Positions 1-46,024 of a DNA stretch of 46,024 bases are shown piece after piece. This stretch comes from Nitrospira sp. (GTDB lineage Bacteria; Nitrospirota; Nitrospiria; Nitrospirales; Nitrospiraceae): NCBI GenBank assembly GCA_030692565.1, contig JAUYAO010000002.1:1-46024 (forward strand), given 5' to 3'. The notes beneath the pieces are model-generated. The model did not search any database. It was not told the DNA's origin and saw only the letters and a program-made list of their open reading frames with translations. Position numbers and translations under genes: made by a program. Every line of letters starts with the position of its first letter. The first letter of the stretch is position 1.

Positions 1-63
1 ATGCGTGAAAACATCCCGGCGCATGTACTTCGTCAAATCAAAGAGGAGATCGAAAATGCGTAA
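1..63 (+). CDS. C-terminal end of a gene cut by the window edge, unrecognised
   Basis: The first frame is open from base 1 to a TAA at 61-63, giving a tail rich in charged residues (RENIPAHVLRQIKEEIENA). It overlaps the ATG of the next small ORF at 56 (ATGCGTAA), an arrangement common in toxin-antitoxin operons. Because the next ORF begins like an HTH antitoxin, this may be the tail of a RelE-type toxin, but the fragment is too short to assign and the true start probably lies outside the window. Confidence 0.3.
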   Translation: MRENIPAHVLRQIKEEIENA

Positions 64-250
64 AGCCCAACAGAAACCTACCGGTCGTCAGCCCAAAGTG
101 AATATTGGCGCCGAGCTACTCTCGTCGGTGCGTGAAATGAACTGCAAAGTATGGGGTCGTTGCTTGACTTTGCATCTTGTTGAGTATGGAAAACAAAGTG
201 ATCAGATTTCTGTATTTTTTGTGAGTGACACCGTGATGACAAAAGGTTAG
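56..250 (+). pseudogene. truncated HTH-antitoxin-like ORF
   Basis: This 64-residue ORF begins MRKAQQKP and contains NIGAELLSSVREM (about residues 18-30), which resembles the N-terminal segment of small XRE-type antitoxins, where it is normally followed by a linker and a helix-turn-helix. Here the reading frame continues into an unrelated tail with Cys, Trp and hydrophobic residues and stops without an HTH. I infer that the 3' part of an antitoxin gene was lost or replaced. The stop lies directly before the methyltransferase ATG at 251. It could instead be an intact but unfamiliar small protein. Confidence 0.3.
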
Positions 251-841
251 ATGGCGCACATTGACGGGGATGAGAAGTATCAAAAAGGCGAGGCATTTTG
301 GGATAAGGGGGCTCCGTCGCCGGCGATGAGGCAGTATCTGGCGCGTCAGATGGTGCGCGGGCGGGCGCTGGTGCCGGGCTGCGACCGCGGGCATGAGGTG
401 GCGCTGGCGGTGGAATACGGGTTGGATGCGACGGGGCTGGACATTGCGCCGACGGGGGTGGCGGAGGCGCGCGCGAAGTATCCCCATCTGGCGGAGCGCT
501 TCGTGATCGGCAATTTGTTTGATCCGCCGAAGGAGATGCGCGATGCCTTTGATGTGGTGCTGGAGCATACCTGCATGGGCGGGCTGCCACCGGCGCTGCG
601 CGCCGACTACCGGCGGGGCATCGATCTCACGTTGCGGCGCGGAGGTGTGCTGATCGGGGTGTGGTTCATCAATCCGGCGCTCGATCCGGGTAATGAGGGA
701 CCACCCTTCCCGCTCAGCGTCGCTGATTTGACGGCGCTCTTCGCGGAAGGCTATGAGATCGTCGAAGATTATGTGCCGGATGCAGCCTTTCCCGGTCGTG
801 AGGGCCGTGAACGGGTGCGTGTGCTGCGACGCGTGGCGTGA
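251..841 (+). CDS. SAM-dependent methyltransferase, thiopurine S-methyltransferase (TPMT) family
   Basis: The 196-residue product has a class I Rossmann methyltransferase pattern. The N-terminal WDKGAPSPAMRQYL is typical of TPMT-like enzymes, LVPGCDRGHEVALA (about residues 41-54) is SAM motif I, and GLDATGLDIAP is the acidic motif II. The family methylates thiols, halides or related small nucleophiles in the cytoplasm using S-adenosylmethionine; the substrate here is unknown. The ATG is directly preceded by the previous ORF's stop and has no strong Shine-Dalgarno. The length is normal for bacterial members. Its coding strand is very G-rich compared with the A/T-richer DNA just upstream, marking a compositional boundary at about position 250. 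Confidence 0.85.
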   Translation: MAHIDGDEKYQKGEAFWDKGAPSPAMRQYLARQMVRGRALVPGCDRGHEVALAVEYGLDATGLDIAPTGVAEARAKYPHLAERFVIGNLFDPPKEMRDAFDVVLEHTCMGGLPPALRADYRRGIDLTLRRGGVLIGVWFINPALDPGNEGPPFPLSVADLTALFAEGYEIVEDYVPDAAFPGREGRERVRVLRRVA

Positions 842-900
842 TGAAGTAGGACTGCGCGGTTTCTTCTTCCTGAACAACCATCTTCAGATAATCACTACCA

Positions 901-975
901 TGCCCATTCCAGATTTCATCAAGTTTCTCCGCTCCAAGGTCGGCACGGAATTGTTGCAGGTTTCCACCGTCGCAG
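901..975 (+). pseudogene. NUDIX hydrolase gene fragment (5' end only)
   Basis: An ATG at 901 opens a frame reading MPIPDFIKFLRSKVGTELLQ, the same N-terminus as the two full NUDIX genes at 6043 and 7396. From the CTCCGC motif to the GTCGC at about 975 it is base-for-base identical to the 6043 copy, then homology ends abruptly at AGAGGGAAC, just before a GGTGTC palindrome. No Nudix box follows. I read this as a truncated copy whose 3' part was lost at a REP-like breakpoint. Apart from the palindromes and a candidate operator listed separately, I see nothing else in 842-1229. Confidence 0.8.
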
Positions 976-985
976 AGGGAACAAA

Positions 986-998
986 GGTGTCAGACACC
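986..998. repeat. REP-like palindrome GGTGTCAGACACC
   Basis: A 6+1+6 palindrome flanked by AACAAA and ATT. The same core occurs at 1103-1115, and a one-base variant at 3364-3376. Such TGTC/GACA palindromes resemble the REP elements associated with REP-type tyrosine transposases, but no such transposase is visible here. It lies about 10 bases after the point where the truncated NUDIX copy loses homology. Confidence 0.6.
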
Positions 999-1084
999 AT
1001 TGTTTCTTGCGCAGTCCTTCACTTCACACCGAGGAGGCTATCATGCTGCTATTCAGCCTCGTGTTGAGTCTGGGAGAAAACAAG

Positions 1085-1115
1085 GGTGTCAGAGAAAACA
1101 AGGGTGTCAGACACC
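1085..1115. repeat. REP-like half-site plus full palindrome
   Basis: The sequence AACAAGGGTGTCAGA occurs twice in a row: first as a half-site (GGTGTC at 1085-1090 followed by AGAGAA), then as a complete GGTGTCAGACACC at 1103-1115. The tandem half plus whole arrangement suggests a slipped or partly deleted repeat unit. Confidence 0.55.
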
Positions 1116-1205
1116 TTTGCTCCTCCCCAAGGAAAAGGTTCCAGGAACTATTCATTTCTCCTTCGGGTGGCAGTGCTAGCCTGTTGGGCCATTCTTGCGA
1201 GTAAG

Positions 1206-1219
1206 TAACATATTTGTTA
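1206..1219. promoter_or_regulatory. candidate HigA operator, TAACA-N4-TGTTA
   Basis: The perfect inverted repeat TAACA TATT TGTTA ends 10 bases before the GTG start of the toxin gene. Type II antitoxins of the XRE class commonly repress their own operon by binding such palindromes, so this is a plausible autoregulatory site. This is inferred from position and symmetry only. Confidence 0.4.
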
Positions 1220-1229
1220 GTATCGCGCA

Positions 1230-1562
1230 GTGGACTGCACCATCACGTACTACAGTGAAGCCGTGCAGGGAGAAATTTTGGCTCTCCCCGACACACTGGC
1301 TGCTCGTTACATCGTGCTCACGAGGAGGATGATTGCTCTTGGGCCACATCTTGGCGAGCCTCATACGAAAGCCTTCGGTGAGGGTCTGTTCGAGCTGAGG
1401 CTTAAAGGAGCTGAAGGCATTGCCCGTGTGTTCTTTTGTGCTCTTGTTGGCAAACGCATCGTCATGCTGCACAGCTTCATCAAGAAGTCGGACAAAACAC
1501 CTCTTCGAGAGCAAACGATTGCGGAGCGCCGTTTGAAGGAGATCAAACATGCAAAGTCATAA
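1230..1562 (+). CDS. higB: HigB/RelE-like toxin (phage Gp49-like family)
   Basis: The 110-residue protein fits the RelE/HigB mRNA-interferase fold of the Gp49-like family. It has an N-terminal beta segment (TITYYSEAVQGEILALPD), a helical middle, the central GLFELRLKG strand, then IARVFFCALVGKRIVMLHSFIKKSDKTP, which matches the family's conserved FxKKxxKTP region. Such toxins cleave mRNA on the ribosome. The first in-frame start is GTG at 1230 with little Shine-Dalgarno. The stop overlaps the antitoxin ATG by 14 bases, so toxin-first order and translational coupling match higBA loci. A candidate operator lies just upstream. Confidence 0.85.
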   Translation: MDCTITYYSEAVQGEILALPDTLAARYIVLTRRMIALGPHLGEPHTKAFGEGLFELRLKGAEGIARVFFCALVGKRIVMLHSFIKKSDKTPLREQTIAERRLKEIKHAKS

Positions 1563-1836
1563 CCAGCTTATCAAGAAGCTCATGCGTCGTCCCGGCGTTC
1601 GTGCAGAGGTGGAACGCCTCGAACGTGAGGAGTCTGCGCTTCTCGATGCGCTGCTCAAGGCCAGGCAAGCAGCGGGGCTCACACAGGCTCAAGTTGCTGA
1701 ACGTATGGGCACCCAAGCGCCAGCCGTCGCGAGGCTTGAGCGCGCCCTAGCAAGCGGCAAGCATTCACCGTCTGTGGCCACGCTGCGTAAGTATGTCAAA
1801 GCTTGCGGCAAACGCCTCGTGCTGAGAGTCGCATGA
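1549..1836 (+). CDS. higA: HigA-like antitoxin, XRE family HTH
   Basis: This 95-residue protein has an N-terminal helix (residues 1-35), probably toxin-contacting, followed by a Cro/C1-type helix-turn-helix (LKARQAAGLTQAQVAERMG, then APAVARLERALASG). It should neutralise the upstream HigB-like toxin and repress the operon through its HTH. The start ATG lies inside the toxin gene, consistent with coupled translation. Length and order are normal for this family. Confidence 0.9.
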   Translation: MQSHNQLIKKLMRRPGVRAEVERLEREESALLDALLKARQAAGLTQAQVAERMGTQAPAVARLERALASGKHSPSVATLRKYVKACGKRLVLRVA

Positions 1837-1970
1837 AGAGTCTTATCCATGCGCGGAAAAAACGGGGACATTCTAGATTTCTGGCGGTGGGGCGCGACGG
1901 GCAGGAGCCATCATTTCTTGGGTGAGGGAATCACGGTGGTCAGACCTCATGACGTGCCGAAACTCACATC

Positions 1971-2543
1971 ATGAAAACTCAGTACTACGCAGCCACAAGC
2001 CTAGACGGATTCATTGCCACTGAAGATGACTCGCTGGAGTGGCTGTTCCCGCTCGGTGATCTGAATGATTCCAGCTATCCGGCATTCATCTCGGAAGTTG
2101 GCGCGTTGGCTATGGGGTCGGCGACCTACGAATGGATGCTGCGCAACGCACACAAGGTTGCGGCTGAGACTGGTTCGCCGTGGCCGTATACCCAGCCAGT
2201 CTGGATATTCTCTCGCCGCACGCTTCCACTCACTGACGGTGCAAACATCCGCTTCGTCAGTGGCGGTGTGCGCGAAGTCCATGCTGACATGCGAGCGGCC
2301 GCCGGCGGCAAAAATATCTGGATCGTTGGAGGCGGTGATCTCGCCGGTCAATTCTACGATGCCGGCCTTTTGGACGAACTCATCATCCAGATTGGCTCAG
2401 TCACGCTCGGCAAGGGGAAACCGCTCTTCCCTCGCAGGGTGCTCAGCCCGAATCTGCGCTTAGTATCGGTTCGTCAGATCGGGTCTGGTATGGCTGAGCT
2501 GCGCTATGACATACATAAAGGCGGCGCTGTCGATGCCGTCTAA
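1971..2543 (+). CDS. dihydrofolate reductase family protein (RibD C-terminal domain type)
   Basis: The 190-residue product starts MKTQYYAATSLDGFIA, the usual opening of YwjB/YyaP-type proteins with a RibD C-terminal/DHFR-like fold. It carries the NADPH-binding signature KNIWIVGGGDLAGQF (about residues 113-127) and ends with a beta-hairpin region (LFPRRVLSP). These proteins are predicted NADPH-dependent reductases with unknown substrates. They are not the essential folate DHFR. The gene stands alone between two toxin-antitoxin pairs. The 134 bases upstream contain a remnant tag (AACGGGGACATTC) also found near 5290 and 7310. Confidence 0.88.
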   Translation: MKTQYYAATSLDGFIATEDDSLEWLFPLGDLNDSSYPAFISEVGALAMGSATYEWMLRNAHKVAAETGSPWPYTQPVWIFSRRTLPLTDGANIRFVSGGVREVHADMRAAAGGKNIWIVGGGDLAGQFYDAGLLDELIIQIGSVTLGKGKPLFPRRVLSPNLRLVSVRQIGSGMAELRYDIHKGGAVDAV

Positions 2544-2650
2544 CAATTCATTTCAGCCGAAATCCAAAAGGCCTTGGGTTTACGATGGCTTCGGCGTGGG
2601 GATGATGGCAGCCTAGCGGGGCTTGGATCTTTTAGTAACGAACCCCACGG

Positions 2651-2666
2651 GGGAGAGTTTTCTCCC
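2651..2666 (+). terminator. weak hairpin after the DHFR-family gene
   Basis: GGGAGA-GTTT-TCTCCC can form a six-pair stem, extended imperfectly by flanking CCCAC/GGGTAG bases. There is no clear U-run, so termination is uncertain. The remainder of the 2544-2776 gap shows no other structure I can support. Confidence 0.3.
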
Positions 2667-2776
2667 TCTGGGTAGTAGAAAAACAGCCAATTCTTCAGTA
2701 GACTTGCCCGTAGCGAAGGGTTGGTCTTCGTTCATGACGATGTGCTGGCGAGAGATCTGGTCGGGAGGCGTCTATC

Positions 2777-3001
2777 ATGGCTGAACTTGTTGATCGTATC
2801 ACCGTGAATCCTGAGCAGTGCGGAGGTCGGCCCTGCATTCGGGGGATGCGGATTCGAGTGATCGATGTACTCGATCTCCTGGCCGCTGGGCTGACACAGC
2901 AACAGGTGCTTGAAGAGTTGCCGGATCTCGTCGCGGAAGATATCTCTGCCTGCCTTCGCTTTGCCAGTAGCCGACTCAATCACCCGATCCTCGCTGCGTG
3001 A
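2777..3001 (+). CDS. DUF433 family antitoxin
   Basis: The 74-residue product matches the DUF433 pattern: DRITVNPEQCGGRPCIRGMR, then RVIDVLDLLAAGLTQQQVLEELPDL. This is a winged-helix-like VapB-type antitoxin domain. It forms a pair with the DUF5615 PIN-like gene whose GTG overlaps its stop codon (GTGA at 2998-3001). Known partners form type II toxin-antitoxin modules in which this protein blocks the nuclease and represses the operon. The ATG at 2777 follows a GGGAGGCG Shine-Dalgarno-like stretch. Confidence 0.87.
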   Translation: MAELVDRITVNPEQCGGRPCIRGMRIRVIDVLDLLAAGLTQQQVLEELPDLVAEDISACLRFASSRLNHPILAA

Positions 3002-3342
3002 AGATCTGGCTCGACGCCCAGATTTCTCCTTTCATTGCGCCATGGCTGAGTTCAACTTTCGACATTGAGGCGATTGGACTCAAAGATGTGGGCTTGCGCG
3101 ATGCGACGGATCGCACCATCTTTCTTGCCGCACGAAGGGCCAAGGCGGTTGTGCTGACGAAGGACCGTGACTTGGTCGATCTCGTGACCCAGCTTGGTCA
3201 GCCACCGCAAATTGTCTGGGTCACTTGCGGGAACACGTCAAACGCAAAACTGAAAGCGATCCTCACGCAGGCGTGGCCCTCAGCTCGAACCCTCATTGAG
3301 CGAGGTGAGGCTATCATCGAAATCAGCGACATAACGATCTGA
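2998..3342 (+). CDS. DUF5615 family PIN-like toxin
   Basis: This 114-residue protein has the compact PIN-like architecture of DUF5615: an N-terminal KIWLDAQISPFIAPWL with the first acidic residue, an internal LRDATDRTIFLAARR, and VVLTKDRDLVDLV supplying further acids of the putative active site. PIN-like proteins of this type are predicted RNases. The likely start is GTG at 2998, overlapping the DUF433 stop, so translation is coupled. An ATG-initiated form is not available nearby. Confidence 0.86.
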   Translation: MKIWLDAQISPFIAPWLSSTFDIEAIGLKDVGLRDATDRTIFLAARRAKAVVLTKDRDLVDLVTQLGQPPQIVWVTCGNTSNAKLKAILTQAWPSARTLIERGEAIIEISDITI

Positions 3343-3363
3343 TGGCGCGACATGAGAAACAGA

Positions 3364-3376
3364 GATGTCAGACACC
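3364..3376. repeat. degenerate REP-like palindrome
   Basis: GATGTCAGACACC differs by one base from the GGTGTCAGACACC palindromes at 986 and 1103 and shares the downstream ATT context. It lies 21 bases after the DUF5615 toxin stop. Confidence 0.5.
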
Positions 3377-3432
3377 ATTACCCCCGCCATATAAGTAAAT
3401 CTCGCCTCTTGGGCGTCGGGTAGCAGATCGGT

Positions 3433-3807
3433 ATGTTGTATCGTGTCGGTGCGGATCTAGTGTTGCTCGCGCACTTTCTCTTTGCTGCATTTGCAGTCTT
3501 CGGCGGACTGTTGGTGTTTTTCGATCACGCCTGGGCCTGGGTGCACATTCCCGTGGTGCTCTGGTCTTCAGTTGTGAATCTCATGAGCTGGACCTGCCCG
3601 TTGACCCCGATTGAGAATTCCCTCCGCACTCGCGCCGGTCAGCTCGGCTATTCGGGTGGCTTTGTACAACACTACATCGGACCCATTGTTTACCCGCGGG
3701 GCATGCCGCGACAGTTGGAACTCGTGGCAGGTGTGTCCATTGTGGCGGGCAATGCGCTGGTCTACGCAATCATTTTTGCGTGGGGCTGGCGTCGGGCATT
3801 CAATTGA
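3433..3807 (+). CDS. DUF2784 family membrane protein
   Basis: The 124-residue protein has three or four predicted transmembrane segments: roughly residues 5-28, 36-52 and 97-120. The intervening WTCPLTPIENSLR motif is characteristic of DUF2784. Its function is unknown; it is an inner-membrane protein often found alone. An ATG at 3433 starts it. No operon partner is obvious, as the next gene is behind its own riboswitch. Confidence 0.85.
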   Translation: MLYRVGADLVLLAHFLFAAFAVFGGLLVFFDHAWAWVHIPVVLWSSVVNLMSWTCPLTPIENSLRTRAGQLGYSGGFVQHYIGPIVYPRGMPRQLELVAGVSIVAGNALVYAIIFAWGWRRAFN

Positions 3808-3860
3808 TAGAAACGCAGTGATGCCGTAGCTCGTTATTTCGCGTATACTCTTCTTCCCCA

Positions 3861-3911
3861 GGGGATGGAGTCCCCCGTATAACCGCCTCGGCCAGGCTGA
3901 TGACTCCTACG
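3861..3911 (+). promoter_or_regulatory. fluoride riboswitch (crcB motif)
   Basis: The segment fits the crcB-motif RNA consensus. GGGGATGGAGTCCCCC forms the first stem-loop with the invariant GATGG, AACCGCC and GGCTGATGACTCCTAC follow in the required order, and the short GCC...GGC stem lies between. GACTCC can pair back to GGAGT as in the fluoride-binding pseudoknot. Fluoride riboswitches switch on genes for fluoride export or tolerance, and CPA-type sodium/proton antiporters are a known associated class. The RNA lies 83 bases before the antiporter ATG. Confidence 0.92.
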
Positions 3912-3936
3912 CTACTACTGCCGTAGCCGTAGGATT

Positions 3937-3953
3937 GCCGCCAGCGTGGCGGC
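3937..3953 (+). promoter_or_regulatory. expression-platform hairpin between riboswitch and antiporter
   Basis: GCCGCC-AGCGT-GGCGGC is a perfect six-pair GC stem 26 bases after the aptamer. It has no U-run, so control of ribosome access or an alternative fold with CTACGGC at 3920-3927 is more likely than a classical terminator. The Shine-Dalgarno GGAGGA lies at 3981-3986. Confidence 0.45.
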
Positions 3954-3993
3954 GCCCGGTTTGTACAACCAGGCCGAAACGGAGGACTCCCGA

Positions 3994-5199
3994 ATGGAAC
4001 CCATCTTCATCACTGCATCCTTGTGGCTTGCCCTCGCGGTTGTGTCCGCCCTCATTGCTTCTTCCCTGGGTCTTTCGATCGCGCTCGTTGAAATTTGTGT
4101 GGGTGTCGGTGCCGCCGCCGCCACCGGCTGGTTCGGCCTCGGCGATGTGCTTGCCGCCAATTCCGAGTGGGTGCGATTCCTCGCGGCCGCCGGCGCAGTC
4201 GTGCTGACGTTCCTGGCCGGTGCGGAATTAGACCCTGACGTGATCAAAACGAAGTTGATGGAAGTCAGCGTCGTCGGCTTGGCGGGGTTTCTGGCGCCAT
4301 TTTTCGGTTGCGCCGCAGTCGCTTACTATTTGTTGGGATGGGATACGAATGCCAGTTGGCTCTGCGGTATTGCTCTCTCGACGACCTCCATGGCGGTGGT
4401 CTATGCCGTCATGTTGGAAACCGGCTTCAATAAGACGGAGTTCGGGAAGGGGATTCTCGGCTCCTGTTTCATCAATGACCTCGGAACCGTGATCGCCCTC
4501 GGCCTGCTCTTCGCGCCCTTCACCTACAAAACGGTTGTGTTCGTTGTGGGCAGCATTGTGGTGCTGGCGTGGTTGCCGTTCACGACGGCGTGGCTGACCA
4601 GGCATTATGCCCATCGCACCGCTGCAATCCGGACGAAATGGATCATGCTGATTCTCTTTGGATTGGGCGCGCTGGCTTTGTGGTCTGGGAGCGAAGCTGT
4701 GCTGCCGGCGTACCTTGTCGGCATGGTGTTGGCGGGAAGCGCTGCGAGAGATACGCATTGGATCCGCCGGTTGCGAACGCTGACGGTGGGGTTTCTCACA
4801 CCCTTCTATTTCCTGCGCGCCGGGACGCTGGTGTCGCTGCCGGCGCTGCTTGCGGCGCCGCTGGTGTTCATTGCGTTGCTCCTGGGCAAAGTGGCGTCCA
4901 AGATTTTCGGCCTCTATCCGATTATCAGTGCCTTCCGGCAGGATCGCAACGAACGCTGGTACTACACGCTCCTGATGTCGACCGGCCTGACATTCGGGAC
5001 CATCTCGTCTCTCTATGGATTAGCGCATGGCTTGGTGACCCAGGAGCAATATTCCTTTCTCGTGGCTGCCGTGATAGCGAGCGCGGTGGTCCCTACGCTC
5101 ATCGCGGGTTGGTTTTTTGTGCCAACGCATTTGCTGCCCCCGATCGAGCATCCAGGGAAAACCACGCGGCATAGCAATGGCCTGAGCGACGAGGGCTAG
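3994..5199 (+). CDS. CPA2-type cation:proton antiporter, fluoride-riboswitch controlled
   Basis: This 401-residue integral membrane protein has about a dozen hydrophobic helices and the CPA2/Nha-Kef layout: an early FLAGAELDPDVIKTKLM segment, LSTTSMAVVYAVMLETG and CFINDLGTVIALGLLFAP (the core ND ion-binding pair), then a C-terminal RAGTLVSLPALLAA segment. No TrkA-N domain follows, so it is a bare transporter. The ATG at 3994 is chosen over an in-frame ATG at 3946 because GGAGGA precedes it at good spacing and 3946 lies inside the riboswitch expression hairpin. The upstream fluoride aptamer suggests a role in fluoride tolerance, possibly exchanging protons or sodium during HF stress. The direct transport of fluoride is not shown. 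Confidence 0.9.
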   Translation: MEPIFITASLWLALAVVSALIASSLGLSIALVEICVGVGAAAATGWFGLGDVLAANSEWVRFLAAAGAVVLTFLAGAELDPDVIKTKLMEVSVVGLAGFLAPFFGCAAVAYYLLGWDTNASWLCGIALSTTSMAVVYAVMLETGFNKTEFGKGILGSCFINDLGTVIALGLLFAPFTYKTVVFVVGSIVVLAWLPFTTAWLTRHYAHRTAAIRTKWIMLILFGLGALALWSGSEAVLPAYLVGMVLAGSAARDTHWIRRLRTLTVGFLTPFYFLRAGTLVSLPALLAAPLVFIALLLGKVASKIFGLYPIISAFRQDRNERWYYTLLMSTGLTFGTISSLYGLAHGLVTQEQYSFLVAAVIASAVVPTLIAGWFFVPTHLLPPIEHPGKTTRHSNGLSDEG

Positions 5200-5353
5200 T
5201 TCGAGTGAGGCGTGTAAACCGTTTTGCGGTAGGAGCCCTTGGCAGAAGCCATCGGCTTCCCGGTTGATCATAGAAACTCGTCAAACGTAGAATGCAAAAA
5301 ACGGGGATAGTCCGGTCAGCTGGCCCGGCGACGTTGGGCTGTCACGGATACCT

Positions 5354-6034
5354 ATGAGCCTGGACCATGGTGTTATGCGTCTCGCTGGCTTTATTGCACT
5401 GGTCGTATTGTCGCTCGCGGTTGCGGGCTACGCTCTCGCCGTCTATGGCTTCCTGCCTGTCGGGGCGCTGGTTCATCCTGACATGCGCGCCACCTTCGAA
5501 GCCCATCCCGTCGGCATTTATGCACATGTGTTCGGCGCGGCCGTCGCGCTGGCCCTGGGGCCGTTTCAGTTTTCATCGACGTTGCGCGACCGGCGGCCTG
5601 CTCTGCACCGCCGGCTCGGCCGGCTCTACCTTGCGATTGGTGTGCTGATCGGAGGGCTCTCGGGCCTGTTCATGGCGTTTCATGCGTTCGGCGGCCTTCC
5701 GTCCCGGTTAGGCTTCGCCTGTCTCGCTGTTGCTTGGCTGTACAGCGGCTCCCGTGCCTATTTCGCCGTTCGGGCCTGCGACTTCACGGCTCATCGCTGC
5801 TGGATGGTTCGAAACTTCGCGCTCACCTTCGCCGCCGTCACGCTGCGCTTGTACTTGCCTGCCTCCGTGGCTCTTGGGGCGGCGTTTGAAATCGTCTATC
5901 CGATCATCGCGTGGCTTTGCTGGCTGCCGAATCTTGTCGCCGCCGAGTGTCTCGTCAACCGTGCCACGCACCCTCTTATCGAGCGGCCCAATGCGGGGTT
6001 CAGGCCCTCGTCGGCCGCTCACAGCAAAGGTTAG
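5354..6034 (+). CDS. DUF2306 family membrane protein
   Basis: The 226-residue protein has seven or so hydrophobic segments. It has the DUF2306 signature of a His/Arg-rich connection after the second helix (LRDRRPALHRRLGRLYL) and a later DFTAHRCWMVRNFALTFAAV motif. Conserved histidines resemble haem-contacting residues of cytochrome b561-like folds, but no function is established. It ends eight bases before the first complete NUDIX gene. The 5200-5353 gap contains the remnant tag AACGGGGATAGTCC. Confidence 0.8.
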   Translation: MSLDHGVMRLAGFIALVVLSLAVAGYALAVYGFLPVGALVHPDMRATFEAHPVGIYAHVFGAAVALALGPFQFSSTLRDRRPALHRRLGRLYLAIGVLIGGLSGLFMAFHAFGGLPSRLGFACLAVAWLYSGSRAYFAVRACDFTAHRCWMVRNFALTFAAVTLRLYLPASVALGAAFEIVYPIIAWLCWLPNLVAAECLVNRATHPLIERPNAGFRPSSAAHSKG

Positions 6035-6042
6035 CCAGACCC

Positions 6043-6549
6043 ATGCCCATTCCCGGTTTCATTCAATCTCTCCGCTCCAAGGTCGGCACGGAATTGTTGC
6101 AGGTTTCCACCGTCGCCGTGTTTGCTTATGACGACAGCGGGCGTCTCTTGTTGATTCAGGAAAAGGCCTCAGGTTTGTGGGGCGCGCCGGGGGGCATCGT
6201 CGAGCCCCTTGAGTTGCTCGCCGATGCGGCGGTGCGGGAGACCTGGGAGGAAGCCGGAGTGTTTGTCGAGTTAACCCGCGTCCTCGGCGTCTTTGCCGGA
6301 GAACACTTTTCCGGCACCTACGACAACGGCGACCAGATAGCCTGTGTGTCGACCGTCTTTGCCGCGCGTCCGATCAGCGGCACGCCTCGCCCGGATCATG
6401 CTGAGACGGCCGATGCGCGGTTCTTTCTTCCCGACGAGATCGCGGCGCTGCCCTGTCAGCCGCATTTCCACGTGATTCGTCAGGCCCTGAGCCACGACCG
6501 ATCCCAAGCCTACTTCAAGCCGGCCACCTGGCAGCTGTCAGGCCTGTAA
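6043..6549 (+). CDS. NUDIX hydrolase, paralogue 1
   Basis: This 168-residue enzyme carries a complete Nudix box: G, five residues, E, seven residues, then RETWEEAGV (about residues 46-68). It should hydrolyse a nucleoside diphosphate linked to another moiety with a divalent metal; the substrate is unknown. I chose the ATG at 6043 because MPIPGFIQSLRSK matches the start of the second copy at 7396 and of the fragment at 901. Longer in-frame starts would run back through the DUF2306 gene. The two full paralogues are the same length, highly similar, and flank a DUF4160/HTH pair. Confidence 0.92.
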   Translation: MPIPGFIQSLRSKVGTELLQVSTVAVFAYDDSGRLLLIQEKASGLWGAPGGIVEPLELLADAAVRETWEEAGVFVELTRVLGVFAGEHFSGTYDNGDQIACVSTVFAARPISGTPRPDHAETADARFFLPDEIAALPCQPHFHVIRQALSHDRSQAYFKPATWQLSGL

Positions 6550-6576
6550 CAATTCGCCCGCCGACCTTCTGTCTTG

Positions 6577-6591
6577 ACAGGTGATACCTGT
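6577..6591. promoter_or_regulatory. promoter/operator dyad ACAGGT-GAT-ACCTGT
   Basis: A perfect 6+3+6 inverted repeat overlaps a TTGACA hexamer (6574-6579) and ends just before the GGAGG Shine-Dalgarno at 6592. The position suits autoregulation by the HTH protein encoded second in the pair. The very short distance to the start codon would let a bound protein block initiation of transcription. Confidence 0.5.
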
Positions 6592-6608
6592 GGAGGTAAC
6601 ACTTGCAC

Positions 6609-6803
6609 ATGGGTAAAGTTCGTCGAGGAGGGTATGTGTTCGTCACCTGGAAGAGCGATCACCCTCCCCGGCATGTCCATGTGTATCGGGACGGTGTCCT
6701 CATTGTGAAATGGGATCTGGATCGTGGACAACCGATGATCGGCAAGAGTACAAGGCGAGTGTGTACGCTGATTGAGGAATTGGAACGTGAGGGGGTTCTA
6801 TGA
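6609..6803 (+). CDS. DUF4160 family protein
   Basis: The product of about 64 residues has the DUF4160 pattern: GYVFVTWKSDHPPRHVHVYRDG, then a second beta unit ending in a helix (RVCTLIEELEREGVL). The HxHV motif is the family hallmark. DUF4160 proteins are found as one member of small two-gene toxin-antitoxin-like cassettes; the biochemical role is not established. The start may be ATG 6609 or TTG 6603; GGAGG is 12 or 6 bases upstream respectively. Its last codons overlap the next gene by four bases (ATGA). Confidence 0.78.
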   Translation: MGKVRRGGYVFVTWKSDHPPRHVHVYRDGVLIVKWDLDRGQPMIGKSTRRVCTLIEELEREGVL

Positions 6804-7282
6804 AGATCCAAGCCGTGAGCCTGAATAATCGCAAAAAGGCATTCCAGGTCAAGACGTCGAAGCAGACATTCCAGCTTCCTTACTCAACGGTGGATCTGAA
6901 ACCAAGTGCAGCTGATCCGATCATTCGGATTTTTGTCGACAAAGATCTGGGGAACGAGGGATTTACCTATGTCCTGAAGTCCGGCAAGGAAGGCACGGTT
7001 CATAGTGAGCAGGTGCTGGCCTACAACCAGGATCCTCGTTACCTGAGGGATGCCTTGCTGTATAAGCTGACGGTTGAAGCGCAGAAGCGGGTTGAGGCCA
7101 GTGCTTTGTCGAAGCGCGAGATCATCCGGCGTCTGGGAACCTCGGCCACGCAATTCTATCGGTTGCTCGATCAAACCAACTACAGCAAGTCGGTGGACCA
7201 ACTTCTGTCGTTACTGCATGTGCTGGATTGCGATGTCGAGCTCTTGGTGCGAGGGAGGAGGACGCCAGGGAGAGCGGCCTAG
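6800..7282 (+). CDS. partner of DUF4160 with C-terminal HTH
   Basis: The 160-residue protein has a beta-rich N-terminal half (residues 1-90) and a C-terminal helix-turn-helix (SKREIIRRLGTSATQFYRLL, about residues 103-122) followed by SVDQLLSLLHVLDCDVELLV, a typical Xre-like tail. It is probably the DNA-binding antitoxin/regulator of the pair and a candidate ligand of the dyad at 6577-6591. The four-base overlap with the DUF4160 gene indicates coupled translation. I recognise the HTH but not a named family for the N-terminal half. Confidence 0.75.
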   Translation: MKIQAVSLNNRKKAFQVKTSKQTFQLPYSTVDLKPSAADPIIRIFVDKDLGNEGFTYVLKSGKEGTVHSEQVLAYNQDPRYLRDALLYKLTVEAQKRVEASALSKREIIRRLGTSATQFYRLLDQTNYSKSVDQLLSLLHVLDCDVELLVRGRRTPGRAA

Positions 7283-7395
7283 CTCAGTGACGGGGGCAGA
7301 ACGAAATTTACAGGGACATTCCGGTCGACTTTTTGAAATGTGTCAGCGAGCTAGGTCAAGCTAGGGACGTATAAATATTGTACGGGGTGCACATA

Positions 7396-7902
7396 ATGCC
7401 GATTCCAGAGTTCATCAAATCCCTCCGCTCCAAGATCGGCACTGAGCTGCTGCAAGTTCCGACCGCGATGGTCTTTGCGTACGACGACCGCGGGCGACTC
7501 TTGCTGATTCAGGACAAGGACTCCGGCCGCTGGAGCGCGCCGAGCGGAATTATCGACCCGCATGAGTTGCCGTCCGATGCGGCGGTGCGGGAGGCGTGGG
7601 AGGAAGCCGGAGTGTTTGTGGAGCTGACCCACATCCTGGGCGTCTTTGCGGGTGAGCACTTCTCTAAGACCTACGACAACGGCGATCAGCTTGCCGCCGT
7701 CACGACGGTGTTCGCCGCGCGTGTCATTCGCGGGACGCCTCGTCCGGATCATGAAGAGACATCCGATGCGCGATTCTTCTCGCCGAGTGAGATCGACGCA
7801 CTGCCTTGCTCCACGCATTTTCTCGTCATCCGCAAGGCCGTCAATCAGAACCAACCTCAGGCCTACTTCAAACCCGCCACCTGGCAGCCCGGCGGCCTCT
7901 AG
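7396..7902 (+). CDS. NUDIX hydrolase, paralogue 2
   Basis: This gene encodes 168 residues, collinear with the paralogue at 6043 with no length change. The Nudix box is intact (GIIDPHE, seven residues, REAWEEAGV). The segments FAYDDRGRLLLIQ, VFAGEHFSKTYDNGDQ and AYFKPATWQPGGL show the close relationship. Substrate unknown. The upstream 113 bases contain another remnant tag (ACAGGGACATTCCGGTC). The two copies flanking a DUF4160/HTH cassette suggest a duplication connected with cassette insertion. Confidence 0.92.
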   Translation: MPIPEFIKSLRSKIGTELLQVPTAMVFAYDDRGRLLLIQDKDSGRWSAPSGIIDPHELPSDAAVREAWEEAGVFVELTHILGVFAGEHFSKTYDNGDQLAAVTTVFAARVIRGTPRPDHEETSDARFFSPSEIDALPCSTHFLVIRKAVNQNQPQAYFKPATWQPGGL

Positions 7903-7957
7903 CAGATTACAAAAATATTGTCCTCTGTCCCTGACGAATCGTTTCTCTATACACCCG

Positions 7958-9031
7958 CTACACAATTCGTCGCAGGCCTGGCACTCGCTGCATGAGCATG
8001 ACGAGGCAGAATGTGATGGCGCAGGTCGCGAGGAAGGTGATCGGTACGTAGTAGGGGGGGCGAAGCAGGATCGGGACGGCGAGGAAGTACCCATAGCGCA
8101 GCAATTCCACCACGATGGGATGGGCCACGTAGACGCCGAGCGTGAGCGGTGCGAGCGTCTGTGCAATGGATTCTACTTTTGGAGAAATCGTCCCCTGCAG
8201 GATCAGCAGGAAGAGGCCGACGGCCATCACCATGTCGGTGGGGCTGAAATCCTCGTAGAAATAGAAGGCCCAGCGGTCGTCGTATCCGCGCGTCGAGACG
8301 AGAATGGCTGTCAGGAGCGTGGTGGTCGCAGCGGCGATCATGATCGCGAATGCGAGGCGCGACGGCCGCTCGATCCGGAGCCGCGCGCAATACCAGCCCG
8401 CCAGGTAATAGGTCAGATAGGGGACGAATATGGTGAAGGCGCTGGAGGCGAGAAAATCAAATAGATTAGCCCCCATCGCCAGCCCGGCCATGATCAGAAT
8501 CAGGTCGCGCAACTGCGAGAGGCTGAAGGTGGCGAGCGCTTTCGCGAGAAAGGGTGTGACGAGATAGAGCCCGGCGATGAGAAACAGAAAGTATAAATGG
8601 ATATAGGGCCTGCCGAGGACCATATCACGGCCGATAATCTCAATCGAGAGCGGCTCATGCCAGTAGAAGGCGCGCCAGGCGAAATAGATCGTCGGCCAGG
8701 CGATGAGGGCCGGCAATAACCGGCTCATGCGTTTGGCCCAGAAGGCGCCCGGGCCCGTATATTTTTGCGGGTCGAGCAACAGCGCACCGCTCAGCATGAC
8801 GAAGACCGGGACGCACCAGCGGGTGGCGGCGTCGAGGGCATTGGAGAGGTGCCACTGCAGCGTGCCGAAGAGCTCGCGTTCCATCACGATGGTGGCGGCC
8901 AGGTGCAACAGGATGACCGCGAGACAGGCGCCGACTCGCAGGACATCGTACCGGGCCGAGCGTCGATCCGGCTGGGTGCTTCTGGTGGAGGCTTCTCCCG
9001 ATGAGAGTGGTGTCGCTGATGTCTGTGGCAT
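7958..9031 (-). CDS. membrane acyltransferase, acyltransferase-3 family
   Basis: This 357-residue protein has about ten transmembrane helices and the acyltransferase-3 (OatA/WecH-like) architecture. DVLRVGACLAVILLHLAAT places the conserved His in the first helix, followed by RWCVPVFVMLSGALLL and the RMSRLLPALIAWPTIYF segment. Such enzymes transfer O-acetyl or other acyl groups to surface polysaccharides. It is 61 bases downstream of the glycosyltransferase/DMFase fusion on the same strand, so both are probably one transcription unit, and the acyltransferase may decorate the polymer the fusion makes. Confidence 0.87.
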   Translation of the reverse strand: MPQTSATPLSSGEASTRSTQPDRRSARYDVLRVGACLAVILLHLAATIVMERELFGTLQWHLSNALDAATRWCVPVFVMLSGALLLDPQKYTGPGAFWAKRMSRLLPALIAWPTIYFAWRAFYWHEPLSIEIIGRDMVLGRPYIHLYFLFLIAGLYLVTPFLAKALATFSLSQLRDLILIMAGLAMGANLFDFLASSAFTIFVPYLTYYLAGWYCARLRIERPSRLAFAIMIAAATTTLLTAILVSTRGYDDRWAFYFYEDFSPTDMVMAVGLFLLILQGTISPKVESIAQTLAPLTLGVYVAHPIVVELLRYGYFLAVPILLRPPYYVPITFLATCAITFCLVMLMQRVPGLRRIV

Positions 9032-9092
9032 CGGTGCGGTCCTGTTCGGGAAAGGTCGCGGGGTGAAGGGGGTGCCGAATTCAGAGACGGGC

Positions 9093-12000
9093 TTAGTCTT
9101 CTGCGCGCGTGAATCGAGCCAGTACGTTGCGGGTGATCTGCTGGACGGCCGGATTCAACACGGATTTGCGCAGGTGCGGAGCTTGGAAATCATCGAGCCC
9201 CCAGCTCCATTGCATCGATCCGCTTGAGAAGACCAGCGCGTTGCTGGCGGCGCGATAGAGGGTCACGGCGCCGGCGAGTTGGCCTGCCGGCATACGTGCG
9301 ACGATGTGCGTGCCGGTCGGGCTGGCGGCGCTCAGTCCATCGACTTCATACCCGGCGACGCCCGGCAGCGACGAGCCTTTGGCGAGGCTGGTTTTTGCGA
9401 GCATCCAGGCGTCGGCCTCCTCGATTACGTACGAGCTATCGACGGGATTTTCTACTTCCAGATACATGGTGCCGAGCAAGCCTGCCTCGGGGCGGCTCAC
9501 GGGTGCGTTGCGCCAGCGCGTGGTGGCGAGGTGATCGTTCTCCGGACTCTGGTCGGTCATGAAGGGGTCGCGACGCGGCGTATTCTCTTTGTAGGCCACC
9601 ATGGTCCGGAGCGGCTCCCCAGTGATATGGCCGGGCTCCATGCGGATCTGCCAATAACAGGTATTCGACGAAAAAATGCCGAGATGAACGCCCCGGTCGC
9701 GCGCCTGTTCGATATGGCGCCGCATCTCCCAGGTCCAATATTCATCGTGCCCGATTGAGAGGAAGGCTTGGTGCGAGACGAGCAGCGCAGGGTTCGCATG
9801 CACATCGAGGTTGGTGGCATAGGTGACGTCGTAGCCTTCTCGCTCCAACCAGCGGACCATATTGTACTCCCAGCCGGCGGGGGACGCCGGGTAGCCGGGT
9901 GGGATTGAGTTGGAAATCAGGAAATCGCCCGCCCCGGTTCCGGAGGCTGCGGCGGGAATCGCGCTGCCGGCATAGGGCCGGTTGAAGGACACTTTCGCGG
10001 CCTGCCCTCCGGGACTATTGAACGAATACAGCGAGCGTCCGCCCCAATTGTTGTAGGCCTGATAGGTTGTGACGCTGGCTTGGACGAGATAGGTCGAGGG
10101 GCGCTGATCGTCCCGGACGATAAACAGAATGTAGCTCTCTTCTCCCGAGGGTTCCGCTGTCAGCTTCGCCAGGTAATACCCTGACGGCCAGGTGCTCTCG
10201 CCTTGGGAGCCGGCCGGGATGGTTTGCGCGACCGGGTATTCCCACTGGCATTCGATCAAGCCGGTTTCACTGTCTACGACAGGGGCTGGTTGTCGGTGCC
10301 CCGGCACCTCTATCGGTCCGGACATCTGCCGGGCGCCGAGCCCTCCGTACCATCCCATGCGGTAGATCGTGAGGCGGTACGTGGGTGCGAGCGAATGAAC
10401 ATAGAGACGAATCGTCTCGCCCTGGTTGACGCTGGTTGCGGAGGCATAGCCTTCGATCTCATGATTCCTGGCCGGCTTGGCCAGGACCCAGTCGCTGGTG
10501 CCGGATTTGCGATTCTCGATTTGAACGGGATTGAGCGGGGCGGTGGATTGTCCGGTGGCGAGGGCCGGAGAGATAGCTTCGAGCGCAACCAGCAGGCTCC
10601 AGAGGATCTGACGGGAGGCGACCCGCGCACGTATCGGAAGGACGAATTCTTTGCTCCACTCGATCACCGGGGTCAGCTGAGCGAGCGTGTTGGTCAAGAG
10701 CCGTGCGCCTGCACCTCGTACGCGGTTTGTCATATCGCTGAAGGTTTCTACGAGGCTCAGGCGAAGATCTTGCTGCATTTCGGCGAAGCCGATGAATTGG
10801 CGGATGCCGTAGATCAACAGGCCGGCATTGGCGAGGGGAAAGGCGCCTGCCATCCATCGGAACTGCGAGACGTAGTAGAGCCCCAAGGCCAGGCTGGAGA
10901 GTGCCATGCCCAACTGCAGGGCCAGATCCAGTCCCGCCGTTCTGGTTCGTCCGGAGATTTTTGGCGTCCGACGGAACGGGATCTTGGTCCCGGCGATGGC
11001 CTGTTGCATGGAGGTGACGGCACCGGTGAGATGAATGGGAATCAAGAGCAGATTGAGTGCGTAGACGCGAAAAAGATCCCGGAACGGCCGATAGCCCATA
11101 TTCGCCAGGTCCCTGGTATAGAGGGCGAAGTAAGGAAGCGCGGCGATGAGCATCCAGGGCGTCATCAACTCTGAAGAAAACGGGATGGCCAGCAGCAGCA
11201 AGACGCTCAAAGGGGCGAACGCCAGCGAGGTCAAATAATGAATTTGCAGCAGAGCTCGCGGAACCGTTCTCGCCTGCTTCGGTGTGTGGCGCAGGAAGGA
11301 CAACAATTTGGGCAGAATGATCAATCCCCCGTTGGCCCACCGCGCCCGCTGGATGACCAGCGATCCGAAATCCGGGGGGGTGGCGCTGTAGGCCAGCCGC
11401 TCGGGGTGATTGTGCAGCGACCATCCTTTGGCGAGGAGGTCGACGGTCGATTCGGTGTCTTCAATGACCGTCCGGTCCTGGATATAGCGGCGAACGGTGT
11501 GCCCGTCTTCGTTCGATTCGACGCAGATTTCTTCGAGCGCCGACTTTCTCAGCAAGGCATTGGCGCCGACCCAAAAGGTCGCGCCGAAGTAGGTGAAGCC
11601 CTGATGGACGAGATACTGAATGTCGGTCGTGGCTCCGGCGGTCCGCTCCAGCACGCCCGGTGCGTTGGGGAAGGCGCTGTAGGGCGTTTGGGCGACCGCT
11701 ACCCGCGCATAGTCCGGCTGTTCCATGAGTCGGACGAGCGTGCTGGCATAGTGGGATTTCAAGAGGCTGTCGGCATCGAGGGTGATGACGTAGGGCGTAT
11801 CGGGGATCAGGCGGCTGCCGGCTCGTGAGGCGGTTTCCTCCAGGGCAAGCCCGGTCTGGCGGACCACCGGGCGGACGCGGCGGCCCATGAGGCCCAGGTA
11901 GCTGTTCAAATTCATCGCCTTGTTGGGCTCGTGGGATAGATTGCAGTATTGCTTCCGCTCGAAGACATCAAACTCAACCTGAAAACGGGCCGCCAGTTCC

Positions 12001-12800
12001 GTATAGGCATCCTCGATTTCGCCGAGGAGTTGCTCGTCGGAGACCAGCGCCGGCTCCCTGCGTCGGGCGAACCACTGCGCGCTCTGTTCCCGGTAGGACT
12101 CGGCGGATTGGGTGAGCACCTGTTCTACGAACCAGACATCGGTGTGGGTCTCGGTCGAGGAGTGTTTGGCCTGGGTTTCAAACCACTGCGTGGCCAGTCT
12201 GAGACAATCTGAGAGCCAGACACATTCGTCGCTGACGGTGACGGTGTGATGTGCCCGTCTAGCCTGGAATGCCGCTCGGGCTTGGGTCATATGGGTGGCC
12301 GGTTCATTGAGCAAGGCCTGCAATTCAAAGGGAAGGTTGCGCGCTGCCCATAAGCCAGCCCGGTCGGAGTGGGTTTTGGGGGCAGGCGGGTCATCGAGGA
12401 GCAGCACGACCCGCTTGTTCGGGTAGTTCTGGAGTGCGGCGGACAACAGCGTTTGCCGGATGACGGGGAGTTCTTCTTTGTATGAAGGCACCAGCACGGT
12501 GAGGGCCGGGGCCGATAGGGGATCGAAGGGTTTGGCTGGCTGTAAGGTTGCCAGGCGGAACGCGGCATCCCGTTTCAGATGTCCAAGCCGCGCCAACTGG
12601 TAGCACAGGTTGCCGTAGACTAAGAATCCGGCGAGCGACCCAAAGAGCAGGGCTTCCAGCAGATCCCCGACGTGACCTTGAGCCAGGGCGGTCTTTGCGA
12701 TCGTCCCGGTCGACCAGATCAGTATAGCAGTGGCGGTTGTGGTGATCGCGAGAGATACCTGGGTGAAGCGGAGTTCGTGAATGAAGGAAGAGGGTGTCAT
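9093..12800 (-). CDS. fusion: membrane glycosyltransferase 2 + N,N-dimethylformamidase-like domain
   Basis: About 1235 residues. Two N-terminal membrane helices lead to a GT2 domain: ALTVLVPSYKEE near residue 100, DADS near 341, the ED pair near 445 and QRARW near 482, the cellulose-synthase-like processive set. More membrane helices follow (about 500-700). The C-terminal part (about 770-1235) resembles the large subunit of N,N-dimethylformamidase, including the TTYQAYNNWGGRSLY and GHDEYW segments. Polymer synthesis coupled to amide hydrolysis, such as deformylation or deacetylation of amino sugars outside the membrane, is my inference. Starts at TTG 12854 or ATG 12848 are disfavoured because a sigma-54 promoter would initiate near 12839; ATG 12800 is the first start downstream. 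Confidence 0.82.
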   Translation of the reverse strand: MTPSSFIHELRFTQVSLAITTTATAILIWSTGTIAKTALAQGHVGDLLEALLFGSLAGFLVYGNLCYQLARLGHLKRDAAFRLATLQPAKPFDPLSAPALTVLVPSYKEELPVIRQTLLSAALQNYPNKRVVLLLDDPPAPKTHSDRAGLWAARNLPFELQALLNEPATHMTQARAAFQARRAHHTVTVSDECVWLSDCLRLATQWFETQAKHSSTETHTDVWFVEQVLTQSAESYREQSAQWFARRREPALVSDEQLLGEIEDAYTELAARFQVEFDVFERKQYCNLSHEPNKAMNLNSYLGLMGRRVRPVVRQTGLALEETASRAGSRLIPDTPYVITLDADSLLKSHYASTLVRLMEQPDYARVAVAQTPYSAFPNAPGVLERTAGATTDIQYLVHQGFTYFGATFWVGANALLRKSALEEICVESNEDGHTVRRYIQDRTVIEDTESTVDLLAKGWSLHNHPERLAYSATPPDFGSLVIQRARWANGGLIILPKLLSFLRHTPKQARTVPRALLQIHYLTSLAFAPLSVLLLLAIPFSSELMTPWMLIAALPYFALYTRDLANMGYRPFRDLFRVYALNLLLIPIHLTGAVTSMQQAIAGTKIPFRRTPKISGRTRTAGLDLALQLGMALSSLALGLYYVSQFRWMAGAFPLANAGLLIYGIRQFIGFAEMQQDLRLSLVETFSDMTNRVRGAGARLLTNTLAQLTPVIEWSKEFVLPIRARVASRQILWSLLVALEAISPALATGQSTAPLNPVQIENRKSGTSDWVLAKPARNHEIEGYASATSVNQGETIRLYVHSLAPTYRLTIYRMGWYGGLGARQMSGPIEVPGHRQPAPVVDSETGLIECQWEYPVAQTIPAGSQGESTWPSGYYLAKLTAEPSGEESYILFIVRDDQRPSTYLVQASVTTYQAYNNWGGRSLYSFNSPGGQAAKVSFNRPYAGSAIPAAASGTGAGDFLISNSIPPGYPASPAGWEYNMVRWLEREGYDVTYATNLDVHANPALLVSHQAFLSIGHDEYWTWEMRRHIEQARDRGVHLGIFSSNTCYWQIRMEPGHITGEPLRTMVAYKENTPRRDPFMTDQSPENDHLATTRWRNAPVSRPEAGLLGTMYLEVENPVDSSYVIEEADAWMLAKTSLAKGSSLPGVAGYEVDGLSAASPTGTHIVARMPAGQLAGAVTLYRAASNALVFSSGSMQWSWGLDDFQAPHLRKSVLNPAVQQITRNVLARFTRAED

Positions 12801-12850
12801 GGATACGTCCAAGAAATAAAAAATAGTCCTAAGTGGGCGCGTGGTCATGT

Positions 12851-12864
12851 GCAATCCGGGTGCC
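12851..12864 (-). promoter_or_regulatory. sigma-54 (RpoN) promoter
   Basis: On the minus strand GGCAC-CCGGA-TTGC gives GG-N10-GC, the -24/-12 hallmark of RpoN promoters (consensus TGGCAC-N5-TTGC). The predicted start is near 12839, leaving a leader of about 39 nt before ATG 12800. The adjacent upstream gene encodes a sigma-54 activator, which strengthens the call. Confidence 0.65.
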
Positions 12865-12944
12865 GTGGTACGTCTGCTGTCGGTATGTGGAAAAAGCTTG
12901 ATAATCGGTGCATTGCAGGATCCTTGAACCGCCGATTCTGTATA

Positions 12945-12968
12945 AGTGTAGGGGCGGGCCGCTACACT
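12945..12968. promoter_or_regulatory. candidate activator-binding dyad AGTGTAG-N10-CTACACT
   Basis: A perfect seven-base inverted repeat with a ten-base spacer is centred about 117 bases upstream of the predicted sigma-54 start, within the usual range of upstream activating sequences for NtrC-type proteins. It lies in the 240-base gap between the activator gene and the GT fusion. A second, looser pair AATCGG/CCGATT lies at 12903-12937. Confidence 0.5.
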
Positions 12969-13094
12969 GCCTCATGACCTGTGGCGATTATGTTGAGAGG
13001 GATTCCGATTCTGACTACGAGGGTTCTTTCCCTGGGGCGGGGCGGTGCGCTTGTCAGGTCTCAGGAAGGGGTGCTGTGCGGCTTGATGCGGGAG

Positions 13095-15713
13095 TTAGGG
13101 GCGTGGAATCTTGGCAAAGTGATCTCGTACGAGGGTTTCGACCGAGGCAAAGTGCCGGTCTGGCAGGTTCTTGAAGCGGCGTCTGCAGTCGGCCAGGGCT
13201 TCCTCGGCGGTCTTGAAGGGGGCGATCACCGACAGGAGGTGGCTATGGTAGTCCAGAAGCTTCAGTTCAACGGTTCTCAGGTGGCTTGGATCGCCGGCGA
13301 TGGACAGGGCGGCTTTCGCCTGGTCGCCGCGGGAGTCGACGAGCGCCTGGAAGCAGAGGCCTTTCAATCGCTGCGTCACGGTGCTGCGGTCCCAGCCGAG
13401 GGCCTTCGCCGTGCCCTGCATGTCGAATCCGTGCTGCCGGAGGCAGCTCAGCACGGCGGCATCCCCGGCTGGTTCAGGAAGCACGGTCGCCCCGCTCGAT
13501 CCCTTGGGAGCCTGAGTCTCGACGGACCCTTCCAGGGAGAAGGCCGCCCTCGTCAGTACCGGTTCATCACTTAAGGCGATGGCTCGTTCGAGGGCATGGC
13601 GGAATTCCCGGACATTGCCCGGCCAGTCATGCTCGGTCAGCAGGCGTAGGGCGTCGTTGGAGAGTTTGGGGACCGGTCGGCTCATCTGCGTGGCGATCTC
13701 GGCGAGGCAGACATCGGCGAGAAGCGGGATATCGGCGGCCCGTTCGCGGAGCGGCGGCAGCCTGAATACCAATCCCTTCAATCTGAAGTACAGGTCTTCT
13801 CTGAACCAGCCTTCGGAGACTCCGCGCTGCAGATCGCGATTGGTCGCGGCGACAATGCGCACATCCACGGTGGTCGGGGTGGTCGCTCCCACACGGTAGA
13901 AGGACTTCTCCTGTAATACCCGGAGCAGCTTGCTCTGGTGATCCAGTCGCAGATCGCCGATTTCATCAAGAAAGATCGTGCCATGGTGGGCCAACTCGAA
14001 GTAGCCGCGCCGGTCCGCGGCGGCGCCGGTGAAGCTGCCCTTGGTGTGGCCGAAGAGTTCGCTTTCAAATAGTTCGGGCGAGATGGCCGCCATATTCACG
14101 GCGATGAAGGTCCGGCTCGGTCTTGGGCTGAGCCGATGGACTGCGCGGGCGAAGAGTTCCTTGCCGGTGCCAGGTTCTCCGAGCAGGAGAACGGTGAGCG
14201 GCGATCCGGCCCCCTTCTTTACGTCTCTGAACAGGCGCAGAAGCGATGCGTCTCTGGTAACGATCCCGAGTTGGCGGCATTCAATGGACAACTGGTTAAG
14301 CGCCGCGTCGCCGACCGTACCGGATTCTGAACCGGCGGCGCGCAGATCGTGGAGCTGCCGCTCCAATCGTTCGAGTTGTTCGCGGGCGGTCTGTTCCTGC
14401 ATCTGGACGTCGGCCAGTTCGGTTCGCAGGGACTCGGTGGCGCGGGCGAGATCCTGCCGCTGACCGGCCGATTGCGCGGCGGCTGCTTTGGCTGCGTCCA
14501 AGTCTTCCTGCAAGGCTTCGGCGCGATTCTCCCGCAGCACGAGGGCTTCCCGCACGGCGGCGGCATCCTGTTGGATGCGGAGCATGTCTCGCTCCAACAG
14601 AACCAGACGTTGGCCTGCCGTGAGGTGTGTCCAGGCGGTGGTGCCGAGCAGGACTATGAGCGCGGCAGTGAGCGGGAGGGCTGCCGGCAACACGAGATGC
14701 AGTCCGCCAAGTACGACGGCGGTCATGGCGGCATAGAGGGCGATGGCTCCGGCGGCGAATACCAGACTGATGGAGCCGTGAAATCGCAGGAGACACCAGG
14801 CGATGAGCGAGGCGAACACCATGGTGACGCCGGCGCGTCCGAGCGGCCCGAGCTGGCAGAGGCGGGTTTCAGTGAGCAGACTGTTGAGGAACTGGAGATG
14901 CGCGGTCATGCCGTCGACGGATTGTCCCGTCGGTAGCAGCCAGAGGTTCTGTGAGGGGACCTGAGACAGAATGACGACCACCTTGCCCTTCAACCATCCG
15001 TCGAGCGCGGTACTGTCGTGATGATGGATCGCTTCCCATACGGTGGAGAGCGGAACGGTCGGCAAATCCGCCAGGGTTCCATTGCCGACCACGTTCACGA
15101 GGCGGGTTTCTGCGGTTTCGTGAGGAAGCGGCTGGCGTTTCGCGAGGGAGAACAGCGCCAGTCCGAATGAGGGGAGAGGCGGAGAACCGTGTTCTATGAA
15201 GAGAGGCAGGGCGCGAGCCACGTGATCGCTATGGGGGGACAGGGTCAGATGCCCTTGAATGATGGCATCCGAGGTCGGCGGGGCCTCGTCATCGAAGACG
15301 GTGACGACGTGGCCGGCAGATGTGGTCGCTTCCAGGAGCAGCGCGTCACTGGCGGCCCCGCCCAGGTGGGCGGGACTGGCGTGGTTGAGGCGATGGTCGA
15401 TCCCGATGGCGGCTGCGCCGGTTTCATGGGCCGTGGTGATCAGCTGAGCCAGGACGGCCCGGTCCCATGGTCCGGGCCCGAACTGTGCTTCGCTCACGGG
15501 ATCGCGCGCGACGATCGTCAGCGCGGGGCTGACGGCGACCGGTGCGCGGTGGCGGAGCCACGTATCGTAGACCGTCCAATCGAGGGCGCTGACAGTCGCG
15601 GGCGCAATGAGCCAGAGCAGCCGGGCCAGAAGGGTTGCCAGCACGCCGATCGTGAGCGCCTGAAGGGGCAGCGATGTGATGAAATGCCGCCAGAGTTTGT
15701 GCCAGTCGAGCAT
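13095..15713 (-). CDS. CHASE2-domain sigma-54-dependent transcriptional activator
   Basis: 872 residues: a membrane helix (about 15-40), an extracytoplasmic CHASE2 sensor (about 45-290), three further helices (about 290-375), a coiled coil, then a sigma-54 AAA+ domain with Walker A GEPGTGKE near 512, GSFTGA near 559 in place of GAFTGA, and GTIFLDEIG. A Fis-type HTH follows (ALGWDRSTVTQRLKGLCF), plus an unrecognised tail of about 80 residues. CHASE2 usually feeds histidine kinases or cyclases; here it is joined directly to the activator, so sensing and RpoN-dependent transcription occur in one membrane protein. The start lies five bases after the TPR gene's stop with no clear Shine-Dalgarno, implying coupling. 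Confidence 0.92.
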   Translation of the reverse strand: MLDWHKLWRHFITSLPLQALTIGVLATLLARLLWLIAPATVSALDWTVYDTWLRHRAPVAVSPALTIVARDPVSEAQFGPGPWDRAVLAQLITTAHETGAAAIGIDHRLNHASPAHLGGAASDALLLEATTSAGHVVTVFDDEAPPTSDAIIQGHLTLSPHSDHVARALPLFIEHGSPPLPSFGLALFSLAKRQPLPHETAETRLVNVVGNGTLADLPTVPLSTVWEAIHHHDSTALDGWLKGKVVVILSQVPSQNLWLLPTGQSVDGMTAHLQFLNSLLTETRLCQLGPLGRAGVTMVFASLIAWCLLRFHGSISLVFAAGAIALYAAMTAVVLGGLHLVLPAALPLTAALIVLLGTTAWTHLTAGQRLVLLERDMLRIQQDAAAVREALVLRENRAEALQEDLDAAKAAAAQSAGQRQDLARATESLRTELADVQMQEQTAREQLERLERQLHDLRAAGSESGTVGDAALNQLSIECRQLGIVTRDASLLRLFRDVKKGAGSPLTVLLLGEPGTGKELFARAVHRLSPRPSRTFIAVNMAAISPELFESELFGHTKGSFTGAAADRRGYFELAHHGTIFLDEIGDLRLDHQSKLLRVLQEKSFYRVGATTPTTVDVRIVAATNRDLQRGVSEGWFREDLYFRLKGLVFRLPPLRERAADIPLLADVCLAEIATQMSRPVPKLSNDALRLLTEHDWPGNVREFRHALERAIALSDEPVLTRAAFSLEGSVETQAPKGSSGATVLPEPAGDAAVLSCLRQHGFDMQGTAKALGWDRSTVTQRLKGLCFQALVDSRGDQAKAALSIAGDPSHLRTVELKLLDYHSHLLSVIAPFKTAEEALADCRRRFKNLPDRHFASVETLVRDHFAKIPRP

Positions 15714-15718
15714 GTGAA

Positions 15719-16993
15719 TTACTGGAGGTTCAGTTCATCCATCAGGGCTTTGGCGTCTTGCTTCGGCAGGCCTTTGAGCGAGGCTTTCGCCTTGGCTCGG
15801 TCCGGCGCCACGCCGAGGCCGCGGCCGTAGATGCGCGCGAGCGCTTTCTTCGCCGGCGCAAATCCCTCGCCGGCAATGGTCTCCATGCAGAGGAGCAGCT
15901 TTTTGTCGAAGGGGGCGAGGTGCTGGTCTAGCCCGGCTTCATAGAGCGCGGCCAGCTCGTTCAACGCCGCGTCGCTCAACGCATAGCTCTCTTGAAGGAG
16001 CACCGCAATTGCTTCGTTTGGCCGATGGCTCTTGAGTAACGTCACTCCCAATGTGTCTTGGTCGCCTGACCGGCTGTAATCAGGAAACTCCTCCCAGAGC
16101 AGGCCGCGGTAGGCATGAAACCCTTCGAGTGCGTCGTTGCGCCGTCGATCTGCCTGGTCGGTCGAGAGGGCTTGCCGCCGGAGTTTAGCGAGGGCGTCGC
16201 CGGCCGGCTGGTGGCCGAGTTCAACCGCTTTGGTCCACCAGAAGATGGCCCGGGCCAGATCTTTGGCAACGCCCTGCCCGCTCTTGTAGGCATTGCCTGA
16301 AAAAAACTGCGCCTGCGGGACTCCGCCGAGGGCCGCTTCTTCCATGAACTGTGCCGCTTCCTGATCGCGATTCGTCAGTTTCAGCAATAGTGCAAGCCGA
16401 TAACGGGCGTCGGGGAAGTGCGGTTGCAGTTCAATGGCCCGTCGATAGGAGTGAATCGCGGCTTTGATATTGCCGAGCGAGTACTGGACGCTGCCGAGAC
16501 TGTAGTGCGCATGAGTCAATTCGGGGTTGAGGAGAATGGCTTCCATGAAGGCCGTGGCGGCGGCGCGCCCATCCTGTTTCGCCATGAGTATGATGCCGAG
16601 TTGCAGCAACGCATCGGCATGGCCCGGTCGCAGTTTGAGCGCGATGCGGCATTCGTCGAGTGCGGCGTCGAGGTCGCCGACGCGATAGAGTTCTTGCGCC
16701 AACTTGAGGCGGTCTTCGGCGCTGGCGGGAAACGTCCTGACCCGTCCACGCAACTCGCTCAGCATGAAGACGGCATTGCTGCGCTCTTGTTCAGTCCATT
16801 CAGAGAAACGATGCTCGTCCTGTTGCGGAGGCTGGGAGACTGGATCGGGATCCACATTGAGATTGGGATCGGGAGATTCGAGGATCGGCGGCGCGGCCGT
16901 CTGTTCGTCAGATGTTTGGGCGAACGACGCGCCGTGCAGGTCGAACAGCAGCGGAACAACAAGGATGGTCACGAGCACTACACGACGACGCAT
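15719..16993 (-). CDS. exported TPR/Sel1-repeat protein
   Basis: A 424-residue protein with an N-terminal signal peptide (RRRVVLVTILVVPLLFDLHG, then ASFAQ). TPR repeats run from about residue 85 to 230 (for example YRVGDLDAALDECRIALKLRP, pattern repeated every 34 residues). Sel1-like repeats follow at about 240-280 (GNAYKSGQGVAKDLARAIFW) and 375-410. It is probably a periplasmic scaffold. A Shine-Dalgarno AGGAGGG precedes the ATG, with a TATAAT-like -10 further upstream at 17036-17041. The five-base gap to the CHASE2 activator indicates one operon, so it could present a signal to the sensor. Confidence 0.85.
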   Translation of the reverse strand: MRRRVVLVTILVVPLLFDLHGASFAQTSDEQTAAPPILESPDPNLNVDPDPVSQPPQQDEHRFSEWTEQERSNAVFMLSELRGRVRTFPASAEDRLKLAQELYRVGDLDAALDECRIALKLRPGHADALLQLGIILMAKQDGRAAATAFMEAILLNPELTHAHYSLGSVQYSLGNIKAAIHSYRRAIELQPHFPDARYRLALLLKLTNRDQEAAQFMEEAALGGVPQAQFFSGNAYKSGQGVAKDLARAIFWWTKAVELGHQPAGDALAKLRRQALSTDQADRRRNDALEGFHAYRGLLWEEFPDYSRSGDQDTLGVTLLKSHRPNEAIAVLLQESYALSDAALNELAALYEAGLDQHLAPFDKKLLLCMETIAGEGFAPAKKALARIYGRGLGVAPDRAKAKASLKGLPKQDAKALMDELNLQ

Positions 16994-17098
16994 CGAAATC
17001 TATGACCCTCCTGAAATGGGTATGGATGGGGATTATTATAGCATCCGATCGGGCAGGGCAGACTGGTTAGGAATGGCAAAATACAGCGCGTAAACGGT

Positions 17099-17527
17099 CT
17101 AGCGCAGCTTGGCCATCGCGTCTTTGATCTGTTCAATGCTGGCCTGGAGCTCTTGAGCTGGTGGTTGGACCGGCTCATGGTGTACCCGCCAGACCGGTTC
17201 CAAGGGGGCCGGGTCTGTCGTGAGGCGGGGGATGAGGTGCCAGTGGATATGGGGGAGTTGGTTGCCCAGTAGCTCGTAGTTGATCTTTCGGGCATCGAAA
17301 ACCTGTGCCAGTGTCTTGGCCACCAGGGTGACTTCTTCCATTAATTGCATCCGCTCCGTGGGGGCCAGTTGGAAGAGTTCGGTCGCGTGGCGCCGGAAGA
17401 CGACGACGGTCCAGCCCTTAAAAAATTGGTCGTCGTGCAAGTAGGCCTGAGAAAGTCCCAGGTCGGCGATGAAGTGGTCGGCGCGCGGCCAGGTTCCCTG
17501 ACAGGCTTTGCATGTCGGATCAGTCAT
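17099..17527 (-). CDS. HIT family hydrolase
   Basis: The 142-residue product has the histidine-triad motif as HIHWH within NQLPHIHWHLIPR near the middle and an N-terminal Cys pair (CKACQG) typical of zinc-containing HIT proteins. These enzymes hydrolyse or transfer nucleotide phosphoramidates or dinucleotides in the cytoplasm. I chose ATG 17527 because it overlaps the preceding gene's stop (ATGA) and the residues upstream of it are not family-like. Cotranscribed with the secreted protein before it. Confidence 0.9.
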   Translation of the reverse strand: MTDPTCKACQGTWPRADHFIADLGLSQAYLHDDQFFKGWTVVVFRRHATELFQLAPTERMQLMEEVTLVAKTLAQVFDARKINYELLGNQLPHIHWHLIPRLTTDPAPLEPVWRVHHEPVQPPAQELQASIEQIKDAMAKLR

Positions 17528-18198
17528 GGTTGATTGGCCTTTCGCCACTCCTCTTCCGTAATGACGCCCTTCTTGAGCAGCAACTGGAGCAGCTTGTCGA
17601 CTGATGCGCGGCTGGGCGGGGAATGGGGCTGAGAAACCGGGGCCGGGCCTGCGGGTACGGCCGCCTCTATCTTCTTCGGCTCAGCCGACGGGCGTTTCTG
17701 TCCGAAGATGCGGAACGAAGGTGTGAACACGGCCAGGTAGTCCCGGTTCCTGATACGGACCGATGCCGGCAGGCTATCGGTCTGTGGAGGCAGGTCCGGT
17801 GTGGCTCCGGCAGGAATGCGGAAGAATGGCTTGCCGTCCTCGGTTTCCCCGTCCTGTCCCAGGACGTCGAACCGCTCGAGGAAGGATTCCCCTGTCAACC
17901 CTTCTCGGTCTTGACCTGCAAGGTTGGTGATTTTATCCAGCACAATGATCAGTGAATCCGCCATGATGAGGTCCGCCGTGTGGTTACGGACGCTCACGTC
18001 GTAGCGGTATTCGCTCGTAAAGTTGTCGCGGCCTTTCAACGTGACAATCACGGTTGCTTTGCCGGTGAAATCAGTCAGATGGTCGAACGGCGAGGCGGCC
18101 TGGCTCTGTGCCGGCGTGGCAATCTCGCTCGCGAACAGCGCGAAGCAGAGCAGGGTGGTGAAGGTCGAACCCATAAGGATGTGGCGCAGTTGATTCAT
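17524..18198 (-). CDS. secreted protein of unknown function
   Basis: This 224-residue protein has a signal peptide (about residues 1-33, with TTLLCFALFASEIATPAQS). A beta-rich middle domain follows (VIVTLKGRDNFTSEYRYDVSVRN and VIVLDKITNLAG), then a proline-rich linker, and a C-terminal helical motif VDKLLQLLLKKGVITEEEW that resembles short SHOCT-like or EF-hand-less oligomerisation motifs. No enzymatic motif is visible. Its stop overlaps the HIT gene's start. Confidence 0.75.
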   Translation of the reverse strand: MNQLRHILMGSTFTTLLCFALFASEIATPAQSQAASPFDHLTDFTGKATVIVTLKGRDNFTSEYRYDVSVRNHTADLIMADSLIIVLDKITNLAGQDREGLTGESFLERFDVLGQDGETEDGKPFFRIPAGATPDLPPQTDSLPASVRIRNRDYLAVFTPSFRIFGQKRPSAEPKKIEAAVPAGPAPVSQPHSPPSRASVDKLLQLLLKKGVITEEEWRKANQP

Positions 18199-18280
18199 CG
18201 GCAGATCACCTTAATCCGAATTCCGGTCGGAGCATAGCAAAGATCGCGGCGGTGGGCGAGCTTTTGTTCTCCCGCGCGCC

Positions 18281-18310
18281 TTGACACGCTCTTTCGGTGA
18301 ACGCTATTCT
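18281..18310 (+). promoter_or_regulatory. sigma-70 promoter for the HD-yjbQ-htrA run
   Basis: TTGACA (18281-18286), an 18-base spacer and TATTCT (18305-18310) form a good housekeeping promoter. Its presence decides the start of the next gene: a GTG at 18297 lies inside the spacer and cannot be on the transcript. Confidence 0.6.
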
Positions 18311-18350
18311 CGCCGCAGTCGATGGCAGTCTCCTTCCGATCCTATTACGC

Positions 18351-19217
18351 ATGACGTCTACGGCTTCTCGCGCTCCGTTGTTAATCTCCAAAGCTCTCGC
18401 GGCCCAACTGCTGCGCCTCTACGACTATCCGCATCCGACGATTCCTCGCCGCATCATCCGCGGGTACGACCGGCCACATGCCGTTCGCACGGCGCGCATG
18501 TGCGCGGCAGTGGCCGCGGCTTTGGGGCATGACGCTGCGCGAGTGCGCCAGTATCAGATTGCTTGTGTTTTGCATGATTTGGGCCGGGCGGGGCTCGATC
18601 GTGTGCTGTTCGGGAAAATCTGGTCCTGGGCCAAAGCGCATGGCATTCCGACCAGGCCGCGTGAATGGCGAGCCCTACATCCGGAGACGGCGTATGGACG
18701 GGAGACCGAAGCCTTCCTGCGTCAATACGGAGTCGAACTCGATGCGGCCGGCATTCCGATGACGGCGTGGGCCAAGGAGCAGGTCGAGATGCGCCTCGGG
18801 TATTCCCGGCGGCTTTCCCGCCGGCTGCGAACGGTGCGCGGCGAGATCAAGCAGATGGGCGTGCGGTGGGAGCCCTGGATGCAGCGGGTGATGTTGTACT
18901 ACTACTATCCCGAGAAGCTGGCGGGCGCCCCGGCTTGGGTGAAGCAGTTAGCGGAGATTCTGGTCGCCTGCGAACAGTTTGAAGCCTACAGCAATCAGCA
19001 GCGCGGGCGCGATTACTACAGACGGAAGAAGGAAACGCTCGCCGATGCGTTTGCCTATCTGGAAAAGCTGCAGCAGGAAGGCCTCTTGAGCCGGGCGGTC
19101 ATGTCTGCACTTCGCGGGTTGGCCGCTGGCGGCGAGTTCGACCGGGTATTGGAAGAAGCGCGGGGTTGCCGGCTCTCGCCTGGCGACCGGCGATTTCTCC
19201 GGCAGATGGAGTGTTGA
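18351..19217 (+). CDS. HD-domain phosphohydrolase-like protein
   Basis: 288 residues from ATG 18351. The HD signature is seen as RPHAVRTARM with His43, then CVLHDLGR with His75-Asp76, giving the H...HD metal-binding pattern. The remainder is helical, ending in a basic segment (RRKKETLADAFAYLEKL). HD-domain proteins hydrolyse phosphomonoesters or nucleotides; the variant here lacks obvious GYP signatures, so a cyclic-di-GMP role is not indicated. It is followed after one base by yjbQ and then htrA. Confidence 0.8.
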   Translation: MTSTASRAPLLISKALAAQLLRLYDYPHPTIPRRIIRGYDRPHAVRTARMCAAVAAALGHDAARVRQYQIACVLHDLGRAGLDRVLFGKIWSWAKAHGIPTRPREWRALHPETAYGRETEAFLRQYGVELDAAGIPMTAWAKEQVEMRLGYSRRLSRRLRTVRGEIKQMGVRWEPWMQRVMLYYYYPEKLAGAPAWVKQLAEILVACEQFEAYSNQQRGRDYYRRKKETLADAFAYLEKLQQEGLLSRAVMSALRGLAAGGEFDRVLEEARGCRLSPGDRRFLRQMEC

Positions 19218-19218
19218 T

Positions 19219-19641
19219 ATGTCTGTGAAGACCGTGACCTCTCGCGTGAATATGCAGGGCGAGACGCATATCGAGAATCTGACGAAATCGGTGCAGGCCG
19301 CCGTCGCTGAGTCCGGTCTGAGCGCCGGTATCGTCACGGTGTTTGTGAAGCACACGACTGCGTCGATCATGATCATCGAGGACGAGCCGGGTATCCGTGC
19401 CGATACGAAGGCCTTTTGGGATCGCACCGTGCCGGCCGATCCCGCCTGGCAGCACAATACGAGAAATGCCGGTGAAGATAACGGGCACAGCCATCTCCGC
19501 GGGCAGCTGCAAGGGCCGTCTATCACGATTCCATTTTCCGAAGGGGCGCTTCTGCTGGGCACGTGGCAGCAGGTCGTCGTGGTCGATTTTGACACCAGAT
19601 CCCGCACGCGCGAGCTGATCTTCCAACTCATCGGTGAGTGA
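19219..19641 (+). CDS. yjbQ: YjbQ/UPF0047 family protein
   Basis: This 140-residue protein shows the UPF0047 signature: VFVKHTTASIMIIEDEPG, then NGHSHLRGQLQGPSITIPF and GTWQQVVVVDFD. The family has conserved His residues and weak thiamine-phosphate synthase activity has been reported for it; its real role is unclear. It starts one base after the HD gene and its stop overlaps the htrA start, so the three genes are translationally linked. Confidence 0.92.
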   Translation: MSVKTVTSRVNMQGETHIENLTKSVQAAVAESGLSAGIVTVFVKHTTASIMIIEDEPGIRADTKAFWDRTVPADPAWQHNTRNAGEDNGHSHLRGQLQGPSITIPFSEGALLLGTWQQVVVVDFDTRSRTRELIFQLIGE

Positions 19642-20777
19642 TGATGAGCATGCGGCGCGCCATGCGAAGACTTGCTGGTATGACGGCGGGAGCTAGCGTC
19701 CTCGCCTTGAGCATGTGGGCCATGGCGGCGGACTGGGGTAAACCGCTCGGCGGGACCTACGATGGCGCGGATGGCAAGCCTCGGCCGGTCACTCCCGCAC
19801 CGGCCGAATTAAGCCCGGACGAACGCGCGACCATGGCGGTGTTCGAGCGGGCCACCAAGTCGGTGGTCTTCATCGCGAACACGGCTATCCAACGAGATAT
19901 CTGGTCCTTCGATACGATGGAAGTCCCGCAGGGGTCCGGCTCCGGGTTTGTCTGGAGTAAGCAGGGCTATCTTGTGACGAATTTCCACGTCATCTACGGG
20001 GCCGATACCATCAAGGTTACGCTGGCCGACCGGAGCGAACATCAAGCCAAGATTGTCGGGGCCGATCCGGACCATGACCTGGCGGTGTTGCAAATAAAGG
20101 TTTCTGAGAGTCTTCTGGAGCCGTTGGCGATCGGGGCGTCGCACGACTTGCGGGTCGGGCAGAAAGTCCTGGCGATCGGCAATCCGTTCGGGCTGGACCA
20201 TACCTTGACCACAGGAGTGGTCAGCGCTCTAGGGCGCACGATCAAGTCGATGTCGAACCGGACGATCGAGGGCGTGATCCAAACCGATGCGGCCATCAAC
20301 CCCGGCAACTCCGGGGGGCCGTTGCTCGACAGCAGCGGTCGGTTGATCGGCGTGAACACGCAAATCGTCAGCCCCAGCGGCGCCTATGCCGGCATCGGCT
20401 TCGCGGTACCGGTGGATACCGTCAATCGCATCGTGCCGGAGTTGATCAAGCACGGGAAGCTGATCAGGCCGGGATTGGGTGTGTCGCTGGTGCCCGATTC
20501 CATCGTCAAACGATGGGGGATCAAAGGGTTGGTGATTGGAAAAGTGTCACGCGGCGGGAGCGCCGATCGCGCCGGGCTGCGGGGGGCGCGCGAGACGCAA
20601 GCCGGGCGCATCGAGCTCGGCGACATTGTCGTGGCGATCGACGGAAAGCCGGTCGAGACGATCGACGACATGATGGATATCATGGAAGCGCATAAGGTCG
20701 GCGATCAGGTGACGCTCGACATTATCCGCGCCAATAAACGGCAACAGTTGCCTCTTACCCTCCAGGCGGTCAATTAA
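19641..20777 (+). CDS. HtrA/DegP-type periplasmic serine protease
   Basis: The product (378 residues from ATG 19641) has a signal peptide (about 1-30), a trypsin-like domain with catalytic His116 (TNFHVI), Asp146 (DHDLAVL) and Ser224 (NPGNSGGPLL), and one C-terminal PDZ domain (about 275-370). It should degrade or refold damaged envelope proteins. A GTG at 19638 and ATG at 19644 are alternative starts; TGATG overlap with yjbQ favours 19641. It lies only 62 bases before arc, so periplasmic and cytoplasmic proteolysis genes are neighbours here. Confidence 0.92.
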   Translation: MMSMRRAMRRLAGMTAGASVLALSMWAMAADWGKPLGGTYDGADGKPRPVTPAPAELSPDERATMAVFERATKSVVFIANTAIQRDIWSFDTMEVPQGSGSGFVWSKQGYLVTNFHVIYGADTIKVTLADRSEHQAKIVGADPDHDLAVLQIKVSESLLEPLAIGASHDLRVGQKVLAIGNPFGLDHTLTTGVVSALGRTIKSMSNRTIEGVIQTDAAINPGNSGGPLLDSSGRLIGVNTQIVSPSGAYAGIGFAVPVDTVNRIVPELIKHGKLIRPGLGVSLVPDSIVKRWGIKGLVIGKVSRGGSADRAGLRGARETQAGRIELGDIVVAIDGKPVETIDDMMDIMEAHKVGDQVTLDIIRANKRQQLPLTLQAVN

Positions 20778-20839
20778 CGCTGGTAGCGTCCGGCTTCGAC
20801 ATGTTGTTATGATGACGCCTGACCAACCTGGAGATTGCT

Positions 20840-22582
20840 ATGAGCGACCACCGACCAGACGATATAGGGCAGACCGGCACATCCGGCGCGGGAGCAGGAA
20901 AGCGGACGGGCTCAACCACTCCCGACCCGCTTGAGTTGATCGAACAATGCCTCGCCTCTTTTCCTGAGAACGATCCGCGCCAACAGATCCTCTACAAGCT
21001 CCGCCACTCCGTCATGCTGGCGGCCGCCAGTCAGCAGCAACGGGAGGCCGAATTCAAAAAAATCAGCGAGGTCGTGGCGAAGCTGACGGCGCCGGCCAAC
21101 CGGATCGGCACGTTGCTCGATCTGCCTGGCGAAGGCCTGGCGAGGATCATCGTCGGCGGGGCCGAGTATTATGCGAATGTGGATCCCCGTGTGGCGAATG
21201 CGGACTTAAAGATCGGTGCGCAGATTCTCGTGAACGAAGCCTATGCGGTCATCAAGACACTGGGCTACGACCTGAACGGGCCGGTGCTCAAGCTGACGGA
21301 AGCATTGCCGGACGGGCGGTTGCGTTTCGAGCAGGAGATGGGCCGCCAATCCATGATCCTCCAGCGGTCGAGCGACCTTGTGGGGGTAGAGCTGAAGGCC
21401 GGCGATGAATTGCGGATCGACCCGGGCCACCGGATTGCAATCGAGAAGCTGGAGGACCGGAAAGCCAGGACCCATGTCCTCGACGAAGTGCCGACGGTCA
21501 CGTGGGAGCAGATCGGCGGCCAGCAGGAGGCGATCAGCGCGATTCGCAAGGCGATCGAATACCCCTTGCTGCATGCGGAGACGTTCCAGCAGTTCAAGTT
21601 CACGCAACCCAAGGGGTTCCTGCTCTATGGCCCGCCGGGCTGCGGGAAAACACTGATCGGCCAGGCTGCCGCAGCCAGTCTCTCGAAGCTCGTGAGCGAG
21701 TCGATGGTTGCCGGCGGGAAAACAGAGACGTTGCCCGCGATCACCGGCGGCGCATTCCTCCATATCAAAGGGCCCGAGATTCTGAATATGTGGCTCGGCG
21801 AGTCGGAGCGGATGGTGCGCGACCTTTTCGCCAAGGCCAGAGCCCGCCGCCGTGAGGGAGCGCTCCCGTTTATTTTCATCGACGAAGCCGAGTCGATTCT
21901 AGGGACGAGACGGGCGTCGCGTTCGTTCAATATTTCGAGCACGCTGGTTCCGATGTTTTGCTCAGAGATGGACGGGATCGAATCGTTGCGGGATGTCGTG
22001 ATCATTCTCGCGTCGAATCGGCCGGATCTGATCGATCCCGCCGTACTGCGTCCGGGACGCATCGATCGCAAGATCAAGGTCAGCCGCCCGAATCGGGAAT
22101 CGGCCGCCGAGATTCTGAAAGTCTATCTTACGGAGGAGCTGCCGCTGGATTCTTCCGTCATCGCCGACCGCGGCGGAGACAAGACGAAGGCCTTTGCTTC
22201 GCTGGTGGATGAGGTCATCGACCAAATTTACAAACGGACGGATGAGAACCGGTTGCTCTCCATCCGGCTCCGGAGCGGTCAGAATAAGGTGCTCTATCGG
22301 GGCGATCTTGTGAGCGGGGCGATTCTCTCGTCCATTATCCAGCGGGCGAAGGAAAAGGCGATCGATCGCATGATCCAATCCGGCCAGTCGGCCGGGCTCA
22401 TCGCGCAGGATCTCTCTGATTCCGTATTGGCAGAGTTCCGCGAGGGGGAGATGCTGCCGCCCGATGATGCCGCGGAAGAATGGTTGAAGCTGCTCGACCA
22501 TCATCCGGAGCAGGTCGTCGGCGTGTCGTCCTTCCGGCGCGGTCGGCAGACGGAAGAGCGCTTGATCAATCAGATTATCTAA
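20840..22582 (+). CDS. arc: proteasome-associated AAA+ ATPase (Mpa/ARC)
   Basis: A 580-residue ATPase: an N-terminal helical region (about 30-85) suited to a tag-binding coiled coil, interdomain OB folds (about 90-210), and an AAA+ module with Walker A GPPGCGKT near 264 and Walker B FIFIDEAES near 344. It forms the hexameric unfoldase that feeds tagged proteins into the 20S proteasome. The C-terminus reads RLINQII, which lacks the QYL tripeptide used by actinobacterial Mpa to dock on and open the core. GGAG precedes the ATG. Its stop overlaps the dop start (TAATG), beginning a tightly coupled operon. Confidence 0.95.
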   Translation: MSDHRPDDIGQTGTSGAGAGKRTGSTTPDPLELIEQCLASFPENDPRQQILYKLRHSVMLAAASQQQREAEFKKISEVVAKLTAPANRIGTLLDLPGEGLARIIVGGAEYYANVDPRVANADLKIGAQILVNEAYAVIKTLGYDLNGPVLKLTEALPDGRLRFEQEMGRQSMILQRSSDLVGVELKAGDELRIDPGHRIAIEKLEDRKARTHVLDEVPTVTWEQIGGQQEAISAIRKAIEYPLLHAETFQQFKFTQPKGFLLYGPPGCGKTLIGQAAAASLSKLVSESMVAGGKTETLPAITGGAFLHIKGPEILNMWLGESERMVRDLFAKARARRREGALPFIFIDEAESILGTRRASRSFNISSTLVPMFCSEMDGIESLRDVVIILASNRPDLIDPAVLRPGRIDRKIKVSRPNRESAAEILKVYLTEELPLDSSVIADRGGDKTKAFASLVDEVIDQIYKRTDENRLLSIRLRSGQNKVLYRGDLVSGAILSSIIQRAKEKAIDRMIQSGQSAGLIAQDLSDSVLAEFREGEMLPPDDAAEEWLKLLDHHPEQVVGVSSFRRGRQTEERLINQII

Positions 22583-24111
22583 TGTTGCGTCTCTTCGGCA
22601 TAGAAACAGAGTACGGGATTACGCGCGAGGATCTCGATGAGGTGGATCCGGTCGTCGAGTCCATGGAGCTGGTGCGCGCGCATCTGACGGCGTCGTTCGA
22701 ACGGCGCTGGGATTATGGCGGAGAAGATCCGCACGATGATGCCCGGGGGTTTCGGGTGTCCGGGCTCCAACAGGATAAAGAAGAAGACGACTTCGCCAAG
22801 ATCGATGCGCACCGGCCCTTTTCATTTCATGAGATGAAAAGCGACCTGGTGCTGCCGAACGGCGCCCGCTTCTACAACGACCATACGCACCCGGAGTATT
22901 CCAGCCCCGAATGTCGAACCTTGCGCGATTTGCTCGCGCACGATCGAGCGGGAGAGCGGGTGGTGCAACGCGCGGCCGAGCGGAGGAATCGAACCCTTGG
23001 TGGTCCGCATGTGCAGCTCTATAAGAACAATACCGATCTCCATGGCCATAGTTATGGCTGCCATGACAACTATCTCGTCTCGCGCTCAATCCCGTTTCAG
23101 CAACTGGTCGCAGGTCTCCTGCCGTTCTTAGTCAGTCGTCAGGTGATTGCTGGTGCCGGTAAAGTCGGTATCGAGGCGCAGGAGAGCGGTTTCGTTCCCG
23201 GGCAGTATCAGCTCTCACAGCGGGCCGATTTCATGGAGACGGATCTGAGCGTCGATACGATGCATAACCGGCCCATTCTCAATACCAGGGATGAGCCGCA
23301 CGCCGTTCGGGAGAAGTATCGACGGCTGCATCTGATCATCGGCGATGCGAATATGTGCGAGTATGCGACGGCGTTGAAGGTCGGCACAACGCAATTGGTA
23401 CTGGAGTTGATCGATCGGGGGGCTGCACCTGCGATTGAACTGGCCGATCCGGTTTCGGCGGTGAAGCAGATTTCGCGGGATCCCGACCTCAAAGCGACCG
23501 TGCGCCAGAAGCAGGGGCCGGCTCTTTCCGGTCTGGACATTCAGGAACAGTACTATACGGCAGCCAGGCGCATGCTGGCCGGCGCGGATGCTGAGACGGA
23601 CTGGGTGCTGCGCGAATGGGGTGAGACCCTGGGGCTGCTCAAGCAGGATCGCAGTCAATTGGTCGGTAAGCTCGATTGGGTGACGAAGTTGTGGTTGCTG
23701 GAGACCTTTGTACGGGAAGAGCGGATCGGCTGGGATGATCCCTGGCTGGCGAGTCTGGATCTCGAGTACCACAATCTGAACGCCGACCGTGGACTGTACC
23801 TCGGGCTGGAAGCCGAAGGGAAGGCCTGGCGTATGACCACGGAGGCCGACATTGAGCAGGCCCTGTCCGCCGGTCCTCACGATACCCGCGGTGGGTTGCG
23901 GGGCCTGTGTGTGCGGCGGTTTTCCGATCAGATCAAGTCGATGCAGTGGGAGCGTATTCAGTTCTCGGGCGGGTTAAGGGGCAAGACGCTGGAGATGGGC
24001 GACCTGTTCGATCCGATCGAGGTGCGGGCTTATGCCGAGATTTTTGAACAGGCGGCGTCTCCGGCCGAAGCCGTGGCTGCCTGGAGTATAAGAAAGGAAT
24101 CACAGTCATGA
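22582..24111 (+). CDS. dop: Dop: deamidase/depupylase of the UBact-proteasome system
   Basis: 509 residues. The nucleotide-binding opening is GIETEYG (residues 6-12), an insertion with WDYGGEDPHDDARGF is Dop-like, and Asp100 in NDHTHPEYSSPE matches the catalytic aspartate. KNNTDLHGHSYGCHDNYLV and INTRDEPHA-type (LNTRDEPHA) motifs complete the glutamine-synthetase-like fold. Dop converts the tag's C-terminal Gln to Glu and removes tags from substrates. The start at 22582 overlaps the arc stop; an upstream in-frame ATG at 22480 is rejected because it lies inside arc. The stop overlaps the ubact ATG. Confidence 0.93.
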   Translation: MLRLFGIETEYGITREDLDEVDPVVESMELVRAHLTASFERRWDYGGEDPHDDARGFRVSGLQQDKEEDDFAKIDAHRPFSFHEMKSDLVLPNGARFYNDHTHPEYSSPECRTLRDLLAHDRAGERVVQRAAERRNRTLGGPHVQLYKNNTDLHGHSYGCHDNYLVSRSIPFQQLVAGLLPFLVSRQVIAGAGKVGIEAQESGFVPGQYQLSQRADFMETDLSVDTMHNRPILNTRDEPHAVREKYRRLHLIIGDANMCEYATALKVGTTQLVLELIDRGAAPAIELADPVSAVKQISRDPDLKATVRQKQGPALSGLDIQEQYYTAARRMLAGADAETDWVLREWGETLGLLKQDRSQLVGKLDWVTKLWLLETFVREERIGWDDPWLASLDLEYHNLNADRGLYLGLEAEGKAWRMTTEADIEQALSAGPHDTRGGLRGLCVRRFSDQIKSMQWERIQFSGGLRGKTLEMGDLFDPIEVRAYAEIFEQAASPAEAVAAWSIRKESQS

Positions 24112-24302
24112 TCTACCAGATGATGCCTGAGCGACGGGAGGGACCGGTTGATCCGATGCCGAAGGCGCCGAGTCCGTCGGAAGAGGGCGGCGGGCCGCGG
24201 CGGCCAGATACCGGGTCGCCAGACAAGGACAGTTTGATGAAGCGGATGAAGAAGGTCGATCCGAAACAGGCCGAGCGGTACCGGCAGCGGACAGGACAAT
24301 AG
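24108..24302 (+). CDS. ubact: UBact, Pup-like protein modifier
   Basis: This 64-residue protein is rich in Pro, Gly, Arg and charged residues, with no hydrophobic core, and ends RYRQRTGQ. A small disordered protein with a C-terminal Gly-Gln, placed between dop and prcB, matches UBact, the Pup-like modifier of Nitrospirota and other Gram-negative lineages. The C-terminal Gln would need Dop deamidation before PafA attaches it to substrate lysines. A GGAA-type Shine-Dalgarno precedes the ATG, which overlaps the dop stop by four bases. Its helical KRMKKVDPKQAERYR segment is the probable Arc-binding part. Confidence 0.92.
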   Translation: MIYQMMPERREGPVDPMPKAPSPSEEGGGPRRPDTGSPDKDSLMKRMKKVDPKQAERYRQRTGQ

Positions 24303-24313
24303 AGGAAGCAGTG

Positions 24314-24375
24314 CTGAGTGCTGAGCCATAGGCTCAACTCAGGGAGCAGATTCCGAATACTCACTCAGCACTCAG
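24314..24375. promoter_or_regulatory. long inverted repeat between ubact and prcB
   Basis: CTGAGTGCTGAG (24314-24325) and CTCAGCACTCAG (24364-24375) are a perfect 12-base inverted repeat separated by 38 bases, with a smaller GCTC/GAGC pair inside. It fills most of the only sizeable gap in the operon and could act as an mRNA processing or attenuation element that sets the tag-to-protease ratio. The GTGCTGAG motif also occurs twice in tandem, as in some dispersed repeats. Confidence 0.55.
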
Positions 24376-24404
24376 GACTTTGAACGCAGCACTAGGGTGA
24401 ACCG

Positions 24405-25178
24405 ATGGGGATGCAGGGAGATTTTTTTCAGCTGTTGAAAGAGCAGGGCTATCAATTCGGCCAGCCGACGGTTGCCGGAGCGGGAGTCGATCTGCCGAGT
24501 GCGACGACGATTCTCGCGTTCAAGTATTGCGATGGCGTCCTCGTTGCCGGTGATCGCCGGGCGACGGCCGGCAACATGGTGATGTACGATCGGACGGACA
24601 AGGTCCTCGAAATCGATCGTCATAGTGTCATGGCCATCGCGGGGGTTCCTGCTACGGCCTATGAGATGGTGCGGATATTGGAGCACTCGTTCAAATACTA
24701 CCGGCGGACTCAGCTTCAGGAGTTGAGCTTTGAGGGGAAGCTGCGTGCGGTATCGAAACTCTTGAAGGAAAATGTGGCCGCGGCCTTGGCGGGAACCGGC
24801 GCCGTGGTGCCGGTGTTTGCCGGCTATGACTTCGAGCAGGGCGCGGCCAAGATATTTTTCTACGACATTCTCGGCGCCGAGTTTGAAGGGGTTGAGTATG
24901 CGGTGTCAGGTTCCGGGTCGCCGACAATCCGCGGCATTCTGCACTATGTGAATACCTGGGGCGAGCGTCCCCTGGCGGTGATGACGGAGGAAGAGGCGAC
25001 CGTGCAAGCGTTGCGTCTCTTAACCAGTGCCGCCGAGTTTGATTCGGCCACGGGCGGCGTCAATCGCGAGTCCAGCCTCTATCCGATTATCAAATTGATT
25101 ACGCAGGACGGAGTGCGGGTAGTCCCTGACGACCGGTTGAAACCGCTCTTTGAATCCAAGGTGGTGCGCCATGCATGA
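24405..25178 (+). CDS. prcB: 20S proteasome beta subunit
   Basis: 257 residues with a 33-residue propeptide. The mature protein would begin at Thr34 in SATTILAFKY; in mature numbering Thr1, Asp17 (AGDRR) and Lys33 (DRTDK) are all in place, and SGSGS supplies the conserved serine region. In most actinobacterial homologues Gly precedes the catalytic Thr; here it is Ala. This is the proteolytic ring subunit of the cytoplasmic core. AGGGTGA precedes the ATG. The 3' end (from 25137) is repeated once 97 bases downstream. Confidence 0.95.
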   Translation: MGMQGDFFQLLKEQGYQFGQPTVAGAGVDLPSATTILAFKYCDGVLVAGDRRATAGNMVMYDRTDKVLEIDRHSVMAIAGVPATAYEMVRILEHSFKYYRRTQLQELSFEGKLRAVSKLLKENVAAALAGTGAVVPVFAGYDFEQGAAKIFFYDILGAEFEGVEYAVSGSGSPTIRGILHYVNTWGERPLAVMTEEEATVQALRLLTSAAEFDSATGGVNRESSLYPIIKLITQDGVRVVPDDRLKPLFESKVVRHA

Positions 25179-25330
25179 AGCACGCTGTCGATGGCTTGGA
25201 TCAGTCGGCAGTTGCCGGACGGGTAAGAGTCGATTGAATCTATTTTGCGAATCTAAGGTGGTGCGCCATGTATGAAGAACCCTACCGGTGGGTCGAAGCG
25301 GTCGGCAATCGCCGAACCTATCTCGATGAG
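25137..25330 (+). repeat. 97-base partial tandem duplication over the prcB/prcA junction
   Basis: A unit containing the end of prcB, an AAGGTGG Shine-Dalgarno and the start of prcA occurs twice, beginning at 25137 and 25234. The most conserved core is AAGGTGGTGCGCCATG in both copies. Encoded residues align as ESKVVRHA then MHEARCRW in copy 1, and ESKVVRHV then MYEEPYRW in copy 2. Divergence elsewhere in the unit shows that it is not recent. Confidence 0.75.
25171..25275 (+). CDS. 34-codon junction ORF between prcB and prcA
   Basis: This ORF was formed by the 97-base duplication. Its ATG overlaps the prcB stop by eight bases (ATGCATGA) and its stop overlaps the prcA ATG by eight bases (ATGTATGA). 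The first half is a decayed copy of the PrcA N-terminus (MHEARCRWLGSVG against MYEEPYRWVEAVG) and the last eight residues repeat the PrcB tail. It has its own AAGGTGG Shine-Dalgarno. Whether translated peptide matters or the ORF only relays ribosomes from prcB to prcA is unknown; it may also be neutral debris. Confidence 0.45.
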   Translation: MHEARCRWLGSVGSCRTGKSRLNLFCESKVVRHV

Positions 25331-26092
25331 CAGTTTCGGCAGGGGAGTCCGGTGGTGGCACTGGGCTACGACGGGGGGCTGCTCCTGACGACGGTCAGCA
25401 AAGGGACGTCGAAGCTCTATGAGATTTACGACCGGATTGCGCTCGGAGGCATGGGGCATCCGGCAGATCTGGAAAAGCTCCGATTCAGCCTGTTGGAGAT
25501 GGCGCATACTGAAGGGTTTAACCGGTCTCCGTCGGATGTCACCGGCTCGCGGCTGGTGAAATACGGGATAGCTCCGGTCATCAAACAGGCTTTTGAAGAA
25601 GTCTATAAGGCGCCGTTTATCGTCAGGATTGTCCTGGCCGAGTTGGGTCAGAAGCCGGAGAGGGATACGCTGCTCACGATCAACTATGACGGGACGTTCG
25701 AAGAGCTTAAGGAGTATGCCGTGCTGGCCGCAACGAAGCAGGCGCAGGCGCGTATGCAGGAGTATCTGAAGGCGCAGAAACCGTCTCCCTGCCCGCTTGG
25801 GCAGGGCTTGCAGTTGGCTCTGCGCACCTGGGCGATCGGATCACTGGCGCATCAACAGGATTCGGCAGAGGCGTCGGCTGATGGCGGGCATGAGACCAGT
25901 CGCGAGACGATCGCATCGATTCCCGATCAGACTGCGTTGCTCGCGCATCTCCGTGAGGTGCTGGCGGATAAGACGCTGGAATGCGCGGTCCTGGAGCGGC
26001 AGCAGGTCGGTTCATCCAAATATCGTGCGCTGACGCCGGCCGAGCTCGCACGGTTGCTTCCCGGCGACTTTCAGGCCGTCGTGAATCGCTAA
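25268..26092 (+). CDS. prcA: 20S proteasome alpha subunit
   Basis: 274 residues with the proteasome alpha-type fold: an N-terminal helix/gate region (MYEEPYRWVEAVGNRR), SPVVALGYDGGLLLTTVS, LYEIYDRIALGGMGHPADL, and a C-terminal extension rich in Ala, Gln and charged residues (after about residue 170). It has no N-terminal catalytic Thr and forms the gating outer ring. The extension contains a low-complexity linker and a terminal helical segment not needed for the core fold. AAGGTGG precedes the ATG. prcB-prcA order is as in actinobacteria. Confidence 0.93.
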   Translation: MYEEPYRWVEAVGNRRTYLDEQFRQGSPVVALGYDGGLLLTTVSKGTSKLYEIYDRIALGGMGHPADLEKLRFSLLEMAHTEGFNRSPSDVTGSRLVKYGIAPVIKQAFEEVYKAPFIVRIVLAELGQKPERDTLLTINYDGTFEELKEYAVLAATKQAQARMQEYLKAQKPSPCPLGQGLQLALRTWAIGSLAHQQDSAEASADGGHETSRETIASIPDQTALLAHLREVLADKTLECAVLERQQVGSSKYRALTPAELARLLPGDFQAVVNR

Positions 26093-26093
26093 T

Positions 26094-26237
26094 ATGCTGA
26101 ACCGTATGTGCTGGCTTGAAACGGAGTACGGACTGTTGGTGTATCGGGAAGGCCCCGAGCGCTCGCCGGCGTGGTGTGCCAGCCAGATGTACGATCATCG
26201 AGTTCGCGCGTACGATAGGGGCGCGCCAACATGCTGA
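26094..26237 (+). CDS. 47-codon partial duplicate of the pafA start
   Basis: An ATG one base after the prcA stop opens a 47-residue ORF, MLNRMCWLETEYGLLV..., aligned without gaps to the PafA N-terminus MLNRIFGLETEYGLLV for about 38 residues. Several changes are conservative (Asp to Glu twice, Thr to Ala), but the Gly of the nucleotide-binding GxETEYG motif is Trp. The ORF ends TGCTGA, overlapping the pafA ATG at 26231 by seven bases. The offset between copies is 137 bases, not a multiple of three. It is either a translational relay or a decaying duplicate; it cannot be an active ligase. Confidence 0.45.
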   Translation: MLNRMCWLETEYGLLVYREGPERSPAWCASQMYDHRVRAYDRGAPTC

Positions 26238-27715
26238 ACCGGATATTCGGGCTTGAAACGGAGTACGGACTCCTCGTCAATCAGGATCGGCCCGATCACT
26301 CCCCGACATGGTTTGCCCGCCAGATCCGGGATTATCTGTTCCAGGTTCAGCACCGAGGGGTGCTCGACCTGCACCATCGCGGGCATGATGAGCCGCCGGG
26401 GAACGGTGGTTTTCTGACCAATGCCGGGCGGATGTATCTCGACATGGGGCACCTCGAATATGCCTCGCCGGAATGCCAGTCGCTCGTGGATCTTGTCGCG
26501 GTCGATCGGGCCGGGGATCAATTGTTACAGGAGGCGATCGAGGCCTTGGGGTTCGGCGAGACCATTTCGCTCATCAAAAACAATATCGATCATGAAACGG
26601 ACGCGACCTTCGGATCGCACGAGAACTATCTGGTCACTCGCCGGTTTCCCTTCAGTCGGAGAGGGTTGAGTCCTCTCGTCACTTTCCTGGTCACCAGACA
26701 GATTTTCGCCGGCTCCGGCCGTATCGGGGCGGCGAATCCGCAGGATGCCTGGATCCAGGTGGATCGCCTGATTGTGCCGCGTGGGGCGCTTCGTTCACAT
26801 GGCCCGCAGACGATGATTCCCTATCAGATTTCGCAGCGGGCCGATCATATCGTGAACGATTTCTTCGAGTGGGTGCAGCAGAACCGCGCGATCGTCAATA
26901 CCAGGGACGAGCCGCTGGCGGATCCCAATCAATACCGGCGTATTCATCTGCTCCTCGGCGATTCCAACATGGCCGAAGTGGCCACGGCGCTCAAAATGGG
27001 CACGACGGGACTGGTGTTGCAGTTGATCGAAGAGGGAAAGGCGCCGGCCGGCGTGGAGCTCGACGAGCCCGTCGAAACGCTGCAAGAGATCTCGCAGGAT
27101 CAAGAGCGCCAGTGGATCGTGCGGTTGCAATCAGGCAAGACAATCTCAGCGATCGATATTCAAGAGCAATTTCTCGCGGCCGCGCGAGAAGCCTACGCCG
27201 GGCAGGATGAGGAAACGGACTGGGTGCTTGATCAGTGGGAATCTGTGCTGACGGATTTGCGCGGCGACTATGCCAAGCTGGTCGGCCGGGTCGACTGGGC
27301 CTCCAAATTATGGCTGCTCGAATCCTTTCGCGAGGCCGAACAGCTGGATTGGCAGGATCCGGCGCTCAAGAGCCTCGACCTCGAATATCATAATTTGCGT
27401 GCCGATCGAGGACTCTATTTCGGGCTGCTCGAAGAGGGGCGGGTGCCTCGCATGACGACGGACAAGGCGATTGCGCTGGCGATGGAACATCCTCCACGCA
27501 ACACGCGCGCCTTCGGCCGGGGAGAGCTGGTTCGCCATATCCTAGCGGCGGGTCCACCTGAGGCCTTTGATGATCAGACTCAGGACCAGGGATTCTTCCC
27601 GGCCTATGTCATCAATTGGTCGATTTTCCAGATCAACGGGCGTACCCCGTTCCCCATGCCTGACCCCTTCAAAACCTATGTCCAGGACGTTCGCACCTAT
27701 CTCCAATCCATCTGA
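26231..27715 (+). CDS. pafA: PafA: UBact ligase
   Basis: 494 residues of the carboxylate-amine ligase (glutamine-synthetase-like) fold. GLETEYG opens the nucleotide site, Asp71 in MYLDMGHLEYASPE is the catalytic aspartate, and KNNIDHETDATFGSHENYLV and VNTRDEPLADPNQYRRIHLLLGDSNM-type motifs follow (the last is longer than one motif; key residues RDEP and GDSNM). The C-terminal domain ends DPFKTYVQDVRTYLQSI as in PafA rather than Dop, and the Dop-specific insertion is absent. It attaches the deamidated tag to substrate lysines using ATP. The actinobacterial SHPEY stretch is shortened to GHLEY here. Confidence 0.93.
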   Translation: MLNRIFGLETEYGLLVNQDRPDHSPTWFARQIRDYLFQVQHRGVLDLHHRGHDEPPGNGGFLTNAGRMYLDMGHLEYASPECQSLVDLVAVDRAGDQLLQEAIEALGFGETISLIKNNIDHETDATFGSHENYLVTRRFPFSRRGLSPLVTFLVTRQIFAGSGRIGAANPQDAWIQVDRLIVPRGALRSHGPQTMIPYQISQRADHIVNDFFEWVQQNRAIVNTRDEPLADPNQYRRIHLLLGDSNMAEVATALKMGTTGLVLQLIEEGKAPAGVELDEPVETLQEISQDQERQWIVRLQSGKTISAIDIQEQFLAAAREAYAGQDEETDWVLDQWESVLTDLRGDYAKLVGRVDWASKLWLLESFREAEQLDWQDPALKSLDLEYHNLRADRGLYFGLLEEGRVPRMTTDKAIALAMEHPPRNTRAFGRGELVRHILAAGPPEAFDDQTQDQGFFPAYVINWSIFQINGRTPFPMPDPFKTYVQDVRTYLQSI

Positions 27716-27796
27716 CCGGACCGTGACTCAGGCTCACCGCGTGCGCGCATAACACGCAGATTCTATGAAATCGCCGGCGGAATGATATGCTTGTCA

Positions 27797-27817
27797 CGGG
27801 ACGGGTGATTCGTCCCG
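27797..27817 (+). promoter_or_regulatory. leader hairpin before the 27838 gene
   Basis: CGGGACG-GGTGATT-CGTCCCG is a perfect seven-pair stem (extendable to TCACGGGACG/CGTCCCGCGA with a mismatch), 12 bases upstream of AGGAGG. It may be a terminator-like end of the proteasome operon or a leader structure of the next gene; there is no U-run. Confidence 0.4.
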
Positions 27818-27837
27818 CGACCAGCAGGAGGTCTACG

Positions 27838-28296
27838 ATGAAAGCACGGACGTGGATGATGCAATATGGTGTGGCGATGATGCTTTCGTGCGCGTTCGCC
27901 TTAATTCTCGGGCAAGTTCCGCTGTTTCGTGAAACGGCCGTGGGAAAGTTAGCTGCTTCCGATCTGGTCCAGTTCCTCGGGTACGGTTGCACTATTGCCC
28001 TCGGCTGGCTTGGCGTGCGCCAGTTGGCGGCCGATCCTCCCGAGGAGTGGAAATGGCTGATGCCCTATCGGGCATTGATCCTCCCGATGACGATGCTGGT
28101 CACGGTGATTCTGGCCTATGGCGTCCTGTTGCTGGTGGGCGGTCCGTTTCTGAATAAGTTCGCCAAGGGAATCTACAACTGGGCGTTTATCGTGGGGATT
28201 GTGTCTGCCATTGCCTGGCTCATTGTGACCTGGGTTCGAACCTGCGCTCCGCTTGTCGCTGCGACTGCTTCCCGGCGTCTGAAGAGAGCCGCCTAG
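27838..28296 (+). CDS. small membrane protein of unknown function
   Basis: 152 residues with four hydrophobic helices (about residues 10-27, 40-60, 80-105 and 115-140) and short charged loops. No known domain is recognised. ATG 27838 is preceded by AGGAGG at ideal spacing; an upstream in-frame ATG at 27787 would have to read through the leader hairpin and has no Shine-Dalgarno. It lies between pafA and a convergent hydrolase gene. Confidence 0.75.
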   Translation: MKARTWMMQYGVAMMLSCAFALILGQVPLFRETAVGKLAASDLVQFLGYGCTIALGWLGVRQLAADPPEEWKWLMPYRALILPMTMLVTVILAYGVLLLVGGPFLNKFAKGIYNWAFIVGIVSAIAWLIVTWVRTCAPLVAATASRRLKRAA

Positions 28297-28318
28297 CGGA
28301 TCGTTCCCGGTGGCGGCT
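28287..28318 (+). terminator. hairpin at the end of the membrane-protein gene
   Basis: AGCCGCC (overlapping the stop codon region) pairs with GGCGGCT 18 bases later, followed by TCTTGGTT. It lies between convergent genes, where a bidirectional terminator is expected, but the U-run is poor. Confidence 0.35.
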
Positions 28319-28342
28319 TCTTGGTTGGGGCCGCGACGACGG

Positions 28343-29326
28343 CTACCGCGCGCGAGTCACAAACTCGACAATTCTGTTTTCCGCCCAGTAGGAGTCTTCA
28401 CCGTTTTGGCTCAGGCTGAAGAATCCGCAATGTCCGCCATGGCGAGGCGCCAGAAGCGAGATGGATTGATTCCCGATGAGCTCGGGTTGAGCAAATAGTG
28501 AATAGGGAATGAATGGGTCGTCCTGGGCGGTGATGATCAAGGTCGGGACCGCGATTTGATGCAGCACATGCCGGGCTCCTGCGCGATCATAGTAATCGGC
28601 TCCGTCTCGATAGCCTCCGTCGCGGGCCGTGTAGCAGTCGTCGAATTGGCTGATGGTTTGCATCGAGCCCATCGGACGCAGATCCCACTTCCCCGGAAAG
28701 AGCCCAGCCTTCCGTTTCATGCGCGCTTTGAGCCGTGACAGGAAGTGGTGGTGATAGATCCAGTTGCGTGGTTGCTCCAGAGCCGCTACGCAGTGGGTCG
28801 GATCGATGTTCGGGCATACCGCGACGGCTCCTGAGAAGGCTGGTATCGCTCCTCCCATTTCACCGGCCGCCTTCAGCACCAGATTGCCACCCATCGAATA
28901 GCCCACCAGCCAGATGCGCGTCAGGCCGTCCGCCATCGCCAGTTCTCTGACAATCTCGCGATAATCGCTGCTCAGTCCACTGTTATAGAGGGTTGGCGTA
29001 AGGTGCTCGGTGCCGCCGCAGGTGCGTTGGTTTAGCCGCACGACATTGAATCCCCGTCGGTAGGCTTTTGCGGCTATCCCACGCATGTAATGGGAGTCTG
29101 CGCAGCCCTCCAGTCCATGAACAAGAATGAGTGTGGGTGATTCCAAGGAACGTGGCTGCCAGTGGCAGAATCCGAGGAGCTGCGTATTCGGTTCAGTGGT
29201 AAAGAGCCGTTCGCGCTGAGGGATCTGTCTCAGGGAGAGATCTCGTGGCCAGTACCGTGGCGCCAGGGTCATGAGATGCGCATTCCGGAGTATGGCTGGC
29301 GGAGCAAATCGGTCTGTGTGATTCAT
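28343..29326 (-). CDS. YheT-type alpha/beta hydrolase
   Basis: 327 residues with the YheT/ABHD layout. LILVHGLEGCADSHYMRG gives the HG oxyanion region at about 70-71, GYSMGG carries the nucleophile Ser144, TAQDDPFIP supplies the acid near 267, and HGGHCGFF the His near 297. Bacterial members are predicted esterases or lipases, and the closest eukaryotic relatives act on membrane lipids. The opening FAPPAILRNAHLMTLAPRYW is characteristic. It is transcribed against the preceding gene and has no operon partner. Confidence 0.92.
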   Translation of the reverse strand: MNHTDRFAPPAILRNAHLMTLAPRYWPRDLSLRQIPQRERLFTTEPNTQLLGFCHWQPRSLESPTLILVHGLEGCADSHYMRGIAAKAYRRGFNVVRLNQRTCGGTEHLTPTLYNSGLSSDYREIVRELAMADGLTRIWLVGYSMGGNLVLKAAGEMGGAIPAFSGAVAVCPNIDPTHCVAALEQPRNWIYHHHFLSRLKARMKRKAGLFPGKWDLRPMGSMQTISQFDDCYTARDGGYRDGADYYDRAGARHVLHQIAVPTLIITAQDDPFIPYSLFAQPELIGNQSISLLAPRHGGHCGFFSLSQNGEDSYWAENRIVEFVTRAR

Positions 29327-29460
29327 CTCGCCACATCATAAACAATATTTGCCCTGGAGCGTAGACTGAAAGTTCCACAGATGCGACTCACGATCGCCCC
29401 TCAAGCGGGGACGCCCAGCGACCGATAACGGGACCTGGGAGTTCGTATAAGGAGGCAGGC

Positions 29461-30108
29461 ATGTTAACAGCAATCGGCGACGTCATGCGGCGGGTGTACG
29501 AGCGAGGGTGGATTACGACCAGAGACGGCAATATCAGTATGCGGAAACGCGAGGGCAAGTATCTCTATATCACGCCTTCCGGATGGCGAAAGACGATTGT
29601 GCATCCGGAGCACGTGGTTCGACTGGAGATTGTAAGCGATCCGGTGACGAATCAACTGATTCCCAAAGTTCGGGATGGACAGCAACCGTCCGGCGAACTC
29701 TGGATGCATTGGAATCTGCAACGGGACTCCAAAAAGACACGGACTGTGGTCCACGTGCATGCGACCCACATTGTATCGGCGATCTATGCAGGAGTGGACT
29801 TACAGGCCATGAGCGCTGAGTTTCCGGAGATCTCACGCTATACCAGGGTCGGTCGGACCGTCCCAGCCTTACCGGCGCTTTCTCGCGATCTGGCTGATGC
29901 CACGGCTGAATGTTTTGGGCTGCAGAAGGATGGGACTCTCGAATTCGACATCGTTGGGCAGGCAAACCACGGAGTCTGCGCTGTGGCCGTGGATCCATGG
30001 GCTGCCTATGAGCATATCGAGCGGTTGGATCATATTTGCGAGATTGTTCTGAAGAGTGGTGTCGCCGCACGCGCGTTCAATCAACGGGCATCGAGTCTGG
30101 CGGCATAA
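29461..30108 (+). CDS. class II aldolase/adducin family protein
   Basis: 215 residues with the zinc-dependent class II aldolase pattern: DGNISMR near 22-28, PSGE with Glu79, HVHATH with His98, His100 and His103, and GQANHGV near 174 supplying a further His. Related enzymes include L-fuculose-phosphate aldolase and methylthioribulose-phosphate dehydratase, and sequence alone does not separate them. AAGGAGG precedes the ATG. A strong terminator follows directly. Confidence 0.88.
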   Translation: MLTAIGDVMRRVYERGWITTRDGNISMRKREGKYLYITPSGWRKTIVHPEHVVRLEIVSDPVTNQLIPKVRDGQQPSGELWMHWNLQRDSKKTRTVVHVHATHIVSAIYAGVDLQAMSAEFPEISRYTRVGRTVPALPALSRDLADATAECFGLQKDGTLEFDIVGQANHGVCAVAVDPWAAYEHIERLDHICEIVLKSGVAARAFNQRASSLAA

Positions 30109-30128
30109 TCGAACGACAGCTGAAACGA

Positions 30129-30170
30129 AAAGAGGGCTGACGGCATTGTGCCGTCAGCCCTCTTTATATT
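30129..30170 (+). terminator. intrinsic terminator after the aldolase
   Basis: AAAGAGGGCTGACGGCA pairs with TGCCGTCAGCCCTCTTT across a three-base loop and is followed by a T-rich tract. The A-rich left side also allows termination of the minus-strand tRNA transcript. Confidence 0.9.
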
Positions 30171-30171
30171 T

Positions 30172-30247
30172 TGGCTCCCCGGGCAGGACTCGAACCTGCG
30201 ACCAGCCGGTTAACAGCCGGCTGCTCTACCAACTGAGCTACCGGGGA
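30172..30247 (-). tRNA. tRNA-Asn (anticodon GTT)
   Basis: On the minus strand a 76-nt cloverleaf begins TCCCCGGTAGCTCAGTTGGT, has CTGTTAAC as anticodon loop (GTT), a GTTCGAACC T-loop, an acceptor end CCGGGGA pairing with the 5' TCCCCGG, and an encoded CCA. It is transcribed toward the aldolase terminator. Confidence 0.97.
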
Positions 30248-30311
30248 ACGGAGAGTTCACATGGAAGCGGGACCCATTCTAGCAAAACTTCTTGCGGAGG
30301 GGGAGTCTTTT

Positions 30312-30581
30312 TTAGACGTCAAAGTCCTCAGTTTCATCTTCGTCGGAAGAGGCATCCGTATTGCCATCGGCTAACGCGGCATAGTGTTTCGCCCAGGTCA
30401 GATAGAGATTTCCGCTATCCCGCATCGTATCGGCTGCTTTCACGAGCTTATCGACGAGTTCAGGATCTTTCCCCGAGGCTTGGATTTGCGCCGCGCGCCG
30501 CTCGATTGCCTTGGGGTATTGCGTGATCAGACCGGAGATCTTTGCGAGGAGCTCATTGATGACGTTGTCTTCAGTGTCCAT
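30312..30581 (-). CDS. small acidic protein of unknown function
   Basis: 89 residues, largely helical with alternating charged residues (LAKISGLITQYPKAIERRAA, VDKLVKAADTMRDSG) and a very acidic C-terminus (SSDEDETEDFDV). No family is recognised. It reads divergently from nothing nearby and sits between tRNA-Asn and the por terminator on the same strand as the por operon. I considered a second protein tag but the C-terminus lacks Gly-Gln/Glu. Confidence 0.65.
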   Translation of the reverse strand: MDTEDNVINELLAKISGLITQYPKAIERRAAQIQASGKDPELVDKLVKAADTMRDSGNLYLTWAKHYAALADGNTDASSDEDETEDFDV

Positions 30582-30603
30582 GGGGTCCCTCTTCTCTCAA
30601 CAA

Positions 30604-30634
30604 AAAACCCCATAGCGCGGACGCTATGGGGTTT
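30604..30634 (-). terminator. intrinsic terminator of the por operon
   Basis: AAACCCCATAGCG pairs with CGCTATGGGGTTT around a four-base loop. On the minus strand the stem is followed by TTTTTTG, a proper U-run, 24 bases after the porD stop. Confidence 0.92.
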
Positions 30635-30657
30635 CCCGTTATTCACATCGTAATGGA

Positions 30658-30936
30658 TTAGCCTTGGTAGGCTTGTCCCAGAGCTGCTGACTCGCCTTTT
30701 TTCGCCATCAGCTGACCGGTGGCGCTCACGGCCTGCATCTCAATCGCATGGTGCTTTGCGGCGTCGCAAACGACCACGCACAGTTCGCACCCCTTGCAGC
30801 GATCAATATTGACCTCGGCGACCATCTTGCTGGAGTTCAGGTCCAGGCAGTTGGCTTCCGGGCAATACATGATGCAGAGGCGGCAGCCCTTCTTGGCAGT
30901 GCATTTCTCATCGATGACTTGCGCTACGTTATACAT
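30658..30936 (-). CDS. porD: 2-oxoacid:ferredoxin oxidoreductase delta subunit (ferredoxin-like)
   Basis: 92 residues with two [4Fe-4S] sites. The second is regular (Cys47, 50, 53, 57 in CKGCELCVVVC). The first has an expanded first spacing: Cys12, then CRLCIMYCP with Cys18, 21 and 25, so CX5CX2CX3CP rather than CX2CX2CX3CP. It passes electrons from the catalytic subunits to ferredoxin. Last gene of the operon, 18 bases after porG. Confidence 0.9.
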   Translation of the reverse strand: MYNVAQVIDEKCTAKKGCRLCIMYCPEANCLDLNSSKMVAEVNIDRCKGCELCVVVCDAAKHHAIEMQAVSATGQLMAKKGESAALGQAYQG

Positions 30937-30954
30937 GCGACGTAGTTCCTTCTC

Positions 30955-31662
30955 TTACGCGGCTACGGCAGGATTGCCGACTCGTAACTCGATCTTGTTC
31001 TTATCCGCCCATTCGCTGGCGATTTCATAGGCCGCCTTCACGGTGGCCAGATTCTTGGCGAGCAGCATTTCCTTCTTGGCGAACTTCTTCTTGATCGCTT
31101 CGTCCAGTGAAGCCGTACCGCCTGACGCGACGAACTTCTTTCCGAAGCGCTCTTGAAGCGCGCCATCCAAGGCCTCCATCGAGACGCACTTGGTAATGCC
31201 TGCCACAGATCCGATCATGGCCATGTTCGTGGACAGCTCGGTGCCAGCGACTTCGATCGCGAGCTCAGTCCCGGCGATATAAAACAGAGCGACGTTCAAA
31301 TCTTTGAGCCGCTGAATGTCTTCTTCTGACAGAAGGGGCTGCGCGGAGTTGATAACCACGACGCCGCCTTCTTTCACGCCGGAATAGAATGGCATCGTAT
31401 AGCTCTTGCCCATCGTGATGACCTGAGGGTGAAATACCTGGATCACATCCGGGAATACCAATTCGCCGCGGTCGTAGATCCGCTCGATGCCGATACGGCA
31501 ATAGCTCTCCGCCGGAGCCATCCGCTTCTCCGCTCCAAAGAACGGGTTGGAGATCGAAAACTTTCCGTCCCGGTTTGCGGCCATGGCCAAGACATGGGCT
31601 GCGGTGACCGCGCCCTGTCCGCCTAAACCCGACATCCGGATATTGAGTCTCTTCTTAATCAT
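30955..31662 (-). CDS. porG: 2-oxoacid:ferredoxin oxidoreductase gamma subunit
   Basis: 235 residues with the POR gamma-domain signature SGLGGQGAVTAAHVLAMAA (about residues 10-28), SNPFFGAEKRMAPAES and later VGNPA tail. This subunit contributes to coenzyme A/substrate binding and complex assembly. I chose ATG 31662, preceded by GGAGG at six bases, over an in-frame TTG at 31668. It lies between porB and porD in the operon. Confidence 0.92.
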   Translation of the reverse strand: MIKKRLNIRMSGLGGQGAVTAAHVLAMAANRDGKFSISNPFFGAEKRMAPAESYCRIGIERIYDRGELVFPDVIQVFHPQVITMGKSYTMPFYSGVKEGGVVVINSAQPLLSEEDIQRLKDLNVALFYIAGTELAIEVAGTELSTNMAMIGSVAGITKCVSMEALDGALQERFGKKFVASGGTASLDEAIKKKFAKKEMLLAKNLATVKAAYEIASEWADKNKIELRVGNPAVAA

Positions 31663-31680
31663 GGACAACCTCCGGTTTCG

Positions 31681-32583
31681 TTAGGCTTGCCCGGCCAATT
31701 GCTTGGCGGCCGCTTTCCGTTCTTTATCCTTCGCAGCTAGTTCGGCCAGCAATTGCTTGGCCGGCTCGCTGACGTATTCCTTGTACGCGAACCGCTCGGT
31801 CGGCTTTTCGGAGTCACGCATCTCCTGAAGGCCTTCCATGCTGTTCTTCCCGATTTCCAGAATGCAGGGCGTATAGAGCTGGAGATAGGTCGGGCCGATC
31901 TCGCGCGCAATATGCACGGCGTTACGGATGACTTTCTCGACCAGGGAGGGCTTGCTGACGGTGCAATTCACTACGTAGTGACAGCCGGACTCGCGGGCGA
32001 TTTCCGGCAACCGGACCTTGTCGAACAGCTTGCCGACCGGAGCCATCTTGGCGACAAATCCCTTCTGCATCAGTCCGCTCTCCTGGCCGCCGGTGTTGGC
32101 GTAGAGTTCGTTGTCGAAGCAGATCGTGGTGAACTTTTCCTGGCGGAACCAGGCTTGAAGGGTCATATCGAGGCCGATGTCAACGGTGGCGCCGTCACCG
32201 GCGAGGACCACGACGTCTTTCGTCCGGCCTGGAAAGCGGACACTCAGGGCGCGCTTCAACCCGGACGCGATGGCGTTCTGGTTGCCGAAGAGAGAGTGAA
32301 TGTTGTGGACAGCCACCATCGGGAACACCAAGCTGGTGCAACCGGTTGAACCAACCATCACGGTGTCTTCCGGATTGGGGAGTGAGGCCAGGATATAGCG
32401 GAACGCCATGGACTCCGGGCAGCCCGCGCAGAGTGAGTGCTGCTCGATGAGTTCCTTGCTGTTACCGATATCTTTCCAGCCACGATCTTCCTTGCCGTAG
32501 GTCGCGCTCTTGACCAGGTCCTGATAATCGGACGGCATGATGTCGTAGAGGGCTTCTGAAATCTGAATACGTTCTTTACTCAT
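31681..32583 (-). CDS. porB: 2-oxoacid:ferredoxin oxidoreductase beta subunit (TPP-binding)
   Basis: 300 residues. LCAGCPE holds Cys52 and Cys55 for the iron-sulfur cluster, and GDGATVDIGLD (from about residue 129) with the downstream FDNELYANTGGQ forms the thiamine pyrophosphate site. It carries out oxidative decarboxylation or, in the reductive TCA cycle, carboxylation of acetyl-CoA or succinyl-CoA. Whether this copy is a pyruvate or 2-oxoglutarate enzyme cannot be told from sequence alone. Confidence 0.93.
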   Translation of the reverse strand: MSKERIQISEALYDIMPSDYQDLVKSATYGKEDRGWKDIGNSKELIEQHSLCAGCPESMAFRYILASLPNPEDTVMVGSTGCTSLVFPMVAVHNIHSLFGNQNAIASGLKRALSVRFPGRTKDVVVLAGDGATVDIGLDMTLQAWFRQEKFTTICFDNELYANTGGQESGLMQKGFVAKMAPVGKLFDKVRLPEIARESGCHYVVNCTVSKPSLVEKVIRNAVHIAREIGPTYLQLYTPCILEIGKNSMEGLQEMRDSEKPTERFAYKEYVSEPAKQLLAELAAKDKERKAAAKQLAGQA

Positions 32584-32643
32584 ATATGCCTCCTCAAAGG
32601 GGTCTCGTTCAATATTAGGTAGCTTGCCCGTTCGTTAAGTTGT

Positions 32644-33855
32644 TCAGCTCCCACGACCAGCCAGGGAGACGGTCTTCATCCCGAGCACTGTTTTGATTTC
32701 CTGAACGATGATTTCCGGCGGCATCGTCATGCCTCCGCACACGCGCGGACCGGAATGGACTCGATGGTGATTGGGAATCGTCGCCTTGATTTCTTTCGCC
32801 AGCCACCCGGTGACGTTAAACTCCGGCACGAAAATGTGCTTCGCGTTTTTCGTGGCTTCCCGGATTTCCTCTTCCGGCCAGGGGCGCAGGGACTTTACTT
32901 TCACCAGTCCGCAGCGGATGCCTTCGTCCTCTAAGAGGCGGATGGCTTCGCGTCCCTGTGAGACGGCTGTCCCGGAGGCCACGATCATGATCTCGGCATC
33001 GGTATTCTCAGTATCGACCAGTCCGTTGATCCACTTGATGGTATGTTTTCTTGAGCGTTCAATCGCCGCCCAGATTTCCTGCTGCCAGCTGGCATGGGTG
33101 GCGTAGCTGATGTAGTTACTCTTCATGACGAAGGGATCGCGCATCATCCGGACCGGCGGACATTCCATGTCCATGCAGGGGACCGGTGAGCGGTAGGGGT
33201 CGTAGGGCGGTAAACACATGTCGGCCGGAGTCAAATTTACGACGTCCTTCGTGTGTGTCACAAAGAATCCGTCGCAGCAGAGCGCGAGGGGCAAGTGCAC
33301 GTCCGGCTCTTCCGATACCATGTAGCCTTTGAGGATCCAGTCGAAGAAGTCTTGCGCGGTTTCCGCATGCCAGACCAGCATTCCGGTATTCAACAAGTAC
33401 GCGATTTCGAGTGTGTCCGGTTGGATAGAGAGCGGCGAGTTGATGCCGCGGCACGTGACGATCATTTGAATCGGCAGCCGCGCACCGGACCACATGGGGA
33501 AGTTTTCCATGGCGCGCATTGTGCCGGGGCCCGCAGTCGTCGTGAAGACACGCGCGCCACCGAATGCGGCGCCGGCGCACTGGGACATGACGGCAAACTC
33601 ACTCTCACCGCGGAAGTAGTCACCGATGTAGCCTTCCGCGAACAATTCGCCGATCAACGCCGCGGCTTCACTCTGCGGGGTGATCGGATAGGCAATCATG
33701 ACGTCGCAACTGGCGCGTCTCAACGCTTCTTTAATGACTTCGCTACCTGTATAGAACGACGGAGTACGCGGGGCGTCGTTCATCATCGTCCAGGTATCGG
33801 TAAAGGTCTGCCCTTTTTTATTTTTTGTCCCGATGAGGGATTTATTCTCTGCCAT
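32644..33855 (-). CDS. porA: 2-oxoacid:ferredoxin oxidoreductase alpha subunit
   Basis: 403 residues. After a variable N-terminus the POR alpha fold is clear: VMIAYPITPQSEAAALIGELF, GESEFAVMSQCAGAAFGGAR, TTTAGPGT, then domain II with SLRPWPEEEIREATKNAK. It holds the substrate- and TPP-contacting surface with PorB. GGAGG precedes ATG 33855. A 60-base gap with GGAGGC separates it from porB. Confidence 0.93.
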   Translation of the reverse strand: MAENKSLIGTKNKKGQTFTDTWTMMNDAPRTPSFYTGSEVIKEALRRASCDVMIAYPITPQSEAAALIGELFAEGYIGDYFRGESEFAVMSQCAGAAFGGARVFTTTAGPGTMRAMENFPMWSGARLPIQMIVTCRGINSPLSIQPDTLEIAYLLNTGMLVWHAETAQDFFDWILKGYMVSEEPDVHLPLALCCDGFFVTHTKDVVNLTPADMCLPPYDPYRSPVPCMDMECPPVRMMRDPFVMKSNYISYATHASWQQEIWAAIERSRKHTIKWINGLVDTENTDAEIMIVASGTAVSQGREAIRLLEDEGIRCGLVKVKSLRPWPEEEIREATKNAKHIFVPEFNVTGWLAKEIKATIPNHHRVHSGPRVCGGMTMPPEIIVQEIKTVLGMKTVSLAGRGS

Positions 33856-33896
33856 GGACCTAGCCTCCTTTCACTGCACGGGGAGTTTCAAACGGT

Positions 33897-34532
33897 TTAG
33901 TTTGACGCCCCGCTCTTGGCTGACGTCAGCCGTGGTTGGACTGTCCCTTTCAACTTTCTCACCCAGTCTGCCAGGGTCATGATTTTTTCGACCGATGCAT
34001 CGCGGAATGAGAGCATCGCGTCTTCATGGCCGGCTTGCGCACACATTGCAATTGTGTAGCATGAGGTCCCGCCCCGAATAATCTTGAGCGACAGGTTCGC
34101 CTGGTGGCAATGCACACCGATGAACATGCAGCAGTCAATCTTGTTGTGCCAGATGGTCAGATTCGGATGGTTGGGGTTGATTTCAACTTCGGGATTGATC
34201 TTGGGGTACTTGGGGCGATAGTCCGGCATGGGAATCAGCATGGGCTTTTGGCCTGGCTGCACACATTCCTTCAGTGTGTTGTACAGATGGCGGATTGCCG
34301 TCGCCTTTTTGGCGGCCTTTTCATTCCAAGCCCAGAGCACCAAGGGCCCAGGGAAGAGGGTCGGCACTTTGGCCATCAAGAATTGCTTGGCAGCTTCTTC
34401 ATAGGCTTTTTCTTCGGAGACAATGACGCCGTTGATGTGGGCTTCGCCTGGGTTCGGTAACCGAATGCCCATACTGGCGGCAGCGGGGGGCAGAAAGTGT
34501 TCTGGTCCTGGAAGCACGCGGTATTGACTCAT
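33897..34532 (-). CDS. porE: 2-oxoacid:ferredoxin oxidoreductase epsilon subunit
   Basis: 211 residues, first gene of the por operon. It has no obvious cofactor motif but a conserved-looking core with CCMFIGVHCHQANLSLKIIRGG and TSCYTIAMCAQAG carrying several Cys and His. A fifth (epsilon) subunit accompanies alpha, beta, gamma and delta in Aquificales POR/OGOR complexes and in Nitrospira; its position here fits that assignment. The Cys/His cluster could bind a metal, which I cannot confirm. Confidence 0.75.
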   Translation of the reverse strand: MSQYRVLPGPEHFLPPAAASMGIRLPNPGEAHINGVIVSEEKAYEEAAKQFLMAKVPTLFPGPLVLWAWNEKAAKKATAIRHLYNTLKECVQPGQKPMLIPMPDYRPKYPKINPEVEINPNHPNLTIWHNKIDCCMFIGVHCHQANLSLKIIRGGTSCYTIAMCAQAGHEDAMLSFRDASVEKIMTLADWVRKLKGTVQPRLTSAKSGASN

Positions 34533-34750
34533 TACGCCTTACTCTCCGGGCAAAAGGGTGAAGGGCCTCAGCAACGACTCAGTTCTGACTCTTGAATCCT
34601 GTCAACACTCTAAGCTTTTCTCTACACCTTCTGCAACCTCACAGAAGGCCCACCTCCCGGAGCTTTTGGGCTATAAAGGCAGAGTTAGATTAGGCCTTTA
34701 GGGACTACCAACTGTGGGCTCAGAGCGTGTGATTCTGACTGCAATTTGGC
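34533..34750 (-). promoter_or_regulatory. structured leader of the por operon
   Basis: About 216 nt lie between the predicted transcription start and the porE ATG, with no ORF. In RNA sense it holds a TAAAGGC...GCCTTTA stem (34674-34700), a CCTTCTG...CAGAAGG stem (34627-34648) and a CCCA...TGGG pairing between them. It matches no riboswitch class I can recognise. The remaining bases of the 34533-34844 gap up to 34844 hold the promoter listed separately. Confidence 0.5.
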
Positions 34751-34754
34751 CGAC

Positions 34755-34784
34755 ATTATAGGGGGCAGACTTTTTCCTTGTCAA
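34755..34784 (-). promoter_or_regulatory. consensus sigma-70 promoter of the por operon
   Basis: On the minus strand TTGACA and TATAAT are both perfect and are separated by 18 bases. This is the strongest promoter match seen in the window, suiting a central carbon-fixation operon. Confidence 0.85.
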
Positions 34785-34844
34785 ACACGATACGGCCGAT
34801 TCTGCCCTGGAAGGCGCCTCGTCAAACTGTATTGGATTGACGGG

Positions 34845-36119
34845 TCAGGGGAGCTGCTCACAGGCGGCTGAAGCGCCGAGAATGCAGGCTTGCTCAAAGT
34901 CCTCTTTGGCGAGACGTCCTTGGAGTTGTTCCTGGTAGAGCTTGCCACGCATGAAGAGCGCCTGGAGGTGCGTAGGGTCTATGCCGATGACGACGCTCAA
35001 ATCATCAATAGCTTGCGCAGGCTGATTCATCTTTTGATGGAGTTCGCCTCGGAGGAGGTAGGCCTCTTTTTGAGAAGGGATCCAGCTTTCAGAGACCGAT
35101 AAGTTGAGGGTCCGATTGAGGGTCGTCATCGCGGGCCCCCATTGCTTGGCAGATACCAGTTTGCGGGCCTGAGTGGTGGTAACGCGAATGAGCCTCTGGC
35201 GGGCGATGTCGAAAAACGGGTCGATTTCCAAGGCCTGCGCGTAAGCCCTTTCGGCCTCTTCCGGCTGATTCAGCCACGTATTCACATCTCCTTGTCCGAG
35301 AAGTGCCCACGGATTTCTTGCGTCCAAAATGAGGGCGCGGTCAAAATCCATTCGAGCACAGTCGATAGACTCCGAGTATTCACTCGGGTGAGATTTGTTG
35401 AAAAAAGCCAGAGAAGCCATCTTTAGATAGGTCTGTCCCCTGACGATCAACGGATCTACGAACTGAGGATCCAGGGTTGTGGCTTGTGATGTCAGGTCGA
35501 TTTTCTGGCGAAGGTCGTGTGAGTGGAGGGCAGTCTCCAAGAGGTGGCGCGCCTGTTCCTGCGGGCCTGTGCGTCCTGGTGGCTCGATGACGAGCGTGCG
35601 CACCCCTGCGGGCGGCGCCTGTGTCTCGCGGAGTTGCGCCTTGAGCTCGGCATTTTCCTTTTGTAATTGTCGGAAATGTGCGGCTAATTGCTCTTCGGAC
35701 CGCCATCGGCGAACAGCCTCTTGGAGCTGATCTAAATTCACAACGGCTCGAATGCGAATGGTGAAAACCGGTCGATCATGCTCAAAGCTGCGCCGGGATT
35801 CCAGCACGTCCGTTTTGGTAATGGCCGCAGCGAGCGTTCGAATCTCAAGGGAGCTGATTTGCGTGCGTTTCCCGTTCCGAACCGATTCATAATCGTGGAA
35901 AGTTGATTCGAGATAAATTCCGGCCTCCTCAACGGCTTTGCGTTGGGCGCGTTGCAGAACTTTGTCTTCCGCCATAGCCAACGTATCCCCGTCGGCCATG
36001 ACATATTGTCCTTCGGCCACAACCGTGGTTTCGGTTGCGGTGGCGCCAGGGGCAACGAGAAAGAGTATGGATAGCGACAGGGTGAGACGTGTGAGCGGCA
36101 ACAAAATCGAGCGATTCAT
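34845..36119 (-). CDS. exported LPP20/FlgT-like domain and TPR protein
   Basis: 424 residues with a signal peptide (about 1-29). The N-terminal domain (about 30-135: EGQYVMADGDTLAMAEDKVL, QRKAVEEAGIYLES, then VFTIRIRAVVNLDQL) resembles the FlgT/LPP20 family of surface-protein domains, where an ancestral TPM-like fold is followed by repeats. A coiled coil follows (QLAAHFRQLQKENAELKAQL) and then several TPRs (about 185-420). Probably periplasmic or outer-membrane associated; the exact role is unknown. It stands alone on the minus strand. Confidence 0.75.
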   Translation of the reverse strand: MNRSILLPLTRLTLSLSILFLVAPGATATETTVVAEGQYVMADGDTLAMAEDKVLQRAQRKAVEEAGIYLESTFHDYESVRNGKRTQISSLEIRTLAAAITKTDVLESRRSFEHDRPVFTIRIRAVVNLDQLQEAVRRWRSEEQLAAHFRQLQKENAELKAQLRETQAPPAGVRTLVIEPPGRTGPQEQARHLLETALHSHDLRQKIDLTSQATTLDPQFVDPLIVRGQTYLKMASLAFFNKSHPSEYSESIDCARMDFDRALILDARNPWALLGQGDVNTWLNQPEEAERAYAQALEIDPFFDIARQRLIRVTTTQARKLVSAKQWGPAMTTLNRTLNLSVSESWIPSQKEAYLLRGELHQKMNQPAQAIDDLSVVIGIDPTHLQALFMRGKLYQEQLQGRLAKEDFEQACILGASAACEQLP

Positions 36120-36240
36120 AGTGTAACTATACCGCGCGATATCTGGACGGACAATGCACCCAAGGTAGGGCTAGCGCTTGAATCTTAGTTAGGCCAAGGA
36201 ATGGTGAGATGAAATATTGTGAAGTGCAGAAGTGCCCAAC

Positions 36241-36513
36241 TTATTTGGGCAATACCTGCATGAACGGGTGAACTTCAACCCGCTCAAAGACGCCGTTCAC
36301 CATATAGGGATCCTGGTTGGCGAAGTGTTCGGCCTCAGCCTGCGACTCGAACTCCAGCACCATCAAACTGCCGGCTTTGTCTGTGAGAGGACCGGCAAGA
36401 ATGACGCGGCCTTGTTGCGCTAATGGTTCAAGATTGGCGAGGTGGGCTGGGCGATGGATTTTCCGTTTCGCTTCTCCTTCAGGGCCGTCGTAACCAAGAA
36501 TTACAAATTTCAT
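36241..36513 (-). CDS. YciI-like protein
   Basis: 90 residues with the YCII pattern: MKFVILGYDG at the start, RPAHLANLEPLAQQGRVILAGPLTDKAG with the conserved His, and FANQDPYMVNGVFERVEVHPF. These dimeric ferredoxin-like fold proteins may act as small dehydrochlorinase-type or accessory enzymes. A TGCCCAA...TTGGGCA hairpin spans its stop codon (36233-36251). It follows DUF2203 by 55 bases on the same strand. Confidence 0.9.
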   Translation of the reverse strand: MKFVILGYDGPEGEAKRKIHRPAHLANLEPLAQQGRVILAGPLTDKAGSLMVLEFESQAEAEHFANQDPYMVNGVFERVEVHPFMQVLPK

Positions 36514-36568
36514 CGTAGATCTTTCTTCGCGAGCAGGTCTGGCTCACTAATTTCGTTATGAACGGGAT

Positions 36569-36982
36569 TTAGGCAGGGCCTTCAAGGGGGCATCGGTCTT
36601 TGTATCCATGCGTCACTTCATGCCACCAACGGACTTCGGTTTCTCCAAGTTTCCAGCAGAGATACACGATTCGTCCGTCACGGGCGTGAGGAAAGTCGCA
36701 CAGGCCTAGATCGATATCTTTCACGTGGACACCCAATTCATGGATGGCGTGAAGATTGGAACTAATCGTTTGCAGGCTGATCACGTATTGGGTTCCCACA
36801 GACGTTCCGCCTCCATAGAGCGCTTGTTCTGAGGCCTTACGGACCTCATCGCGCGTTCGGACGAGGACAGACTTGAATTGCTTGACGGTCTCCAGGTGGG
36901 TTTGGAGCTGCGGAATGAGTTGATTCGCTTCAAATAGCGTAAAGACTCGTCCCGGACTGTCTTCATCTCGATCTTCAGCCAT
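36569..36982 (-). CDS. DUF2203 family protein
   Basis: 137 residues: RVFTLFEANQLIPQLQTHLETVK (helical start) and the C-terminal KDIDLGLCDFPHARDGRIVYLCWKLGE, a hallmark of DUF2203, followed by VRWWHEVTHGYKDRCPL. Function unknown. ATG 36982 is chosen because AAGGAG precedes it and the family begins here; an upstream in-frame ATG at 37132 would add 50 non-family residues. Likely cotranscribed with YciI. Confidence 0.85.
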   Translation of the reverse strand: MAEDRDEDSPGRVFTLFEANQLIPQLQTHLETVKQFKSVLVRTRDEVRKASEQALYGGGTSVGTQYVISLQTISSNLHAIHELGVHVKDIDLGLCDFPHARDGRIVYLCWKLGETEVRWWHEVTHGYKDRCPLEGPA

Positions 36983-37091
36983 AGTCGTCGGTACTCCTTG
37001 AGGCTGTGTATCACAGCCCTTTTCCCGATTCAATGGGAGCGGGCGCTTTACGTAGAGACGGCCGGAGAATGGAGAAAAATGTTTTGTTCTG

Positions 37092-37120
37092 TTGACAATG
37101 GAGGGAGCCATGCGTATCAT
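37092..37120 (+). promoter_or_regulatory. sigma-70 promoter upstream of rho
   Basis: TTGACA (37092-37097), a 17-base spacer and TATCAT (37115-37120) form a good promoter directed toward rho. The start would be near 37127, leaving a leader of about 360 nt. Confidence 0.6.
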
Positions 37121-37126
37121 CCGCTG

Positions 37127-37484
37127 TAGCATTCACATTTGATGCGAATCGCTCTCCACGTAATTTCAACCTCCGGAATCTTTCTCGAATCGAAACCACA
37201 CTGAGTTGGTCAGCATCGAAGTAGAAGGCGAACGCCACTAATATCCATTGATCACGGTCAATTTCTCAGATGTTTCGGAGACTCGGGGCAGCATCTTCAT
37301 AACCATGAAACGTGCGTAGCCAAGGCACCGTACGAATCGTCCTCTCAAAACTACGATATCGCTGATTCAAACACAAACACACATCTGTTCCGACGAATGG
37401 TCAATCAATCTAGTGAGTTCTTGTTCATGACAACAGAGCCGATGGCTCGATAGGAGTGCTATGCAAGCTGCTAAGGGAGAGGTC
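37127..37484 (+). promoter_or_regulatory. long rho leader
   Basis: No ORF or RNA gene is visible between the promoter and rho. The stretch is C-rich in places and poor in strong hairpins (for example CAAACACAAACACACATC near 37370), which fits a Rho-utilisation region of the kind by which rho limits its own transcription in other bacteria. This is inference from composition and position. Confidence 0.4.
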
Positions 37485-38732
37485 ATGTATTTGGCGGAGT
37501 TGAAGCAGAAATCCATCGCCGATCTGAACGAGGTGGCGCGTGACCTCAAGATCGAAGGATCGGCCAATCTGCGGAAACAGGAGCTCATCTTCGCCATTCT
37601 TCAAGGCCAGACCGAAAAGAACGGCGTCGTCTACGGAGAAGGCGTTCTGGAAACCCTTCCGGACGGATTTGGATTTTTGCGCGCTCCCGACTCCAACTAT
37701 CTCCCGGGGCCCGACGATATCTATATTTCGCCGTCGCAAATTCGCCGGTTTAATTTGCGTACCGGTGACACCGTCTCAGGGCAGATCAGGCCTCCCAAGG
37801 AGAGCGAGCGGTACTTTGCGCTGCTCAAAGTCGAGAAGGTCAACTACGAAGACCCGGAAGTCTCGCGGGATAAGATCCTCTTTGACAACCTGACGCCTCT
37901 CTATCCCGAAGAACGACTCAATCTCGAATTTGACCGCGAAGAATATTGCACGCGCGTGATGGACTTAACCACGCCAATCGGGAAGGGTCAGCGCGGACTG
38001 ATCGTGGCCGCTCCCCGCACCGGTAAGACGATGTTGCTCCAAGCCCTTGCGCGGGCCATCCTGAAGAATCACAAAGAAGTGACGCTGATCGTGTTGTTGA
38101 TCGACGAGCGGCCGGAAGAAGTCACCGACTGGCAGCGGCAGGTCAAGGCCGAAGTCATCAGTTCGACGTTCGATGAGCCGGCACAGCGCCATGCGCAAGT
38201 CGCTGAAATGGTGCTGGAGAAGGCTAAACGATTGGTCGAGCACAAGAAGGACGTCGTGATTCTGTTGGACAGCATTACGCGTCTCGCACGTGCGTATAAT
38301 ACCATCGCTCCGCCCAGCGGCAAGGTCCTCTCCGGCGGTCTCGATTCCAACGCGCTGCAGCGGCCCAAGCGCTTCTTCGGTGCCGCCCGCAACATCGAGC
38401 ACGGCGGGAGCTTGACGATCATGGCCTCTGCGCTGGTCGATACCGGCAGCCGCATGGATGACGTGATCTTCGAAGAGTTCAAAGGAACCGGCAATATGGA
38501 AGTCCATCTGGATCGTCGCTTGGCCGACAAGCGCCTCTTCCCGGCGATCGATATCAGCAAGTCCGGAACCAGAAAAGAAGAGTTGTTGGTGGATAAGGAT
38601 CGGCTCAATAAGATGTGGATCTTGCGGAAGGTCCTGAGCCCGTTGGGAACGATGGAAGCGATGGAGTTCCTGATGGACAAAATCGGCGGGACCAAAACCA
38701 ATCAGGAATTCCTGCAATCCATGAATCGGTAG
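37485..38732 (+). CDS. rho: transcription termination factor Rho
   Basis: 415 residues from ATG 37485 (an ATG at 37461 would add eight). The N-terminal helical bundle [21 protein letters not shown], the RNA-binding cold-shock-like domain ([14 protein letters not shown]), Walker [12 protein letters not shown] near 175, [14 protein letters not shown] and the Q/R-loop [12 protein letters not shown] are all present. It is a hexameric RNA-dependent helicase that ends transcription. GGGAGAGG precedes 37485. Length is normal, with no insertion between domains. Confidence 0.96.
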
Positions 38733-38829
38733 GAGCCGCTTGTTTCTACCCCTGTGGTTCGGATAGAGTGCATCGCTCCTGGCGTGGGGCCAGGAACCTG
38801 AACGAATGTTTGGCAAGGAGTCGTAGGTC

Positions 38830-39036
38830 ATGCAAAAGGGTATTCATCCAATGTATCGGGAAGCCACGGTCCATTGCGCTTGTGGCAACTCATTCAAGAC
38901 GCGCACGACCATCGGGGAAATCAGCGTCGATATTTGCGGTGCCTGTCATCCGTTTTTTACCGGCACGCAAAAAATTATCGATACCGAAGGACGGGTCGAA
39001 CGGTTTAAGAAGAAGTACGCGAAGAAGGACAAGTAG
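38830..39036 (+). CDS. rpmE: 50S ribosomal protein L31 (zinc form)
   Basis: 68 residues: [18 protein letters not shown] and [17 protein letters not shown]. The four Cys (CxC and CxxC) are of the zinc-ligating type, the form usually replaced under zinc starvation. In the 97-base gap after rho, TCCTGGC-GTGGG-GCCAGGA (38777-38795) forms a hairpin 34 bases before the ATG, a possible processing or autoregulatory site. AAGGAGTC serves as Shine-Dalgarno. Confidence 0.97.
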
Positions 39037-39055
39037 CCACTCTACGTGTCATAGA

Positions 39056-39097
39056 AGAGACCCTGCTTCGCCCTGGAGCAGGGTCTCTTTGTTTTTT
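39056..39097 (+). terminator. intrinsic terminator of rho-rpmE
   Basis: AGAGACCCTGCT pairs with AGCAGGGTCTCT and is followed by TTTGTTTTTTGG. Confidence 0.93.
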
Positions 39098-39111
39098 GGC
39101 CTGATCGAACG

Positions 39112-39240
39112 TTAGGATGCTCAAAAAGGCCGTCCAGCAAGGCCGCAGCGAGTGAAGTACCGAGGCGTACCCTGTGAGGTACGTTGAGGGGTCTGAGCGA
39201 AGCGAGAACGCTGCTGGCGGACTTTTTCAGCATCCTGCTA
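39112..39240. repeat. MITE/REP-like palindromic repeat, about 129 bases
   Basis: The ends AGGATGCTCAAAAAGGCC...CCAGC and GCTGG...GACTTTTTCAGCATCCT are near-perfect inverted repeats of about 25 bases. An inner GGCGTACC...GGTACG pair and GAGCGAAGCGAG-type repeats fill the centre. It encodes nothing and has the form of a non-autonomous repeat. Its right end lies 12 bases before the prfA ATG. Confidence 0.75.
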
Positions 39241-39252
39241 GGAACGAGAACG

Positions 39253-40332
39253 ATGGAAGCCGCCCTACTCAAAAAATGGGAATCTGTGGCATCGCGATTC
39301 CAAGAGTTGACCGATCAGCTCATGGACCCCTCGGTCGTCAGTCAGCCGGCCCAACTCCACAAGCTGAGCAAGGAGCGGGTAGATCTTGAGCCGGCGGCGC
39401 AGTTGTTTGAGAGCTACCGCGGGAACGTCCGACAGCTTGAAGAGGCGGCGCAGATTCTTGCCGACCCCTCAGCCGGTAGTGACATGCATAAGATGGCGAC
39501 CGATGAAACGAATGAGTTGCAGCGGCAGCAAGCGATCATGGAAGAGCAGGCCAAAGAGTTCCTGATCCCGAAAGATCCACGGGACGCGAAGAGCCTGTTG
39601 CTGGAAATCCGGGCCGGGACCGGTGGCGATGAAGCCGCCTTATTCGCCGGAGAACTCTTTCGCCTCTATAGCAAGTATGCAGAGCAGAAAGGGTTCAAGG
39701 TTGATACCGTCGAGGCCACCGAAACCGGCATAGGCGGGTATAAGAACATCACGGCATTGATCGAGGGCAAGGGGGCCTATAGTCATTTTAAGTACGAAGC
39801 CGGCGTGCACCGCGTGCAGCGTGTGCCGGTGACGGAAGCGGCCGGCCGGATCCATACGTCCACCGTGACGGTGGCAGTCATGCCGGAAGTCGACGAAATC
39901 GACGTCAAGATCGATCCGGGAGATCTCCGAATCGATACCTTCTGCTCCTCCGGCGCCGGCGGGCAGAGCGTCAATACGACCAAGTCTGCGGTGCGCATTA
40001 CTCATATCCCCACCGGGGTGGTGGTCAGTTGTCAGGACGAACGGTCGCAACTGAAGAATCGCACGAAAGCCATGCGGACCTTGCGCGCAAGAATTGTTGA
40101 GGCGGAGCGGGAAAAGCACGACGCAGAGATCGCCCAGAACAGAAAATCCCAGGTCGGGACCGGCGAGCGGAGCGAGAAGATTCGTACCTACAACTTCCCG
40201 CAGAATCGCGTCACCGACCATCGGGTCGGCATGACGTTGCACAAGCTTGAATTGGTGATGGAAGGTGATCTGGATGAATTTGTCCAGGCGTTGAAAGCGC
40301 AACAGCAGCAGATCGACACAGCCAACGTGTAG
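39253..40332 (+). CDS. prfA: peptide chain release factor 1
   Basis: 359 residues, normal for RF1. The stop-codon-recognising tripeptide is PVT near 190 (HRVQRVPVTEAAG), the PxT form of RF1 reading UAA and UAG, and the GGQ motif is near 236 (SSGAGGQSVNTT). ATG 39253 fits family length; an in-frame ATG at 39184 lies inside the palindromic repeat. The Shine-Dalgarno is only AGGAACGAG. prmC follows six bases after the stop. Confidence 0.96.
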   Translation: MEAALLKKWESVASRFQELTDQLMDPSVVSQPAQLHKLSKERVDLEPAAQLFESYRGNVRQLEEAAQILADPSAGSDMHKMATDETNELQRQQAIMEEQAKEFLIPKDPRDAKSLLLEIRAGTGGDEAALFAGELFRLYSKYAEQKGFKVDTVEATETGIGGYKNITALIEGKGAYSHFKYEAGVHRVQRVPVTEAAGRIHTSTVTVAVMPEVDEIDVKIDPGDLRIDTFCSSGAGGQSVNTTKSAVRITHIPTGVVVSCQDERSQLKNRTKAMRTLRARIVEAEREKHDAEIAQNRKSQVGTGERSEKIRTYNFPQNRVTDHRVGMTLHKLELVMEGDLDEFVQALKAQQQQIDTANV

Positions 40333-40338
40333 GGGACT

Positions 40339-41229
40339 ATGGCGGCCCTTGTCATGCCAGAGCTGAAGACGGTGGGTGCCCTCGTTGCGTGGGCTCGGCA
40401 GTCCTTGGTCCAGGCCGGGGTGAGCAACGGGGCGCAGGAGGCGAGGTGGCTCTTGGAGCACGCGCTTGCGGTACGAAGTCACCAGTTGGTGAGTCAGGTG
40501 GACCGGTTGGTCTCTCCCGATGTCTGGGCCTGTATTGAGTCCCTGGTCGCACGGCGTGTGGCCCGTGAACCACTCCAATATCTGCTTGGGACGCAAGAGT
40601 TTTGCGGACTCGAATTCGCTGTCAGCTCCGCCGTGCTGATTCCCCGTCCTGAGACGGAATTGCTGATCTATCACGTTATGGACCATGTCCGATCTCTTCC
40701 CGATGCCACCATTGTTGATGTGGGAACGGGTTCCGGTTGCCTGTCGATCACATTGGCCGCTCGACTGAAGGGGCAGCGCGTCATTGCAATTGACCGATCT
40801 CCGGAGGCGCTGGCGGTGGCGCAGGCCAACGCGATGAGACATGGGGTGCGTGATCGGATTGAATGGCTCGAAGGGGATCTGCTGTCGCCACTTCACGCTC
40901 GGCAGGCGGCTGACACGATCGACGTCATTGTCTCAAACCCACCCTACATTTCCGAATCCGATTGGACTGGCCTGGAGCCGGAAGTCCGGGTATTTGAGCC
41001 GCGCATGGCATTGGTCGGGGGAGTGCAGGGAACGGAATTTCACGAGCGGTTGCTGCGCGAATCCCGGGAATTTCTCGTTCCAGGCGGGTGGCTCGTCATG
41101 GAAATGGGGGCGGGGCAAGCCCCGACGGTTCGGCGGTTAGTAGCGGAGATCGGCGGGTATGGGGGGCTTCGGATTATCGAAGATGCGGCAGGGATCGAAC
41201 GGGTGGTCATGACTCAGCGGGTGGAATAG
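40339..41229 (+). CDS. prmC: release factor glutamine methyltransferase
   Basis: 296 residues. The N-terminal helical domain holds the release-factor binding pattern ([23 protein letters not shown]), [11 protein letters not shown] links to the Rossmann fold, GTGSG lies near 128, and the catalytic NPPY near 200. It methylates the GGQ glutamine of release factors, and its position next to prfA is common. Confidence 0.96.
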
Positions 41230-41243
41230 GAAGCACAACGTCG

Positions 41244-42518
41244 ATGGATGAGATTGTCATTACGGGTGGAAATCGGTTGCGCGGAGAAGTCCGGATCAGC
41301 GGGGCGAAGAACTCGGCCCTTCCCATTCTGGCCTCGACCATCTTAGGTGGCGGTGAATGTGTCATTACGAATGTCCCCCGGGTGGTCGATGTGCTGACGA
41401 TGGGGAAACTCCTCGGCATTCTGGGGGCTCAGGTCTCCCATGAGGCCAACCGTGCCGTCATTAAAGCTGACGTGATTCATTCTACAGAGGCGCCGTATGA
41501 CCTGGTGAAAACCATGCGTGCCTCAGTGTTGGTATTGGGACCCTTGCTCGCTCGCTGGGGGGAAGCGAAGGTTTCGTTGCCGGGCGGCTGTGCAATCGGT
41601 TCCCGACCGGTAAACCTCCATTTGGCCGGGTTGGCAAAATTAGGAGCTGACATTTCGATCGAGCATGGGTATATCACCGCGAGGGCGAAGCGGCTGAAGG
41701 GTGCGCGGATCTATTGCGATACCACGACGGTGACCGGTACGGAAAACCTGATGATGGCCGCCTCCCTCGCCGAGGGGACCAGCGTTATCGAAAATGCGGC
41801 GAAAGAGCCGGAAATCGTAGACCTTGCCGAGTTTCTGAACAAGCGCGGCGCCCGTATCGCAGGGGCCGGGACGGATATGCTCACGATTGAAGGTGTGCGG
41901 GAATTGCACGGTGCGGATCATGAGGTGATCCCGGATCGCATCGAGGCCGGCACGCACCTCGTAGCCGGGGCGATCACGAATGGAGATGTCACGATTACCC
42001 ATTGTCGTCCCGTTCATCTTGAAGCGGTCTTGATGAAGTTGCGGGAAGCGGGTGCGGACATTCAGGTCGAGGCCCAGACGGTGCGAATCAGGCGGAATGG
42101 ACGGCTCAAGGGGACGGATGTCCGGACCTTACCGTTTCCCGGGTTCCCGACGGATATGCAGGCGCAGATGGTCGCGCTGATGGCGATTACGGAAGGCACG
42201 AGCGTGGTCACGGAGACGGTGTTTGAAAGCCGTTTCATGCATGTGGAAGAGCTGCGACGGATGGGAGCGGATATTCGGGTCGAAGGTAATCGCTTGATCG
42301 TCACGGGACGTCCCACGCTGACAGGAGCGCCGGTCATGGCTTCGGACCTTCGTGCCAGCGCGGGGCTCATTCTGGCCGGCTTGGCCGCCGAGGGTGCGAC
42401 GGAAGTACAGCGGGTGTATCACCTCGATCGCGGCTATGAGCGTATTGAAGAAAAACTGCGGGCGGTTGGGGCGAACATTGAGCGCCGAAAGACAACCCCC
42501 GCCACAGGAGTCCGTTAG
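41244..42518 (+). CDS. murA: UDP-N-acetylglucosamine 1-carboxyvinyltransferase
   Basis: 424 residues. [12 protein letters not shown] near the start binds UDP-GlcNAc, and the catalytic Cys116 lies in [14 protein letters not shown], the PEP-binding/fosfomycin-sensitive form. It catalyses the first committed step of peptidoglycan synthesis. ATG 41244 matches family length; an in-frame ATG at 41088 lies inside prmC. Eight bases separate its stop from hisG. Confidence 0.96.
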
Positions 42519-42526
42519 AGGGATCT

Positions 42527-43231
42527 ATGCTGACGATTGCGCTCTCGAAGGGGAAGTTAATCGAACCGACGCTGGAACTGTTCCGCCGGGCCGGCTATGA
42601 CAGCGCAGGGTTAGTGGGGGAGAGCCGGCGGTTGATCTTTCCTTGTCCTGAGATCGACACCACCTTCTTGATTGTGCGGCCGAGCGACGTGCCTACCTAT
42701 GTGGAATACGGGGGTGCCGACGCCGGAATCGTCGGGAAAGACGTGCTGATGGAACAGGACAGCGACGTTTATGAGCCATTGGATTTGCTGTTCGGAGCGT
42801 GTAGAATCTCGGTCGCTGCGCTCCGGGCCGAGGTCGCGTGCGATCGGCTGTCATCCAAGGTTCGCGTCGCGACGAAATATCCCAGGATCACCGAGCGCTT
42901 TTTCAACCAGCGCGGGGTCCCGGTCGAAATCATCAAGCTGTACGGCTCAATTGAGTTAGCGCCGGTTGTGGGACTGGCGGATCGGATCGTCGACCTCGTC
43001 GAGACCGGCAGTACGCTCAAGGCGCACGATCTGGTCGAAGTGGACCTGATTGCCCAGTCGACCGCACGCTTCATCGCGAACCGGGCAAGCCTCAAGCTCA
43101 AACATGCACCACTGATGGATATGATTCGCCGGTTGCGGAAGGCCGTGGCGGATTCTCAGAAACCACCATCGATGCCACGGGGCAATACAGGATTGAAACG
43201 AGCTTCCATATCAGCGAAGGATCGCGCATGA
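42527..43231 (+). CDS. hisG: ATP phosphoribosyltransferase, short form
   Basis: 234 residues: MLTIALSKGKLIEPTLELFRRAG, DVPTYVEYGGADAGIVGKD, then ELAPVVGLADRIVDLVETGSTLKAHDL. It lacks the C-terminal regulatory domain, so it belongs to the short HisG class that works with a HisZ partner not seen in this window. First step of histidine biosynthesis. A basic tail of about 25 residues follows the usual end. The stop overlaps hisD (ATGA). Confidence 0.95.
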   Translation: MLTIALSKGKLIEPTLELFRRAGYDSAGLVGESRRLIFPCPEIDTTFLIVRPSDVPTYVEYGGADAGIVGKDVLMEQDSDVYEPLDLLFGACRISVAALRAEVACDRLSSKVRVATKYPRITERFFNQRGVPVEIIKLYGSIELAPVVGLADRIVDLVETGSTLKAHDLVEVDLIAQSTARFIANRASLKLKHAPLMDMIRRLRKAVADSQKPPSMPRGNTGLKRASISAKDRA

Positions 43232-44511
43232 AAATTCTCACGCAGGCTGATCGGTCGTTTGCCGCGACGGTGAAGAAGGTCGCCTTGCGCGGGGCGGTTC
43301 AGAGCAATGCGGTTGAAAAAACCGTTCGGACGATCCTCCAGGCAGTCCAACGCGGCGGCGATCGTGCGGTCTTGCGCTACACGAAGCAGTTTGATCGTGT
43401 CGCGCTCAAGGCCGAGGCGCTGAGAGTGTCTCCTGAGGAAATCAAAGAAGCCTATCACCATATCCGCAAAGACGAAGGCGATGCCCTCCGGTTTGCCGCG
43501 CAGCGGGTCACCGCGTTTCACGAGCGCCAGCGCACGAAGACCTGGATGTATCAGGATGAGACCGCGACATTGGGACAAGTCGTGACGCCGGTGGATGCGG
43601 TGGGAGTCTATGTGCCCGGTGGCAAAGCGGTGTATCCCTCGTCGGTGCTGATGTGTGCCATTCCCGCTAAAGTGGCCGGTGTCGAGCGGATCGTGATGGT
43701 CACGCCGCCGCAGAAGGGCCCCATCAATCCCTATCTGCTGGTGGCCGCTGATATCGCCGGAGTGACGGAGATCTATCGTGTCGGCGGCGTGCAGGCGGTC
43801 GCCGCGCTTGCTTACGGCACCAAGACGATCGCGAAGGTCGACAAAATTGTCGGTCCCGGAAATATTTATGTGGCGACGGCGAAGCGCTTGCTCTACGGAA
43901 CGGTCGGTATCGACATGATCGCCGGCCCCAGCGAGTTGCTGGTAGTTGCCGACGCCGATGCGGAGCCGGCTCATGTCGCCGCGGATCTCCTCTGCGAAGC
44001 CGAGCATGATGAAGATGCGCAAGTCTTTCTGGTGACGAATTCCGAGCGACTGGCCAAAGACGTGTCCAAACTGATCGACAGCCAGTTGAAGGGGCTACAG
44101 CGGGAAAAGATCGCTTCGAAGTCGATCGCGCGGCACGCGGTGGCCTTTGTCGTGACGACAATGGATGAAGCCATCGACCTGGCGAACGAAATCGCCGCCG
44201 AGCACCTGACCCTCTCAGTGGACAATCCCTTCGACTATCTGGAGAAAGTCCGCCACGCGGGGGCCTTGTTCCTGGGCCGGTATACCCCGCCGTCTGTAGC
44301 GGATTATATTGCCGGGCCGAATCACGTGTTGCCGACCGGCGGGTCCGCGCGGTTTTTCTCCGCCTTGTCCGTCCATGATTATGTGAAGACCAGCAATATC
44401 GTGCACTACACGAAAGAGGAGTTGAGGAAGGTGAAAGATCATCTGGTGCGTCTCGCGCATATCGAAGGATTCGATGCGCATGCCAAGTCGGCTGAAAGCA
44501 GGTTCTCATGA
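43228..44511 (+). CDS. hisD: histidinol dehydrogenase
   Basis: 427 residues with the full HisD pattern: [36 protein letters not shown], the zinc-binding [10 protein letters not shown] and EHDEDAQ regions, and the C-terminal [19 protein letters not shown]. It oxidises histidinol to histidine with NAD and zinc. Both ends overlap neighbours by four bases, indicating tight coupling. Confidence 0.97.
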
Positions 44512-45116
44512 AGAAGCGCGGATCGGCATCGCGGCAGGCCTCGATTCATCGCGCCACCAAAGAAACCGATATTTCCGTCGAGTGGACGATCGACGGCCGC
44601 GGGCAAGGCAAGATCGACACCGGCATCCGCTTCTTCGATCACATGCTGGAGCTGCTGGCTAAGCACGGCTTCTTTGACCTGACGGTCAAAGCCAAAGGCG
44701 ATATCGATATCGATGAACACCACACGGTTGAGGACGTCGGAATCGTGATGGGTAAGGCGTTGCATCAAGCGCTGGGCGAGAAGGCGGGGATCAAGCGATT
44801 CGGGTTTGCCTCGGCGCCGTTGGATGAAACGCTTGCCCAGATCACCGTGGATCTCAGCGGACGGCCGTATCTCGTCTATAACGTGGCCTTGCCGGATCGG
44901 AAGATCAAGGCGTTCGACTTGGGTTTATTCGAGGATTTTTTCCAGGCCTTCGTGACGCATGGCGGATTGAATCTGCACGTGAACCTCCTGTATGGCCGCA
45001 ATCCGCATCACATCATGGAAGCCATTTTCAAAGGCCTGGCCAAAGCCCTCGATCAAGCGACCATGCCGGAAGAACGGCTCGCGGGGAAAGTTCTCTCTAC
45101 AAAGGGGATGCTGTAA
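44508..45116 (+). CDS. hisB: imidazoleglycerol-phosphate dehydratase
   Basis: 202 residues: [14 protein letters not shown] and [17 protein letters not shown] hold the metal-binding histidines, and [15 protein letters not shown]-like [11 protein letters not shown] and [17 protein letters not shown] the second half-site. It is the monofunctional dehydratase, without a phosphatase domain. The last 108 bases (45009-45116) have a diverged, gap-free second copy at 45774-45881. This 3' end may itself have been brought by the downstream cassette. Confidence 0.96.
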
Positions 45117-45170
45117 AAAAGGCCGCGCTTTGAATCTGTTTTAATCCAGGGCCTTCGCCCACAATGGTTT

Positions 45171-45437
45171 GTGCGGATCACAGACGGAGGATGTGGCCTG
45201 AGTCCAACAATTTTTCGAGCGGGAGGATTTCGCTTTTATTTCTTTTCCCGTGAGGAAACACGGATGCACGTCCATGTGTATTGTGAACGTGGCGAAGCGA
45301 AGTTCTGGCTGGAGCCGACCATTGAATTGGCGCAAAATTCAGGTCTGAACGCCCGGCAGGTCCGGCTCGCGAATACTCTCATCGAGGAGCACGAGAATGA
45401 AATCCGCAACGCTTGGCAAAGCCACTTCGGGCGCTGA
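45171..45437 (+). CDS. DUF4160 family protein
   Basis: 88 residues from GTG 45171; the family core is SPTIFRAGGFRFYFFSREET, MHVHVYCERGEAKFWL and a helical end. DUF4160 proteins usually begin at the PTIF motif, so initiation at CTG 45198 (GGAGG seven bases upstream) is possible; an ATG at 45191 is out of frame. It forms a pair with the DUF2442 gene that overlaps its end by 41 bases. The pairing is widespread and toxin-antitoxin-like, with no established activity. Confidence 0.75.
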   Translation: MRITDGGCGLSPTIFRAGGFRFYFFSREETRMHVHVYCERGEAKFWLEPTIELAQNSGLNARQVRLANTLIEEHENEIRNAWQSHFGR

Positions 45438-45705
45438 GGTGATGAGCATCTCAAAGCACGGGTTCTGGCTGCTCCTGGCCGACGAAGAGCTCTTTATCCC
45501 TTTCAAAGAGTTTCCCTGGTTCAAGGAGGCCTCGGTCTTAGAAATTCTGAAAATTGAGTGGCCGCAGCCGAATCACCTCTATTGGCCTGACCTTGATATC
45601 GATGTGGCCGTGGAGTCCATCAGGCATCCAGAGAAGTTCCCGCTGATCTCGAAGCACCCGCGCCAAGCTAGGCGGTCCAGACGTCCGGTAAAAGCGGGCC
45701 GTTGA
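45397..45705 (+). CDS. DUF2442 family protein
   Basis: 102 residues. GFWLLLADEELFIPFKEFPWFKEA and LYWPDLDIDVAVESIRHPEKFP are the DUF2442 hallmarks. The C-terminal tail is very basic (RQARRSRRPVKAGR), a possible nucleic-acid contact. It overlaps the DUF4160 gene by 41 bases in another frame, so the two are coupled. This and the DUF4160 gene are the only genes between hisB and its duplicated end. Confidence 0.85.
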   Translation: MKSATLGKATSGAEVMSISKHGFWLLLADEELFIPFKEFPWFKEASVLEILKIEWPQPNHLYWPDLDIDVAVESIRHPEKFPLISKHPRQARRSRRPVKAGR

Positions 45706-45773
45706 ATGAGGGCAATTGGGGCTGGTTCGCGAAGGGGCCGGGAATTGGCATAGACGTGATGGTCGCACCTACA

Positions 45774-45881
45774 CACATCATGGAAGCCATTTTCAAAGGG
45801 CTGGCCAAAGCCCTCGATCAGGCCCCTATGCCGGAAGAACGGCTGGCCGGAAAAGTCCTCTCGACCAAGGGAATGCTCTAG
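45774..45881 (+). pseudogene. duplicate of the hisB 3' end (36 codons)
   Basis: This segment aligns without gaps to 45009-45116 of hisB, from [15 protein letters not shown] to the stop. By my count 14 of 108 bases differ, yet only one residue changes (Thr to Pro); the others are synonymous or in the stop codon. The copy has no start and is not expressed as HisB. It is either the displaced native end of hisB or an incoming foreign end. Confidence 0.88.
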
Positions 45882-45888
45882 AAGGGCT

Positions 45889-46024
45889 AGGAGCCTGTCC
45901 GAGTAATGTGCATTTTGGACTGGACAGGCAGCGGGCATTGTGGTTTCTAGGCGGCATGGCTAAAACATTCAAATCCTGGGACGTCGATCAGCCGGTACTG
46001 CTCCCTCCGTCCGTGCAGGAGCTG
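45889..46024. mobile_element. left end of an IS1182-like insertion sequence, cut by the window
   Basis: GGAGCCTGTCCGAGTAAT begins a probable left terminal repeat, with an internal CCTGTCC...GGACAGG dyad. The transposase start follows at 45956. The right end lies outside the window, so the exact boundary and any target-site duplication cannot be given. Confidence 0.65.
45956..46024 (+). CDS. IS1182-like transposase, N-terminal part
   Basis: The first 23 codons read MAKTFKSWDVDQPVLLPPSV then QEL. A short basic start followed by WDxDQxxLLPPS is the usual opening of IS1182-type DDE transposases. The rest lies beyond the window. Confidence 0.7.
   Translation, partial: MAKTFKSWDVDQPVLLPPSVQEL

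Follow-up and report, generated by a model that had tools for sequence, protein, structure and literature searches.

Decaying copies of gene starts at two junctions of a Nitrospira UBact-proteasome operon, and a possible role in relaying translation

Why should a short open reading frame (ORF) that repeats the beginning of pafA stand between prcA and pafA in a Nitrospira proteasome operon, and could it affect how pafA is translated? We addressed this question in the window, the whole stretch of 46,024 nucleotides that was analysed, which is contig C2 of a 4.17-Mb genome (G000). Pfam and NCBIfam profile searches give the gene order as proteasome ATPase, dop, UBact, prcB, prcA and pafA, the NCBIfam score being above the curated cut-off for UBact alone and below it for all others. 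The features that enter the argument are the following.

24108..24302, plus strand: UBact (ubiquitin-like modifier); PF20513 1.8e-21, NF033388 above cut-off
24405..25178, plus strand: prcB (proteasome beta); PF00227 2e-26
25134..25220, plus strand: first copy of the duplicated prcB-prcA junction; 87 nt, 74% identity, spacing 97
25171..25275, plus strand: prcB-prcA junction, leader ORF that joins a prcA head to a copied prcB tail
25231..25317, plus strand: prcB-prcA junction, second copy, which contains the true prcA start; same repeat alignment
25268..26092, plus strand: prcA (proteasome alpha); PF00227 4.6e-6, TIGR03691 5.5e-21, below curated cut-off
26087..26199, plus strand: prcA-pafA junction, first copy as far as it is recognisable; ungapped 113-nt repeat at 76% identity, spacing 137
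26094..26237, plus strand: leader ORF that copies the pafA start over 47 codons; its TGA (26235-26237) overlaps the pafA ATG by 7 nt
26217..26221, plus strand: AGGGG, Shine-Dalgarno-like, within the leader ORF; 9 nt before the pafA ATG, -5.6 kcal/mol
26224..26336, plus strand: second copy of the prcA-pafA junction, which is the true pafA start; same repeat alignment
26231..27715, plus strand: pafA (Pup_ligase family; UBact ligase); PF03136 1.2e-131, ATG 26231-26233

The prcA stop codon (TAA, 26090-26092) is followed by a single T and then by the ATG of the leader ORF at 26094, which runs for 47 codons plus a stop and lies, ATG to ATG, 137 nt ahead of pafA. A reading of this DNA made from its sequence only had described the same layout, with the ORF one base after the prcA stop, an offset of 137 and a 7-base overlap with the pafA ATG, and its coordinates are confirmed. 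It had also taken about 38 residues of the PafA start to be repeated, LETEYGLLV among them, which is about right for the window, where leader and PafA share 50% peptide identity over residues 1-44 and LETEYGLLV is kept. The repeat is a true duplication beyond chance: its alignment score is 57, and none of 200 shuffles scored above 13. A scan of the 46-kb window for direct repeats of at least 35 nt lying within 600 nt returned three families only: the prcA-pafA junction, the prcB-prcA junction (offset 97) and one 35-nt pair near 1 kb. The members of this last pair (973-1007 and 1090-1124) are 83% identical at a spacing of 117, and an 18-nt exact tandem repeat lies beside them at 1074-1111. Neither Pfam nor NCBIfam, PF03136 and TIGR03686 included, gave a match at E ≤ 0.01 for the 47-residue leader ORF; it is outside the PafA profile family and homologous to the pafA start only.

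The locus was fetched for 66 of the 79 genomes of the genus, the window's included; the other 13, for which no full-length close pafA match was listed, were left out of the survey, and two of these (G020 and G078) each hold a pafA piece whose junction was not read. Comparison of the prcA-pafA junction with other Nitrospira, which the sequence-only reading had suggested, found a single ordinary junction with a gap of 1-8 nt in 57 of the 64 genomes (out of 66) in which it is readable. Such ordinary junctions in relatives are one of the two findings that, taken together, that reading had named as refuting it. Four of the 64 carry a copy of the pafA head: G000, G068 and G039, each with 138 nt (alignable up to nt 129 of the 138 in G039), and G002, with 147 nt. 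Six readable close relatives that lack the copy (G014, G023, G070, G040, G069 and G011) all have a gap of 1 nt. Inserts of 204 nt (G041, locus L048) and 166 nt (G058, L052) in two other genomes were compared with pafA and showed no similarity to it. When the G039 copy peptide was searched against all 79 genomes, two matches per genome occurred only in G000, G002, G039 and G068, and a second set of 80 named loci, overlapping the first, yielded the G039 copy again and no new carrier. The prcB-prcA junction, likewise readable in 64 genomes, is ordinary in 59 (28 at -8 and 31 at +10 to +14) and duplicated in four (G000, G068, G002 and G014), in every case with 89 nt.

Two long junctions proved to be products of scaffolding: the 2.3-kb prcA-pafA gap of G025 has runs of N inside it, and a seemingly fresh prcB-prcA duplication in G074 is the overlap between two pieces of a scaffold that a run of N separates. 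Such cases could raise the suspicion that the copy in the window is itself an assembly artefact; the two copies there differ by 24% over 113 nt, however, homologous copies occur in four separate genomes and no N is present in the carriers' copy sequences, so that an artefact is hardly conceivable. In G051 the assembly stops in prcB, at the left repeat's edge (end of L044), and resumes at pafA codon 51 (start of L015), so that its breaks coincide with the outer margins of the two junction duplications; this genome yielded no close copy of the prcA of this operon, and the breaks may reflect mixtures of strains that differ at the junctions. Five loci of the genus (L090-L094) represent a second, diverged proteasome locus with subunits at 28-38% identity, and in three of the five a pafA/dop-like gene lies 87-90 nt after prcA.

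The phylogeny of the copies was inferred together with 12 pafA heads, and on only 132 columns the four copies form one clade with support of 100/98.9. Because the G000 and G068 copies are near-identical, the four carriers stand for three lineages, and the monophyly of the copies disfavours three independent gains. The comparison shows a single old origin of the pafA-head copy in one Nitrospira subclade. The pafA tree, (((G000,G068),(G014,(G023,G002))),G070),(G039,G040), is strongly supported at seven of nine inner branches, and one gain followed by four losses (G014, G023, G070 and G040) fits it. The copy would then have arisen near the base of the subclade and have been patchily kept or lost, probably with the help of interspecies recombination, the four losses presumably representing recombination with copy-less species. 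A tree of rpoC, in which the G070 row had been cut at the wrong offset, was used only to place G000 and G068 as sisters; rpoC matches were absent for G039, G011 and G051.

The operon is a mosaic. In G000 the 3' half of prcA shares 94-98% identity with that of G023 and 83-91% with that of its sister G068. The last 75 nt of prcB (25104-25178 in the window; sites in L035-L043) occur as two alleles with 62-70% identity, inside clade prcB genes that are 83-89% alike overall, and the Shine-Dalgarno-like site for prcA scores -7.2 to -8.9 in the ESKVV allele and -3.9 in the ETKVS allele. In G002, prcB itself is of the ETKVS type and the second copy of the prcB tail is of the ESKVV type. In the window and the nine readable relatives closest to it, the spacer between UBact and prcB (24303-24404 here) ranges from 87 to 189 nt; in the window, 'agtgctgagtgctgag'-like motifs recur in it, also in inverted form, and may represent a short mobile palindrome. 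For the leader ORF itself, the best reading is a decaying tandem junction duplication and not a conserved small protein.

Codon-level comparison of the copies between lineages gives dN/dS of 0.349/0.278 (G000-G002), 0.354/0.315 (G002-G039) and 0.211/0.507 (G000-G039), and the same 43 codons of pafA give 0.041/0.334, 0.052/0.868 and 0.052/1.224 for the respective pairs. Differences at codon positions 1/2/3 number 14/12/10 for the G000-G002 copies and 13/13/11 for G002-G039 (2/2/8 and 3/1/16 in the same 43 codons of pafA), and are less even, at 10/6/13, between the G000 and G039 copies. Measured against its own pafA, each copy shows dN of 0.28-0.31 and dS of 0.60-1.21, values that include the changes of the constrained gene. 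The leader ORF is intact in G000, G068 and G039 and broken in G002, which has CTG in place of ATG and two in-frame TAG stops ahead of an intact pafA. Since the codons of the copies differ at all positions and the G002 ORF is dead, the sequence of the peptide is under little or no selection; in these few genomes the codon comparison shows an amino-acid sequence that is nearly free of constraint.

A functional peptide, such as a decoy of the PafA N-terminus, might be argued from LETEYGLL, which is kept in three of the four copies, and from dN below dS in one of the three between-lineage comparisons (0.211/0.507). Against this, dN/dS is about 1 in the other two comparisons, the motif residue is variable, the G002 copy is dead and no family match was found, and we regard such a function as very unlikely. 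Nor could a fragment of 47 residues make up the active site of PafA. A peptide selected for its sequence is thus unsupported, with residues drifting near the neutral rate, the Trp confined to two close genomes and the ORF dead in G002. That Trp, which replaces the motif Gly and had been taken to preclude PafA-like nucleotide binding, is real in the window and in G068; G039 and G002 retain Gly, however, so the change is no property of the element.

Copy lengths hardly vary, at 138, 138, 147 and 138 nt on the right and 89 nt in all four carriers on the left. Substitutions per site relative to the window are similar in copies and in spacers, at 0.25 versus 0.14 in G002, 0.25 versus 0.20 in G039, 0.17 versus 0.20 in G014 and 0.02 versus 0.03 in G068. 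In a first, pairwise count, spacers had 0.12 (G002) and 0.16 (G039) indels per substitution against 0.02 and 0 in the copies, the spacer rate being low for G068 (0.03) and G014 (0.04). We relied instead on a three-way count, because it is the more careful of the two, though weaker. Of the 18 spacers of the pairwise count it placed 13 in the right-hand trio and seven in the left-hand trio; the length-variable UBact-prcB spacer was dropped from both and the saturated spacer 9031-9093 from the right trio only, leaving 11 and six in use. The right-trio spacers contain 34 indels (32 frameshifting) on 524 substitutions and the left-trio spacers ten (nine frameshifting) on 244, and the three-way alignments of the copies contain 61 substitutions and one 9-nt indel on the right and 24 substitutions and no indel on the left. 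In an overdispersed resampling (gamma-Poisson per spacer, a model of our own choice), the spacers predict 5.6+1.8, about 7, frameshifting indels in the two copies, and none is seen (P=0.035); P is 0.09 for all indels in both copies together, and frameshifts in single copies are not significant (right P=0.08, left P=0.43). These counts are suggestive of a leader length and frame better kept than those of nearby spacers, and selection, if any, may have acted to keep the frame open in the right phase and the pafA start region usable, and not to preserve the peptide. The open frames of G000/G068 and G039 are by themselves unsurprising and uninformative, since neutral simulation leaves about 0.33 of such ORFs open per lineage at 20 substitutions.

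The pafA start region was assessed by its energy of pairing with the anti-Shine-Dalgarno sequence ACCUCCUUA, which we take to be the general bacterial one. Across 88 distinct short-gap junctions the median is -1.5 kcal/mol, and two of the 88 starts reach -5.5 kcal/mol or better, one of them that of G070 in the same clade. The four carriers stand at -5.6, -5.6, -6.3 and -6.3 kcal/mol, owing to a GGGG that matches codons copied from pafA and lies 9 nt upstream of the pafA ATG. Shuffled leader tails equal these values in 12-37% of trials, so the Shine-Dalgarno-like site of the carriers need not be selected. A structured RNA or riboswitch was rejected, the fold of 26060-26290 being no better than shuffles (z +0.59), and Rfam gave no match at gathering score in 22000-28500.

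We incline, by a small measure, to the view that the leader relays ribosomes from prcA to pafA in the window. Ribosomes finishing prcA would restart on the leader ATG one base past the prcA stop, read its 47 codons, stop on the pafA ATG and restart there, and the coupling of pafA to prcA would thereby survive a 138-nt insertion. With its gap of 1-8 nt and mostly no good ribosome site, the ordinary pafA has the layout of termination-reinitiation, and restart on the leader is probable because the leader presents the same stop, single base and ATG as the pafA of close copy-less relatives. The leader stop, with its 7-nt overlap, lies within coupling distance of the next start (overlapping it, or within about 20 nt). 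In E. coli reporters, a separation of 38 nt lowered reinitiation by 80-90% in two gene pairs and abolished it in a third, and the last 15 nt of the upstream gene were enough for reinitiation in two pairs; the constructs described had 1-nt overlaps and short gaps, a 7-nt overlap not being among them (PMC10666635). Given this loss at 38 nt, an insertion of 138 nt should uncouple pafA unless ribosomes are relayed. With the relay broken in G002, pafA must start otherwise there, which shows that the relay is at least dispensable.

The main rival to the relay is an inert remnant of the same old duplication, a functionless copy whose frame has survived by chance on the way to decay and behind which pafA is started independently at the GGGG that the copied stretch of codons contained by chance. 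It accounts readily for a dead G002 ORF beside an intact pafA, for near-neutral substitutions, for the third or so of ORFs that simulation leaves open and for a Shine-Dalgarno-like site of -5.6 to -6.3 in all four carriers. It accounts less well for the lack of frameshifting indels where about 7 were expected, for a left leader that is open in its four carriers and for a copy that offers prcA ribosomes the same stop, one base and ATG as pafA in the six copy-less relatives. We assign this rival a substantial minority probability.

The second duplication bears on how the first arose. Both border prcA and occur in the same clade with different species distributions, and the leader ORF at 25171..25275, which lacks a Pfam match, overlaps the prcA ATG by 8 nt and is open in all four carriers found. 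The two had been called independent, and they are indeed separable, G014 having the left one only and G039 the right one only. The sequence-only reading had further held that two events of the same geometry are hard to put down to chance; the shared geometry stands, but it needs less explaining than was claimed. The prcB-prcA overlap of close relatives reads ATGnATGA and pafA begins ATGCTGA, so that one third of unit lengths give a frame stopping on the next start, and the spacings 97 and 137 both appear to be of the right length class. The shared geometry is thus partly due to the operon's own start sequences.

A single exchange could have made both duplications, if a fragment with the prcB tail, prcA and pafA head of a diverged relative had been inserted after the native prcA start and before the native pafA, so that prcA came to be flanked by mismatched copies; this would be compatible with either reading of function and is not needed. 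Consistent with it are the position of both duplications next to prcA, the ESKVV type of the second prcB-tail copy in G002 against the ETKVS type of its own prcB, and the mosaic prcA, whose 3' half in G000 is closer to that of G023, a genome with no duplication, than to that of its sister G068. The one-sided cases of G014 and G039 speak against it, however, and the allele mix of G002 is also explained by later recombination in prcB. Moreover, only four fixed alignment differences set the pafA-head copies as a group apart from the clade's pafA heads; the heads nearest to these copies are those of clade members G040 or G014 (101/147 identical), with other heads following within a few bases, so a diverged donor, though conceivable, is not indicated. 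We consider a single exchange improbable.

We tentatively extend the relay to a broader proposal, about which we are more doubtful than convinced: junction duplication may be a natural route to translation-relay leaders, in which a junction of overlapping or abutting genes, once copied in tandem, starts out in a phase that ends the ORF on the true start. Coupling would survive at once, after which only frame and ribosome access would be selected while the peptide drifts. On the same proposal, the two leaders flanking prcA may adjust the proportions of prcB, prcA and pafA to one another in one Nitrospira clade, and other operons too may acquire leaders by this route. If the relay is true, a tightly coupled junction can take up a long insertion and stay coupled, and a single step can give rise to leader ORFs whose peptide is irrelevant. 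The species that have the copy and those that lack it form natural matched pairs for measuring termination-reinitiation. Annotators are warned that ORFs of this origin can mimic conserved small proteins, because a conserved motif has been copied. Among the papers listed in a search of the open-licence literature, judged by title and opening abstract, none described duplicated junctions in UBact or proteasome operons or leader ORFs born by junction duplication; within this scope, the novelty of such junctions and leaders is weakly supported.

Set beside known systems, the operon has the order UBact-prcB-prcA-pafA of the fetched Nitrospira relatives, and differs in that two of its junctions carry decayed copies. 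Partial tandem gene duplication produces adjacent direct repeats, one copy being truncated, decaying and lost in some relatives; here, in contrast, the repeated unit includes the boundary between two genes, and it is in a phase that produces an ORF ending on the true start. The upstream ORF of iraD is reportedly another leader ORF directly in front of a gene. The pair formed by leader and pafA resembles termination-reinitiation pairs (PMC10666635), in which the stop overlaps or abuts the next start, a short upstream frame suffices and coupling is lost over tens of nt, but the upstream partner here is a decayed copy of the downstream start and no native gene, and the overlap is 7 nt where 4 or 1 is usual. 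Synthetic leaders in E. coli increase the expression of the gene that follows them, for which they need a strong ribosome site near their end, 4 nt from the AUG of that gene (PMC13255528); they share with the present leader a short ORF, an irrelevant peptide and a stop near the target start, whereas the candidate site here is 9 nt away and of medium strength, and any boost is putative. A computational survey proposed that natural leader genes without overlap boost expression by reinitiation, with distances peaking at 10-11 bp against the 7-nt overlap found here (PMC4833913). Unlike those leader ORFs, the present leader lies inside an operon and was born by junction duplication.
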